64,000 bases of DNA from Isoetes taiwanensis (Eukaryota; Streptophyta; Lycopodiopsida; Isoetales; Isoetaceae), in contig JAJEKV010000063.1 in the NCBI GenBank assembly GCA_021234155.1, forward strand, positions 8,390,095 to 8,454,094. The letters run 5' to 3'. A program made the translations under genes and the position numbers. Below, piece by piece: positions 1 through 64,000 of the stretch (position 1 is its first letter; every line of letters begins with the position of its first letter). The notes beneath the pieces are model-generated. The model ran no database searches. It saw only the letters and a program-made list of their open reading frames with translations, and had not been told where the DNA came from.

Positions 1-1540
1 CGAAACACGAAAGCCGAAGCTTGGCGTGGGAGGAGACCACGTAATCAAGAAAATAGAATGTGGATCTCTATTTATACCTAGGCCCACTTTTTGATCTCGG
101 CCTGTGGGATATATCATGTCGAACCCTAAAATTTGAATTTGCCAAGAAACCTCCTTTCTGTTGGGACAAACGGGGTGATCATTGCATTTGTTGGCCGGTT
201 TTGTCCTATTCCACTGAAAGAACAGCCCAATTAAACCAAGACCGTAGCATTGATTGCGAAATTGCCAAGATCCGACCAAGACGGGGATTTTAAAAAGGGG
301 TTTGTTCCATCAATTTTTTTTCGAGGGCGATAAGCGGATTTGAAGACCAGGAACGTGGAGTCGTGACGTCTACAGAGCTTGCATAAGATCCTCCTGCTTC
401 GGAAATCAAAATCTGAGGCATTTGTGATGAAATATCCTTGAAATTCTTGAAACTTGAAATTTATTTTGTGATTGAGTTATTCTCGGGTGATCCAGTCGGG
501 CATTCTTGAATACCTCGTGTTGTGAATTTACTGTTTTGACTTAATGAAAATCGGAATTTGGGAAAAGATTGTGTGAGATTGTGATTAAACTCATTTTACT
601 TTGCATTGTTATTAAGCACAAAAGAAGTTAGCAAAATACTATTGGTGTTTGAACAATTAGGAGCATCAGTAGTGAGTGTTCAGAGTAGAAAAAACGTAAA
701 AAATATTATTGACAATCAGAGTGCAAAAACTGTTACAGACATTGTCATTGTGACTCTGGCAGTACATGTTACAGCAAGAATCTAAGCTCTGTTTGGACTA
801 AATGAGCATATGCACGTGACCTACAGGAGCATACCTAGGTGTGGGAATTGGTTTCTGCCACAAAAGATCATTGTCTAGCATTTGGCAGAATCGAGCTCAC
901 TGCCCAGGCCATTGACCAAAAATTGACCCAGTCAGGAATTTGATTTGTGAGAAATCTGTGAGCATTTATACTGTAGACCTTTCACAACAGTTTTCTGGAG
1001 TTGGCTAGCACACTCTGGTAAAGATTCTAAGTGCTTTTGAAGTAGATGCATGGTGTGGTGAATGTCTGAGTGCTGCTAGTTTTTTTTTGCTTTAGGGACT
1101 CTAGCTGATTTGAGATTTCCTTGCAAATTCAGAGTTTCTTTTGCAGTGCAGATTGATCACCTCAAGTGATCTGGAGGTCCTGACCATCAAAACACACTTG
1201 TAAGGCCCCAGTTGGAGACCACCCAGGATAATCTCCAACACCGTGGACGTAAAAATTCTTATCTTATCTTATCTTAAAATTCTCTCACAATATTGCACGA
1301 AACAATTGATAACCTATTCATAGCTAGAAATATATCATGCATAGTCATACTTGATGAGGAATATATGAATGGCGCAAAACAATTGTGTAAGCTATTTGTA
1401 GCTAAAAATATGTCATTTATAGTAATCCTTAACAAGGAATATTTGAAGAAGCTTTTTATTATATGACATATCTTATTTATTAGGTTATCTTAAACATCTC
1501 ATGTATAGTAATACTTGACGAGGAATATCTGAACAAGCAT
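1..1540. other. Intergenic, no gene recognised
   Basis: I see no convincing coding sequence here; the short open frames have no family resemblance. The stretch at about 1201-1275 runs from a GC-richer segment into an array of TTATC units (1256-1275). A simple-repeat tail of this kind is typical of a short retroposon 3' end, but I cannot assign a family. Confidence 0.4.
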
Positions 1541-1644
1541 TCTATTATATGAGATATCTTAATTTGATGTGGGACATGCACTGCATCAAATGAGCATGTT
1601 CAAATTGGTATGGAATCCAAGATAACGTAATCAAGCCTATCTCA

Positions 1645-1750
1645 ATGACCACATACAATAGAATAGAATAGAATAGTTTTTTAAGTGTATCTCCTCTAGA
1701 ATTTGGACGATGTTGAACCCTCGCCCAAACCTCATGCATTATGAGCGTAC
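1645..1750 (-). repeat. SINE-like retroposon with (TATTC)n tail
   Basis: Read on the minus strand, a short body contains GGGTTCAACATC, a near match to the tRNA/pol III box B, and ends in a tail of TATTC pentamers (on the plus strand AATAG units at 1658-1676). Similar AATAG arrays occur at about 11931-11952, 12785-12804 and 46622-46662, so the tail belongs to a dispersed family. A tRNA-derived SINE is an inference; box A is not clear. Confidence 0.4.
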
Positions 1751-2499
1751 CTAGCTTTCTAAAATAGCAAGAAAAAAATACTATAAGATGGAATGTCAGA
1801 AAAAAATATTGATATTGACAAGGACTGAAGAGGAATCCAAGGCTATCCATTGTTTATTTTCTCTGATATTGTATATTATGCTATGTATTCACCTTCTCAG
1901 ATTCATATACAACACAATTCAATCAAAATCCATGTCATTTGGTATCCCTTTGGCTTTACATATTGTTGCTAAATTTGTGCATTCTATCTAAAATCACCAT
2001 TCCATCCAACCACATGCTTCGCATTAACTTATATTTGTACATATGCCCGGCAACGCCGGGCACCATAACTAGTAATACATGGATCTGTATCTTGATAGCT
2101 GCCTTTCTGTTAAGCTGAAATGTGTGTTGAACAAGAACCACCATAAGCAGTGAACCTGAATAACCTCTATGCAGAAGATGGCAGCCCATAAATCTTCACT
2201 ATCTCTTTCACAAGGAATCGTACCAATCCTCATCATATTTGATTCCATTGGAGTTGCAAAATAGACCATCAACAATAGGTTCACAACAAGGTGAATGTTT
2301 GTCAAACTTCCTTTTCCCTTCTCCTCGTAGGAACTCAAGTTAGTATAGGATCATTAGAGAAAAAAATATTAGAATCCGCCACATTTAAATTAGAAGCAAA
2401 CATATCAAAGCAGCCCTCAAATTCTCCATAGAGATCCTATTTCCTGTCATAGTTAGTACCACATCTATTTTTATGAGCACTTGCAAGAGTTTCAACATC

Positions 2500-4425
2500 A
2501 TATTGAAAATGCAGCTTAATCCAAAAAAGAGAAAAAAAAATTATTCCCATACAGAACACGATTTCTTGAATTCCAAATATTCCAGAGAGCAGTATGAATA
2601 ATGATATTTAAGAATTTGTCATTGGATTGGATATATTGACTGTGAAAAATGCCAAATTTAATACTTCGCCAAGACCAGAAGCCATTAAGCTTGTTGCAGA
2701 AAAAGATATGACTCATAGTTCCATCATTACCGCATAGCACAGGGCAACTAGCAGAAATATTGGGATTTCTCCTTGATAAGGAATGGAGATTATTCCAATT
2801 ACCATGAGCAATAAGCCAAATGAAACAACAGATCTTAGGTGGACAGTAAAAGTTCCAAACATTACAGAACAAGGCTTTAAGCTGATCAGCATTAGTTGGC
2901 TACTTTGTCATAGCTTCGCATGGAGCATCATTGTAATTAAGGGCATTGTATACAGTCTTAACTTTATATCCACTTTACCATCAATACTCCAATCTCCGTT
3001 CCTGGATTTTGATTTAGGGTAGATAAGTTACACACCAAATGTTTAAGATGGAGGAAGATCTTTTTATCTGAAGAAGTGCCCTTTATAACTACTTTTAGCC
3101 TAGTCCATGGGATGAGCCCATTATTGGAGAAGAGATCTCTAACATAAATAAAACCTGCATTAGACCATTTCTTGCAGATTATTGGATGCCTAAGGGCAAG
3201 CACAGAAGAGTCATGATCAGCTAGAATTGGATTCCAAAAAATGGGCATATTAATATGAAGTTTATTCCGTGAGACAAAAGCGTAATTTGAAGAGATTGAA
3301 TTCCAGTCTTCAATGATATTGCACATCAAAGGAGAGATATTAGAGGCGGGATTGAGATTAACAAAGGCAGAGTTAGGAAGCAGATTGTGAATTGTAGGGT
3401 GACCATATGGATGACTTTCCCTTATCCAGTATCTAATGAACTCAGAGGCTAGAGATTGATTACGATGGATAGCCTTCCAAATGAACTTTCCTTCTAAGGA
3501 TTGAGCTTGAAGGAAAATATTCTTGCAACCAAGGGCCCCCAAAGCTTTGGACCTGCAAATAGAATCCCAATTCACAAGATGTTTGCCATTCCAAATGAAG
3601 CCTCTTAAAACTCTCTCAAGCTCTCGATAAATCAGCTTAGGAGCTACCAAAGCAGTGGAAAAATATACATGAGAACTTGCCAAGACTGAATTTGCAATTA
3701 TAGTTCTGCCAACAAGGGAGAGAGTGGTCCTGTAATTATTAAGTTTCTTCTTGATTCTAGATAAAATTGGATCCCAAAGGCCTTTAATGCTATGATTCAA
3801 AGATAAAGGCATACCCAACAACTTAGTAACTTGAAGAGGAGAAAGAACCTTAATACACGCCAGACTTTGATGAGTAGAGTCTCCAACAATCAAACTTTTA
3901 TCAACGTTAGTTGGATACCAGAAGCAGTAGAGAATTGCTTGAGAATTTTGAGAAAGAACACAATGTTTGAGACCTCAGCATCAGAATACTAAGGGATTAT
4001 CTAGAATCAGGAAGTTGTAGGCCTTTAATCATACCAGTGTAATAGCTTTAGTGCAATTCAGCTACAACTAGGAAAAGATAAGGGGCAAGAGGACATCCTT
4101 GTCTGACACCTTGAGTAAGAGGGAAGAATCCAGAAGGGGAACCATTAATAAGGACAGCTAAATTAGAGCGAGAGTTTAAACCATGAATAAGATTTCTCAA
4201 TTTAGGAAGGAAGCCAAGCTTACACATAGCAAAGTCAAGGAAATCCCATCTCACAAAATCACAGACACGCTTGAAGTCCAATTTTAGAAGAACACAATTT
4301 TCATTGGAAATCTTGTTCCGATGAGACCCTCCGTAGCAGCTTTCCAGTGGAGACATTCATTTTGTACATATTCTTGTTGATTAATAAACTTTTGATTCGT
4401 CCTTCAAAAATAAAATAAAATGCCA
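2500..4425 (-). mobile_element. LINE relic, apparently 5'-inverted (twin primed)
   Basis: The main body (about 2516-4310) encodes a plant L1-like reverse transcriptase on the minus strand and has no endonuclease domain, so it is 5' truncated. Abutting its 5' side, but on the plus strand, is what looks like the 3' end of a plant LINE (about 4340-4425): a GTTGATTAATAAA-like stretch followed by an A-rich tail with AAAATAAAATAAAA. An inverted internal segment followed directly by the 3' tail is the product expected from twin priming during target-primed reverse transcription. The alternative is two separate LINE fragments side by side. Confidence 0.65.
2516..4356 (-). pseudogene. Non-LTR reverse transcriptase (LINE pol C-terminal part)
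   Basis: Three minus-strand open stretches are collinear with plant LINE pol. Positions 4356-4048 carry the RT core, with LKLDFKR (catalytic Asp block) and the block TQGVRQGCPLAPYLF. Positions 3893-2964 carry the thumb/connection with SLVGRTIIANSVL. Positions 2872-2516 carry the C-terminal zf-RVT-like segment with PPKICCFIWLIAHG. The region between the first two (about 4000) should hold FADD but reads LDNPLVF, so one catalytic Asp is lost. Stops and frame changes also separate the blocks. The enzyme is dead and the copy is old. Missing upstream parts are ORF1 and the APE endonuclease. Confidence 0.85.
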
Positions 4426-4429
4426 TTTT

Positions 4430-4769
4430 AATGCATAAGAATGACTTCAATACAATAGAATTAATTGTCATAAATGGTACAAGAGAATGCAGGTTTTTTC
4501 TCAGAAAAATTGTCAGACTGTCTAAAAAGATTTGGCCTGATATTTATACTGGCAAAATTTCTAACGAAAAACTCTCTGACGCATGTAGTGATGATGCTGC
4601 ATTAGAACATTCATCAACTTATTCGTCAGATTGTACGTCAGTATTTGTATTAGATTTTTTTTTTTTTCTCTCTCTTTATTATAAGTAGTGATGGAATGCA
4701 GTATTATATGTTGCTCAAAATATTTTTGAATGCAAGAGATAAAAATTAAAAGTACACCTCCTATTGGAG
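4430..4769. other. Spacer between LINE relic and HUH element
   Basis: Nothing coding is recognisable. It holds a T-run followed by a CT-rich stretch near 4657-4678 and ends at the first iteron-like motif of the following element. Confidence 0.35.
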
Positions 4770-5208
4770 ATATCTAGCATTATAGCAGGGTTTTTTTTTT
4801 GTGATTTTATACGCTTTTTGGCATGGTTTTCCTATGATTTTAGTGCTGTATTCATTGGGCCATACTAAATAGTATTTCTAGAGTGCGGCTTTTTTGGAGC
4901 GTTGATCTGGATTACCTTCAACAATCTAACGGTTGTTATTTTGACCTCTTCATTCATATGCATGAAACTAGAAAAGTTCTCTTCTCTGAAAAGTTTTGGT
5001 GGTGTTGTTGTCGATCCGTCCTATTGATCCGTCTTGCTCTGTCTTCATTCAACAAATTTGGTATGCCAGATATTGCTTTTTTGTTTGCTAACAATGTTTC
5101 TTGTTTTAATCGTATTTTGAATATCTAGCATGAGTATGGCGAAGAAGCATTCATAAAAAAATCCATTGTTGATTCTGTTTTACAACCTTAGTTCCCTGAA
5201 TTTTATGA

Positions 5209-5285
5209 TCTTTGATGGCAGATATTCATCTTATTGGAAAGAAATGTATCTTGTGATCTTTGATGGCAGATGTTCATCTTATTGA
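5209..5285 (+). repeat. Short direct repeat, 2 copies
   Basis: A unit beginning GATCTTTGATGGCAGAT occurs at about 5209 and again at about 5253 with few changes, followed in both copies by a TTCATCTTATT(G)GAAA segment. It lies inside the HUH element just left of the larger tandem array. Confidence 0.7.
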
Positions 5286-5399
5286 AAACAAAATGCATTG
5301 GTAGATTTCAGATTTGGTGTTGTTTTATTTGGTGTTGCTTTTGGAATTCCGAAACCTGCATGCAAATATCTAGCATGCAAAATTGGAATTGGAGTTGGA

Positions 5400-5712
5400 G
5401 CAGAATCTGCCTGACAGAAATTGGCCGCCATATCCAGATCTTGCAGTTTTTCCTTAAGTTTATCTTCCTGAACTTTACCTCTGAAAACCATTGGCCCCTC
5501 AGGCCGAAACTCGAGCCATGACTTCACTTTATTAAGGGCAGAATCTGCCTGACAGAAATTGGCTGCCATAGCCACATCTTGCAGTTTTATCCTAAGTTTA
5601 TGTTGATGAACTTTACCTCTGAAAACCATTTGCCCCTCAGGCCGAAACTGGAGCCATGACTTCTGTTAAGGAGCAGAATCTGCCTCACAGAAATTGGCCG
5701 CCATAGCCAGAT
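5400..5712 (+). repeat. Tandem repeat, about 138-bp unit, 2.3 copies
   Basis: Units starting GCAGAATCTGCCT begin at 5400, 5538 and 5673 (spacings 138 and 135). The third copy stops after about 40 bp. Units share most bases, including an inner block around CCCCTCAGGCCGAAACT. The array lies upstream of the HUH gene, among the iteron-like motifs. It explains the open frames seen on both strands here, which are not genes. Confidence 0.9.
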
Positions 5713-6042
5713 CTGCTGAATTTTTTTTATGTAAACCCTTCGGAATCTGTGTCTAGCATGCTAAGATAATTTCTTTTCAATATCTAGCAACACCAGAGTT
5801 AAATTCGGCCCTCAGATCGCCCTATTCGATCGGCTTTGCATGCCTCCTTGTAAGCAGCTGCCATGTTCGATTGAACAAACTCTAACGGTGCCCTAATATC
5901 CGGCTGTTTCGAAAATCCCATGCTTCCTGACCTTTGCTTTCTTAACTATTCACCTAAAATTTAAAATCTCGCCCTTCCTTTCAATATCTAGCATTATGCC
6001 CATTCTTTAAGTTTGTATGGAAAAATGAAATGCTACAATATC

Positions 6043-6062
6043 TAGCAATATCTAGCATTATA
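6043..6062 (+). repeat. Left arm of 20-bp inverted repeat
   Basis: TAGCAATATCTAGCATTATA here is the exact reverse complement of 8444-8463. The pair brackets the HUH gene and the downstream small open frame, about 2.4 kb apart, and could be the terminal or subterminal inverted repeat of the element. Confidence 0.8.
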
Positions 6063-6192
6063 TCATCTACCATATTACTTTTTATGGTTTACTAGTATTA
6101 CAAGCTTGTATTACTCGTATTATTACTACCATTACTAGTTATTAACAATTGTGTTGTTCTTTTAATGCTAGATATTAGATCTAGATATTACA

Positions 6193-7754
6193 ATGAGACG
6201 AATGGCACGAAACAGACGAGGCCCAGGCTCAACATCACGAACGGGAGTCATGCAGGCAGAAGGCATCACGTATGAGATAAATCACCCTGCACAAGAAAAT
6301 GTCGTGGAAGCTGAAGAGGCCCAAATCAACGAACGTGTCGGGGTATTTTGCAATATATTACATCTTAATAAGTCTCCGCCACGTCAAGATCCCGGACCAT
6401 CTAGCCCTATTAGAGATTGCAGTCCTATCAGGCAGACAAGAAAAGGAAAGCAACCTCTTATTGAAGATGATGATACAGATTTGATTAGCATTCATACGTC
6501 TAGCCCAAGTGACACAGATTATTTTGAAAATAACCAAAGAAAAAAAAAAAAGAAAAAGAATAAAGAAGCAAGGGAAGAACAAGCAACAACGCAAAACTAA
6601 ATGGCCAGTTGGTGGAGATGTATCCATAACAATAGGAATTGGGGGCACAGATATCGACCCAAAATTGATAGATAATATCCTAGAGTTCTTTATTGAGCAT
6701 TGTCATGCATACTAGTTGCAACAGAGCGTGGATCAAATCTAGATCATTTGCACTTCCAAGCCACAGCCAGACTCAAAACAATAGGAGTCCGGGATGCTGC
6801 AACATTACTCAAAGTAGCCCGGGGATGTCACATAGTTTAAGGCGTATATACCATGTGAGTGAAAGGGGTGGATTTTTTTTTTTTACCCTAAACCGTATGT
6901 ATAAATACGGATAGGGGCTCGGCTAGGGGGTTTTCTGGGCGGGAATCTAGTGCAATATGTATACGGGAAGGGGCGTTTAGAAGGTTGGACAAGGCGTAGG
7001 GTTTTTTGTTGACCCCATTAACGCATGTGGTGTATCACCTTTATAGTAGGTGAAACCCCCGGGCAAAGTAGCTATGAGATGGAACACCACAAAGCCAGCT
7101 GGAGCCAAAATAATGTGCAGGACGCTGAAGGACACAAAGCTGCATTGCTTTGAAGGTATGCTAGGTTATTGCATGAAGGACTTTGGAAAGCCTCATTTCA
7201 GTGTGCGCATGCATAATGTCTCATCAGCAGAATTGATGAGAGGGAAAGAAAAATATGCGCTGTATGGAGCAGGAGAAATCAAAGATGAGGTTTGTCTAGA
7301 TCCTAAAAACTTACTCATTAAAGTCCGTCACTTTGCGAATTATCACATGACCAATCGTCGTAAGCCATCATTGACGTTCACAATCACAAAGATGATCAAA
7401 ACAGGAAAGTTCTATCTCAGCACACAATGGGCTATACCTACTAACGACCAAAACGTAGACCAAAGAAAAGTTGAAGCTGCATATGATCTAATGATGAACC
7501 CATTCCAAGCAACCCGTGAGAAAGTATCGTTAGTTCTTTATGGGCCACCGACTAATGATCCAGCATGCCCGTCAAGAGCCTGTAGCAGTAATCCATTTGC
7601 TAATCCCCCAAGGTACTTTGACGACAACGAAGATCCGGACGAAATCATTGAAGCACATGTTGCAGACAGACTCCAAAATACAATTGTAGTTGGAGATTTG
7701 GGTGATAACGAAATTATCCTCACCAACTGGAACTCATCTTTTGCAGCAGAGTGA
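6193..7754 (+). CDS. Rep-type HUH endonuclease of a Replitron-like element (disrupted)
   Basis: HUH endonucleases nick one DNA strand and stay joined to the 5' end through a tyrosine, which starts rolling-circle-type transposition. An acidic/basic, low-complexity N-terminal part (6193 to about 6560) leads into the nuclease fold. There is a beta strand VSITIGIGG (about 6636-6662), the metal-binding HLH triad at 6745-6753 followed by FQ, and the nucleophile motif GYCMKD with Tyr at 7167-7169 and Lys at 7176-7178. A further 190 residues of unknown fold end at 7754. Reading order is frame 1, then frame 2 (shift in the A-run near 6540-6570), then frame 1 again near 6712. A stop at 6838 and a gap to 7050 follow, which may be an intron (GTGAGT at 6855, TAG before 7050). 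No helicase domain is seen. Either two frameshifts or additional introns break the gene; this copy is probably inactive. Confidence 0.75.
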
Positions 7755-7873
7755 CACTTACGGGTATTGAATAGAACACTATAGTAATTGTCATCTAGTT
7801 TAATATCTAGTATAATAACATATTATTTCATTACGTTTTTATTTGCTCAATCTCATCAATTTGTTTTGTTAAC

Positions 7874-8290
7874 GTGCAGGTTGTAGAAGCCCCCAATGAA
7901 TCACCTCCACGTGACATCCTCGTCATTCCTGAAGTAAACAATAATGTGGAGCCAGAAACTATCATAGTACCAGAAAGCCCAACAGTTGAAGTTCAAGTTC
8001 AGTTAGTTTCTCCGCCATCAGCACAACCACCACCTCCACATGGCGAGGACCCTATTGACGTTATGTCACTGTGGTTAGTTGGATATATCAATGACATGCG
8101 CTCGTCTATGCAACAAATCCGTAACGCACTGAACTCAATTGAGAACATTCTTGATGCGCACATTCGTTTGGACATAGACCAGTGGAGGCAATTACGTGCG
8201 CAAATAAATAGGCTAACTGCCCTCTGCAGGTTGTTTGATAGGCAAATCAACGAAGATGTGTATCACATCTTAAGTCGCTATCCATATTGA
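7874..8290 (+). CDS. Small acidic/coiled protein or 3' exon of the HUH gene
   Basis: The open frame starts right after a good splice acceptor (TTAACGTGCAG before 7880), so it may be the last exon of the HUH gene rather than a separate gene. It encodes a Pro/Val/Glu-rich N-terminal half with a PPPPH stretch. A helical C-terminal half follows (about residues 60-130, with regularly spaced Leu/Ile and Gln/Arg), suited to a coiled coil or helical bundle and perhaps oligomerisation. It ends at 8290 just inside the right inverted repeat. I recognise no named family. Confidence 0.5.
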   Translation: MQVVEAPNESPPRDILVIPEVNNNVEPETIIVPESPTVEVQVQLVSPPSAQPPPPHGEDPIDVMSLWLVGYINDMRSSMQQIRNALNSIENILDAHIRLDIDQWRQLRAQINRLTALCRLFDRQINEDVYHILSRYPY

Positions 8291-8443
8291 ATGCTTATAA
8301 ATGGATATACTACGTTTACTATCTCCAATGACTAAATAAATTCATAAATAATATGTTCTTAAAGCGTATGTAATAAAATTACATTATGGTATAATATTAT
8401 AGTTCGTTACTTATGCTTCATATTAGTATTTATTTTTATTTGT

Positions 8444-8463
8444 TATAATGCTAGATATTGCTA
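8444..8463 (-). repeat. Right arm of 20-bp inverted repeat
   Basis: TATAATGCTAGATATTGCTA is the exact reverse complement of 6043-6062. Its TAGATATT core is also where the similarity with the reverse copy at 50749 begins. Confidence 0.8.
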
Positions 8464-8782
8464 CATGTTTTACATCCGACATATTATCAATTACACAACA
8501 TAACATCAACTCATCCAAGTGTAATGTAATGTTGTTTGTTTTTGGAGGGGCAAATTTTTTTTTTAGCTATAACACAAACCATTACATTACACATCTTAAA
8601 ATTAAATTCCCCCTTAAACCCCCTTTTGTTTGGGTGCATATTCACACGGAGGGTGACGTAGGGCAACGAGAGTTGTTGGATAGGCATATTCACCCCTTAT
8701 TCCTTAATCTACACCGTACACAAAGTTCCTCGTTTGTGGAGTATGGATGTATGGAATTTGCTATACTGTATAACAAGATTTG
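8452..8782 (+). repeat. 331-bp dispersed repeat, copy 1
   Basis: This segment is matched along its whole length, in reverse, by 50416-50749. Both copies begin at TAGATATT and end at ATAACAAGATTTG, after which they diverge. It contains two C5 runs separated by TTAAA (G-runs on the other strand) at about 8611-8626, conserved in both copies, and a palindrome-like TATACTGTATA near its end. It directly follows the HUH element, so it may be that element's 3' terminal region or a separate short element inserted at TAGATATT. The open frame across it is not a gene. Confidence 0.8.
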
Positions 8783-8789
8783 GAAAGGG

Positions 8790-9470
8790 TAAGGTCTATT
8801 GGAAAGGGTTTTTTGAAATAATATATTCTACCAGCGTTTTCGGCCATTGAAAATCTGGAACTGTAGTGTCACCTAGATCTTCTTGTGAATCTCAATGGTC
8901 TTACAGAAAATGGCACGGTGCATGAGCTGGTATATTGCCTGGATTGCTAGTCAACAGTTTGTTAGGGTTCGTACTGCTCAAGCATATGCTCTACGACATT
9001 GGATAATTCAGTATTTTGAGGTTATATACTGCATCCAGCTCTAGAACCAAGACATGTTGCGCATTGAGCCATCTGGCTTAGAAAAGCTTAATCGAAAGCC
9101 AAGATATTGTAGTTGTTCCTACCAGCAAGTATTTGAATCCATTTGAATCCGTTACTGATCAGAACCCTGAGGCTGCAAGCTCTAGTGAGAAATTAGCTAT
9201 GCAACATGCATGCCATGGAGCAATCTGGAGGCAGCACCAGAACTGAAGTCATGGATAAATCTTCCCATCTCCAATTGGTTCAATTCTGATCAATCTGGTG
9301 CGAGCGTATCCTCCACAACAAAACAAGCTTCTTCCCCATGGAAAACCCCTTTCCCAAGAAATCCAGAATAATATTGTAGCATTTATATAATCTAACAATG
9401 ATCTTGCATGCATGCACATACTGCATGCATGGACACATTGCCTGCATGTATTCCTAGCGCATAATCATTT
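8790..9470. other. Intergenic, nothing recognised
   Basis: No coding similarity, repeat or RNA gene is apparent. GCATGCAT-type alternating motifs recur near 9400-9445 but form no array. Confidence 0.35.
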
Positions 9471-9479
9471 ATTTCATCA

Positions 9480-9998
9480 TTGAAAACACACTCCTATATA
9501 ATGGCAACGTTACTTACACCTTCATGTGGTGCTAAGTTGCTAGGTCCGTTACAGAAGCCCCTAACTGTCTCAATTGAGATGTGGCTCCATAAGAAAATAC
9601 TTAAGACTTTGATGATCTTTAAGGAATTTTATATCCAGCAAGTAATGACACCATATTTTCAAAGCATATACTGCTGTAGCACTTCCAAATCATGTGCTGG
9701 GTAATTTTACTTTATGCAGGGGTGAGCTTTTCAGATTCATAAGCGCAAACCTTGCCATGCCTCCAATTCATGTCCCAGAAGCATCAATAATTACGCAAGA
9801 TTCCTTATCCATAGAGAGAATCTTAATATGGGCGCTTATGTTAAAGCATCCTTTAGAAACTGAAAACTTTCATCGCATTTTGGATTCCACTAGAAAGCAG
9901 CTTCTTTCTGTAGTAAGGTTGTCAATGGGAAAGCTATCTTAGAGAATTATTTAGCAAACTTGAGATAATAGCCAGTTAGGCCTAGAAATGCTCTAATG
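9480..9998 (-). pseudogene. Ty3/gypsy pol relic, RNase H side
   Basis: Conceptual minus-strand translation with several stops follows gypsy pol just after the RT: RAFLGLTGYYLKFAK at the right end (about 9990-9945), then a WNPKCDESFQFLKDAL block and a NYPAHDLEVL block. This part continues the RT fragment found at 11043-11760. The two halves were separated by the insertion at 9999-11042. Confidence 0.75.
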
Positions 9999-11042
9999 CC
10001 ATCGATCCGAGCCATCGGATCGAGATTCTCGAATGGGTGAACATGCATCCGTCCCATGCAAGCATGCATTGCATGCATTTTCTAGGGCTCTGGTTCGTTT
10101 GGGGATCGCTATTTCTTGTAGGTTCTTCATCGACTTCTCATCGGCATTTTTTCCTCTCTCAGCAGTTCCCTTGACTCTCTTTCTTTGATACCAGGCAGTG
10201 AAGGGGCTTCTCCCTGCTTGGTTTGCCAGTTTGACGTCTTTTTCTATGTTGTGACCTGTTCTTCCCCAATCTTGTCCCTTCTTTGGCCATCCTTCAACCT
10301 TCGACCTCAATCCCGTTTTGATAAGGAAGCTCTCTTTTTGTCGGGAGCTTTTGTCGGTTTTCATACGAGCCCTTATTCGAGAATGCCATCGATCCGAGCC
10401 ATCGGATCGAGATTCTCGAATGGGCGAGCATGCATCCGTCCCATGCAAGCATGCATTGCATGCATTTTCTAGGGCTCTAGTTCGTTTGGGGATCGCTATT
10501 TCTTGCAGGTTCTTCATCGACTTCTCATCGGCGTTTTCTCCTCTTTCAGCAATTCTCTTGGCTCCCACCCACGCACCTTAATGTGTATATTATTATAAAT
10601 GTTGTTTTTTGTCGCGTGGCATGCGTGAACAGCCCCTCGCTTTTTCGAGGTGTAAATATTGTTTTTTGTCGCGTGGCACGCGTGACCAGCCCCTCGCTTT
10701 TCAAGGTTTTTTCTCTATTAGTTTTTCTGTTGGTGATGTGCAGGTCCAGGGGTGATGGCGACTTCGGTATTCTCTGTGGAGCGTGTGTCTTTTTTTGTGG
10801 GAACGTTTAGCAGCCCTACGTTGTCCAAGCCCCTTGCTAGATTTTATCGCTAGGGTTTTTCCTCGAAAACCCAAAAGGGCGGGGTTTTTAATCCCGGCGA
10901 TAAGTTCTCGGCAGGTACACTAGCCAACATCTGTAGCACATAATTATATTTGGGGTCCAGGTGTTATAACTGGATATTCCCTATGTCAGCCTAGCTGGAG
11001 TCGGGAGCTTTGTCGGTTTTCATGCAAGCCCTTATTCGAGAA
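9999..11042 (+). mobile_element. Nested insertion made of two related units
   Basis: The insertion splits a gypsy pol relic between the RT and the FLGLTGYY block. Unit A (about 9997-10383) and unit B (about 10384-11042) start with the same roughly 190-bp sequence (ATCGATCCGAGCCATCGG) and end with the same 45 bp (CCCTTATTCGAGAA). They differ in their middles, and B is longer. B holds a further tandem pair around 10601-10650 and 10660-10705 (GTCGCGTGGCA). No transposase is present, so this is a non-autonomous element or a duplicated host-derived fragment. The open frames on either strand here are products of the duplication. Confidence 0.65.
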
Positions 11043-11760
11043 CCTCTTTCACTAATTGGCATTCATAAATTATCTTAACCTTTTTGGATCTGACTGAATG
11101 CCCTTTGTAGAAATATATGCTCCAAATACACTAATTGTTCTAGTGCAAAGTTACATTTAGAGAGCTTTTCATACAGCATATTAAGACTGATCTAAGATGC
11201 TCCATATGCTTTTCCAGTGTCTTGGAATATGTCATCAAAGATAGATAGACCAAGACATGTCTAATTGCGCTCCGAATATATCATTCATGAGACGCGTAAA
11301 GGTAGCTGGGGCATTATTTAGTCGAAAGGGCACAACAACAAATTCATAATGTCCATATCGGGTCCAAAAAGGTGTTTTTAGAATGCCACTTCATTAGTCC
11401 ATATATGATGATATCCATACTTCAAATCAATTTTGGAAAGGCCTTAATGCCACCCAATTGATCAAATATCTCGTCAATTCTGGGTAACACGTATCAGGCT
11501 TTTAATGGTGATTTGATTCAGTAGTCTATAGCCTACAAACAATAGCAGGCTATATCTTCTTTTTTGACAAATAGAACAATGGCTCCAAAAGGAGATGCGC
11601 TAGGGGGGATAAACCCTTGCTCAATTAGCTCCTCAAACTACTTTTTCAATTCCTCCATCTCTATCGCGTTAAATCTATAGGGCAATTGGAATGGGGTTGC
11701 AGCTCCCAACAATCAATTCTATCTCATGGTTCAATGACAATTCAGTTAATTGGTCAGAAA
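11043..11760 (-). pseudogene. Ty3/gypsy pol relic, reverse transcriptase
   Basis: Minus-strand reading gives, in order, GFIPPSASPFGAIVLFVKKKD (11640-11550, split by substitutions), a decayed CIDY/YPLP segment, [18 protein letters not shown] (about 11375-11320), [12 protein letters not shown] (about 11310-11270), and a distal GAYISTKGI segment near 11130-11100. The YxDD block is decayed. Frame changes and stops occur throughout. It belongs with the fragment at 9480-9998. Confidence 0.8.
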
Positions 11761-12041
11761 ACACATCTTTATACCCATCTTTATACAAGGTCCCACCCTT
11801 GTGCATATAATGCTTGGCTTGCTAACATATTAATAATGGTGGATCAGAAAGCTCAAAATGTCTCTTCAAGCAATGTATAGATACATCTAATGCTTACAAA
11901 TCATGGCCTTATGCTTACAATATATGTAAGAATAGAATAGAATAGAATAGAACCATGGATGGAAAATGGATTGGCCAAAACAGGTCCCCAAGTCCTAAGG
12001 GGTGCTTTATATGCATTGTCGAAAGGCTCAAAGGTCATATC

Positions 12042-12298
12042 AAGGTTGGGTTCACATGCAGCAGTTGCCTCAGATGGGCCTCGTTTTACCCTTCGTAACT
12101 AGGGATTCCCTATGACGTTGCTCAAAAAACGACGAGGCGTTTTGCATGACTCTGATAGCTTCGACGATGCATGTGAACCTAGCCTTAGGAACAATTCACT
12201 TGCAACATCGAAGCCATCAGAGTCATGCAAAATGCCTCGCCGTTTTTCGAGCAACAGGGCATCCGCTATTTATATGGGGTAATGTAAACCCAGCCTAA
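12042..12298. repeat. Foldback (hairpin) element
   Basis: Positions 12117-12165 and 12207-12255 are near-perfect inverted copies of about 49 bp (GTTGCTC...CTTCGA), separated by about 40 bp. An outer motif GGTTGGGTTCACATGCA (12044-12060) pairs with TGCATGTGAACCTAGCC (12168-12184), and a third related copy is at 12280-12297. No coding capacity is present. It looks like a miniature foldback/MITE or nested pair, and its transcript would fold into a long hairpin. Confidence 0.75.
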
Positions 12299-12299
12299 G

Positions 12300-15200
12300 C
12301 GATACGAGCAAGGCTCACGCCTGTTTTTGGCATTTTTGCCTGTCAAAACAAGTAAATAAAAAATTGTACTGCAAATGAAAGGTAGCAACTTACCAAATGC
12401 CTGTCGTACAGAAGGGCAATCAAAATATATATTCGTCATCTTAAAGACTAGAAATTATGATTGTCTGGTCATTTTTTGCTCTATATTAATTTGTTTTTCT
12501 CTTCTTATAATATATACTTCCTTCCTTATAAATAAGATAATGTAATGTACACATATGTCAAAAAATGCATGACTTAAACAATCTTAAGGCAATGAATATA
12601 GAAATACTTCACATCATGCAAATTGGGCACCAACCAACCATTGATGAAGTTATTATGCAAAATTTCTTTACCAAGGTGTTGTGTCTACTCTCCCTGATAT
12701 AAGAAAATTTGCTCTAAAACATTTGGCGATGAACAATTTGGAAGTGTAGGTTAGAGAGCATGCTTTGATGATTGGTATGAATTGATAGAATAGAATAGAA
12801 TAGAAGGGTTTTTAGCGTCTAGAGAGACCCAGAGGCCTATTGAACAGAATAGAATAGAAGAGCAATGCCGCTCAATAAGTTTGTTGGTGGTTTAAAAGCT
12901 TGGTTATATTGCCAGTGTATAATAGAAATGTATTTTTGTTCTATATTAAACAAGGTGCTGCGCACGGAGGGTTGCCCTTCATGGTCGGAGAGTGAAGTGG
13001 CTTAAATCATAGTTCAAAGTCATGTTTTGATAGTCAATTTAAATTGCTACTTGTAGACAATAGAATACTTGAACAACGTACTGAATAGCTACCTCTGGCT
13101 CAAGATCAAAAAGCTTGCACATCCTTTGCCACATCCAAAACACGCCTCTCCTTCTTGGTACCAATGTTATAAACATGGCCAACTTCTCGAATGCTTCACC
13201 CGGTATAATGGTCATTCCCAAAAGAATGCATTATTTAAAGGGTACAGATGGTGACGCAACAGAAAGGAGAAATTCAGATGGTGGGGCGACAAAAGAGAAA
13301 GACTGTTGGCATGTGCCCCTCGATGAAATTGTGTATGTAATGTTGTAGAAATGTGTGAACGTGTTTGATGTCTTCCAGACACAATGTCAGCACTTCCCAG
13401 TACTCATAGTATTTTAAGTTGTAGGTCTTCATCTATGGCATCGTTAAACGTGTCGCAACGTACGAAGTTGTCACCTGCTTGACAATTTAGATTTAGTTAT
13501 GTCATAAGTACTTAGCAGAGCTAGAGCACCTCCAACTCTTTGCTTGTTACTGTTATGCTCATCTCTTCATCCTTATATATGTTCAATAGCAATATCCTTA
13601 TAATGTTCAATATTGCAGGTCCAATAGCAATTGCTCTCTAGCACTATGCTTGTTATAGTGGGATTGCCTACTCTTGGTTGTGTAAAGGTGCAAAAATCCA
13701 CTTGACTCTTATAATGGACAATGCCATGGCCCAAAGAATTTTTTTGACCTTTGGATAATTATGGTAAAAAACGGGTCCATTTGTGACATGTGACTCCCAA
13801 CCTTTGGCTCAAACAGTTTGATTACTTGATTTGCCATCGCATTGGCATTTAACGACATCAAAGTCTTGCTTATGCTCTTCAATCCAAGTATGTTTCGGCT
13901 CATCAGAATTGGGGCATTTGGGGGTCACAAATATCTGGCCATGTCTTCTACTCGCTTAATACAGTGGATTGATTTTCTTTTATGGAATACATATGCTTAA
14001 TTCTTGGTTATCAAGTACAATATATTGCATGAATCCCATATTACGATGTCAAACAAGACCAAATCCAGCCATGGCATTTATTGCAAAGGCACACAATGTT
14101 GACTACGTCTATATGATGTATCATCTTCTTCTACAACAGACATTCATATATATCACATACAACAGACATTCATATATATCACGTGGCACTTGCATTGTAA
14201 CTGGCGCTAGCATTATGCTTACCAGATACAAGCAAGCTATCTGAATCTACCTTATGGCTCTAAACCATTATACGTAAGCGAATTCAAAATCCTTGTGCGC
14301 TAACCCTAGTTATGTGCATTACAGATTCAGGATATATGCACACTGGAAAATCTTTTATGCTTAACCATTTATCATATTCAACCAACTTCTACTCTGCTAG
14401 CATCGGACACTAACATGCTTCCAATTGGTGGTAGAAGATGAGGAGTTTGTGCACAAATAACATTAAAGAACACTGGAGCTTTTCATCAGTAACCTCAGTA
14501 AGACTTATCATGAACTTATGAGGCATATGACGCTAACCATTTGCCCAAATAGTGTTATTTGAACAGACTATCATTGTAACTGCTATTATCTCCTTAACCA
14601 GTAAATTAGTGTTCCAGTTTTCTTTGCTTCTCTCTTTCTGCTCTTGGATTTTAAGATTCTATACACTTTATGAGTAAGGCTTCAACAATATTGGAAATTT
14701 TTATTTGACGAGCAACTGTACATCCATTGCTAGGGGGAAAGATTTTGAAGCTCCTGCTCCTGGAATGTTTGTTGCATCTCGTTGCTTTAGCAGTCGGTAC
14801 ATGTTTATAACATAAGTATCAACTTCCTATGAAGAAATTAAGCAACAGTAGCCACTTGACAATATCACGAAATAATAGGTCATACTTGAAGCTTAGGTTC
14901 TTTCATCATTGGTTGTTATACAAATCTATTGTTTTGGCTTTTGTCTTGGTTGCATTTCCACACCATGACTCATGCTAAAGCCATTCCTGAGGTAATGAAA
15001 AGATTAGAACAGTATGCTGTGTGTAATTTGGCAGGTCCTGGTGCACATAAACCCGTCAACTGCAGGAATTTTTTCTCTTTCCCTAGTGAATTTATACATC
15101 TTATACAAACCTGATCAATATTTGAAAGACTGTTAGGATCCTCTCAGAAGAATATATGGTATACCAAATGTCCCAGGACATGTCACAAGCTGTTGCATTC

Positions 15201-15690
15201 CTTCTAAACAGTCATGTTTGATGAGCAAAACCAGCAGCATAAAGATAGATATTTTTGGTGATAAAGTCAAACTCGATGTCAAACTGGCCCAAAGGCTGCT
15301 TGGGGCTCAAAGGTTTTTCTTTGAAGACAAGGGACATGGAGAAGAATACGGAGGATGTTTGTCTAGAGTTCCTTCGCCACAAACATGCATTAACGTAATC
15401 TTAAAGATTGCCACCAATAACAAAAGATCTAATGAGGTATTCAAGATGGTGGTTACCTATTGAACTACAGAACAGCATCTTTAAGCTATTCTGTATAGAC
15501 AAAAGAAGCAATAAAAATAAACAGGAAAATGCGTACCAGTATGAATAAATTTGTGCCGCTTATCAGGAGCAAATTTTTCTGTTATTGTTGTGGACGAACA
15601 CAAATATCACTGTCAGAAAGTAGCTCAAGATATTAGTCTGCAACCTTGCCAAAGTTAAAAACGTAAGGATGGCACCTGCCATATAAGAAT
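12300..15690. other. Long non-genic stretch with faint retroelement traces
   Basis: No intact gene is recognisable. Around 12640-12940 on the plus strand, NKFVGGLKAW (about 12868) and scattered neighbouring phrases resemble retroelement gag, but too weakly to annotate. AATAG pentamer runs occur at 12785-12804 and 12846-12858. The repeated phrase CAACAGACATTCATATATATCAC occurs twice near 14136 and 14160. The remainder shows nothing I can support. Confidence 0.35.
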
Positions 15691-15696
15691 GAACTT

Positions 15697-16110
15697 TCAA
15701 TGTACATTTTTTGAAGGAAAAGCAAACAGAGATGAACCATTCATCACCATTTCATTTGGATCATCCTCTTCCTCTTTCAAGACTTCATGATTTGAAATAG
15801 AATGTTTCTCCACTGGACCTTGGGAGTCATAGACATTGCCATTTCCAAAACTCTTTTCTTCTGGAGAATCCTTATTTTTCCTACTTTCCCGTTTCCTAAG
15901 GCTTGTAGAATGGTTTCGCTGCCTTGTACTGCTTTGACATTTATATCTATGCGAGTGGAGCCGAAGCCTGGACAGTACATAAGCAAGAAGCTCTTCTCTG
16001 TGGGAGAAAGTAAAATCAAGATGAGCATATTCAAACTCTTCGTATGATGTCTCACAGCCAGCAGCCTTCATGGTTTCATAATGCTTCCTGAACATTGACT
16101 TGGGTATAAG
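15697..16110 (-). pseudogene. Lipase-like alpha/beta hydrolase, last-exon fragment
   Basis: The open frame begins at a likely splice acceptor (CCGAAG before CTTATACCC). It encodes LIPKSMFRKHYETMKAAG, then FEYAHLDFTFSHREELLAYV near residue 40. This is the C-terminal signature of plant acid/gastric-lipase-like alpha/beta hydrolases; the His in AHLDF matches their catalytic His position. It continues as a low-complexity tail to a stop at 15697. I found no upstream exons carrying the nucleophile Ser (GxSxG) between 16110 and 17300. It is either a truncated duplicate or a gene whose other exons I failed to see. The open frame on the opposite strand is a shadow. Confidence 0.6.
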
Positions 16111-16297
16111 CTTCGGATGGAACAATTTCTATCATCTAAGCTCCAGACTCCACAACATTTGCAAAACGGCATAGGAGTAGTCTGATATCAAGCACGATTC
16201 ATGCCCTGCCCTGCCCGTTACCCGGTTGCAACATCCTCCATCCAAAACGCACGAGACCGCCAATTTACAGGGAGCAAGGGGTTTTTAGCAGTCAGCA

Positions 16298-16337
16298 GCA
16301 TATCTTAGGTATATTCTAGCATATACCTAGGATATGC
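16298..16337. repeat. Short imperfect palindrome
   Basis: GCATATCTTAGGTAT and ATACCTAGGATATGC form a 15-bp inverted pair with one mismatch and a 10-bp spacer. It sits in non-coding DNA between the lipase fragment and VPS50, followed by a C-rich segment. Function unknown. Confidence 0.65.
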
Positions 16338-17300
16338 TACAAACCCACATAAACAAGGGTTTGCCCCCCTAGGGGCAACCCAAAAATGATTTTTGTCATT
16401 TGAAATTTTTGTCTTGCATTTTTGAAAGGTTAGAACTAAAAACTTTCCAGTCACTCATAAGGCAATTTTTTTTTTACCAGTCCCGAGAAAATTAGGGGTA
16501 GGCCTAGACCACGAGGCCTACCCACTACAAAAACAAAGAGGGCAGCATGAGGTGACGTGGAATGGAATGCGATGACGTGGAGGATGTATTCATACGGATA
16601 CATATACGTACATCGTGATAGCGTATGCGTACCTGTGCGCCTGGCATTCCCGTGCTTTTCCCTGGCTATGGCAACCATGCACGACTTCTCAACCCCATTC
16701 CGGCAGATCGGCATCCAGCTTGACTCCATTATTTTTGAAACCAGAGATAAGTCTTTATTCTTTCGAGTATATACAGTGTAGTTGGTCGACGTAGCCTTTT
16801 TTATGATTTGAGACATTTGCGAGAGGGCTGGCTTTATTGTAGCATTTTGACAGAGGGAATGTGGTACTTGAACATCTTATTAATTGATTGACTGATCCTT
16901 GATTAGAAGAGTTCCATTTCATTTGGTTGCCTGTTGAGCTGGATCCGAGGGTAATATGGTGTTTAGGAGATGTAAGAAGCTTATTGATAGGGGCAGCTTT
17001 TCTTTTGCGCATATCATGGGCGTTTGTACGTAAGGCTTTGGTGGCAAATTATGGGCCAATTTTGATTGAAGGCAGTCCAGGATTCGTTTCGAAGTGGTTT
17101 AGGAATAGTTTGCAACTCAGATTTGGATATATACCCCTTATGATTCCGTGGCACTACACAGTACAGTACCATGTGTTTCAGCTGGTCATGAGAAATAATA
17201 ATTGCAGACGATGTGGCCTTATACAATATTGGAATTAAGACTACATTATATGAAGATGTGCCCAAAAGCTATGGGAGATCAATGTTAGCACAGTGCACTA

Positions 17301-20300
17301 ATGGACTTCAAAAACTTGGGGGAGAAACTATTCCAGACGGTGACTACGAGATCTCGAAGTTTTCTCTCATCTTCAGACAGACCTGAGGTTCTGATTCACC
17401 TTCTTCTTTTCAAAAGTATAGTAGAAGATAAAATTAGCATGGTTTAAATTCAGGAAGGGATGCATAACCTAAACTTATTCAAGGCTTACCAATTGTGTGT
17501 GTGTAATCCCTGGAAGATCTGTGTTTGTGCTATTGCATCTAATTATCCGCACATGTATGCCCTACCTGCTTGAATGCTTTATGCTGGAGTTTAGGTTTTG
17601 GAGCAAAATTATAAACCTGTATTAAGCTCTTACAAAACCACTTCTTTGAGGGGCAGTATATGGAACCAAAAAGTTCACTAGCTGAAGGCCATCATTGTGG
17701 GTGTGTGTGGATGGTTATGTAAGCTGAATGGTTTGTGTTGGAAGATGAAAATGTAATCCTAGGAATTGTCTTAGGCATCTTTTATGGTAGCTAGTTATCA
17801 AGATGCTTGCTGGTTCTTTCTTGATCTTGACACAGCATGATTTCATTGTAATTGGCTGAGGTTAATGTCCCTTTTCCTGTAGTTGTATAGACGAGTTATG
17901 TTTTTAGCTGCCTTCTTCACTATACAATAGGGCCTATTCTAAAAATATTCTTGAAGCTTTTTTCAGTATTTTAAGTACTTGTTTGATGTGAATTTAGGTT
18001 CCCGCACGTGCTGCCGCTGCGGCGGCAGTTGCCAGGACTATTTCACTATTACCTCCTCATCAGAGAATCTCAATAGCTGCTTTACCTGGTGAAACAGCAT
18101 CTGTCTATGGTGGAACGTCACAAGGAGCAAAGGCAGAGCCACTGGAGGAGGAGTTCTTTGAGAAGGTATTGAACTAATGTAGTCTCTGGCTGATACCATT
18201 AGCCCTTGTCTCAAGATGTGTGTCACTAAGTATGTGATTCTACACATCTTTTGGTCTTACAGTCACATGTTTAAAACTTCGATATTGGTAACTATTGGGT
18301 TAAATATGTTGTTGTAATAAAGGAAACAGAAGCAGGAAGAGACAACCAGAAAGTTAATTTGATTTTAGAAGCGCTTTATATAAACGTACCCTGCACGAGT
18401 TTCCATTTTCGTAGTAGCATAACATAGTACCTTTTATGTTATGAATATTGGCATTTTGTGGCTTTCGGGGTAAGATTATGCATTGCGTTTGAGCTGGCCA
18501 TCTTCGCCGATTCCTTATAGATTATCAAATTGTAACTCACCACAAAATGTGCATAAATTAGTCTTATGGCTGTTGTTGGCCCAATGAACTGTACTTGTTG
18601 GGGTCCTTCTAAAGTTCTTTTTCTTCATCTATGTTTGAGAAAATTATTTGTTGTTATGGCCAGGATTTTGACCCAGTAGGGCACATGCTTGAGCACATTC
18701 TTGAAAATGGTACAACACAAACGTTTTTCGATAATCAGGTAAGCTGTTGCCTGTAAGATGATTTGTGTCTATCTATTTATCATGTATAACTAGGACAACC
18801 TTGGACTTGGACAATATTGAGCAAGTTTTTTGCCACTACTTATCTCTGAATCACACATGAACCAATTGTTGCATTGTATACGATTATTCTGTCTTTTCAG
18901 TTGAAACCACGCCACTGCCAGTATTTTCTGGCAATTTTTCTTAGTTTGTTGAACAGAACTAGTTCTGTTTTTCACAAGGAAAATACTGAGCGCTTCAAAT
19001 CTCTTAGCGTAACATATGGAGATGTTCTTTTTTAGCTGGCTTCTAAGATGCAGTACATTATCAGGTCTCCCAGAGATTGTTGCAGCTCGATGCAATAACA
19101 GAGCAGCTCTCACGGCAGGTTATGGAACATCACGAGGAAATGGGTGAGTGCAACGAGCTGTTATGTGTAATGGATCAATACCTGAGTAGTTGTGATTTAG
19201 AAAGACCTCTTTATCCTTCATCATAGAATCATTAGACATCCAACATTATGTATAGACAGCCTTCTTCTGACTTTGTAATGATGCAAGGAAACAAATTGTA
19301 CTTTTTTATCTTAGTGAAGGGCATGCAACTTGTGATGGAGCTAGAGAAAGACCTTCAGGTGACAACAATTATATGCAAGGTAGTTTCTTGTCTGGCTGCG
19401 TGTTTGGACTTATGTTGTATGTGTGCTGGTGCTAATAAAAGTTCACTGTGCAGAATGGGCGCAGGCATTTATCCTTAGCAATGCATGAGGTTAGACAAGA
19501 CTTGCTGGTCACTGCCAATGTGAAGAAAAAGCAGGCATTGTTGGTAATTTCTTTTGTATAATTGTTGATCTTTTTTTGATGCAACAGTCGCTGAGGAATA
19601 ATCACCACAACAAGAAAGATGGAAACGAAATTTGAGGAAGATCTTCACTTGGAGATTAATATCACATAATTAAAGGGCCGTTAGGTTGGCAAGAAAGGCT
19701 GTCATGCAAGAGTTACCTACCCAATGGTCTGTTTTGATTTGGTTTGGTCCCTACCTTTAGACTGGATGGCCCCATTGCATTCATTGCTTTATTCTTGAAG
19801 GTCTTATTCGATGCCTCAGTTCCTCACCATGTATACTCGCTGTACAATGGAAGAGTCAGCTGAAAAGTGAGAGAGAGCTGGAAATAGGAGATTGACTACT
19901 CTCAAAAAATTTGAACATGATTTAGGGAACGTTGGACCAGAAGAGCTTTATTCCTAGGGATGTGCAGTAGGGTTGTAGGTTTATGAACAGGTCCAACAGG
20001 GAATGGAAATCAAAGGCTAGACATTTGTCTCCACAGACAGTCTCAAATCTTTAAAATCCTTTCTTTTTCAGGATCCAAGTCCATATTAGATCATGGGCTT
20101 AAAAGACCATCTATGCTGATATATATACGCGCTTAGAAAGAATTCTATTCTCTTCTTAAATTTATTCTAGTCAAAAGAGTTATTTGCTTTCTGACACATG
20201 AGGAGAATGACTTTATTGAACTATCATCGTGCTTTTTGCTCTTAAAATCTGGATCTTGAGACATATACTAGTTGTGGTGGACAAACTTATTAGCTTACAA

Positions 20301-23300
20301 ACTTGGATGCATCAGTGATAGGTCTCCCATATTGCATATTGTGGTTCACTTCTGCTCATTTTTGCACGCATAGGATATGCTACCAATTTTTGAGCGAATA
20401 CAACATGCTAGCGACATCAAATCTCAGCTTGAAAGAACTGTTGACGATGGGAATTATGCCAAGGTGTGAACTCTTTGTATTACTGCTTTTGCATATTTTG
20501 CATGGTTGTGATAGGAATTATCCTTTATGTATTCTTATGTTCAGGCATTACGGATGTGCTCAGAGTGTTTACAATCACTAGAGGAATGCTCGGAGCTTTT
20601 AGCCGTCCAGGACATGAACCAGAGCATTGAGGCAAGTTGATGTTATGATGAATTTAAACATGTTTTTCTGGGCAGGTCATGTACTCCTTGTGCCATATAC
20701 CATTATCCTTGTTGGGAACTTGACTGCTTAGTGTTAATCGTTTTTGCTAGTTCGTAAAGCTTGGATGGTCAAAGGAAAATATTTTAGATGCTCATTGCTT
20801 ACATCATCTTTGTCGGTCCATGTGAAACATATAGCATTCTCAAGTTAAGAAGACGTTGGCATACCTTTTGCAGGAATGGCTTCACAAAACCATACTCAAA
20901 GTTGATGCAGTTCTTCTTGATGTGTGCCACAAATTCGACGTTGAAAGATATGTTACTGTAAGTAGTTTTGAGGAACTTAATTGTTGTTAATATTTGTTAA
21001 ACATACGTTGGTCTTTTGTATTTTGCATAATTATTTTGCTATGCTGTTATGCAGGTTATCGATGCCTATGCAATAATAGATGACATTTCGAGTCTTGCCG
21101 ATAAGGTGCAAGCATTTTTTGCCCAGATTATTGTTTCAGAGACACATGCAGTTCTAAAGAAGTACTTCTATGAGGTAGGGCATCTAAGGACCATTTGTTT
21201 ATGTTTCGTGTATAAACTTATGTTCCATGCTACTTCAAGGTCTATATTGGCTCTGGGTTTGGTTATGCTGCTCAATTTTTTTGGCACAGCTGAAACCTGC
21301 ATTGGGGAGCAAAAACCTTTTTCTTCTGCAAATTTTCTATATGTGGATTCATTCCCGACAGTAGACTTTGAGTTGGAAACGATCTAATGTATCAGATCTA
21401 GTAATTTGGTACATTAATAATCTAATTTATTTAACGTGCCAGATCTAGTAATCTGGTTTACGCTCTGAGATTGTTTTCTGCTGATTCAAGGGATGTAATG
21501 CCTTTTACATTTGACATGTGAATTCCTGTGTTTTCTTTGGTTTTTGGTGGTAGCTGCTTGTTAAATCAACAATTACAGAGCTATCTTTATCGAAGCCAGG
21601 ATAGAAACTCATAATAGTTTTGTTGTAACAGGGGGAAGATCCAGATATTCAGAAAAAGAGCAGGTAATGTGCAACAGTTTGTGCACATGCTTATATACTG
21701 TATAATATCAGCATCAGAGAAAGCTGTAGATAGATATCTAGGTCAAAGGGACTGCTAGTTACTCAATAATAACTTACTGGATTTATGGTGCAGGCTTCCA
21801 TATAATGACCTCTGTCTTCGACTTCCAGAAGCAAAGTACAGAGCTTGCTTATATGAGACATTGGAAATCTTGTTTAATCTGTTGTGCTCTTATCATTTAA
21901 TGATGACATGCCAAGATGCCTTGAAGGTAACATCATCTATAACATGCTCATGTTCCTCATAATTTATGCCGTTAAAATGGTGATGTATTGGAAAGTGTGT
22001 CAAACAATATGGTTTATTCATTATTTGCAATATTGACAAGAAATTGTCTTTGCTCGTCACTCTTATTGCCACTGCTGGAAAGAGATTTTTATTCCTTTCA
22101 TTTTTCTATTTAGGCTCAAATTATTAGTATTCCAGATGGAATTGTAGTAAATGGTAAACACCAAAGAAGTCACAGCCATGGAAATTTGCGAAAGCTACAG
22201 GACATACGTCATGTTCATACTGGTTCTCTTTCATCATTTGAGAACTTCTCTGAGCGCCCTGCTGAGCTTCCCTTTGGCCAGACACTAACTTCTGAAGAAA
22301 CTAGCATTAAAGAGAAGTCGAGCGACGAGCCTGTGAAAAGCCTTTCAGGTTCTCTGGGGGAAGCTGCAGACGGGTTGGCATCTAATGGCATTAGTAACAA
22401 GTTAAGGTCGAATGCATTGTTAAATGCCTCAAAAGCTTTGGAGAAGGGTCGGAAGACTGTTTGGGAGCTGGCTGCTCGGCGTGTTTCTGCACTATTATCA
22501 TCCGATGCAATTTGTGCAACGAGTCCCCACAACTTTTTACAAAGTCTTGATTCTGTAAACAAATTTATTTTAGCTGGTGAAGCTTTTAGTGCTGCAGAGG
22601 CATTACCGTTGAGAGCAAAGCTTGTGAAACAGTGTGAAAAGTACTTTTCTACCTTTCATAGGCAGAATCTTGAAGTAAGCTCTTTGATATATACTTTTAA
22701 TTTTAAATATTCTCTTGGGGGGCAGGTTAAGATGGATTGCGTCTGTCCGTGGCAGGTTCTTCGTATGATGCTGGAAAAGGAGACTTGGCAGCAGATTCCG
22801 CCATCAGCTTTAAAGAATGTAAACTTGGTTGGGCTCACTGGAGATGGTGCTCCTGTCTTTGCTACGGCTCTAAAAGAAGCACATCCCAGCAGCATAATGG
22901 AGTCTGCAGTATTCAAGATTGGCGAACGAACAGATTCGCAGGACGGGTTCTCTGAATGGATGAGCAAGGGTAATCCATTTATGGGTAGCCGAGTATATGC
23001 ATCACAGGCTGGAGACATTGTAGAAGGAAATGGTGATATGAACATTGGGGAACCAGCAAACAGCACTGAAAACGGAGGCACATCTATGAAACAGACCAAG
23101 GATGACGACGAGGATGATGAAAATGAAGACCTTCTGGCAGATTTTATAGACGAAGACAGCCAGAAACCTGGCCATGTGGATAAGAGTTTTTCAGATGAGG
23201 ATAGTGATAAGTTCGTCCTCACCAATTCTTCAATCAGCATACTTAGGTATGGCATTATATTTGATAATTAAGCTTTATTCCTCCTACCCCTCTCTCCTCT

Positions 23301-26300
23301 CCTCTCCTCTCCCTCTCCCTCTCCTCTCCCTCTCCCTCTCCCTCTCCCTCTCCCTCTCCCTCTCCCTCCCCCTCCCTCCCTCCCCTCTCCCTCTCCCCCT
23401 CCCCTCTCCCTCTCCCTCTCCCTCTCCCTCTCCCTCTCCCTCTCCCTCTCCCTCTCCCTTCCCGCAGTATCACTTTCTAAGTTTTACAGTCCCAGTGTCT
23501 CAGCCTAATGCTGTTCCTGGTCGTTGTGCACCACATATCATGCTAGACACCTCACATGGACACATGTTTTTTGGTGAACCCTTTTAGTGAACAAAGGAAC
23601 AAACAAAATAAATATTTAATTTTATATTTCTGGAAGGTCTGAGTTTGTTTGCTTTCCGCAGGTGTATTGACAGATATGCTAGGTTGATGGTAATTCTGCA
23701 ACCAATAGCACTGGAGGTTTTCAAGGTATAGCACCGATTGGATGCTTCTTCATTACCAGGAAACTAACATGTCACTTGTTGAACATAGGGATCGTGCCAA
23801 ATATTTGAACTTTACTTTTTCACCATATTTAAAGTATTTGGGCAACGTGATGCTTTTAGTACTACAAGAGGCCAAGCAGATATGCCCAGTTGTAAGTCTG
23901 CTGACTATGTGCTGTTACTATGTTTTTTTAAGCATGTGTTAGATAAGACAAAACAATTGACTAGTAGTGACATGTGTCATCTTATTAGTGTAGTAGCGCG
24001 TAGATACAAGTCAGCCTGCACATTAGCTTAGGATAATGCAGAGCATTAGATTTCCTTTGCTTTTCTAAATCTTCATATCAATGGGGCCAATTTCTTCCTT
24101 GAGAGATCAACTGGTATCAGGTCCAACTCAAGGAGAATAGAACAGTGAAGGAAGAACATTGAAACATCCCAGCAAAAAGTAGAAGGGAAGTTGTACAGGT
24201 TCAATCAAAATGGTATTGCACGTTGGCATCACAGTTGACTCTTTTGTTCCCAAGGTGCATTCTGCCATTTGCAGAAACTCATCCCAGAGTTGGTCAAGGA
24301 AAAAGTTGCTTCTGGTGTTCAAGGGGAAAGACTATACAGAATATGGACTGCCATTTAGAATTGGACTGCAAAGATTGGGTTTGCTAATGATGTTTTTGAT
24401 TATTTCTTCTCCTTTCTTAATGTTTATAATTAATGTTCATTTAATCATTCGTGCCTTTATTAATTTTGGGGCTTGGACTGGGTACTACTAGAAAGTCAAA
24501 GACTTGTCTCACATCCTTGTTACCCTAGAGTAAAAATTGTAGACATTTAAGAGATCATTGTGCTGCTAGCTAAATGTCACAAATGTACTTTGACACCTCT
24601 GAAGATAAAAGAGGAAACAATGTGTGGCCATACCTTTGCATGCAAAACTTCTCAAATGCCGAATCTGGACACTGTAGACCATGCTCTATCTGGAATGTTG
24701 CACAGAAATTGGACACTAGAAAGCCTGTCTTGCCTCATCATGGCAGAGGAAAACTAAATACCGAGCCAAATCCATGTCTATTCTACAGTGTCCACTTTCT
24801 CAATATTGATTCGAATCATGACCTTCCGGATAAAGTACTATTCTTATAGGACAATTCAGAGTATCTCTCGTCAGCTGGAGGTTGAGGCTGTCCCTGCCGA
24901 ACATTCAATGGGCAGGGAACATACCAATGTTTCTAAAAGAAAAGGAGTTATCCAAGGGAGTGACACTACAGTTTCCCAAGATAGTGAAGCATCACGTTGC
25001 GAAGAGTGGCAACCTTCTGATGTTGATCTTGTTGTTAGATCTTAGGGGAAGTGGATTCAGAACAACAGTTCATTTTTCTGTATCCAGCATAGTATGAAAT
25101 AAGAGGAAGGTACCATTCAGGGACCCAACCACTTTGAGGCAGCTCGTGAACTTTCCAGACCAGAAATACCTTAACTCACCAAATTCAGAGAAATGTGCTC
25201 AAACAAAAAGAAGCTGATTCAGAATTAAAGCAAACAGTGCTGACTTCTTTTGTCATACTTGATCTGGCACCATCAGAAAATGGCAAAAAGGTTACGAAAG
25301 GACAGCTCCGAACGAAGAAAAGGGACAATTGGCATGTACAAAGCATCACAAGGATTTTTCAAGCCTTATAAGTGGGTGCATTAAAACTCGTAGGGTACAA
25401 ATTCATTGATAAGCTTTATCGCTATGTTTTAGTCTTTCTTTCTTGCTAGATTTAAATACACTTTCAGCTAGGAAAATGCTCCTAGATGTTGAAGACTTGC
25501 TGTATTTATTTGGTCTCATAGACCCTGGTCTCCTGTAGACATTAATAAAACTCTTCCTTTCTTTCTTTCATTTTTAATAATTTCAGCTATTGAAACTAGT
25601 ATGCTGTAGGTTAGCAGGTTCATGCAAGTGGTGAGGTAAAACTTATTCCATGCCCCGTAGTCTCTGCAATGAACTAAATGTTGGAAATGAATGCTAGTTT
25701 CCCCCACTGCAATACTTCCTATACCGGAAACAACATATCGTGCAACTCCAGGAAAGATTCTTCATAATGCCTTGCTAGTGCCATACGGTCCTGATGACAG
25801 GACCATCAATCCTAGATGAACGAGCAGGAACGTAAAATGACGAATAATATGCCTAAGAAGGTGAATTGCCATAGAGAACAAGTATTTATGTGATTAATAA
25901 GTTCCTAACCTGAGAATGTAACATTGTATCGTAAACATGCTGAATATTTCTTATTGACGGTGCATGGAGTTGATTCCAACTGATAATTCCTCTGATATGT
26001 TTCAGTGCTCACTAGCCGGCTCCGAGCAACACTGGTAAGGATATCTCAACAACTTGAAGAGCAGCGCTTGAAAAGTTCAAATGGTTCTAGCACTACCCCA
26101 CTAGGTGCCTATGTATCTGATGTTGCAGCTTCTGGGCCACCTGGGCAAGGAAGTGGAGCAGGCATGATTTCTTCCAGCAATTCTTATGCAATGAAGGTGT
26201 TTTCCAGCACTATCTGGACATAGTATTTCTGTGGATCAATGGTTGATATTACCATAAAAGACAAAAAAGAAAAGAGAACGAATTATAGAAATGTGTCTGT

Positions 26301-28883
26301 TTTTAACTTTTATGGTAATTTCAAGATTTTCCTAGCATAATCTTCATAGCATATGGTATGCCAATAATGTTTGTGTTTAACGTTCCTGATGATTTTGGAA
26401 TTTTCTAGCATAACCTTTGTATGCCTAAATTATATATTTTTAGTTCCCTTAAAGATAGAATATCTAATGCAAACGAAGCATAAGGTCTTTTTGTTAGGTA
26501 TAGCTTTCATATTAAGAACTATAAGTTACATTTTCTTGGGGTAGATGTTTTAGACAATTCTATCTTGCACAACAAATATAGCTAATAAAGATGTTGCAGC
26601 TCTTGCTGGTTTCTTAGTTATCTTCTGACTATATTGTTGTACATACCTTTGTATATATACAGGAGCGTGCTGTGGCATCAGAGTCCTTGGTAATTCTTGC
26701 TAACATGTTGAGAAGAAGCCGCTCCAGATTTCAGAGTCTTCTACCACAAACTACTTCTATTATAGACCAGTTTTTTAGTCGTACGGTAGGCCATCCTTTA
26801 ATAATGCCTGTAGAACTTTTGGATATATTCTGGAGTCATTAAATTTGCTGAATTTTGGATGCATGTCCTGGCTTTGCACAGGTAGATGTCGTTGACGATC
26901 TCAGAGAGCATGTTTATAAAACAGCTGCAAGGCTGCTTCTCAATTTAAGCTGGTAAATCAAACTTGATTGTTTGCATGTTTAATTTGGTGATAGACATAA
27001 TTGAGTTTGTGGATGACTGAAAAGCTGTTGAAAGCCACTGGTAAAGAAAATTATTTGCAGGTATCCGGATCGTATATCAAACACGAAGTGGGACCTAAAG
27101 GAACTTGGCACTGAACATAATGGGTGCGTATGTTTTTGTTTTTTCCACTGAGAAAAGGCATACTTGTCTCAACTTTTCAGATTCAAAATTCAAGTATCAT
27201 CTGTCTGCTGATTCACATGCTACCAATATGTTTTTACAATGCACTTTAAAGGAATACTTTCCAAACATCTAAGGATCGAAATATTTCTGGGTACTGTGGC
27301 TGGAAGGTGTCGTGTAGAAAGTAATTTGTTGGTTTTTGTTCTGACTCTACTAACTAGCACATCATCTAGCTTTCACAAGCAAAAATTTATCCTATAATGA
27401 AAGTCAGTCATAGCTTCTAGTATTATCACTAATAAAATATCATAAAGAGGGTATATAACTAAGGAAGTTCAGTATTGGTTCAACTTGAACATGCGATACT
27501 GTCTTATTGTACGTTGATGGCATTTTATTTATTTTTTCCCTCCTCCATAGTGGACATTTTTCTCCAGCTGAACTGAAATGCCTGGCTTGCTTATGTAGGT
27601 ATGTTGACCTTCTCCTTGGGGAATACAAACACTACTCAAACAGGTTGTCCCAGGCTGGAATTCCCAAGGAGGTATATTTTGATGCATTTTGTTTCCACTT
27701 CTTTTCTGTTGTGTCAAACGTACAGGAAGACCTGATTTTGATGTGGGGCCTTTCCTATACGTCTGCTGAATGAAAGATCAGAAGCAAATTCATTTTCCTA
27801 CAATACTAAAACCTGTCTCTGATCCCCTGCATTGGATAGATTCCAGGAATAAACATGGTCCTTGTCACAGAAGCTACAAAATCCTCCTCTCTTCATTTGA
27901 TACTTGACAAATGGTCCATTTGCGGAGCATTATTCTATTGTGAGATCATGCATTGTTCCTTCATTATTTTGCTTGATGGTCCGACGACGGGCCTGTCAAT
28001 CCTAGATCAACAAGCAGGAATGCAAATGATAAATGATGTTGGATATGTCTAAGAATTTTTTGTTGTGACCCACTTTGGAGTTTCGTTGTGTCACAGCTTG
28101 GACAGATTGCTTGTAATATGAAGCTTAAGTTTTGTGGTCTCTAAGGTTTGTTAAGCTTGTTTTGGAAATGGTGTTTCTCAGATACTGCTGTGCCTTTCCT
28201 TCGTATACTCTTTCTACTATGGTTATGTATGACATCGCATGAATGATCAGGTCCAGGCTATGTTGTTGGAATATGGTGTCATGATGATCGCAGAAACCCT
28301 TGTTGAGGGCATCTCACGTGTTAGAAAATGCAACAATGAAGGACGTGCGCTTATGTCATTAGATCTCCAGGTTGATAATGGTGGTTTATTTTCTTGTATT
28401 TATGCATATATTTCTGACGATTGATAATTTCTTTTGCAGGTATTGATAAATGGGCTGCAGCATTTAGCACCAGTGAAATTGAGGTCTATTTTGCAAATTG
28501 TAGAAACATATATAAAGGTATTTTTTTATCCTGTTTATTGAGAACTACTTCAATCTGTCTATAAGGAAGAGGTCATGTTGATCACGATCATAACAATAGT
28601 GTAATCTCAACATTTCTAGGTTATTTTATAGTTTGTTTTCTTCTTTGTTGAACAGGCATTTTATCTTCCGGAAACTGAATACTTACATTGGGTTCGGGCA
28701 CATCCGGTATGTCAACTTATTTGCCGGAGTCCTTTATGTGGTATAACTAATGCAAAAAATGTTTTACAGGAGTACTCTAGAGGGCAAGTAATTGCACTGA
28801 TCAATCTCGTCGCTTCCACAAATAATTGGAAGAGGAAGACAAGAACGGATTTGTTGGATAAAATAGAGAATGGTGACTTTTGA
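17301..28883 (+). CDS. VPS50: VPS50/syndetin, EARP complex subunit
   Basis: VPS50 replaces VPS54 in the EARP tether with VPS51, VPS52 and VPS53, and works in endosomal recycling. Exons read: 17301-17387, 17998-18165, 18664-18738, 19065-19143, 19315-19379, 19454-19543, 20374-20463, 20545-20631, 20874-20957, 21055-21174, 21632-21663, 21794-21926, 22114-22674, 22756-23246, 23662-23725, 23789-23891, 26006-26196, 26663-26785, 26882-26952, 27061-27123, 27599-27671, 28251-28370, 28440-28517, 28656-28706, 28770-28883. They join in frame to 1070 aa. The N-terminal coiled region contains LSRQVMEHHEEM and NGRRHLSLAMHEVRQDLL. An acidic stretch lies near residues 672-693. The C-terminal DUF2451/syndetin domain (about 720-1060) ends with NEGRALMSLDLQ and ETYIKAFYLPETEYLHW. 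The start gives MDFKNLGEKL, fitting plant homologues. Intron 8 has a GC donor (GAG|GCAAGT). Intron 16 is 2.1 kb. Confidence 0.93.
23281..23465 (+). repeat. (CCCTCT)n-type microsatellite in VPS50 intron 14
   Basis: About 185 bp of nearly pure pyrimidine in units of CCCTCT and CCTCT occupies half of intron 14 (23247-23661). Such tracts can form H-DNA and are length-variable. The Ser/Leu- and Gly/Arg-rich open frames it creates on both strands are artefacts. Confidence 0.95.
23892..26005 (+). other. VPS50 intron 16, enlarged
   Basis: The longest intron of the gene (GTAAGT ... TTTCAG). Fragments in the middle (about 24550-25350) have runs of open frame but no family resemblance; they may be decayed inserted DNA. 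Near its end a segment at about 25775-25860 is repeated in intron 21. Confidence 0.6.
25775..25860 (+). repeat. Dispersed repeat, copy in VPS50 intron 16
   Basis: It shares an ungapped-looking phrase (TCAATCCTAGAT, then AGCAGGAA and the ending ATATG(C/T)CTAAGAA) with about 27970-28055 in intron 21. Two copies of one short element probably inserted in the same gene, or one intron segment was duplicated. Confidence 0.6.
27970..28055 (+). repeat. Dispersed repeat, copy in VPS50 intron 21
   Basis: Partner of 25775-25860: the same order of TGGTCC, GTCAATCCTAGAT, AAGCAGGAATG and ATATGTCTAAGAA. Same orientation as the other copy. Confidence 0.6.
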
Positions 28884-30595
28884 CTACGGGTACCATAGCA
28901 TACCTGAGAGATTCAGTAATAACATTTCAGCTCACATGCTTACAGTTTAGATGGACCCATGGGGCGAGCACTACGTCATGGATTTAGGCAGGACAAAGGT
29001 ACACACAGGTGGCGCAGCCAGGAGGTTCCAAGAAGGTTGCAAAAGAATTGGATTAGAGACCTGAGTAAATAATTTTTACCGATGCAGCAACTTTATTGGA
29101 TGGTACAGAATGCACTTGTTGAGCATTTGGTCCTATAATTTTGATTCAGATTCAAGCTAATTGCGAATTCAGCGGCAAGTCTATGGAATGTACACTACTC
29201 TATATGGGATCAATTATTTAGCCCACGGGTGAAGTGTATATAATTCCCCTGAAGCCTAGTTTCATATGACTAGATCAGGCAGTTTGTATGTACCATATAT
29301 TATAAAAAGATCTTTATTTCGAGGAAAATGTTTTCCTTATGCAAGGGAAGCTTTCTGTAATTATCAGAGCTGGTGGCCTATTCAGGTTCACTAAAATTTA
29401 TTTTGATTGACCAGTTTTAAGGGAACTATTATGAAATATCAATCAAGTTCCAGCTGGTTATATGTGGTGTTCATGCTTTATAAGCTAACCAGATCGTTCA
29501 ATAGAATGTTGGCCTCAATAGGATGCCAATCCCAATGGTTATGATTGACATGCACCAGGTAATCTAACGGACACCTAGCTTCCAAAGTGCAAAGCCAAGA
29601 GACTCTTGGGGCTGGGCACCCAAGCCACATCTGGAAGTCAAGAAAGTCTGCCTCACCCATGACATCCTAGTAACCTGTAGTTCTTCTCCAATATTTATGG
29701 TCAAGGCTGTCAATCATCCTCAGCTTCTGCATATGCCAACTCATGAAGTTGAGATTGTGGATTTGTCCCTGCTCATCAATCACCGAAACGAGCTTGCACA
29801 ACATATGCCAACTCATGAAGTTGAGATTGTGGATTTGGGCACAAACAACTCATGAAGTTGAGTTTGTGGATTTCCGCACAAACAATCTGATCCTCTGAAA
29901 AAAATGGGTCTGAATGGACTCACCGATTCGGAATACGCCTATATATCGGGCCAGCATCAGTTTGTCAAATGTTGCCTTGACATGCTATTTAGTATGGTCG
30001 TTTTGTCAAAATTTGCCTTTGACATGCTGGGTTAATATGCAATTTCTTCTTTATACCTTTGAATCTTTATAAGACCGTGCAAAGACATCCTTAAATTTCT
30101 TGAGAAGTACCATGGATTGTGCTCAGAGAGCAGAAGGATTTCAGAGTCAAACATAATGTGATGTAAGCATTTCATGCTTTCAAGATGATTTTTGTACGTA
30201 TGGCATGGTTGACGCACATTTAGAGCCACTTGAACATATTTTTCAAAGATGCATAGGCACATGCATCCCAAGAAGTGCACCTTTCTAGTCATCTTTAGCA
30301 AGCTCCTTTGCCAGATAGTCAGTAAGGAATGTATCAGTAAGATAAGTTGCATCCTCCAAATGACATACCAAAAAATGTCATGGAAACACGAGCCTTCTCG
30401 GGGGCAGATCAACCACTATGATTCCTTCATCCCAAGGCTGGCAAGTTTGACAGATACAATTCATAAACTTACCTTAAAACACTATCATCTAGGAAATCAA
30501 AGCACGTTTCAACAATTGAAGGTTTTCATGTGCCAAATAAATGCCTGGATGGAGGGCTTCTTGTGGAAAACTGGTAGCGCATCAATACGAGGGGC
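28884..30595. other. 3' flank of VPS50, no gene seen
   Basis: The first few hundred bases are presumably 3' UTR and downstream flank. A phrase AACTCATGAAGTTGAG followed by (A/T)TTGTGGATTT recurs three times, at about 29737, 29807 and 29845; its core is a near palindrome. No coding sequence is supportable. Confidence 0.4.
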
Positions 30596-30599
30596 ATTA

Positions 30600-31010
30600 G
30601 CCTCGAGTGGTGTTGCCGTTACTGGTTTCTGGTGCCAACAGAAATTTCAAGCACTAAAATTACCTGAAATAAAATTTAAGATATAAAAAGCTAGGATCTT
30701 CAACCATCTGGTGGTTTGTATCCACGTAGATGTCTCAGAATTTACCATTGGTGTAGTTCCTGCCAAGGAATTTCATCTAGACTGACAAATCTTGTCCCAT
30801 ACCACCAATCAACTTTTACATTACTTGCTTGGCAATCAAATCGTGTCTTTTTGTGGACCATCAACCTCTTGTATATCTCATCAACAAAACCAATCCACAA
30901 GATTCATCAGGCTCTGGTATATTTCATAAAAAAAAACCAATCCACTGGATGCACCACACGATGGGTATTACTCGGCTTAAAGTTTGTTGTACAGGTTTGG
31001 GAAGCGCTTT
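30600..31010 (+). pseudogene. Ty3/gypsy RNase H relic
   Basis: Plus-strand reading across frames gives WCQQKFQALKLPE (about 30627), then FNHLVVCIHVDVSEFTIGVV (about 30697-30755) and LFVDHQPLVYLINKTNP (about 30845-30895). This is the order and wording of gypsy RNase H (W..ECQ.AF..LK; HVDAS..AIG; VDHQ.L.YL.NK). Stops and shifts lie between the blocks. No LTRs were recognised. Confidence 0.7.
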
Positions 31011-31139
31011 TTCGGGCGAGGTTAGTTCTTTTAGATGTAAAATCATCTTTACCCATAGAGATGTTTTTCCTGGAACAACGGGATTCCCATGTTTTAGTCA
31101 TTACCAACACTATTAGGAATTGCATTATTTTTTGATAGG

Positions 31140-32730
31140 GACGCAGCTGAGGGCCCCCCTCTTTAACTTCAATTTAGCATCCTATGCCCGAGGAATATGA
31201 ATAAGAGAAATTGTACCATGTGACATGGCAATTTAAATTGTCCGTAGACAATGCATATGAAATATTCTAAATTTAGTTAAATATCCGACGACATTTATAA
31301 TCAGACATGATGTATCCATCCCCCATTCTTGGATTCTCATAAGGGAAAATCCTTGGGGAGGTGGGTTGATAAAGTATGATGCTGGATGCTGTTGGATGTG
31401 CCAATTTGAGGGCTGAGATTGAAAGGCCCGCACTGTTATATGACATGAGCAAGTGGTCTAGTTTGGCAACAAGCGTGAGGCGAGATTAGGATTGTTCATC
31501 GCCAGAACCAGATTGCATGCGTGTTTTTCCTTTATAGATGGAGCATCCGATTGTTGACAAGAAAAAACTTTGAACGCGTGGTTATGGCTTATTTTGGATT
31601 TCAGACGACGACTTCAGGAAGTCTTTTGACAAAGGACCTTTTCTGTTGTACATAAAAAATTTGCACGACGAGCCTTAGATTTAATTTTAAGCCCTGTTTT
31701 AATCACTCTGATGCAGTTTGCAAAGTTTTTTATTAGAATTAAGTTCATAATTGAGTCTTTTGCAATCTTCATGTTTTCGTAAGGAAAGAATTCTTTCGTG
31801 CAGCTCAAGCTTTAGAGCTCAAAATTTTGAGTCCATATGTCCAAGCAATAGCAGCAAGCTTTCAGTAAGGGATAAACTTCCTCCATTTCTTGCTGCCTCA
31901 TCTTCATAGTTGAGAAAGATCTTTGCTAGACCTAAAATTATTCTACAAAAGTTTGTATGTGATGACAAGGAAATGACTATAATGCCTTTGGAGTCTTTGT
32001 TCAAGCAATTGTATAAATTTTTTATATCACCCCTAGTATATAAGTAGCCTTAATGGAAATCACCCCACAACTGGCCATTAAGTCTCTATAAAAGCATCCC
32101 AACAACTGTCTTTGTTTGTATTGGATATTTGTTATAAGACAATATTGAAATATTTAATGATCAAAATAGCCTGGTGACTGCAAAATGCATTTCGTTTGGA
32201 GATTACTTGATAATGATTCAAATGCTTTCAATCCACCTGAGGGAGCATGTCTTCTGCACAATCTGGCAAGGAGCACCTTAGATCTATCTATGAGAACCTA
32301 GACAGCTAATTTTGTAGTACCTTTTCAACCATCTATGAGAACCTAGATAGCTTTTCAAGCGCTATCAGAGCCCACTCTTTATGGAAGACAAAAAATCGAA
32401 TCCCATCCAATAATTAATTGCAGAATGATGAAACAAAAACAAGGTTAAGCTAACTGTTTATCGAGTTTCTGTGAAGGAAGCTCCAGATTTGTTAATAATA
32501 ATTAATAAGCTGAACAGAAACATGTAGAAATTTTTAGAAGAGTGCAATCAACTAGCTACAGCTAAATCTAATCTTATTTTATTGGAATGGGCGAAATCCC
32601 AGCTTCAGGGATGGTCGAACCATTTGTCCGTATGAAGCTAAACCTAATCCTACTTTACGATTGTATCACCAGAATGGGATAACCCCAAACTCTAGAGATG
32701 ATCAAATTATCTGTCCCAGAGGCTATTCAA
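31140..32730. other. Intergenic, nothing recognised
   Basis: No gene, RNA or clear repeat is supportable. A short phrase TCTATGAGAACCTAGA recurs near 32285 and 32332. Confidence 0.3.
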
Positions 32731-32732
32731 TG

Positions 32733-32815
32733 TTTTTTTTTTTTTTTTTTTTTTTTTGAGACTAAGAGTGGATTTTTTTTCATTAATCAAAAAAAGCCAT
32801 GCATTATTCTGCTAG
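32733..32815 (-). repeat. Retroposon 3' end with long poly(A) (minus strand)
   Basis: On the minus strand a sequence with TTGATTAATGAAAAAAAA is followed by ACTCTTAGTCTC and an uninterrupted run of about 27 A. This is the layout of a LINE-type or retroposed transcript 3' end, and the long pure A run suggests a fairly recent insertion. The body to the right (to about 33250) has no coding part I recognise. Confidence 0.55.
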
Positions 32816-33419
32816 AAATAGCAAAGTAAAAAGGAACCATGAAGCATCATAATACATATAGCCTTCCCTTAGAAGAGAAAAGGCTTTTTGTTAATCTGAG
32901 AGGACAATTAGTTTAAATTTAAACTAGTTCAAGCTTTGAGCCCACAAAAATCTATTCAATCTGAAGTTTCCAGATCATAGACTCCAAAGCTGCAATTGAA
33001 ATGTGCAGTCATGACTCCCTGAAGCAAGTAAAAGAGCTCGAAGGCTATAGCGATGAAATATCCACGAGGAAGCCCATGTGATACCGATGGAATACAAAAC
33101 TGAGGAGTTAATGGACGGGGAAGCACAATGAGCAGTTAGATGGTGCCTTAAAGGCGACTCGCGCGAAGTGGATGGCAAGAAAGATATTTACTCACGCCAA
33201 CTAACGCAGCTCCACATTTCAATCGGGATCGGCGAAGCGACACATCAAGCGGCATCAAATGGCATATACCACTAGCCTAGAAACTAACTGCATATTGGGA
33301 AAAAACGGAAAACGAAAAACCAAAAGTAGATATATATACAAGTCACTTAGCACGTCCTACGATGCATGTTCAGACGGTGCAAGTTTAACCACTAAGCTTT
33401 GTGCTTTTAAAACATACAA

Positions 33420-33625
33420 TTATACTCTAAATTCTGACAATTTAGTTTTATGTGCATACTCTGACGCAGCTTGGGCTGGGGACCTAGATACAAGAAGATC
33501 CACATCTAGTTATGCTCTAGTTCTTGCAGGAGGGATAACATCATGGAGAAGCAAAAAACAAATCCTTCGTTGCCATGTCATCAGCTTCTTCACACTAGCC
33601 ATATCTATTTTGATTGCTAGTTTGA
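33420..33625 (+). pseudogene. Ty1/copia RNase H fragment
   Basis: One short plus-strand block reads AYSDAAWAGDLDTRRSTSSY and then ITSWRSKKQ, the conserved copia RNase H start (YSDADWAG...RKSTSGY...SWxSKKQ). After SKKQ the frame runs into unrelated sequence. No integrase, RT or LTR is adjacent, so this is a fragment. Confidence 0.85.
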
Positions 33626-33726
33626 AGACAACATGCATATAAAGAGAAAAGAAACTCCATGCTTGGGTGACTTAAAATATCTATGTAGCAAACAATCTCA
33701 TTGTTATGTATGGTGAGTTTGGAACA

Positions 33727-34100
33727 TGGTTGATGACCGCTGCATATTTGACAGGATGCCATATTATAATGTAGTGTTATGGAATGTGCTGATATTGGAT
33801 TATGCCCAAAATGGAGAGGGTGGTGTAGCTTTGCAATTATTTGAGAAGATGCAATTGATGGTTTATATACCTCTTGCTAGAACTTTTGCTACTGCACCGA
33901 TAGCCTGCACTTGTCTAGCAGCAAAGCAGGGTTTGTGAAAGCAGTGGCTTTGCAGAGGGACATAGGTATACACTTTGCAACCTGTGGCATGACTCAAACA
34001 TTTTTGTTGCTATGGTGGATATGTATGCAAAATGTGGAAGCATAGAAGGTGTTTGCAAGGTCTCTGAGATAATTCTATATCATGATATGGTATTTCCGTC
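33727..34100 (+). pseudogene. PPR protein fragment (PLS type)
   Basis: Plus-strand reading gives CIFDRMPYYNVVLWNVLILDY, AQNGEGGVALQLFEKMQ and TFATAPIACTCLAA; after a frame change come SNIFVAMVDMYAKCGSIEG and HDMV. These are the recurring phrases of plant organellar PPR (PLS-subfamily) proteins: VVSWN..I.GYAQNG...AL.LF..M and VDMYAKCGSIE. Only about 3-4 motifs remain, with shifts and stops. It is a fragment of a gene copy, directly beside a copia fragment, so it may have been carried by a mobile element. Confidence 0.75.
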
Positions 34101-34102
34101 TT

Positions 34103-34420
34103 AGCATGTTCCTACGGTGCAAGTTCTTGTCGGCGCATAAAATTCCCCTGAGATTCCCATAGATTTCCAAAGGTCATCCCAAGATTGCACTAGACTCCTT
34201 AAGGTTCTACTAGATGCTTCAATATTCCTTTGGATACGCTTAGATTCCCTTTGATTTTATGAAATGCCCTATTGCCTTAGATTTTATGAGATTAGAACCT
34301 TTAGAACATTCTAGACCTTTCTATAAGATTCTAGAACTTTCTAGAAGAAATAAATTTTCTAAAAGATTCTATAACTTTCTGGAGTATTCTAGAAGATTCT
34401 TTTTGAGTCTGGATCGACCT
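34103..34420 (+). repeat. TTCTAGAA-rich repeat family, third (partial) copy
   Basis: It starts with TAGCATGTTCCTACGGTGCA, which matches (inverted) the head of the copy at 45.33 kb, then runs through TTCC/AGATT-rich units into an AGAACATTCTAGA block (about 34295-34405). The tRNA-like and GATC-rich parts of the other copies are missing. A related head-like phrase (CACGTCCTACGATGCATGTTC) lies at 33352, separated from it by the copia and PPR fragments. Confidence 0.65.
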
Positions 34421-34429
34421 GGGAAGGAT

Positions 34430-36840
34430 GGAGATTGTAGTTTAAGCCTTACAAATTGTAGCAGTCTAGATCTTGGTTTTTCTGATGAGGTTTCATCTAG
34501 TATATATTCTTACCCTTTCTTGCTTGCGGAAAGACTGAATATGTATAAAGATCAATTACCCAAGTAGTTTTGGTTGCTTTATCTTGTAATGCAAGTAGGT
34601 TGAATGGGTTAGACTGGATTGGATTTGATTGCCGAGCTAGGGATAAGTTGATACCTATATATCTTGCACCGGGCTTTAATAGAGAAGTCTAGGCTAGGCA
34701 TATTATTTGTCCCTTCAGGTTGAATGCCTAACCCGACAATGCAGCATTTGATTCAATTTAATTTACAGGTTGATATGCTTGGTTATAAGGTGAAAAACTA
34801 GAACTCATGCAGTGGCAGTTTCTATGAGCAAAGTGGCAGGCTGCTCTTCTAAGACTGATTCTTTTTTCTTTACCATTCATTTAGTAGCATGATAGGAGTA
34901 AGTAAATGTAGCTTGGTGATAGGAAGTCTGCCTATCCCAGAACAAAAGATATATTGACTTCACGGCGTCTGATGTACAAATCGAGGATGTATGGCTCCTT
35001 GATGGACGAGGAAATATGGGCTCCTTTCAGAAGACATTAAGAATCAATTCAAGTATCTGATGATCTCTCTTATATCTCTTTGTTGTTATGCTTCTCAATC
35101 AAATAAATTTTAGTTTCAAAGAGGATGAAGATGTTGAGGTTAATCCCGTAGTAATCGTCAATGAAATTTGAAACATTGTACTCTGTCATTGCACTCTGTA
35201 CTTTTTATTCTATAAATACAAAATACATCCCTGCCTACAAAAAAAAAATGATGTCAATGTCTATTTCACATGCAAAGGGAATGGTACAAGGGGCAGGAAG
35301 TTATGATTTAAAATCAAGATCCTTTGGCAGCCATGGTTACTTCTGTGATGGGGCTTACTTTATATATGCTACATTTTAGGATGTGTTACATCTCAGGGGG
35401 ATGCTCATCCTAGAATTTCTAATTTCTATTGTTTCTATATTTTGAGTCATATTAGTCGTCGGGGGGATGTTAGCATATGACATGTGACACACCACTCTTA
35501 GATGACGAGACATGCCATGTATGTTGCTGACATGACTCTCCTATATACACTCAAAGTTTCTTCAGTGCCCAGCATTGCTAGAAATAGATTGCTAGAAATA
35601 GATGTATAGGGTTAGCTATTTGTACCGTCCAACTCTTAAGTCAAATCTAAACCGTCAACTTTTAAGGCTTGATTCATGACATACAGTAAAATATTTTAGT
35701 ACAATATAAAACATTATAATATAAGAAGATATTACAGCGCAAATGCAACATCTATATCTAATACTAAAGGAGAAATAAGAGGATGATCTGTGCAACATCT
35801 TAGCTGTTATTTTTCTTTGTGTTTCATAACTTTCATTCTAGGATGTTAGATTGTAAAAACGGTTGGAAAGGGTTGCATCTGGCAAATTGACGCCTTTCCC
35901 TGCACCAGTTCTCGAATTCGATTGAAATTCGTTTGATTTGGAGATGCACAACCTTCCAGAATGCTGCCTCTGTAAACATTTATAGAGATGTTAGTAGGTG
36001 GAATTGCCACTCGACTAATGGAGGAAACAAGCGGGAGGACGAAAGCCTTGATACTGAAATAATGGATACAAATGCCGTCGCATCAATGGAAAAGAAAGCC
36101 TTGATACTAAAATAATGGATACAATTAATCGGTATTCGTTCAAGGCAAAGACTACACAACACATATCCATCCTGGCATTACCCAGGCCACAACTAGAAGG
36201 CACAATACCTATACTAGGCATGTCAAAGTCTTGAAGTAGTAGAGTAAAGTAGTAAAGTAACAAAGTCAAATTTTAACAAATCCATACATTATATCTGTAG
36301 TGTAGTATGTTGAAAGTAAACACATATAACTTTAAATTATTCCAATCTATGTTTCAAATAAAAAAGTAGAATTAAACATATATTATTTCCTATAAAGAAA
36401 CTCAAAGTTTTGCCTTACAAATATATTTGCTTAATCAATCTTCTATACCCAATCAGATTGTTGAAGTTTTCCCATCATTATCATAGTGAAACGTACTCCA
36501 TTAATAACTTTTCGAGCTATTCCATCCGCTTTCCTATCAAACCTATCCTACGAGTAAAATAGAGACAATTGAAGGAGAGAACCGTATCTGTAGCCAACCA
36601 ATACACAATTAGCGTTAAAGTGGTAAATGTGCAAAGGCCAAAAGTTACATTTGGGTCTCTCAGTTTATCACTGATCACCATTTTTATCCTTTTGCCCTAG
36701 GTTGACGTTAGCAAGAAAGGAAAATGGAATGGTGATTTTGAATCTTTCATAAGCAGTATAATCTAGTTTTATACTTTTTAAGCATCCATAGTCGATCCTC
36801 AATATCCCCAGAACTTAGCATCTACCATATCTCGTATATA
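34430..36840. other. Intergenic, short repeats only
   Basis: No gene is supportable. GCCTTGATACTRAAATAATG is present twice, at about 36046 and 36098. Confidence 0.35.
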
Positions 36841-36849
36841 CACATGTAA

Positions 36850-37900
36850 ATATTTGTTGTTCCTTCTAAAAGATTCTAGAACAACTTAGAAAACTCCTGA
36901 AGTTTCTAGAACATCCCAGAATAATTGGAACATTTTTTTAGAACATTCTAAAATTATTTGAAATATTATAGAATTTTCTAGAGCATTTTAGAACATTCTA
37001 ACTGTGAACTGGAATGCCCATCCTCACGTAGGTGGCCCCTTTATATACTGGAAAAGGAGTCTTTTGTTTACACAAATGCATATAGAATATTTGTGTACGA
37101 ACGGACGGAAGAGATGGGCCACTAGATCCGACGGCTCAGATCGCGCCAATCAGAACATTCTAGAACTTTCCAGAACATCCTAGAAGATTCTAGAGCATTC
37201 TAAGAACATTCTAGAACATTCTAGAATTTTCTGGAACATTGTAGAACTATCTAGAACATTCTGGAACTTTTTAGAACATTCTGTCTTAATTAGATTCTTA
37301 TCCTTAAGTATGTATCAATTTTTTTAATGAATCAATGCCTGGTCCAATGTTTAAAATAGGGGATTTGGTGGGCAATGATCAGGATTCAAATCCCTTAAAT
37401 AACATAAAAAGTTTTAAAAGCCTTCCCTTAAGGCCCGAGCAACGTGAGCCATAGGACCTTAGGGCCCGATCAACGTGAGCCATAGGATCTTGAACCAAGG
37501 TTCAAGATCAATTTGGATCGTAGGATCACGTAAGATATATCTAAAGCAACGTGAGTCGTAGGATCTCGGATCGACAATCAGGATCAAATCAGCCTGGATC
37601 TGAGCATGCAACATGAGCGTAGGATATATGTAAAGCAAGGTGAGCCATAGGATCTCGGATAGACGATCAGGATCAAATCAACTTGGGTCGTAGGATCGAT
37701 TACATATGTTACATACAAACGCTTAAAGCCGTAAGATCTGCCCAAAGTAATGTGAGTTGCAGGATCTCGGACCGACGGTCCGGATCAAATTAACCTGGAC
37801 TGTAGGACCGATTACATATGTTACATACAAACTCCCAAAGCCGTGTGGGCCATAGGATCCATCCCAAAACGACGTGCGCCGTATGATGGTCAAAAATAAC
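36850..37900 (+). repeat. Composite repeat family, left copy (HSE-like / tRNA-like / GATC tandem)
   Basis: Three blocks in order. First is an array of TTCTAGAA-related units (about 36868-37290), including GAACATTCTAGAACATTC at about 37204. Second is a decayed tRNA-like segment (about 37333-37405) with TGCCTGGTCCAATG and GGATTCAAATCCC. Third are GATC-rich tandem units with GGATCTCGGA at 37561, 37650 and 37762 (spacing up to 112 bp). The same three blocks occur in reverse at 44050-45390. The family is non-coding; a pol III-type SINE with unusual flanks is one reading. Confidence 0.7.
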
Positions 37901-39600
37901 TTAACTCGATTTAGTTGCACACATCTAGTTAAGTTCTAAGTTAATCAAGGGTATGAGCATAGTAAACTAGCTCTAAAGTGACCTCTATGAGGTGACCTTA
38001 ATTTCTAGTGTTATTTTTTACTTTGGTTACCCTTTTGTTAATTTTGCTAACTTAACTAATCATAGTGTGGAGACAAGTGTAGTTAGTGTTTTTGATTAAG
38101 AAGAATAACTAATTCTTAACCAAATATCTTAACTATATGCCTGCTTAACTAGTGGTGCGAATGTAAATTTCGTTAAAAACCATAATATTAACTTCTTCTG
38201 TATAAGATGCACAAGAAGTCTTTGAAGTTGGTACACAGTGTCGGGCCTCAAAAATTTAGTACCTATCATCATCTACCTTCTCCCTTACCTTTTTCCAATC
38301 TAGCCAAGTATTGTACTAGTTACAATTGAATTGTATTAAAAGGAAGTACATGTATAAAATTATTTTAGTAAGCATAGAAAGCCATAGAGGTTTGTATCCT
38401 TTAAACAATTATACTGCTTAAAAATATCATCTATCATGACCAAGATCCAGTATCTTCGACTATCAACATTAGAGGCAAAATTTGGAGATGGTTGATCGGC
38501 ATTGCTACAAGCTGAATCAAGATCTATGCAGCAGGCGATTCCGCTCTAACTATGTGACTATTTTGGCAAACACTACTGACGTATCAAAAACCTTATCAAT
38601 AATAGTGCCAGTATTGTTGCCAAAATAGTCCTATAGTGAAGTCACCTGATTGCAAAATTCTCTAACTTTTGATCTTCACCAATGCTATCTTCCATATAGT
38701 TCGAATTTCCTACAGCGCAATTTATTGTAGCCACGTTGACTGAGCCAAAAACAAGGAACTCTATTCTGCTTTAATGGCAGCGCATGTAAAAAATCAAACT
38801 AAATCTTTGAGGAAGTAGCCTTAGCCTCCCCAATTGTTGTAAGAGTAATCTAAATGATATGAGATTTCCTGGTCTGCAGGTGAGCTGCTCTCTAATATCG
38901 TCTGTTGTAGAAAATGCTAGCAAAACATGGTATCTCATCCCATTTATTTCACCCTTATACAAGAAGGCCTTTGTCTTGGGAATAGCCTTTGGCTTGAACA
39001 CTCGCAACGCCAACTTCTGTGTCCGTGGGGTACATATGTACCTACAGCATTCCTAGACTCGTGGCAGACCAGAGGCTGTCCTCTAGCTCCAGCAAAGAAT
39101 TGTCAACAATAATGTCCGTTCCACATGAGGATATTGATTGATGGTTTATCATTCGGATTCCGGTCTTGAATCAGCAGCCATGAATAATAGCAAATGTCCC
39201 TCTCTGACAGATTTTTGCTTGATGCTCTTAATATTTTCCATTTGTAACATAAAGGACTATATTAACACTTCATTCAACCCCATAGTACTAAAATTCTCAT
39301 TTTCGACTAGAAAGTATCCATTTGCAAAAAATAATCAAGCCATCAATGATATCTAGATAGCCAGGCATCGCTGTACATTATTACATATGTTAAGCCATTG
39401 ACAAAGAATACTTGATGTTTCAGATAAACTTTGACTTTCAAAAAGAACACGCTTCTTGACCACCAACACGAAAGATCGGTACATGAACCACCTACAAAAG
39501 ATGGTCTGCGCATTCTATATTTAAGCATCCTCCATTTTGCAATCAGAAACTCGGCTATAACATGCCCTTGTTTGTCATTTTTTATAAAGAAGATTTCACC
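37900..39600. other. 3' flank of AP-1 mu, one unassigned open frame
   Basis: No gene is firmly supported. A minus-strand open stretch at about 39010-38771 follows a possible acceptor and has a protein-like run (TKAFLYKGEINGMRYHVLLA), but I know no matching family and see no neighbouring exons that fit. It could be an exon of an unrecognised gene or chance. Confidence 0.3.
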
Positions 39601-39602
39601 CA

Positions 39603-41917
39603 TTAATGAAGCATTCTTAATTCATATTCTCCAGCTGTAGTTATGTAACGAACCCATGGCAAAGCCTGATATCCACTTTTTTCGATTATCTTTAAGTAGC
39701 GAACCTGCAAAAGGAATAGCAAAACTACAGAAACAAGGAGACGTAAAACCACACTAGAGAGACTAAAGAGAGACTAAAGAGTTTATGCAACACCACATAT
39801 TCTTTATTTCCAAATAACTGTACGACCCCCACCCAAAACTGTATGACCAATATCCCAGCCAAAATTCATGGTGCATATTCTGTCTTCTACACATGAACGA
39901 TGTGCTCACTTCAACCAAATTATTGCAATGCTCCGCAACCCTAGTATGCTACAATAAATTTCCAAGCACAAAGAGGCAATAGAATTTACCTGGATGCCAG
40001 AAACTGTAAAATATGGTATCTCAAATCTCACTCGAATCGGAGGATGCTTTTCAGGTGCAGTTTCTTCTGCAGTTACGCTAGGGAGACTGAATTGAGCTCT
40101 CAACATGTACTCCTGGAATATCAATATTACCAATTTTACAACTCGGTGATCGCAGGAAGGAAGCTCAAAGACAAAAATGGCAGCAACAAGAAAAGGTTTT
40201 ATAGCAAAGCCATGCCTTGCCACCAGGAAATGATTTTATCTTCCAAACTAAGGCTTCTTTCTCCGGTGCATATGCAGAAGAACCCATGGATGTGCGCACT
40301 GTAGGCGTTGTTGCATCAGCGGGCAAAGGCAAATCAATTTCGACATTTGTTGCCGTACTGTGCAAAACAATTCGCAGAAACTTAGTGACAAGAAATCTAT
40401 TTGAAATTTACTTCTATAGGTACCTCCTCTCCTTGAACTGACTGCGAGCTTTCACAGCATATTCTACACGACTTCTGGAATGTCTCTCTATTTGTGCCTC
40501 AACCCATATCAATGGCTTTACCTGCAAGAGGAAAGTTCAGGCCATGTCATCTTTCACCATGTCATCTTTTCAACTGAAAAAAATCACAATTGCTATAGCA
40601 GCATCTACTATTCTTTTTGACCATACTTGTGTACTCAGACGGTATGTCATTAAATCAAAGGCTCCGTCGGGAGGAATAAAAGATATTGTACGATCGTTCT
40701 CAAAGCGAGCAAGGCGGACACACCTGTTAACCCACGTCAGAATATTTGAACGATGTACATAATCAAGTTGTAAGATAGTACAGTCAAGTTTTAAAATGCT
40801 ACTTACTGGTGAAACTTTATGTCATCAAGATCAATTGCTTTTCCTTTTGTAGCCCGCCCTTGAGCTTCTAATAGTACTCTGTCATTAAGGCCCAGCTTGC
40901 ACTCTGGCATACCACTAACCATAATAAAAACAACAACAGTTTGAATGGCAACATATTTCAACCAACTTATAACATTTAATATATGCACCTTAAATAAGTC
41001 CGCATCTTCAATGCACCAACAACATCCGAGCGCACAAGCTGACCATTGCTATTGACGAGAATATTGACACTTTCAACAACATCCAAAAAGACCTGCAGCC
41101 AGAAATAAATAACAGATGTAAAGTAAAAGGCAGTACTACAACTTGCAAGAATCAAATAACAAACCTCGTTCTTTTTATAACGAATTCCCTCGCTACGCCA
41201 GGAGACTGCATTAGTAACGGCCATTGGTGGACGTGTGGTGACCTCCATCCGATAAGCATCCGTCTTTATAAATTCACTAAGAATTTTTGCCTCCGTATAT
41301 TGGGGATAGCCAAAATCCATCATTTCATCAAGGAGCTCATACTGCACATTGAGGACAGTCACAACTAGACCTAATAAGAAGGAACTATAACAAAAATTAA
41401 AGATGCAATCAGATTGCTCTATTACTTACAACAACGACAAAATTGTCCCTTAATGATTCTTCTTCAAGCTCATCAAAATAGTGCTTGAAAACCTATAATC
41501 CTCCATATATGAGGACAAACCTTCTCAAGAATCTAACCATGCATGATATTGCAAGCTTACTTCAACAACACGATGCAAGAAAAGGAGGAGGCTGGCAGCA
41601 TTGCAATTCTGCCTCGAAGCCGTCATTACATACACATTATTGTGCTGAATAAAAAGGTAAGTCACCCCATCATCAAACATGACTGGGTCCTGTGAAGCAG
41701 GATCTGTCTGCAAGTAAGCAATGTCACAACCACTATTCAATTCCGGCAGGAAGAAAACAGATGCCAAAATCAACATTGGATGATTTACCTCCCCTTCCAT
41801 CAACTTCGCAAAAAAACGTTCAGCCTGTGCTGCAGATACATCTCCTCTATAATCTCGCCATACCAAAACCCTACCTTTCATATCTAATAGATAAATTGCC
41901 GATGCTGCACCTGCCAT
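39603..41917 (-). CDS. AP1M: AP-1 complex subunit mu
   Basis: The medium chain of the AP-1 clathrin adaptor sorts cargo with YxxPhi signals at the trans-Golgi network and early endosome. Exons (high to low): 41917-41789, 41707-41561, 41492-41430, 41341-41165, 41092-40989, 40914-40807, 40723-40627, 40521-40424, 40357-40216, 40112-39990, 39704-39603. They join in frame to 429 aa, the family's usual length. The longin-type N-terminal domain (about 1-140) begins MAGAASAIYLLDMKGRVLVW and includes MTASRQNCNAASLLLFLHRV. The mu-homology domain (about 168-427) includes NEVFLDVVESVNILVNSNGQ, LARFENDRTISFIPPDG and SGYQALPWVRYITTAGEYEL. This AP-1-specific wording excludes AP-2, AP-3 and AP-4. Intron 9 has a GC donor (AAG|GCATGG), the only in-frame choice. 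The start codon is 46 bp after the stop of the gene upstream. Confidence 0.95.
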
Positions 41918-41963
41918 TGTGACCTAAGTTTTTAATCCTAGTCTAGCTTATTCTATATGCTAC

Positions 41964-42729
41964 TTAATTCGAGCGGCCAGGTAAAGTCCTTCCGCCATCC
42001 TGAAACTTGAAAGATGCCGAAGAGGATGGGACATCTTCAGATGAAATGCCAGCCATTTGACGTAGTAGCTGTAATACGAGCATTGGAGGTGCATCCAGCT
42101 GCATTAGCTCCCATAACTGCACTTTGAGACCTAATGAGTCATCTTAAAATACCTTAACTAGCGCATTGAATCAAAGATAATATTAAGCAATTAGATCTAT
42201 CCTTTCACATTTATAGAGTCCGTTGCTCTTAGTTTGGAAGTAAACTTTTACGAGAACCAAAACCAAGCCTACTTACAATTATGAAGATGTCCTCTCGAAT
42301 TTCAAGGCCAGCAAGCTGCGTCAGCTCCAGGACTTTCTGTTCTTCTGTTGGCAGACGATATACGCTTCAGAAAAAGCCCCGATATCCATGAGATCCGGAA
42401 TGCTAAAATAGACAACTGATCACTGCAGTAGCGCAATTCTAACTTACAGCCCCGATTAAATGCACAAAATAACAAGTCAATCACATCACGCTAAATATCC
42501 ATGTTCAAGTTCTTGCATCCGCAGATGTATATTTACAACACAATTAAACAAGTCTGCGATCCGATCTAGCAGATGTGTTGCAAATTTGGAGCTGTCTGGA
42601 CGTGCAAATGCAGATGACCTAACTCAAATTCTAGCTAAATAAGCGCATTGAAGAAGGGTGTCTAAGAATGTAAAATAAATAGGAAACACGCTAGGTAGTA
42701 GTACCTTGGGAGAGGGGCCGACCCGCCAT
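41964..42729 (-). CDS. MOZART2-like small protein (gamma-tubulin complex family)
   Basis: Three exons, 42729-42705, 42344-42277 and 42116-41964, join in frame to 81 aa with GT-AG introns. The protein starts MAGRPLSQEEQKVLELTQLA, continues GLEIREDIFIILWELMQLD and APPMLVLQLLRQMAG, and ends in a Ser/Gly-rich tail. The pattern S.EE..EL.Q.AG..I..D.F.IL..L..L..AP..V.Q.L..M matches the core of animal MOZART2 (MZT2), a small subunit of the gamma-tubulin ring complex that recruits microtubule nucleation factors. MZT2 is larger because of a long C-terminal extension missing here. Splice choice matters: a second acceptor 23 bp upstream of exon 2 gives another frame from a different ATG. The gene sits 46 bp upstream of the AP-1 mu start. 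Gene model fairly sure; family assignment moderate. Confidence 0.62.
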
Positions 42730-42849
42730 AGCCCAACAGCTGCGCAACGAGAAAGGAAGAGCAGATCTGTCCGTAAAGGATAATCGGAAGGCTTTCGGCC
42801 GTGGAAAGCATCTGAAACGTCAGTTCCAACATGGAATATTTTAATTAAT

Positions 42850-43654
42850 TTAATTAATAGATAGTAAGCATAGAACTATACGGCTTGTCCATGGAAGATG
42901 ACCACACCACATAGCATGCCACCTCAGCCAATTTTGATGCTAGCACTGGCTGTGGTGGAACGATTGCATAGCTGGCTCAGGCTACGTTCCCATGAGCTTG
43001 ACCTGACCGCAAAACAGTGAGGTTGAGGTTGAACGGCAAGAAAGACTATTCTCATGCGACTGCACAAAGAAACCGGCTTGATCTTCACTGGCTTGATCTT
43101 CAACGGCTGCTTGATCAGTTGGTTGCTCCTGCGTTACCTGTTAATCCGTTAAAAGAAAAAATAAAGGCAACAACCCGACCTTTCAGAAATGGTCTTTCAT
43201 TTCTGAAAAAATCTGAGTTTTCCTTAAAGACAACCTTACCTCTGCTGCATGGGAACTGCTCGACTTCGACATCGACCTGGAAAAAACAGAGTCCGGTCGG
43301 TTCCATGAGAACGCTGCCTTACTGTTGTTATCGGTGTTTGATTTTTAATATTGGTATGAGTGTTAATTTTAGTGGCTATATCTCAAAATTGTTGTATTTT
43401 TTGGAAATTTGCCGCCATGCTTAGTAGGTTTCTTTGGCAAAAATATGAGATTAATTCGCCATCGAGAAATGGGCAGTGTACAGGGGAGACACATCAATCA
43501 TTCTAGATCAATGGCCTTCCAATTCTTGGACTGGCTATGTCTTAATAATTTAAATACTACAAAATTACTATTCGCATTAGCATTATCTTTTTCTTTTGGG
43601 CTTCTATGCCCCTTTTGCTATTTTGGGTCCCATTGCCAATTTGGTCCCCATGGA

Positions 43655-43717
<63 letters not shown>

Positions 43718-44020
43718 ATATTTGCCCACCATATAGACTTAGTGGTTCTTTTGGCCTCTCTATCAATAATCTCAATTCTTAAATTAACAAATCCCAAGCC
43801 TAAAAACATTGAGTTACTAATTCCATATAGCTAAGGACTATAGAGGTAAAGGTCTTGAATTTTGACTTGTGCCATACTTATGCTTTATTATAAATGTCTA
43901 TAGGATATGATAAAGCCATACCATTTGATGTCTTTATCAATACAACCATATTTGAGAGAATAGAGCTCTATAATACAACTACAAAAACAACATAAGAGCT
44001 TACAACATTACTTAGTGATA
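42850..44020. other. Upstream flank of the MOZART2-like gene
   Basis: Probable promoter region of the MOZART2-like/AP-1 mu pair, with no motif I can defend. An open frame at 43017-43424 has no family resemblance. A TATC microsatellite follows. Confidence 0.35.
43656..43718 (+). repeat. (TATC)n microsatellite
   Basis: About 15 uninterrupted TATC/ATCT units. A shorter array of the same unit is at about 44021-44040, exactly at the end of the composite repeat copy to the right, where it may be that element's tail. Confidence 0.95.
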
Positions 44021-44049
44021 CTTATCTATCTATCTATCTAATCTAACAT

Positions 44050-45390
44050 ATATATGTTCTTATGTTTGTCGCGCTTATCCGACTGTCCGTTCGAGATCCG
44101 ACGGCTCACGTGGCTTTGGGACGTATCCTACGGCCCAGGTGGCTTGGGAGTTTATATATAATCCGTATAGACACGATCCTACGGTCCAGGTTGATCTGAT
44201 CCTGACCGCCGGTCCGAGATCCTACGGCTCACGTGGCTTTGGGACACATCCTACGGTGCACGTGGCTTTGGGAATTATATGTAATCGATCCTACGGTCCA
44301 GGTTGATTCGATCCTGATCGTCGATCCAGGATCTTACGGCTCACATGGCTTGGCATATATTCTACGGTGCACATGACTTTGAAAATTATATGTAAATTAT
44401 ATGTAATAGATCCTATGGCTCATGTTGCGTGAGATCTCGACCCTTGATCGGGTCCAAGACCCTACGGCCCAATTTGAATGCTCATCCCTTAGGAAAAGGC
44501 TTTTAAAATTTTTATGTTGTATGGGGGATTCGAACCCTGGCCATTGACCCCCCAACCCCCCATTTTAACGACTAGACCAAGCATTAATTCCATGAATAAT
44601 TTGTGTTTCATATATACTTAAGGGTAATGTTTCTATTAAGATAAAATAGATTATAATATTCTAGCTAGTTCAAGAAGGTCCTAGAATGTTCTGGAAGGCT
44701 CTAGAAAGTTCTAGAATCTTCTAGAAAGTTCTAGAACATAAGAGAATCTAGGGGGAATCTAAGAAAATTCTTCCAGAAAGTTCCAAATTGTTCTAATAAG
44801 TTTTAGAATGTTCTAGAATGTAGGGGAATCTACGGGAATGTAAGGAAATCTAGGGAAATACTTCCAGAAAGTTCTAGAATATATTGAAAGTCTTTGAATG
44901 TTCTAAAAAGTTCTAGAATGTAAAAGAATCCAGAAGAATCTAATAGAATGTAAGAAAATCTTATAAAATGTAAGAGAATCTAGGAAAATATTTACAAGCC
45001 TAAGGGAATCTCTTAAAATCTGGAGGATCTAAAGGAATCTTCATAAAATCTAAGGGAATCTAAGAAAATGTTGATGAAATCTTAGAGTATCTAAGGGAAT
45101 CTTTATAGAATCTCTTTGAATCTAAGGGAAATCTGATAAAATCTAAATGAATCTAAGAGAATCTAAGGGGATCTTCATAGAATCTTGGAGAATCTAGAGA
45201 AATTTAATAGAATCTAGAGAGAATCTTATAAAATTTAGAGAAATGCTCACGAACCCTCTAAGAGAACCTTGGTAGAATCTTAGAGAATCTATTAATTTAG
45301 AGTATTCTCAAGAGATTCTTTTACAAGAACTTGCACGTAGGAACATGCTAAAACTCGAACATGCATCGTAGGACGTATTAAATTTCTTGT
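44050..45390 (-). repeat. Composite repeat family, right copy (inverted)
   Basis: Read on the minus strand from 45390: a head ACGTCCTACGATGCATGTTC and TAGCATGTTCCTACGTGCAA, degenerate TCTAAGATTCC-type units (to about 44900), TTCTAGAA-type units (about 44900-44650), a tRNA-like segment with clear box A and B (44592-44520), then GATC/ACGGCTCACGTGG tandem units of about 112 bp (44470-44060) and a (GATA)n tail near 44040-44021. It is the inverse of 36850-37900 and more complete. Confidence 0.75.
44520..44592 (-). promoter_or_regulatory. tRNA-like pol III promoter (box A and box B)
   Basis: On the minus strand TGGTCTAGTCGTTAA fits box A and GGGTTCGAATCCCCC contains a perfect box B (GGTTCGAATCC), about 35 bp apart as in tRNA genes. 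A full cloverleaf with a 7-bp acceptor stem is not evident, so this is more likely the head of a tRNA-derived SINE inside the composite repeat than a working tRNA. Confidence 0.6.
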
Positions 45391-45734
45391 ATATATGTAT
45401 GTCATTATGTTGCATTCGTCACAACAATGCTATGGTAGGATTTTAGACATCGTCATGCGTACTACACAAAATTTTTAGTAATTAACATTTATCCCTACGT
45501 ACACTACATAAATTCTTAAATGGTAAATTTTTAGCGCCTTCTGAAAAGTTTTCGAATCTTCAATTATCGCCAAAATATTGACACCTAGAATATGTAGCAT
45601 AATAACAGGGGTTTCTAGGGGGATTTGATATAGATGTAAAAATGACAATTCCTAAAACTATAGACCACATCCCTAAAACAATTGAATGAGGAGTTACAAA
45701 AAAAGGTAAACATAGATTTAAGATAAAAAATAAA

Positions 45735-45815
45735 CACATTAGCTCATTGGTTATATTGGTCAAAGTAGTCTTATTAGGACTTTGAGTTATTTTAGTAAAG
45801 GTTCGAGCCCTCGTA
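45735..45815 (+). other. tRNA-like sequence (SINE head or tRNA pseudogene)
   Basis: TAGCTCATTGG at about 45740 is a perfect box A match and GGTTCGAGCCC at about 45800 a good box B. Between them CAAAGT and ACTTTG could pair as an anticodon stem with an oversized loop. The acceptor stem does not pair convincingly. An AGGC-containing tail follows to about 45910. Confidence 0.5.
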
Positions 45816-46539
45816 TTTTATATTCAGAAACCGCAGGGAAGCCATATAGAGGCTCGATTTTCCATCAAAACCTTAGGCGAACGAGTTTTTCATATTTCAA
45901 AAAAATCATAGGCGCCCCCAATCATAAATGTCTATAAGCGAACGAGAAGAGGCTCCAACATACGGTCTGAGCCATTGGATCGACAGATCCGATGATTGTG
46001 GTAGTCCAAGTGCACCTCACAACTAAAGGTCATTAAAATCATCACTGGTCGTTATTGATTATTGGCTAATGTTGTAGCAATGTTGTTGCTATATGCCGTT
46101 GGATATGGTCGCCTTCTGTCACGCATTCACCCCCGACCTTGGGGTACTGTCTCGTGCGGCCGAGGGTGTCTTCTTCCTACAACCGTCTGCCAGGTGTTAC
46201 ATGGTCGTCTCTCTGGTAACTGGTTACACGTACGAGGCGACTAGCAGCCATGACTGTGTCGTGAAATCCCCTATATACTCACAATTTAGGCCTGACTTTA
46301 ATACTAGGGGCTTGAATTGGCCCCAAATTTCTTGCTCAATAACAACAACAGAGACCTCGCATAATGGCATTGGAAAACACAGAAAGCATAGCTTTCATAA
46401 GATCAAGGCACGATTATGATGGTGCGGCAAGCAGCAAAACACAATCGGGTACCAAACGATTGTGAACACCCAAAAAAAAGAAGAAGAAGAAGAAAACTCT
46501 AAGGGTTCCTATAGCAGGCAATGCAATGGCGAGAAAGCC

Positions 46540-46680
46540 TGGCAAACGTGGGTAATGGACTGAGCAAAAAATGCTTGACACCCTTAATGAGGTATGAGGT
46601 TATTGAGTTCGAAACTTCTATTAGAATAGAATAGAATAGAATATAATAGAATGAATAGAATAGAAAGGCATCTAGGAGGT
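46540..46680 (+). repeat. SINE-like retroposon with (AATAG)n array
   Basis: GAGTTCGAAACTT resembles box B and is followed about 10 bp later by AATAG pentamers (46622-46662). The arrangement parallels the element at 1645-1750 read in the other direction. Confidence 0.4.
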
Positions 46681-46879
46681 TTGGGATCCCTGAATCTACC
46701 ATTAAAGATTAGCTATATGGTAAGATCACACACAAACAATTAAGGCATCCCCAAATTTTGTCTACCCTGCAAGAAAAAGAACTCATTAGCGAGGCACTTG
46801 GTAGGGTAGAGGATAACAACAAAAATGGCAAGAAAAGGGGAGAATTCTGAATCAAACAGTCTGCCAGGGAGCAAATGGT

Positions 46880-48228
46880 AGAAGCTTTTCAAATCAAGAC
46901 ATCCACATGTGGCCCTTAGAAGTGCTAAGACTTTAGAGGTTACTCCTGCCCAAACTATGACCCAATCGAATTTTGACAATTTCTATGTAGGTCTTAGAGC
47001 TATTTATGATGTGTTCAAATTCCCTATCTAGAATATGGAATGTAGATGAATCGAGAATTTAGGCTAGGAAGGTCAAGGGCATGAAGATCGTAGGGAGGAA
47101 GAGAGAAAACAGGGTGAATGAGGTTGTGATGAACAACAGAGAGTGGGTTGCCATCTTAGTGTGTGTGAATGCTTGAGGCTTTAAAATCCCTAATCTTTAC
47201 ATCTTCAAAGGCACTAGAATGAGGCAAAATAATATAGCAAGATGTGAAGAGGAGGCAATCTAGGTTATTCACTCTTCAGCATGGATGACAACTGAATTCT
47301 TAAAGTCATGGTTGTCACACTTTCAGACAAGAGTCTCTAGTGGTGTGTCTCCAGATATGCCTTATTTAATCATTTTGGATGGCCATGGTAGCTACGTGGA
47401 GATGAATGTCATCCTGATAGCTAAGGAAATGGAAATTCATTTTGCCTTGTTGCTTGCACACAACAATAGGCTGTAATTTATGGAAGTTGCATGTTTCTGG
47501 TTTTAGCGCCACGTGCATCTGACCCTTCAATCCCGAAAAAGTGAGGTCATATTTGAAGGGCTCTCAGTTTGTTAGACATGTCCTTGATGACCTGCACAAG
47601 AAAGGAAGGATCTACAAGATGGTAATGCCATGGGACTTGATGGCAACAACTTGGAGGAGCGAGATTTGAGAGACTTCAACAGGGCAGACATGCAATTGCA
47701 CGAGGTACCTTTGGAAGGCATTGGTCAGCAAGGGGAAGCCCAAATAAGGGCATGTGAAGATGTTGGACATGTGAATCAACAACATGAACATGTGCCACAT
47801 TGGGTTGACAATGTGAAGGCACATGCATTGCATGATCAACCATCTCAAATTGCTCATTTCCAAGTGCATGGTTCATAGACATGCGTGCAACTATCACAAG
47901 TCATGAATGCAAGGAGGATCTTGCACCTAATCTGGGAGGCAGGGTTCATAATTCCAAGGATGGTTTCTGTCAGGAGGACATTGGTGGTTGAGAAAGCTAG
48001 AAGGGCAGAATTGGAGAGGTCGAAACTTGTAACTAGGAAGGTTGAGGCTGCAAGGAGGAGGGCCGAGAGGGAAGAAGCTACCAAAAAGGCACAATTGAAT
48101 AGAAAAGGGAGAGAAAATAGGAAAAGAGTTGATGCAAAATTTGAGGTCAACATAAAGAGCGTGAGAGACTTCATGTATCCTCTAGGCAATTCTCAGGTGC
48201 CATCAGGTTTGGTTACTAGAAGCCCTTG
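46880..48228 (+). pseudogene. pogo/Tigger-like DDE transposase relic
   Basis: Plus-strand reading with frame changes gives IWNVDES (about 47029), NREWVAILVCVNA and GFKIPNLYIFKGTR (about 47140-47220), then WMTTEFLKSWLSHF (47282) and LIILDGHGSYVE (about 47365-47400). This is the DDE_1 order of plant pogo-type transposases, with first Asp in N(V/M)DE and second in LDGHGS. The stretch that should carry the third acidic residue has decayed. A basic, Arg/Lys/Glu-rich helical C-terminal segment (47990-48150) fits the tail of this family. No TIRs were recognised. Confidence 0.75.
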
Positions 48229-48328
48229 AATGAGGCAGCTAGAAATAAGAGGTTGTTTGTGAGGAATAAATTAAAAATGAGGCAAGGAGTCAGTCTAATC
48301 CCATCTCACACACATGTAGAAGTCAGAG

Positions 48329-48706
48329 ATGGAATGGAAGGAAGGACGTGGCATAACCAGTCCTGTTGTGAATGGAGTATCTGCAGGGAGTGGACACTTG
48401 GTTGTCCCTTCGGAGTTGAACAACCAACTTCCACATCTGGAGTATGATGTTGATCCTCTTGAAGTTGCCTACAGTTTAGGGTATACACATGTATACTCGG
48501 TTGACAATAAGGGATGGTTGAGGCAAACCATTAGCATTGAGGGCTACTTATCTATGGTCAGCCCTGTTAAGTTCCCAATGAAGAAATGGGATCTAGCCAA
48601 CAAGGATACAAGCTCCCAAACATGTGTTGATATTGGTGTTGGCGATTCGATTAGAATGGACATAGCAGGATGGCTTAGCTATGCTGGTGTTAATACTGGA
48701 ACATAA
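48329..48706 (+). other. Open frame of unknown nature
   Basis: An uninterrupted 125-codon frame with ordinary amino-acid composition (for example PHLEYDVDPLEVAYSLGYTH) follows the transposase relic closely. I recognise no family; it may be part of the same element, since pogo-like elements can carry extra sequence, or chance. Confidence 0.3.
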
Positions 48707-49134
48707 TATGATCATGTCAGTGGCGCATAGAAGGTAAGAATTATCAGGGATATGGTTGATATTGGCATGGATGGTGATATCATATCTCGAGCTATGGATG
48801 TGGGATTTGCGTGAGGGTTGAAATGACATGGGTATATTTGCAAATCATTTACTTATGTTCACGTTCAAAATGTAATTTTTTAAAGAACAGGCCTTTGCAG
48901 GGCACACAACCAACTCTAAGATTGAGGAAGGAGGACGTGCCACTTTCACAGCAGCAGACACGACATACCATATATATTTTTATTGTTTATGTATTGTCGT
49001 TATTTTTATGGACCATTGCATGACATCGAATGTTTGGTTGTAGGTTTATGTTGACAACATTAAAACTGTAGAAAAGTAGGGCATGCATTTGCACCCAAAT
49101 TTATCATGAAATATTCAAACAGAAATGCAAGTGC

Positions 49135-50030
49135 CTAAGTTTGACAACAATCAAAGGTAAGGACAATGGTAAGGCTCCAGGCCCTGATGGTTTACCAACA
49201 GAATTCTATGAAAAGGCTTGGCCCATTCTTGGTCCCTACGTTACAAATATTTGCAATGAGTTTCCCTTGCTTAAAATTCTTGACTGCAGGATTAGTACAA
49301 GTTTCATTACTCTGATCCAAAGGTTGATGAGCCAATCTCTTTTTTAACTATAGACCCCATCTATCTCACAAATATTATGTACAACATCATTTCAGCCACC
49401 ATTGCCTCGAGGCACTGCGAGAACTTGACATCACCAAAGCATTCGATATAGTGAGTTGGAGGTTCCTCACTAAATGCTGCCAAAGACTAGGCTTCTGAGA
49501 GGAAGCTATTGGCATTTTCATGGCCATTCTCAGGAACACCATGTTATGGGTTCTCATAAATGGGAAATATATCCCATTCTTTGACATAAGAACGGGGGTT
49601 AACCAAGGGTGCCCCTGGGGCCCTTTCTATTCCTCATAATTATGGAGGCACTCAATGGTGCTTTAAGCACGCAGGAAAATATGGAGGGCTGAGGCTCCTC
49701 CAAAATCAAGCGGCTCAACAACTTATAAATGCACATTTTGTAGATGACACCTTCTTATTCATAAGCATGGATTTCAATTCATGAGTACTGAAATTGTTTT
49801 GCAAGATTTTGATAGGTGTTCTGGTTGCAAAATCAACCCTGTTAAATCAAAGTTACTCGCTCGGGGTCATTAAAAAAGGGGGACAACCAATACAATCACT
49901 TGGTTGTAAGTGTTTCCTTCCAACTACTAAATCCAAGATTCTTTGGGTCCCCTTTGCTTTAGAATCAATGCTAGTGACCTTTGGACAGGTATCATCGAGA
50001 TTTTCTTTTTTTCTTTTTTTCTTTTGATGG
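49135..50030 (+). pseudogene. LINE reverse transcriptase relic, plus strand
   Basis: Blocks in order across shifted frames: GKAPGPDGLPTEFYEKAW (49168-49221), DITKAFDIVSWRFL (about 49429-49470, the first catalytic Asp block), INGKYIPFFDIRTGVNQGCPWGPFLFLI (about 49556-49640, split by shifts). Then comes a decayed FVDDTFLF (about 49738-49760) with both Asp codons still readable. It is clearly non-LTR RT and broken by many stops. It lacks the endonuclease and ends before the thumb. A T/C-rich run at 50005-50030 follows. Confidence 0.8.
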
Positions 50031-50415
50031 AAAGGATTTTTTTTGTATTTTATAAATAAAAAGTACATAGTACAATGTTTCAAATTTCATAGAGGACTAC
50101 TATAGGAGAAGCCTCGACATCTTCCCCCATGAACTAGAACTTAGTGGATTGAGCAACATGAAAATAAAAGAAATACAAGACAGAGGTGATAGATAACAAA
50201 ACCTGATTCTCAATGTCCTCTGAATCGACTAAAAGAGTTACCTAATAGAGGGTGTTTTCGACTTCCATTATCCATCAAAGAGCCCATGCATCCTTGATGC
50301 AGCAGACATCGTGGATCTAGAACAGTCACAATCACTTCTACCTGTATATAACTTTTGAAGCAGGATAGGTAGACAAGCCATATCACCAAGCGGCCTGAAA
50401 TCTTATAGTATTTTG

Positions 50416-50749
50416 CAAATCTTGTTATACAGTATAACAAATTCTGTACATCCATACCCCACAAACGAGGAACTTTGTTGACGGTGTAGATTAAGGAATA
50501 AAGGGTGAATATACCTATCCAACAGCTCTCGCTGCCCTACGTCACCCCCCCGTGTGAATATGCACCCAAACAAAAGGGGGTTTAAGGGGGAATTTAATTT
50601 TAAGGCGTGTAATGTAATGGTTTTTGTTATAGGTTGAAAAAAATTTTTGCCCCTTCGGGGCCAAAAACAAACAACGTTACATCACACTTGGACGAGACGA
50701 TGTTATATTGTGTAATTAATAATATGTCGTATTTTTACTGAAATATCTA
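50416..50749 (-). repeat. 331-bp dispersed repeat, copy 2 (reverse)
   Basis: Reverse partner of 8452-8782, of similar length, with scattered substitutions and small indels. It keeps the paired G5 runs (about 50574-50590), the TATACTGTATA-like end and the TAGATATT start. No HUH gene or iterons flank it, so it is a solitary terminal fragment or a non-autonomous relative. Confidence 0.8.
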
Positions 50750-50759
50750 ATAGGCCTGA

Positions 50760-51390
50760 TGGCCCCGTGGGTGGAAATAAACAACTGCTTTCTTAGCAAT
50801 CTAATATTGGCTTATAGCAACATGCAAGGGTTGGTTGGCATAGTGAGATAACAAAAATAAAAGAGTAAGAAATGCAAGGCCAAAAATGTTACTTTCAGAT
50901 ACAAGGCCATAAGAGGGTCTTCTTGCAGGGATAGATTCCCTATCAACATTGCTTGGAAATGCAGTGCAGTTTATTATTTAAAAACAACCTTGTTGAAAAT
51001 AAACTACTTGAATCAGATGTGGAAAGCCTTGACCTTAACTCCAGCATAAGATTTAACACCAGCATAAGATGACTAAGTTGTGCCAAAAGCTCGACGATTA
51101 AATGATGATTAAATTTGATACTAAGCATGTGCAAACAGAAAAACATCACATAGAACCTAGAAGCAAGCATAAATTACCCAGTATATGTATGCAACCGATA
51201 TGATTTGGAATATTAATATACATCACAGACATGGCTGATTCCAAGTTAGCTTCCCACCAAGATGATATACATCGCAGACATAGCTGATTCCAAGTCAAGC
51301 TTCCCACCAAGATAAAGATCATGCAATACCCAGGGTATTTGAATATTCACTTATATAAAGTGACACATGCTGTTGGTCACCGCAGGGTCT
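50760..51390. other. Intergenic, short repeat pair
   Basis: A unit containing ACATCGCAGACATAGCTGATT is present twice (near 51220 and 51268), each followed by CCAAGT...AAGCTTCCCACC-type sequence. Nothing else is supportable. Confidence 0.35.
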
Positions 51391-52310
51391 CGTCCCATCA
51401 TCTTGAAATTGAAGCTGATCCTAAGGTCAATCGTTGAAGAGGATCTGCAAACTGTGCTATATGAACATAATTGAGTTGCGTGCCCAAAAGCAGGTGTGCT
51501 TGGGTATAGGCATACCTCTTTGGCTTTGCATCATGTTTGAGGACATGATTGCCTGGTGCAACCACACTTGGTTGCTCAGTCCTTAGCAATCTCTGTTGAT
51601 AACAACAAACAAACATTCTAACTTGAACAAAATTGTACAGAAAAAAAATGCACCCAGGATGAAAATATCAAACATTATAAAGTGCCCGACCTGGATGAAT
51701 CCTGTGGGGAGTATCACCGCTCAATCTGCAAGATGTGTTCCGGCAGAGCGGGTCCCTCTTGAAGCTCAAGTCGGGGCTAAGGGAGTTCGGCTTCCGCATG
51801 GAACACCACAGACTGCTGCAAATGGGAGGGGATTACCTGCAGCAAAGCAGGGCATGTAATCTCCACAAATTATTTGGATGCCAGTGTGCCCGTTTCTACC
51901 CCGGGCGTGTCGCATGCAATTATCCGATGTTGGAGCTTCATTCGGCTTCCCTCCATAGCGTGCTACAACTTTTTGCAGGGATTTTTTACGCCCAAATATC
52001 TTCTCGGACAAAAAGATTAGCCTCTTTTGTTTCAACCAAGAAGCTTCTACTACGTTCTTTCCAGGCCAGCCCTCTTTTGGGTTATAAGTGCTTCATACCT
52101 GAAGAATGAATTGTGAGAAAAGCACCATACCAGAATTTCATAAACCCAGACGTCTCAGCACCAATTACTCGGCTCACTAATTACCAGGTTGCAAATTCTG
52201 TGGTCTTAAATGTGGACAACCATGATCCCATCTACTTCAGCCATTCCAATCTTTCCTCGTCTGACAGCTCGGGTTCAACTTTAGGTTGGGGTCCTGGTTA
52301 GCATCTTTCT
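51390..52310 (-). other. Possible unrecognised gene or gene fragment
   Basis: GC content rises and several protein-like stretches appear, more convincingly on the minus strand. These are 51616-51398 (LLRTEQPSVVAPGNHVL ... GTQLNYVHIAQFADPL), an acidic segment near 52295-52240 (PKVEPELSDEERLEWLK), and a possible start MAEK just before a GTAAAG donor near 52436. A plus-strand frame (51735-52109) competes. Stops interrupt the simplest joins and I do not recognise the family. Confidence 0.3.
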
Positions 52311-52896
52311 CGATTTTTGCAAAGAAAAGATCCGACCCATCAGATTCCATGAATCAGAAACCAAGCAAAGCTAAACCTTATCTGCCATAGCCGAAAAAAG
52401 AAGTAAAAAACCCAGCAAAATCTTTACCTTCTCTGCCATAGCCGGATTTGTGCCGGGATTTCCGGCTGTAGGCTGCTCAAACAAAGTCCCGATGACCCTA
52501 GCCCTGCTCAAAAAAGAACAATTACTCTAAAATATTTGTCCGAGTCTTGCACAGCAATTTAGGCTGAACAATCGAGAACAATTGTTAAGAAAAGAATCGG
52601 CCATGAATAAAGCCCCGACTTTTGAAACCCTAAAACAATTTTATCGACATCTGCATGGCTCCAAAACTCCATGACCATAGGATTGCATTTCTTATTCAAA
52701 ATCAACGGCTCAGAAAGAGTGCACTCTAGATATACCGTTTAGTACATCTGCACGAATACAGCAATGAAATCATAGTAAAACCATGTCAGAAAAGGTATAA
52801 AAACACAAAAGTAACCCCCTGTTATTATGCTACATATTTAACATGTACGTGATTTAACTAGTATGCCCCGCACCGGATAGCAAAATGATGGATAGT

Positions 52897-53050
52897 TCCA
52901 CTCTCAGCAACAGATATCTTGGCTCTTGCCACGATGAAGAATGCAATGAAATGCGATACATGATGTGAATTGCAGGACTCCGTGAATCATTGAATATTTG
53001 AACGCAACTTGCGCCCTAGGCTTGTCCGAGGGCATGTCTGGCTGAGCGTC
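52897..53050 (+). rRNA. 5.8S rRNA, decayed copy
   Basis: The sequence follows plant 5.8S from CTCTCAGCAACAGATATC through CGATGAAGAATGC, ATGCGATACATGATGTGAAT, TTGCAGGACTCCGTGAATCA and TTTGAACGCAACTTGCGCCC to the GAGGGCATGTCTG end. Many substitutions, mostly of the C-to-T/G-to-A kind, hit positions that are otherwise nearly invariant, for example GAAGAACG read as GAAGAATG. It is a pseudogene copy outside the functional rDNA array. Confidence 0.85.
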
Positions 53051-53291
53051 TAATCGTCCCTCTTGCTCGCACTGGCTGCGAAGCGTAAATTGGCTGTCCA
53101 TGGCGAGCACATATTCGCCTGGAGTGCATAGGGAGGACGCCGCACTCTAAATGCATCGCATGACTGGCGGGGTTGATTCGAGTTATCGTTGCTTCCGGCT
53201 GCGGCTAGTACTAGGCAGTGTCCCCCACCTGCCAACATATTGCTCATTGCTAAGGTGTCGGCCGGTTCCCTTGTGTGGCCATTACCCAAGA
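53051..53291 (+). other. ITS2 spacer (rDNA fragment)
   Basis: The 240 bp between the 5.8S-like and 28S-like parts is the right length and position for ITS2 and is GC-richer than its surroundings. Open frames here have no meaning. Confidence 0.7.
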
Positions 53292-53590
53292 GACCTCAGC
53301 TCAGGCAAGGCTACCCGCTGAGTTTAAGCATATTATTAAGCGGAGGAAAAGAAACCAACATAGCTTTTCCTAGTAACGGCGAACGAACTGGAAGGTGCCC
53401 AGATTGAGAATCGTGGCATTTTGCATTGCGAATTGTAGTCTGTAGAAGCGTCCTCTGCGGCGGACCAGGTCGAGGTTCCCTGAAAGTGGACGCCTGAGAG
53501 GGTGAGAGCCCTGTCAGGCCTGGACCCTGTTGCTCCACGAGGCGCTCTCCACGAGTCGGTCTCAAAAGTATGGAATGGGCTACCCCTTGG
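53292..53590 (+). rRNA. 28S rRNA 5' end, decayed and truncated
   Basis: It begins at the 28S start with CTACCCGCTGAGTTTAAGCA, then AAGCGGAGGAAAAGAAACCA, CCTAGTAACGGCGAACGAAC, GAATTGTAGTCTG(T)AGAAGCGTCCTC and AGAGGGTGAGAGCCCTGTC, and fades after CCACGAGTCGG. Only the first 300 bp of a molecule of over 3 kb are present, with many substitutions. No 18S or further 28S is found nearby. Confidence 0.88.
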
Positions 53591-54129
53591 AATGTTGTCC
53601 GAAGAAGCCATAAGCTTATGTTCTGCAAACCCAACCCTCGCCAATATGCCTGCACTAACTATACCTCGTATATCATTTTTGAGTTATTAGGTCGACCTTT
53701 TTCTCTAAGTATGGGCGTTTAATAGAGTCAGCCTGTGATTTTTGCGCTGCTATGTTTGTTGTGGATTTTCTGTGCCCCCCATTCGAAAGCAAGTATGGTA
53801 GGTGGTTCTGCGAGTTTGTCTCTGAAGCTCGTTCTTGGACATACTATAGATGTCGTGCTGGCCCGACCACCTGTTTTCCTATTGCTGGAACTGCACATAC
53901 ATTTCCTTTCTCCAACCCAGTCAAGATAGGCAAAGGAATATTTTGGTTCACTGCCATAGTAATATCGGCCAGGTTATTTGTTCGGATTCTCGTTATAAAG
54001 AAGATATGCGCCTTTGTCTTTTCAACCTTCGCCTAATATGGCTCATGAACTTATACATATATTGATCTCATATTGAATAAATTTTCATCTTCTTTCGTAG
54101 GCAAAGTATTGCATTCCATAAGCTTCTCT

Positions 54130-54640
54130 TTGATGCATTCTTCAATGGTATCAGAGCCGAGTTCTTCGACGGTCACCTTTCGTGGGCTCACTAGAACAAA
54201 GACGGTTTATGTATTCTTTGGATCTGGCTTTTCTGTATGGAAACTAAAAATGGAGCTAGTATTAGAAAATGATAAGCTTTTTTATTATGTCTCTGATAAA
54301 ATATTAGTTCTAGCGCAACCGTTTACAAGCATTGGAGCACTGGCTACTAGCGGAGCTGAGCATGATACTTGGGTAAAACTTTTGGCTGATTGGCAAAAGA
54401 TAAAGTATGATTTACAAGCGGAACACTGTGTATGAAATATATAGTCTTCGTTATGATATTGCTAATATTTGTTATTCTTTGACTAATCCATTTGATTCTC
54501 ACTTTGAAAAATTCAAATCTTTGATGGATGGATTGTTTGCTGCTGGCAAGATCGTGTCACTAAAGCAACAATTGTTATGTTGTTGGAGATCATGTCGAAA
54601 GAATTCCAAGCAATATGTCTAGAGAAATTTGGTATTCTTG
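54130..54640 (+). pseudogene. Ty1/copia gag relic
   Basis: Plus-strand blocks FSVWKLKMELVLENDKLFY (about 54229) and LADWQKIKYDLQ (54389), then, after a frame change, YSLTNPFDSHFEKFKSLMDG and LFAAGKIVSL, match copia gag (N(Y/F)xxWKxxMxxxL...; FxxLxxxLxxAGxxVS). There is no zinc knuckle, protease or pol behind it. It is a separate fragment from the larger copia element at 58.8-63.9 kb. Confidence 0.75.
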
Positions 54641-54649
54641 TTTGACAAT

Positions 54650-57600
54650 AAAATAGGTTGTGATCAGCACCCAAAATATACTAATTAGCGAAGATCAAGA
54701 CTATATAAGAATTAATAAATAACCACAACAAAAGTATACATATATTACAATTCATTTCACATATTTGAAATTTCTCAAGAGAGTTCTAGATCTGATCAGG
54801 TGATATCCTAACAATATATGCCAAATAAAATCGATGGCATTTTCATTGAGTGATTTAATGGTTCAAGAAATTTGTGCCTGCTAAGACCAAGTTCAGGAAT
54901 AAGGCCAAGTTCCTCAGCAATCCTAGCGACATGTGCCTACCCAATTACAATGGTTTATGAGGTAGCCATTTCTGCATAGCCTGTGACCACAGACATGTCA
55001 ACGTTTGTTGCAACAGCCAGCTATTGCACATGCTCTGATCTCATATAATCAGTACTTTTGACAGTTTTGAGCAGCTCATTTAGCGATTCTCCATCAAATT
55101 CGGAACTACTAGCGGAATGCAACCTTAAGTGGGTGATAAATTCCATCCAAGGCCAAATATTGGCAAGAGACCGATAGCGAACAAGTGCCGCGAGGGAAAG
55201 ATGAATAGAACTTTGAAAAGAGAGTTACCCAGCCGCAGAAAAATTACATATTAGGGAAGGGCCTACCAAGCCTATCCTCCAATTGGTGGTTGAATCCTTC
55301 AACGACTGCAAGAAGGAAGATAAGATGAATATGGCCCAGGGTCATGCTATCATTGCAATTCGGTCATCTCTTCCCCTTGTATATCAGTCTTCCACTCTTC
55401 AAGAAAGTCTTTACCAAGCTCCAATATATAATTGAGAGGTTCATTGCTAGTGGCGGTAATCAAAGATGCTAGTTTCTAGTCTCTATGATTGAGTCCTGCA
55501 AAAAGAAAAAATATGATGGTCTGGGTGTTATCAACGTTGATGGACAGGGGCTCTCTTGTAGCCAAATACGTTCATCGAGCTGGCCATATTCTGATTAATT
55601 GCCCGTGACTATTCTTATCTGACACTCCTTGACAAAGTGTCATCTTTTTAGCTGGCATAATGTCAAGATGCTTCTTTCAGATAGCTTTTTCTTCCCCTTC
55701 ATTATTCCTAATAGCACTCCAAATATTATCAAGAAATAGACAGGGAATTGGAATTTGGTAAAAGACATGTATTCCTTGAAAGAGGGATTATCCAAAGATC
55801 ATTTTTTTGGAATCCATCTCTTATTCTCAACAATCCAAACCCCAGGTTGGATGTTCACTTCCCAGATTAATGCAAGGCCTGGATGGATAGTAATATTATC
55901 TATATTTTACATTTTTTCAATGCTAATGGTTTTATTGAATTTTAGGATTCTATAATCTCTCACCTTGGTCGAGATGATGAATGTGATTAAGGCTGCCTTT
56001 GTTGAAGGCATTCGGCATGATCAAGAACTCCAATGGCATGTTAATGGCATTACCAAGTTCATAGTTAAGAAGACCTATCGTTTTCTTACTCGAGGCTTGT
56101 TCTTGACAGTTCATACCAAATTGGGTATTTTGACTGAGAGACGCTTAAATAATTTCGTGTTCGTAGCCCATTACAACCCAAATTCAAATCTATCGTCTAG
56201 CAGCTTTGGCATAAAGCCTTAGCCATCAAGGAAAAGGGATGGAAGCTTGGAATGACCCATTCTAATCACTTTAATAGATGCCTTCAAAAATTCCCAAATT
56301 TTCCTCTATTCCAGTCGCGGACTTCTTCCTTCCCACTGATCCCGCAGATTGGAGATTCTATATCATCATGAGAGGATGTGGAAACAACAAAACGCCCTTA
56401 TCTTCCAACAAGATATCATTTAGCCACACGCAGTGATCCAATAAGTCAAATATGACATCAATTGGATTAGTGAAGTGAACTAATACTCCTTGCTCTCTTT
56501 TGCAGATAACACCATGCTTCTCTTTAAGATAATCCGATGGGAGCGGATCAACATGCAAGTCAATGCTATGTGGTTGAATCAATTTGGTTTGGCAATTCAA
56601 GCAGACCATGGAGTTCAATGTTATTGTGACTGCTTTTGCCACAACAGCCAATCCGAATTTATACATGTCATCAAACATTCTACGTGAACCATCAGCATTA
56701 AAAGGTCATCCTATATATTGATGACACAGTTCTTCAAAAAAAAAAAAAAAGGTCATCCTACAATCGACATCGCAGATTGGCCTTCAGATCAATTGCCTTG
56801 TCATACCTATTCAAATCAATTGTATTCTCATAACTCTAAAAAGCTAGTCATAGAAAAACTATACACAAAAAACCAGAAACAAAAAATATGTACTAGCCTT
56901 TTATACGACCTAGGGTTTCTGCGACCTATAACTATCATGCCAACATCAATCAGAACATTTGCCCTAGCCAATCTACTAACAACAGAACTTCGACCGATTT
57001 TCCAGAGAATTCCCTTCCAATTCAATACTACGCAACATGTATTTCATCCATCCACCTAATACTATGTTTTTCGTTGTACCATGCCTGCAAACAGATTAAG
57101 AATTAAAAGATATAATAATGTGAAAAAAATAGAAGCAAATATGCTTACATCACCTTTTGCTGACAGCCTAAAACTTTCTTTCTAATATTTAGTCATTTGA
57201 TACATCATACTTTTTACTTAACCTCTCACTGTATTCTAAATATTTTGCATCATCTACGTTGAGAACCTGGAAATCATTGACCACTAGCTTGTATAGCTCT
57301 TCCCTTCCTCTGATTGCAAAACGAGAATCATAACAAAACATAAACTAGCGCTACAATCCTTTGACACTATGAACAGAATGGTCAATATTAGCTAACAAAT
57401 CTTGCTCAGTAGCAAAGCTAATCTTCTTAACTTTCTTCCTTTAACCACAGATTCCAGAAGTAAGTCTTGATCTCCTCATTGTGGCAATGCAAGCCTTTCT
57501 AGCATTGGAAAATATTGGACTTGTTCTTATATCAAAAGAAATTTCTTTCACACCTGCAATTCTAATCCTGACTTCTTGAGCCCTCCTAATAATTGACCAA

Positions 57601-58840
57601 ACTTTTAAAACACATCCTACAAACTAAAACGGGAAACAAGACATTAGTACAGAAAAAACAAAAGAAGAAAGAAAATAAACTAGTACACAGAACCTACGTC
57701 TCAGTTGGATAAAGTCCACCTTTAACCTTGCAAACTTGCAACATAAACTACTCAAGCGTCTTAGAAAAATCACACAAATCTAACTCTTCAACTTTCTTAT
57801 TCATGAGTTCGTCTCTTTTGATCCTCCATGTATCAAATCTTGTTCTGTCCCATTCAATCCTATCAAACTTTCTGCCATCAGCATGAACTTCCTTCACAAG
57901 TTGCTCATCAAGTTCCAAAAATGCTACTGACTTCCCAGGACTACTCTGGACAACATTCTCAGACAGATTCTTCTTATCAGACTCGCATGCAAACAATGCA
58001 GGCATTTTTTCTATATCATTCATGTACTCCAATTCCTCTTCGCCAAACTCCTTGGAAAGGTCGGCCTCAAAGTTATCTTCAATATCATCGTCTCCTTGAT
58101 TCAAAAAGTAATACAATATCATCGTCTCCTGCATATTATGTAATACAATTTGGAGTTCTTTAATGTTGTCCTTCCTCTTTCCTAGCTAGGGTACGATTAA
58201 AGACATAATGGATGATGAAAGGGGTTTGAGTAACAGATGATGTCCAATGAGGAGAGCGTTGGGTTGAATATTACTCTGAGTCGTGTTTCCATGGATATTT
58301 AAGGAAGTTAAGCATTTAGAATCTAGTACTCGAGTTATCTTCAATATCATCGTCTCCTTGATTCAAATTTTTTTTCATTGAGTGTCTTCTGTCCGATATG
58401 ATTAATATGTCATGAATGCTGTCAAAACTCTCCAGCATTTGCAACCATCCGAACATGATATACCGGGTTGGTTACACCTAGCCAGCCACTACATGTGATA
58501 TTGCATTTAGTACTAGCATCATATATCCAGGAGGCGCAAGACATGCGAGCACAATTGTGTGCCTCACTGCACTAATATGTACAGTTGTACAGTTTATCAG
58601 CGGGCTTATTACTGCTAAGTTTTTTCTCAAAAAACCTTTAGGGCAAGGGTTTTTTGATCTTCGACAATAATAGGTCTGTTGCATTCCTATTTTCTTTGTT
58701 TGAGTCTCATAGACCTCTTAGTCTCCATGGACAATAAAATCAAGTCAATTCTTTGTGTACGGCTACATATCTTTTTTATTTTAAGTATAGTTTATCATCA
58801 ATAGAAAGCATGTAAGGTAGTTTATCATATTGGCCATGTG
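54650..58840. other. Long non-genic stretch
   Basis: No gene or complete element is identifiable. A 34-bp phrase containing TTCAATATCATCGTCTCCTT occurs at about 58074 and 58331, with a shorter copy at 58116. Runs of A (56736-56750) are isolated. Confidence 0.35.
57748..58134 (-). other. Acidic open frame, unknown
   Basis: A 128-codon frame rich in Asp/Glu and Lys (for example EFGEEELEYMNDIEKMP and FDRIEWDRTRFDTWRIKRDE) has a plausible protein composition and no internal stop. No family is recognised and no partner exons were found. The 5' part overlaps a short direct repeat, so the start is uncertain. Confidence 0.3.
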
Positions 58841-58845
58841 CATAG

Positions 58846-59144
58846 TGACGAAACTTATGATTTATGCTAGAACCAACAGCAAGAAATAAGATAGACAGAG
58901 TGAAAACTCAGAAAAAAGAAATACGATGGATTGGTTTTTTTTTTTTTTTTTTGGTGCTATAGAAGATAGTCACATATGTGACGTATAAAGCATAGCACAT
59001 GGACATGCTAACTATATCCTAACCTAGCGAGGGGCATACATGAACGTAAATGCATAATAAACTATAAATCATGGTCCTATGTAAATACATAGGCTGCCAT
59101 GTCAGCACATATATGTGCTTAACCATTAAGAGGTATCTCTGTCA
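58846..59144 (-). repeat. 3' LTR of copia element
   Basis: It starts TGACGAAACTTATG and ends ATCTCTGTCA on the plus strand, giving the TGACA...TGTCA ends expected. It contains a long T-run at about 58937-58952. The plus-strand base after it begins TCCTCCCC, the complement of the polypurine tract. Confidence 0.85.
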
Positions 59145-59353
59145 TCCTCCCCTAAGCATATATATGGATTGAGAACAAAAGAAGAATGCTACAGCTTATC
59201 GTGGCAATCCTCCCTTAAGCTAAGCATTTGAATACCAAGTTGAGTCTTGAACTTCTGAAATGTAGACCCTGCTAATGGCTTGGTGAAGAGATCGGCCAAA
59301 TGATCTCTGGTTGGAACGTGATGAAGATCAAGCTGACCATCAGTAACCTTCTC

Positions 59354-62300
59354 TCACGCAAAATGATAATGTGTTTTAATGTATTTGATGCGGGCATGAA
59401 ACACAGGATTATTAGCAAGTTGCAAAGAGTTTTGGTTATCACAATAAAGTGAAATAGTGTTAGTGTCAAAGCCTAATTCTGCAAAAAGTTTGGCTAACCA
59501 AACAGATTCAGTAGCAGCAATTGCTAAGGTTTTATACTCCGCCTCCGCACTCGAAAGACAGATGAGGGTGGATGCTTGCTGAGCCAAATAATGATGTTGT
59601 TACCAAGGCCAAAAACATAACCCGTGGTGCTGCATCGCATATCAAACAACATCTACAAAATCATGTAAAGAAGGCGACTGATCATGCGTATAGCAGAGGC
59701 CCTCATTAAGAGTACCTTTTAAATAGGCAAGCACTCTTTTTGCTGCTTGCCAATGGCTCTATTTTGGACAGGCCATAAAATGGCTCAACATGCCCACCGC
59801 AAAAGAGATCTCATGTTTAGTGACTGTAAGATAAATCAGTCCACCAACAAGTGAGCGATACAAAGTAGCATCTACCTGAGAAGGCGACTCGTCATAGGTG
59901 GATAACTTCAAACCAGGCTCCATGGGCTATTTCGCAACCTTGCAATCTGTCATATGAAATTTTGTGAGAAGATCTTGGACGTTCTTAACTTGAGACAGAG
60001 TGATGCCATCGTGAGTTTGCCAAATTTCAATCCCAAGAAAGTAATGGGACAGATCTAAGTCTGTCATAGCAAATTCATGTATAAGCGAAGTGCGCAATTG
60101 ATCAATAAGATCATGGGCATCTCTTGTAAGCAGCAAATCATCAACATACAACACAACAATGCAGAGAGATGTACCTTTAATTTTAAGTACAAATTGAAAT
60201 CTGTTGTGGAAGAAGAATAGCCATGTGCTTTAAGATAAGAATCTATCTTGTGATACCAGCATTGAGGTGCTTGTTTGAGTCCGTAGAGATTCTTATTCAA
60301 TTTACAGACTAATGCCCTTGCCCTTCCGAGACAAAACCTTATGGCTGTTGTATATAAACTTCATCGAACAGGTCTCCACTCAAGAAGGCATTTTGGAAGT
60401 CCATTTGATATACGGGCCAACCCTTACTAGCTGCTAAGGCAAAAATAGCATGGCGGTTGATAGTCTCGCAACTGGAGCAAAGACTTCATCGTAATCAATG
60501 CCCTACTGCTGAGCGAATCCTTTGGCAACAAGTCCGGCCTTATGTTTTCTGAGAGATCCATCTACATTGTATTTTTCTTTAAAGATCCATTTTGAGCCAA
60601 ATGCTTTTTTCCCTTTAGGAAGGAGAACGAGATCCAAAGTCTCATTCTTAATGAGTAGATCATATTCATGTTGCATCGCAGCCACCCAATCTAGATTGGT
60701 AAGGAGTTCAGCAAAACTAGAAGGTGTATGCTCTTCATAGATCTTTGCCATCAAAACGAAATTACAAGTGTGCATAACACGTGGTTGTGCATCAGATAAG
60801 ACATTTAAGCCGCTCAGATCGCCTAAAAGGCACACCATCATCATGATTTTCAACAGGAGATAGGGCTGAAGCAGTCCTAAAACTACTAGCAAGCTGATTG
60901 GCAACTTGAATATCAGACAAGGTAGCAAGATACGGATCATTTTCGTCATCATCATTATGATCACAAGGGCTGAATGTATACAACGGCAACTGGAGCAACG
61001 TTAATTGCATTCTTCTGAGTATTAAAATCAAGCAAAGAATGAATATCAAAGGAGGCTCCAACATCATGCTCGAAAGCATCATAGTAGCCATCCTCAAAGA
61101 ATTTTGCATCAGGACTGATCACATGCTTCTTAGTGGATGGGTTATAGAATTTGTAAGCTTTATATCCATCAGCATACCAATGCATTTGACTGCCCGATCA
61201 TCAAGTTTCTTTATTTTTGAATGAAAATGCACAAAAGCAGGACAACTAAAGATTTTTAAATGCGAGACATCAGGTTTTGTACCATAGAACACCTTGAAAG
61301 GTGTTTGGCCTTTCAAAATTTTTGTGGGAGCTCTATACAAAAGATAGGTTGTTGTTTTAACTGCTTCACCCCAAAATGACATCGGCAAATGTTTATAAGC
61401 AAGCATGCTTCTTGCCAAATCCATGGGAGCAAGATTCTTGCGTTCGACTACACCATTTTGTGGCAAACAATACGAAGCACTCAACTCGCAAACAATGCCA
61501 GAATCTCGAAGATAGGCATCAAAAGAATGGTTCTTGTGCTTACCACTATTGTCGGACCTGAATGCCTTAATCAACTTCCCTGTTTGTTTTTCAACCATAA
61601 TCTTAAACTCCTTAAACTTAGAGAGTACATCGGATTTGTAATACAAAGGGTATACCCACGTCATCCTAGAAAGATCATCAATAAATGTACAAAAGTAGTG
61701 TGCTCCACTCAAAGAAGGGACCCTGATTTCACATACATCATTATGCACGAGCTGCAAGATATCATTGTTTTCTTCACGGCCTCCTTGGGGAAAGATGCAG
61801 CTACTTGTTTTCCAAGACTACAAGCATCACATTGCAGTTCATGAGTATGTACAACAGGCAGCCCAACAACCATCTTTTTTCCATGCATCATACAAAGAGA
61901 TAAACAACTCAAATGACCATAATGAGCATGCCACAATTCATTCGAAGACATGTTAATAGGAGTAGCAGCAACAAACAAACCTTTATGCTCTGCAACAGAA
62001 GCACAAAACTTATGCAAACCATTTTAGAGAATTCCGTGAGCAACAATTTCAGAGTTGAGAATGACAGGACACGTAGGAGTAAGTATAACTTCTCCTTGTC
62101 CAACTATAACATGCAAGCCACTGTTATCAATCTTAAAAATGGATAGCAAATTTTCTTCAAGTCCAGGAATGTAAGTAACATCTTTAACATACTTCATGCT
62201 ACTTTCCTGAGTAGAAAATGTGACTTCACCCTTCCCTTGAATCTGATAGCTGAAATTATCAACAAATTTGACTCGACTATCACCCATTTATTATATTTAG

Positions 62301-63036
62301 AAAAATACTTTCTTTTTGTCATGTGCGAAGTGGCACTGGATGAAGGTACCACGGATCACTATCAGATCTGTCCAAATACATCTCAGAAGCTTTGAATAAG
62401 CATTCAATATCAACACTTTCACGTTCAAATTCAGCAGCTACGAAGTTAGATCGCTCCTTACAATCATGTGCCAGCTAATCTTTACTTGCTGCAGTAGCTT
62501 TGGCTTCTTTCTTTAAGCACTTTGAGCAATCACTAATCCAATGCCCTTTCTCATGGCAATATCTGCAGGATATCTGATTGAACCTTTCTTGCTCCTGCTC
62601 CCCCGATTAGAATTACTACCTGAAGACTCAGAGGATTTATTTTCGAAGAACCTATTGGTGTGCTTCTTGGGATTATATTTTGAAAATAAAGCATTCTGAT
62701 TTGACTGTCTTTTCAACTCCAATTCAATCTGAAGGAGAAGATTAGGCAAGTCTTTCAAGCTTAATTTGACTGTCTCTTGCACCTAATGCAAGAATAAAAG
62801 ACTGATAGTCCTTAGAAAGAACATGAAGCAATGCGAAAAATTACCTCATCATCTGATACTTGTTGTTTCATATCATCAAGTTTGCTTTTAACCTCTTTGG
62901 CCTTAGAAATATAGTCAAGCATATCCGTACAATTGTCCAAGCGCAAAGAATGTAACTCATCTCTCAAGAAAAAGGCTCTCGAGTATGTGTCTTGAACGTA
63001 CACCCTTTTTAGCTGATCTAGTGTTCCAGACAACAA
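59354..63036 (-). pseudogene. Copia gag-pol polyprotein, broken
   Basis: In transcription order: gag (63036-62812, LRLDNCTDMLDYISKAKEVK); a zinc-knuckle region (62782-62513, DIAMRKGIGL part); the protease-side region (62287-62024); GAG-pre-integrase (62017-61709, LWHAHYGHLSCLSL and CDACSLGKQ). Integrase follows (61757-61119, HNDVCEI, FRSDNSGK, NGVVERKN as the D-D-E positions). RT is at 60964-59927 (WVAAMQHEYDLL, FGSKWIFKEKY, LYGLKQAPQCWY, LYVDDLLL), and RNase H at 59587-59354 (LSSAEAEYKTLAIA, LYCDNQNSLQLANNP). Catalytic YVDD is still readable. Stops and frameshifts separate the blocks at least six times. Confidence 0.9.
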
Positions 63037-63651
63037 TTTACAACCCCTGATATGGCACTAAACTTCTGATGATACAAGAAATTTCAAGAGGCCCAAGCCT
63101 TTCTTATTTTTTGACAAAAAATCCGCATCCTTTATATCAAGAGAGCCATCAACAAGTCCATCCAAACTATGCATGAGAAGATAACCTTCAAATACATCAA
63201 TCACCAGATAATAATTATCTCCCTTCAAGGTAGCATTTGGATTGTTAAATTTGGTAGAATCCGTCCTTGAAGGTCTTACAACTTAACAAAGAGCATTAAC
63301 AGAGAGAGTACTAAGCTTTAGATGCACAAAGAAGACAAACTAAGGGAATTACCCAGACAGATGTGCTCAAACATCACAAATCTCTCACAAAATCGCTCCT
63401 AGAGCCAAAATTGCCAATTGTGTCAGCACAAAAACAGTACAAAACGGCAAAAAACGGCACCCTTGTGCAACGAAATCTCGAACTTGATCAAGAGTACACA
63501 ATTTGTTGAAGACATAACAAAAAATTGGCCTATTTTGTAATTTTGGTTGAAGACATCCAATTTGGGCACAGTGTTGCCAACTTCTGAATTCACCTCCGAT
63601 CCTGATAAATTTCCCTCACTGGTTAGTTTTAGCCACCCTGGGCTCTGACCA

Positions 63652-63943
63652 TGACAAAACTTATGATCTAGACTAGAACCAACAACAAGAAATAAGAGAG
63701 AAAGAGAGACGGAGTGAAAACGCAGAAAAAGAAATATGATGGATTGATTGATTTTTTTTCTTTTTTTTGGTGCTACAGAAGATAGTCACATATGTGATAT
63801 GTAGAGCATAGCACGTGGACATGCTAACTATATCCTAACCTAGCTATGCGCATACATGAACATAAATACATGGTATAAATCATGGTCCTATGTAAATATA
63901 TAGGCTTCCATGTCAGCACAAATGTGTGCTTAACCATTAAGAG
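63652..63943 (-). repeat. 5' LTR of copia element, outer end missing
   Basis: It starts TGACAAAACTTATG and matches the left LTR to ACCATTAAGAG at 63943; the last 12 bases of the left LTR (GTATCTCTGTCA) have no counterpart. Nine bases further on, 25 bp (63953-63977) are identical to the sequence lying directly before the left LTR (58821-58845). Confidence 0.8.
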
Positions 63944-64000
63944 TTATTATAATTTATCATATTGGCCATGTGCATAGTTTCTTAAAAGTTCACAACTTTT

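Follow-up and report, generated by a model that had tools for sequence, protein, structure and literature searches.

A probable decayed Replitron and its non-autonomous relative in a 64-kb stretch of a plant genome

Introduction

What kind of mobile element lies near the start of the 64-kb stretch of plant DNA analysed here (the window), where does it begin and end, and can it still move? A preliminary description had placed an HUH transposon of Replitron type at positions 4770–8463. Replitrons were reportedly first described by Craig in PNAS in 2023. In the part of a review available to us (PMC10741241), they are given as elements of 0.9–4 kb with target duplications of 2–8 bp, short direct terminal repeats of 5–11 bp and no terminal inverted repeats, and their hosts as green algae, liverworts, mosses, lycophytes and ferns. 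The accessible part of a further paper (PMC13253262) names the Replitron in its reference list only, and a literature search on HUH endonuclease transposons and ferns contained, judged by title, no work on plant transposons among the matches listed.

The element is a further example of this already described kind of transposon. We regard it as highly probable that copy A (4770–8786, about 4.0 kb) is a once autonomous Replitron of a plant that has since decayed, and that copy B, at a distance of 42 kb, is a non-autonomous relative.

Results and discussion

The Rep gene and its family

The coding region of copy A comprises the following pieces:

6193–6600, plus strand: putative N-terminal coding piece in frame 1, without known domain (ORF, Pfam)
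6602–6709, plus strand: first piece of the HUH domain in frame 2, with VSITIGIGG (ORF, Pfam on the joined pieces)
6712–6834, plus strand: HLH piece of the HUH domain in frame 1, HLH at 6745–6753 (ORF, Pfam)
6835–7049, plus strand: probable GT-AG intron, phase 0 on both sides, weak donor GTTTAA (read from the sequence)
7050–7754, plus strand: tyrosine piece of the HUH domain in frame 3, GYCMKD with its tyrosine at 7167, followed by further sequence and TGA (ORF, Pfam)
7880–8290, plus strand: tentative, possible 3' exon after the acceptor GTGCAG (sequence; no Pfam match)

Joined in genomic order, the coding pieces matched the Pfam family PF21859 (Replitron_HUH) with 64.5 bits and an E of 1.6e-17, covering positions 2–127 of the 128 in the profile. 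The ORF 7050–7754 alone reached 45.7 bits (cut-off 28.5, E 1.1e-11) at profile positions 68–127, and the HLH piece alone gave 12.3 bits (E 0.22, under the cut-off) at positions 32–62. The profile positions of the HLH piece fit ahead of those of the tyrosine ORF. The Pfam output carries no alignment, and we infer from order and coverage that HLH and the tyrosine lie on the active-site columns. No Pfam family other than PF21859 was matched by ORF 7050–7754 (E up to 1) or by the joined pieces (E up to 0.01). The codons of HLH and the tyrosine codon of GYCMKD, both named in the preliminary description, were found at 6745–6753 and 7167, and the YxxK motif contains one tyrosine. No helicase family was detected by Pfam in the five coding pieces (E up to 1) or, in a second scan, in four ORFs of copy A (E up to 0.5), in agreement with the helicase-free gene proposed before. 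The HMM search of the translated blocks, suggested there as a check, matched Replitron_HUH and neither the Helitron nor the CRESS Rep families. Altogether, the profile matches show that the gene belongs to the Replitron HUH family, with a single tyrosine in its motif and no helicase in the scanned pieces, and the claim of a single-tyrosine HUH transposon of Replitron type is borne out by the E values of the tyrosine ORF and the joined pieces.

CRESS-DNA virus Reps have an HUH and a single-tyrosine motif as well, and the gene could be read as an integrated CRESS or geminivirus-like Rep. This origin is considered most improbable, because Gemini_AL1 and Viral_Rep, like the helicases, were absent from the five coding pieces at E up to 1 (Gemini_AL1 and Viral_Rep also from the joined pieces, with a limit of E 0.01) and Replitron_HUH was matched instead. 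In addition, one scan of viral_contigs yielded one stretch that fitted a pattern and no relative, and the element ends are common to a copy without Rep (see below). Neither an SF3 helicase nor a capsid domain, nor any transposase family, was found by Pfam among the scanned ORFs of copy A.

Other searches gave little. PHROGs and NCBIfam showed weak matches only (E 0.04 or worse; those in NCBIfam far under their cut-offs), and the PDB sequence search one chance match (E 0.7). Among 5.8 billion proteins, plant proteins included, no relative of the ORF (E up to 0.01) or of the joined pieces (E up to 10) was found by searches that reach only proteins of similar length with exact words in common. 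The single-sequence structure model of 7050–7751 had a mean pLDDT of 31.0 and was of no use.

Decay of the gene

The gene is not intact, as its pieces lie in three frames: the upstream strand piece in frame 2, the HLH piece in frame 1 and the tyrosine piece in frame 3. The probable intron 6835–7049 could connect the HLH and tyrosine pieces, but the frame break near 6710 persists even with this intron. A second frame break separates the N-terminal ORF from the upstream strand piece, and an A-rich run near 6538–6567 is its likely site. The tentative 3' exon 7880–8290, which would follow a presumed intron at 7764–7879, would require that the TGA at 7752 is a later mutation. Because of the frame breaks and the stop at 7752 ahead of the possible exon, copy A has most likely lost its function, provided that the breaks do not stem from the assembly.

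Borders defined by a second copy

For the borders, positions 4300–9600 were compared with the whole window at E up to 0.01. Two matches outside this region were found, both on the minus strand and in matching order. Positions 4770–4914 matched 52837–52693 with 76.7% identity over 146 aligned columns (E 1.6e-23), and 8474–8786 matched 50732–50412 with 89.1% over 321 aligned columns (E 1.9e-117). Since both end matches share order and strand, 52837–50412 represents a second element with the ends of copy A, and since the two ends are common to copy B, copy A runs from 4770 to about 8786. The borders of copy A rest on these two copies:

4770–8786, plus strand: Replitron copy A, 4017 bp (homology with copy B; right border accurate to about 10 bases)
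4770–4914, plus strand: conserved left end of copy A (77% to copy B)
8474–8786, plus strand: conserved right end of copy A (89% to copy B)
50412–52837, minus strand: copy B, 2426 bp, non-autonomous, with unrelated interior and no Rep found (end homology with copy A)
52693–52837, minus strand: left end of copy B (homology with copy A)
50412–50732, minus strand: right end of copy B (homology with copy A)

The copies have nothing but these two ends in common, with order and orientation kept. The best match between the interiors scored 29.2 bits, compared to 24.6 on average and 31.0 at most for 30 random stretches of the window; the interiors are no more alike than random stretches. A tblastn search of the joined Rep pieces against the window returned the three pieces themselves and two chance hits (E 4.1), and no Rep in copy B. 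Judged by its sequence, copy B is a non-autonomous derivative or relative of the Replitron, 42 kb from copy A.

The right border at 8463 given previously has to be moved, as the homology with copy B extends to about 8786. The inverted pair 4770–4787/8441–8458 does exist, but its arms are not termini, since copy B lacks the inverted word. One could still argue for a 3.69-kb element bounded by these 18-bp inverted repeats (4770 and 8458), with 8474–8786 as an unrelated neighbouring repeat: the 18-nt arms are 94% complementary, and the 8474–8786 block begins only 16 bases past the right arm. We consider this unlikely. Copy B contains both the left end and the 8474–8786 block, ordered and oriented as in copy A, and lacks the inverted arm, and for this reason the 18-bp pair was rejected as borders. 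Moreover, both arms belong to the nine occurrences of an internal word, and Replitrons are without terminal inverted repeats according to the part of the review available (PMC10741241).

Two other origins of the right block were also rejected: a tRNA-derived repeat, as no tRNA was found in the window, and another RNA family, as 4700–8900 contained no Rfam match at E up to 0.5. The ORF 8427–8792 had a single Pfam match, under the cut-off (E 0.19).

Terminal sequences and target site

With the borders 4770 and 8786, the ends of the Replitron show the following features:

4761–4768, plus strand: CTATTGGA, left half of a candidate target-site duplication (flank comparison)
8519–8592, plus strand: larger inverted repeat, arms 8519–8540 and 8571–8592, kept in copy B (folding)
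8758–8776, plus strand: right-end hairpin TTGCTATA-CTG-TATAACAA, one mismatch in copy A (energy compared with shuffles)
8796–8803, plus strand: CTATTGGA, candidate right half of the duplication, after nine unexplained bases following 8786 (flank comparison)

The hairpin of copy B, TTGTTATA-CTG-TATAACAA, has a perfect 8-bp stem; that of copy A ends 10 bases short of the end of homology. In terms of DNA folding energy, the hairpin of copy A was matched by 135 of 200 shuffles and is thus no better than chance, and that of copy B by 14 of 200, a modest result. The larger inverted repeat was equalled by one of 200 shuffles in copy A and by none of 200 in copy B.

The left ends, ATATCTAG and ATATGTAG, start with AT and not TC in both copies, and the right ends, AAGATTTGGAAA and AAGATTTGCAAA, contain no CTRR. 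These observations bear on a further origin, a Helitron or Helentron remnant which has lost its helicase. The HUH nuclease, the hairpin close to the right end and a relative whose interior is unrelated would all suit such a remnant. Given the absence of both terminal motifs, and of Helitron_like_N from the Pfam results for the coding pieces and the joined pieces of copy A, this origin is very hard to credit, and the Replitron assignment is retained.

The longest direct word common to left and right end has 6 bases (TTTGTG in copy A, ATAACA in copy B), so direct terminal repeats of the 5–11 bp reported in the available part of the review (PMC10741241) were not clearly found in either copy. Inverted matches between the first 60 and the last 64–65 bases comprised only 9–10 bases with a mismatch; with the borders derived from copies A and B there are no terminal inverted repeats.

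The 12-base flanks of copy A share just 3 bases. The CTATTGGA pair is a candidate 8-bp target-site duplication of copy A; among 4000 random flank pairs each, 8 shared bases occurred in 0.375% for 20-base and in 0.7% for 25-base flanks. No target duplication is visible in the flanks of copy B.

A repeated word around the Rep gene

The left-end homology starts at 4770, which is the first base of the outermost copy of the word ATATCTAGCA. This word has nine exact occurrences in 4770–8459 and no others in the window:

4770–6057, plus strand: seven direct words, at 4770, 5121, 5366, 5780, 5984, 6038 and 6048
6166–6175, minus strand: inverted word, 17 bases from the ATG at 6193
8449–8458, minus strand: inverted word after the gene, in the right "terminus" of the preliminary description
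5397–5714, no strand: 138-bp tandem repeat, 2.3 copies, inside copy A (repeat finding)

Accordingly, seven direct words lie before the ATG, one inverted word near it and one inverted word past the gene. In 200 dinucleotide shuffles of 4770–8459, the commonest 10-mer occurred twice in 173 shuffles and three times in 27. The iteron-like repeat cluster noticed earlier is therefore real, with nine words compared to a maximum of three for any 10-mer in the shuffles. For 10-mers containing all four letters in other 3.69-kb stretches of the window, the top count was 7, reached by AGAACATTCT in the tandem array 37152–37282. With two mismatches allowed, AATATCTAGCAT gave 35 matches in the window compared to 11.5 expected. 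Copy B contains no exact ATATCTAGCA; when the 12-mer is allowed up to two mismatches, copy B matches it at the left end (one mismatch) and at 51664 (two mismatches).

Since copy B lacks the internal words, they are argued to be dispensable in cis for movement. For the same reason, control of the gene rather than of movement is proposed: most likely, the internal words are putative Rep-binding sites around the 5' region. Beyond this, an iteron-like control system is put forward tentatively. The left-end word would be repeated round the 5' region of the Rep gene, with seven direct words over 1.3 kb of which the first is the terminus; Rep would bind the words, one of them inverted 17 bases from the start codon, and so limit its own expression, and the non-autonomous relative would move with the terminal copy only. 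Alternatively, the words could be old left ends that remained after repeated capture of filler DNA. The word cluster may be the one new feature of the element.

The 138-bp unit at 5397–5714 was likewise confirmed. A captured gene within it was rejected: the four Pfam matches were all under their cut-offs (best E 0.016), and the one PDB match had an E of 0.66. Of the five ORFs in this Pfam scan, three gave nothing.

Host and genomic surroundings

AP-1 mu exons lie in the window on the minus strand, and their green-plant type supports the plant genome assumed before. The alignment contained 26 of 120 listed proteins, out of 1340 passing the threshold, and the search covered only proteins similar in length to the 190-residue query, so that complete AP-1 mu proteins from conifers, ferns, mosses or lycophytes fell outside it. 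Identity to 11 named flowering-plant sequences was 84–90% in nine cases and 81% and 70% in the others. A tree was built of 22 sequences, namely the host together with 12 named flowering plants and nine others chosen among the 120. In it the host groups with flowering plants, two metagenome sequences and Closterium at 100/99, and its nearest neighbours are the two metagenome sequences (87/79). Residues 8–9 are LF in all 11 named flowering-plant sequences and IY in the host, which hints at a position outside the flowering plants; however, sequence P0005, a tree neighbour of the host, also has LF. By tree and alignment the host belongs to the green lineage, next to land plants, and it is almost surely a land plant itself. 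Should it be a seed plant, the range of hosts given for Replitrons in the review (PMC10741241) would become wider. The window's own 5.8S motif was absent from the 30 papers listed, of 40 found, in a literature search.

Several other repeats were observed in the window. The ORFs at 2516–4356 (minus strand), which we presume to resemble a plant LINE reverse transcriptase, end about 400 bases ahead of the Replitron; Pfam gave nothing for the stretch 2964–3974 (E up to 0.01). Just past the Replitron, a 183-bp direct repeat occupies 9995–10177 and 10382–10564 (95% identical), and 12117–12255 is a 139-bp near-palindrome with an 82% match to its own reverse complement. Arrays of the 10-base units AGAACATTCT, TTCTAGAAAG and AATCTAAGAG lie at 37152–37282 and 44655–45290, and the two regions match in part as inverted sequences. 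Another repeat, dispersed and about 300 bp long, is found at 58846–59136 and 63652–63947 (85% identical). Retrotransposon remains at 61119–61817 (minus strand), which we read as Copia type, contain an SH3-like domain above and an integrase core just below the Pfam cut-off.

Positions 52899–53590 comprise a 5.8S rRNA (134 bits) and two parts of the large-subunit rRNA, starting 61 bases past the left end of copy B. In the whole window no small-subunit rRNA attained its gathering score, and the stretch is a displaced rDNA fragment.

Proposed transposition

For movement of the Replitron, we propose that an intact Rep encoded elsewhere in the genome would nick single-stranded DNA at the left end, at the word ATATCTAGCA, and remain attached via its tyrosine, and that the strand would be displaced by host enzymes. 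The end of the element might be recognised at the right-end hairpin (TTGTTATA-CTG-TATAACAA), and the freed strand would be joined into a new site, where 8 bp of the target might be duplicated. Copy B would be mobilised in trans by such a Rep, and if it moved in this way, the shared ends should hold the cis requirements.

A Rep-bearing copy and a Rep-less relative are thus present within one 64-kb stretch. The pair narrows the common sequence to a left part of about 145 bp and a right part of about 315 bp, the hairpin lying near the right end, and the narrowed ends offer DNA substrates for nicking assays.

Comparison with known systems

In contrast to DNA transposons with terminal inverted repeats, the ends of copy A carry no such repeats and its scanned ORFs no DDE transposase. 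With the Reps of CRESS-DNA viruses, copy A has the HUH and the single-tyrosine motif in common, but neither a viral Rep family of Pfam nor an SF3 helicase or capsid was present in the scanned ORFs. Helitrons resemble it in the HUH nuclease, the hairpin near the right end and the non-autonomous relative, whereas copy A has no helicase in its scanned ORFs, no 5'-TC and no CTRR-3'.

Compared to the Replitrons in the available part of the review (PMC10741241), the direct terminal repeats are not clearly seen in copies A and B. A further possible difference is the cluster of nine 10-bp words inside copy A. The candidate 8-bp duplication of copy A, if real, would agree with the 2–8 bp given there. 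The likenesses comprise the Replitron HUH domain of Pfam with one motif tyrosine and no helicase found in copy A, the plant host, as well as, measured against the same part of the review (PMC10741241), the lack of terminal inverted repeats in copy A and the lengths of 4017 bp for copy A (just over 4 kb) and 2426 bp for copy B compared to 0.9–4 kb.
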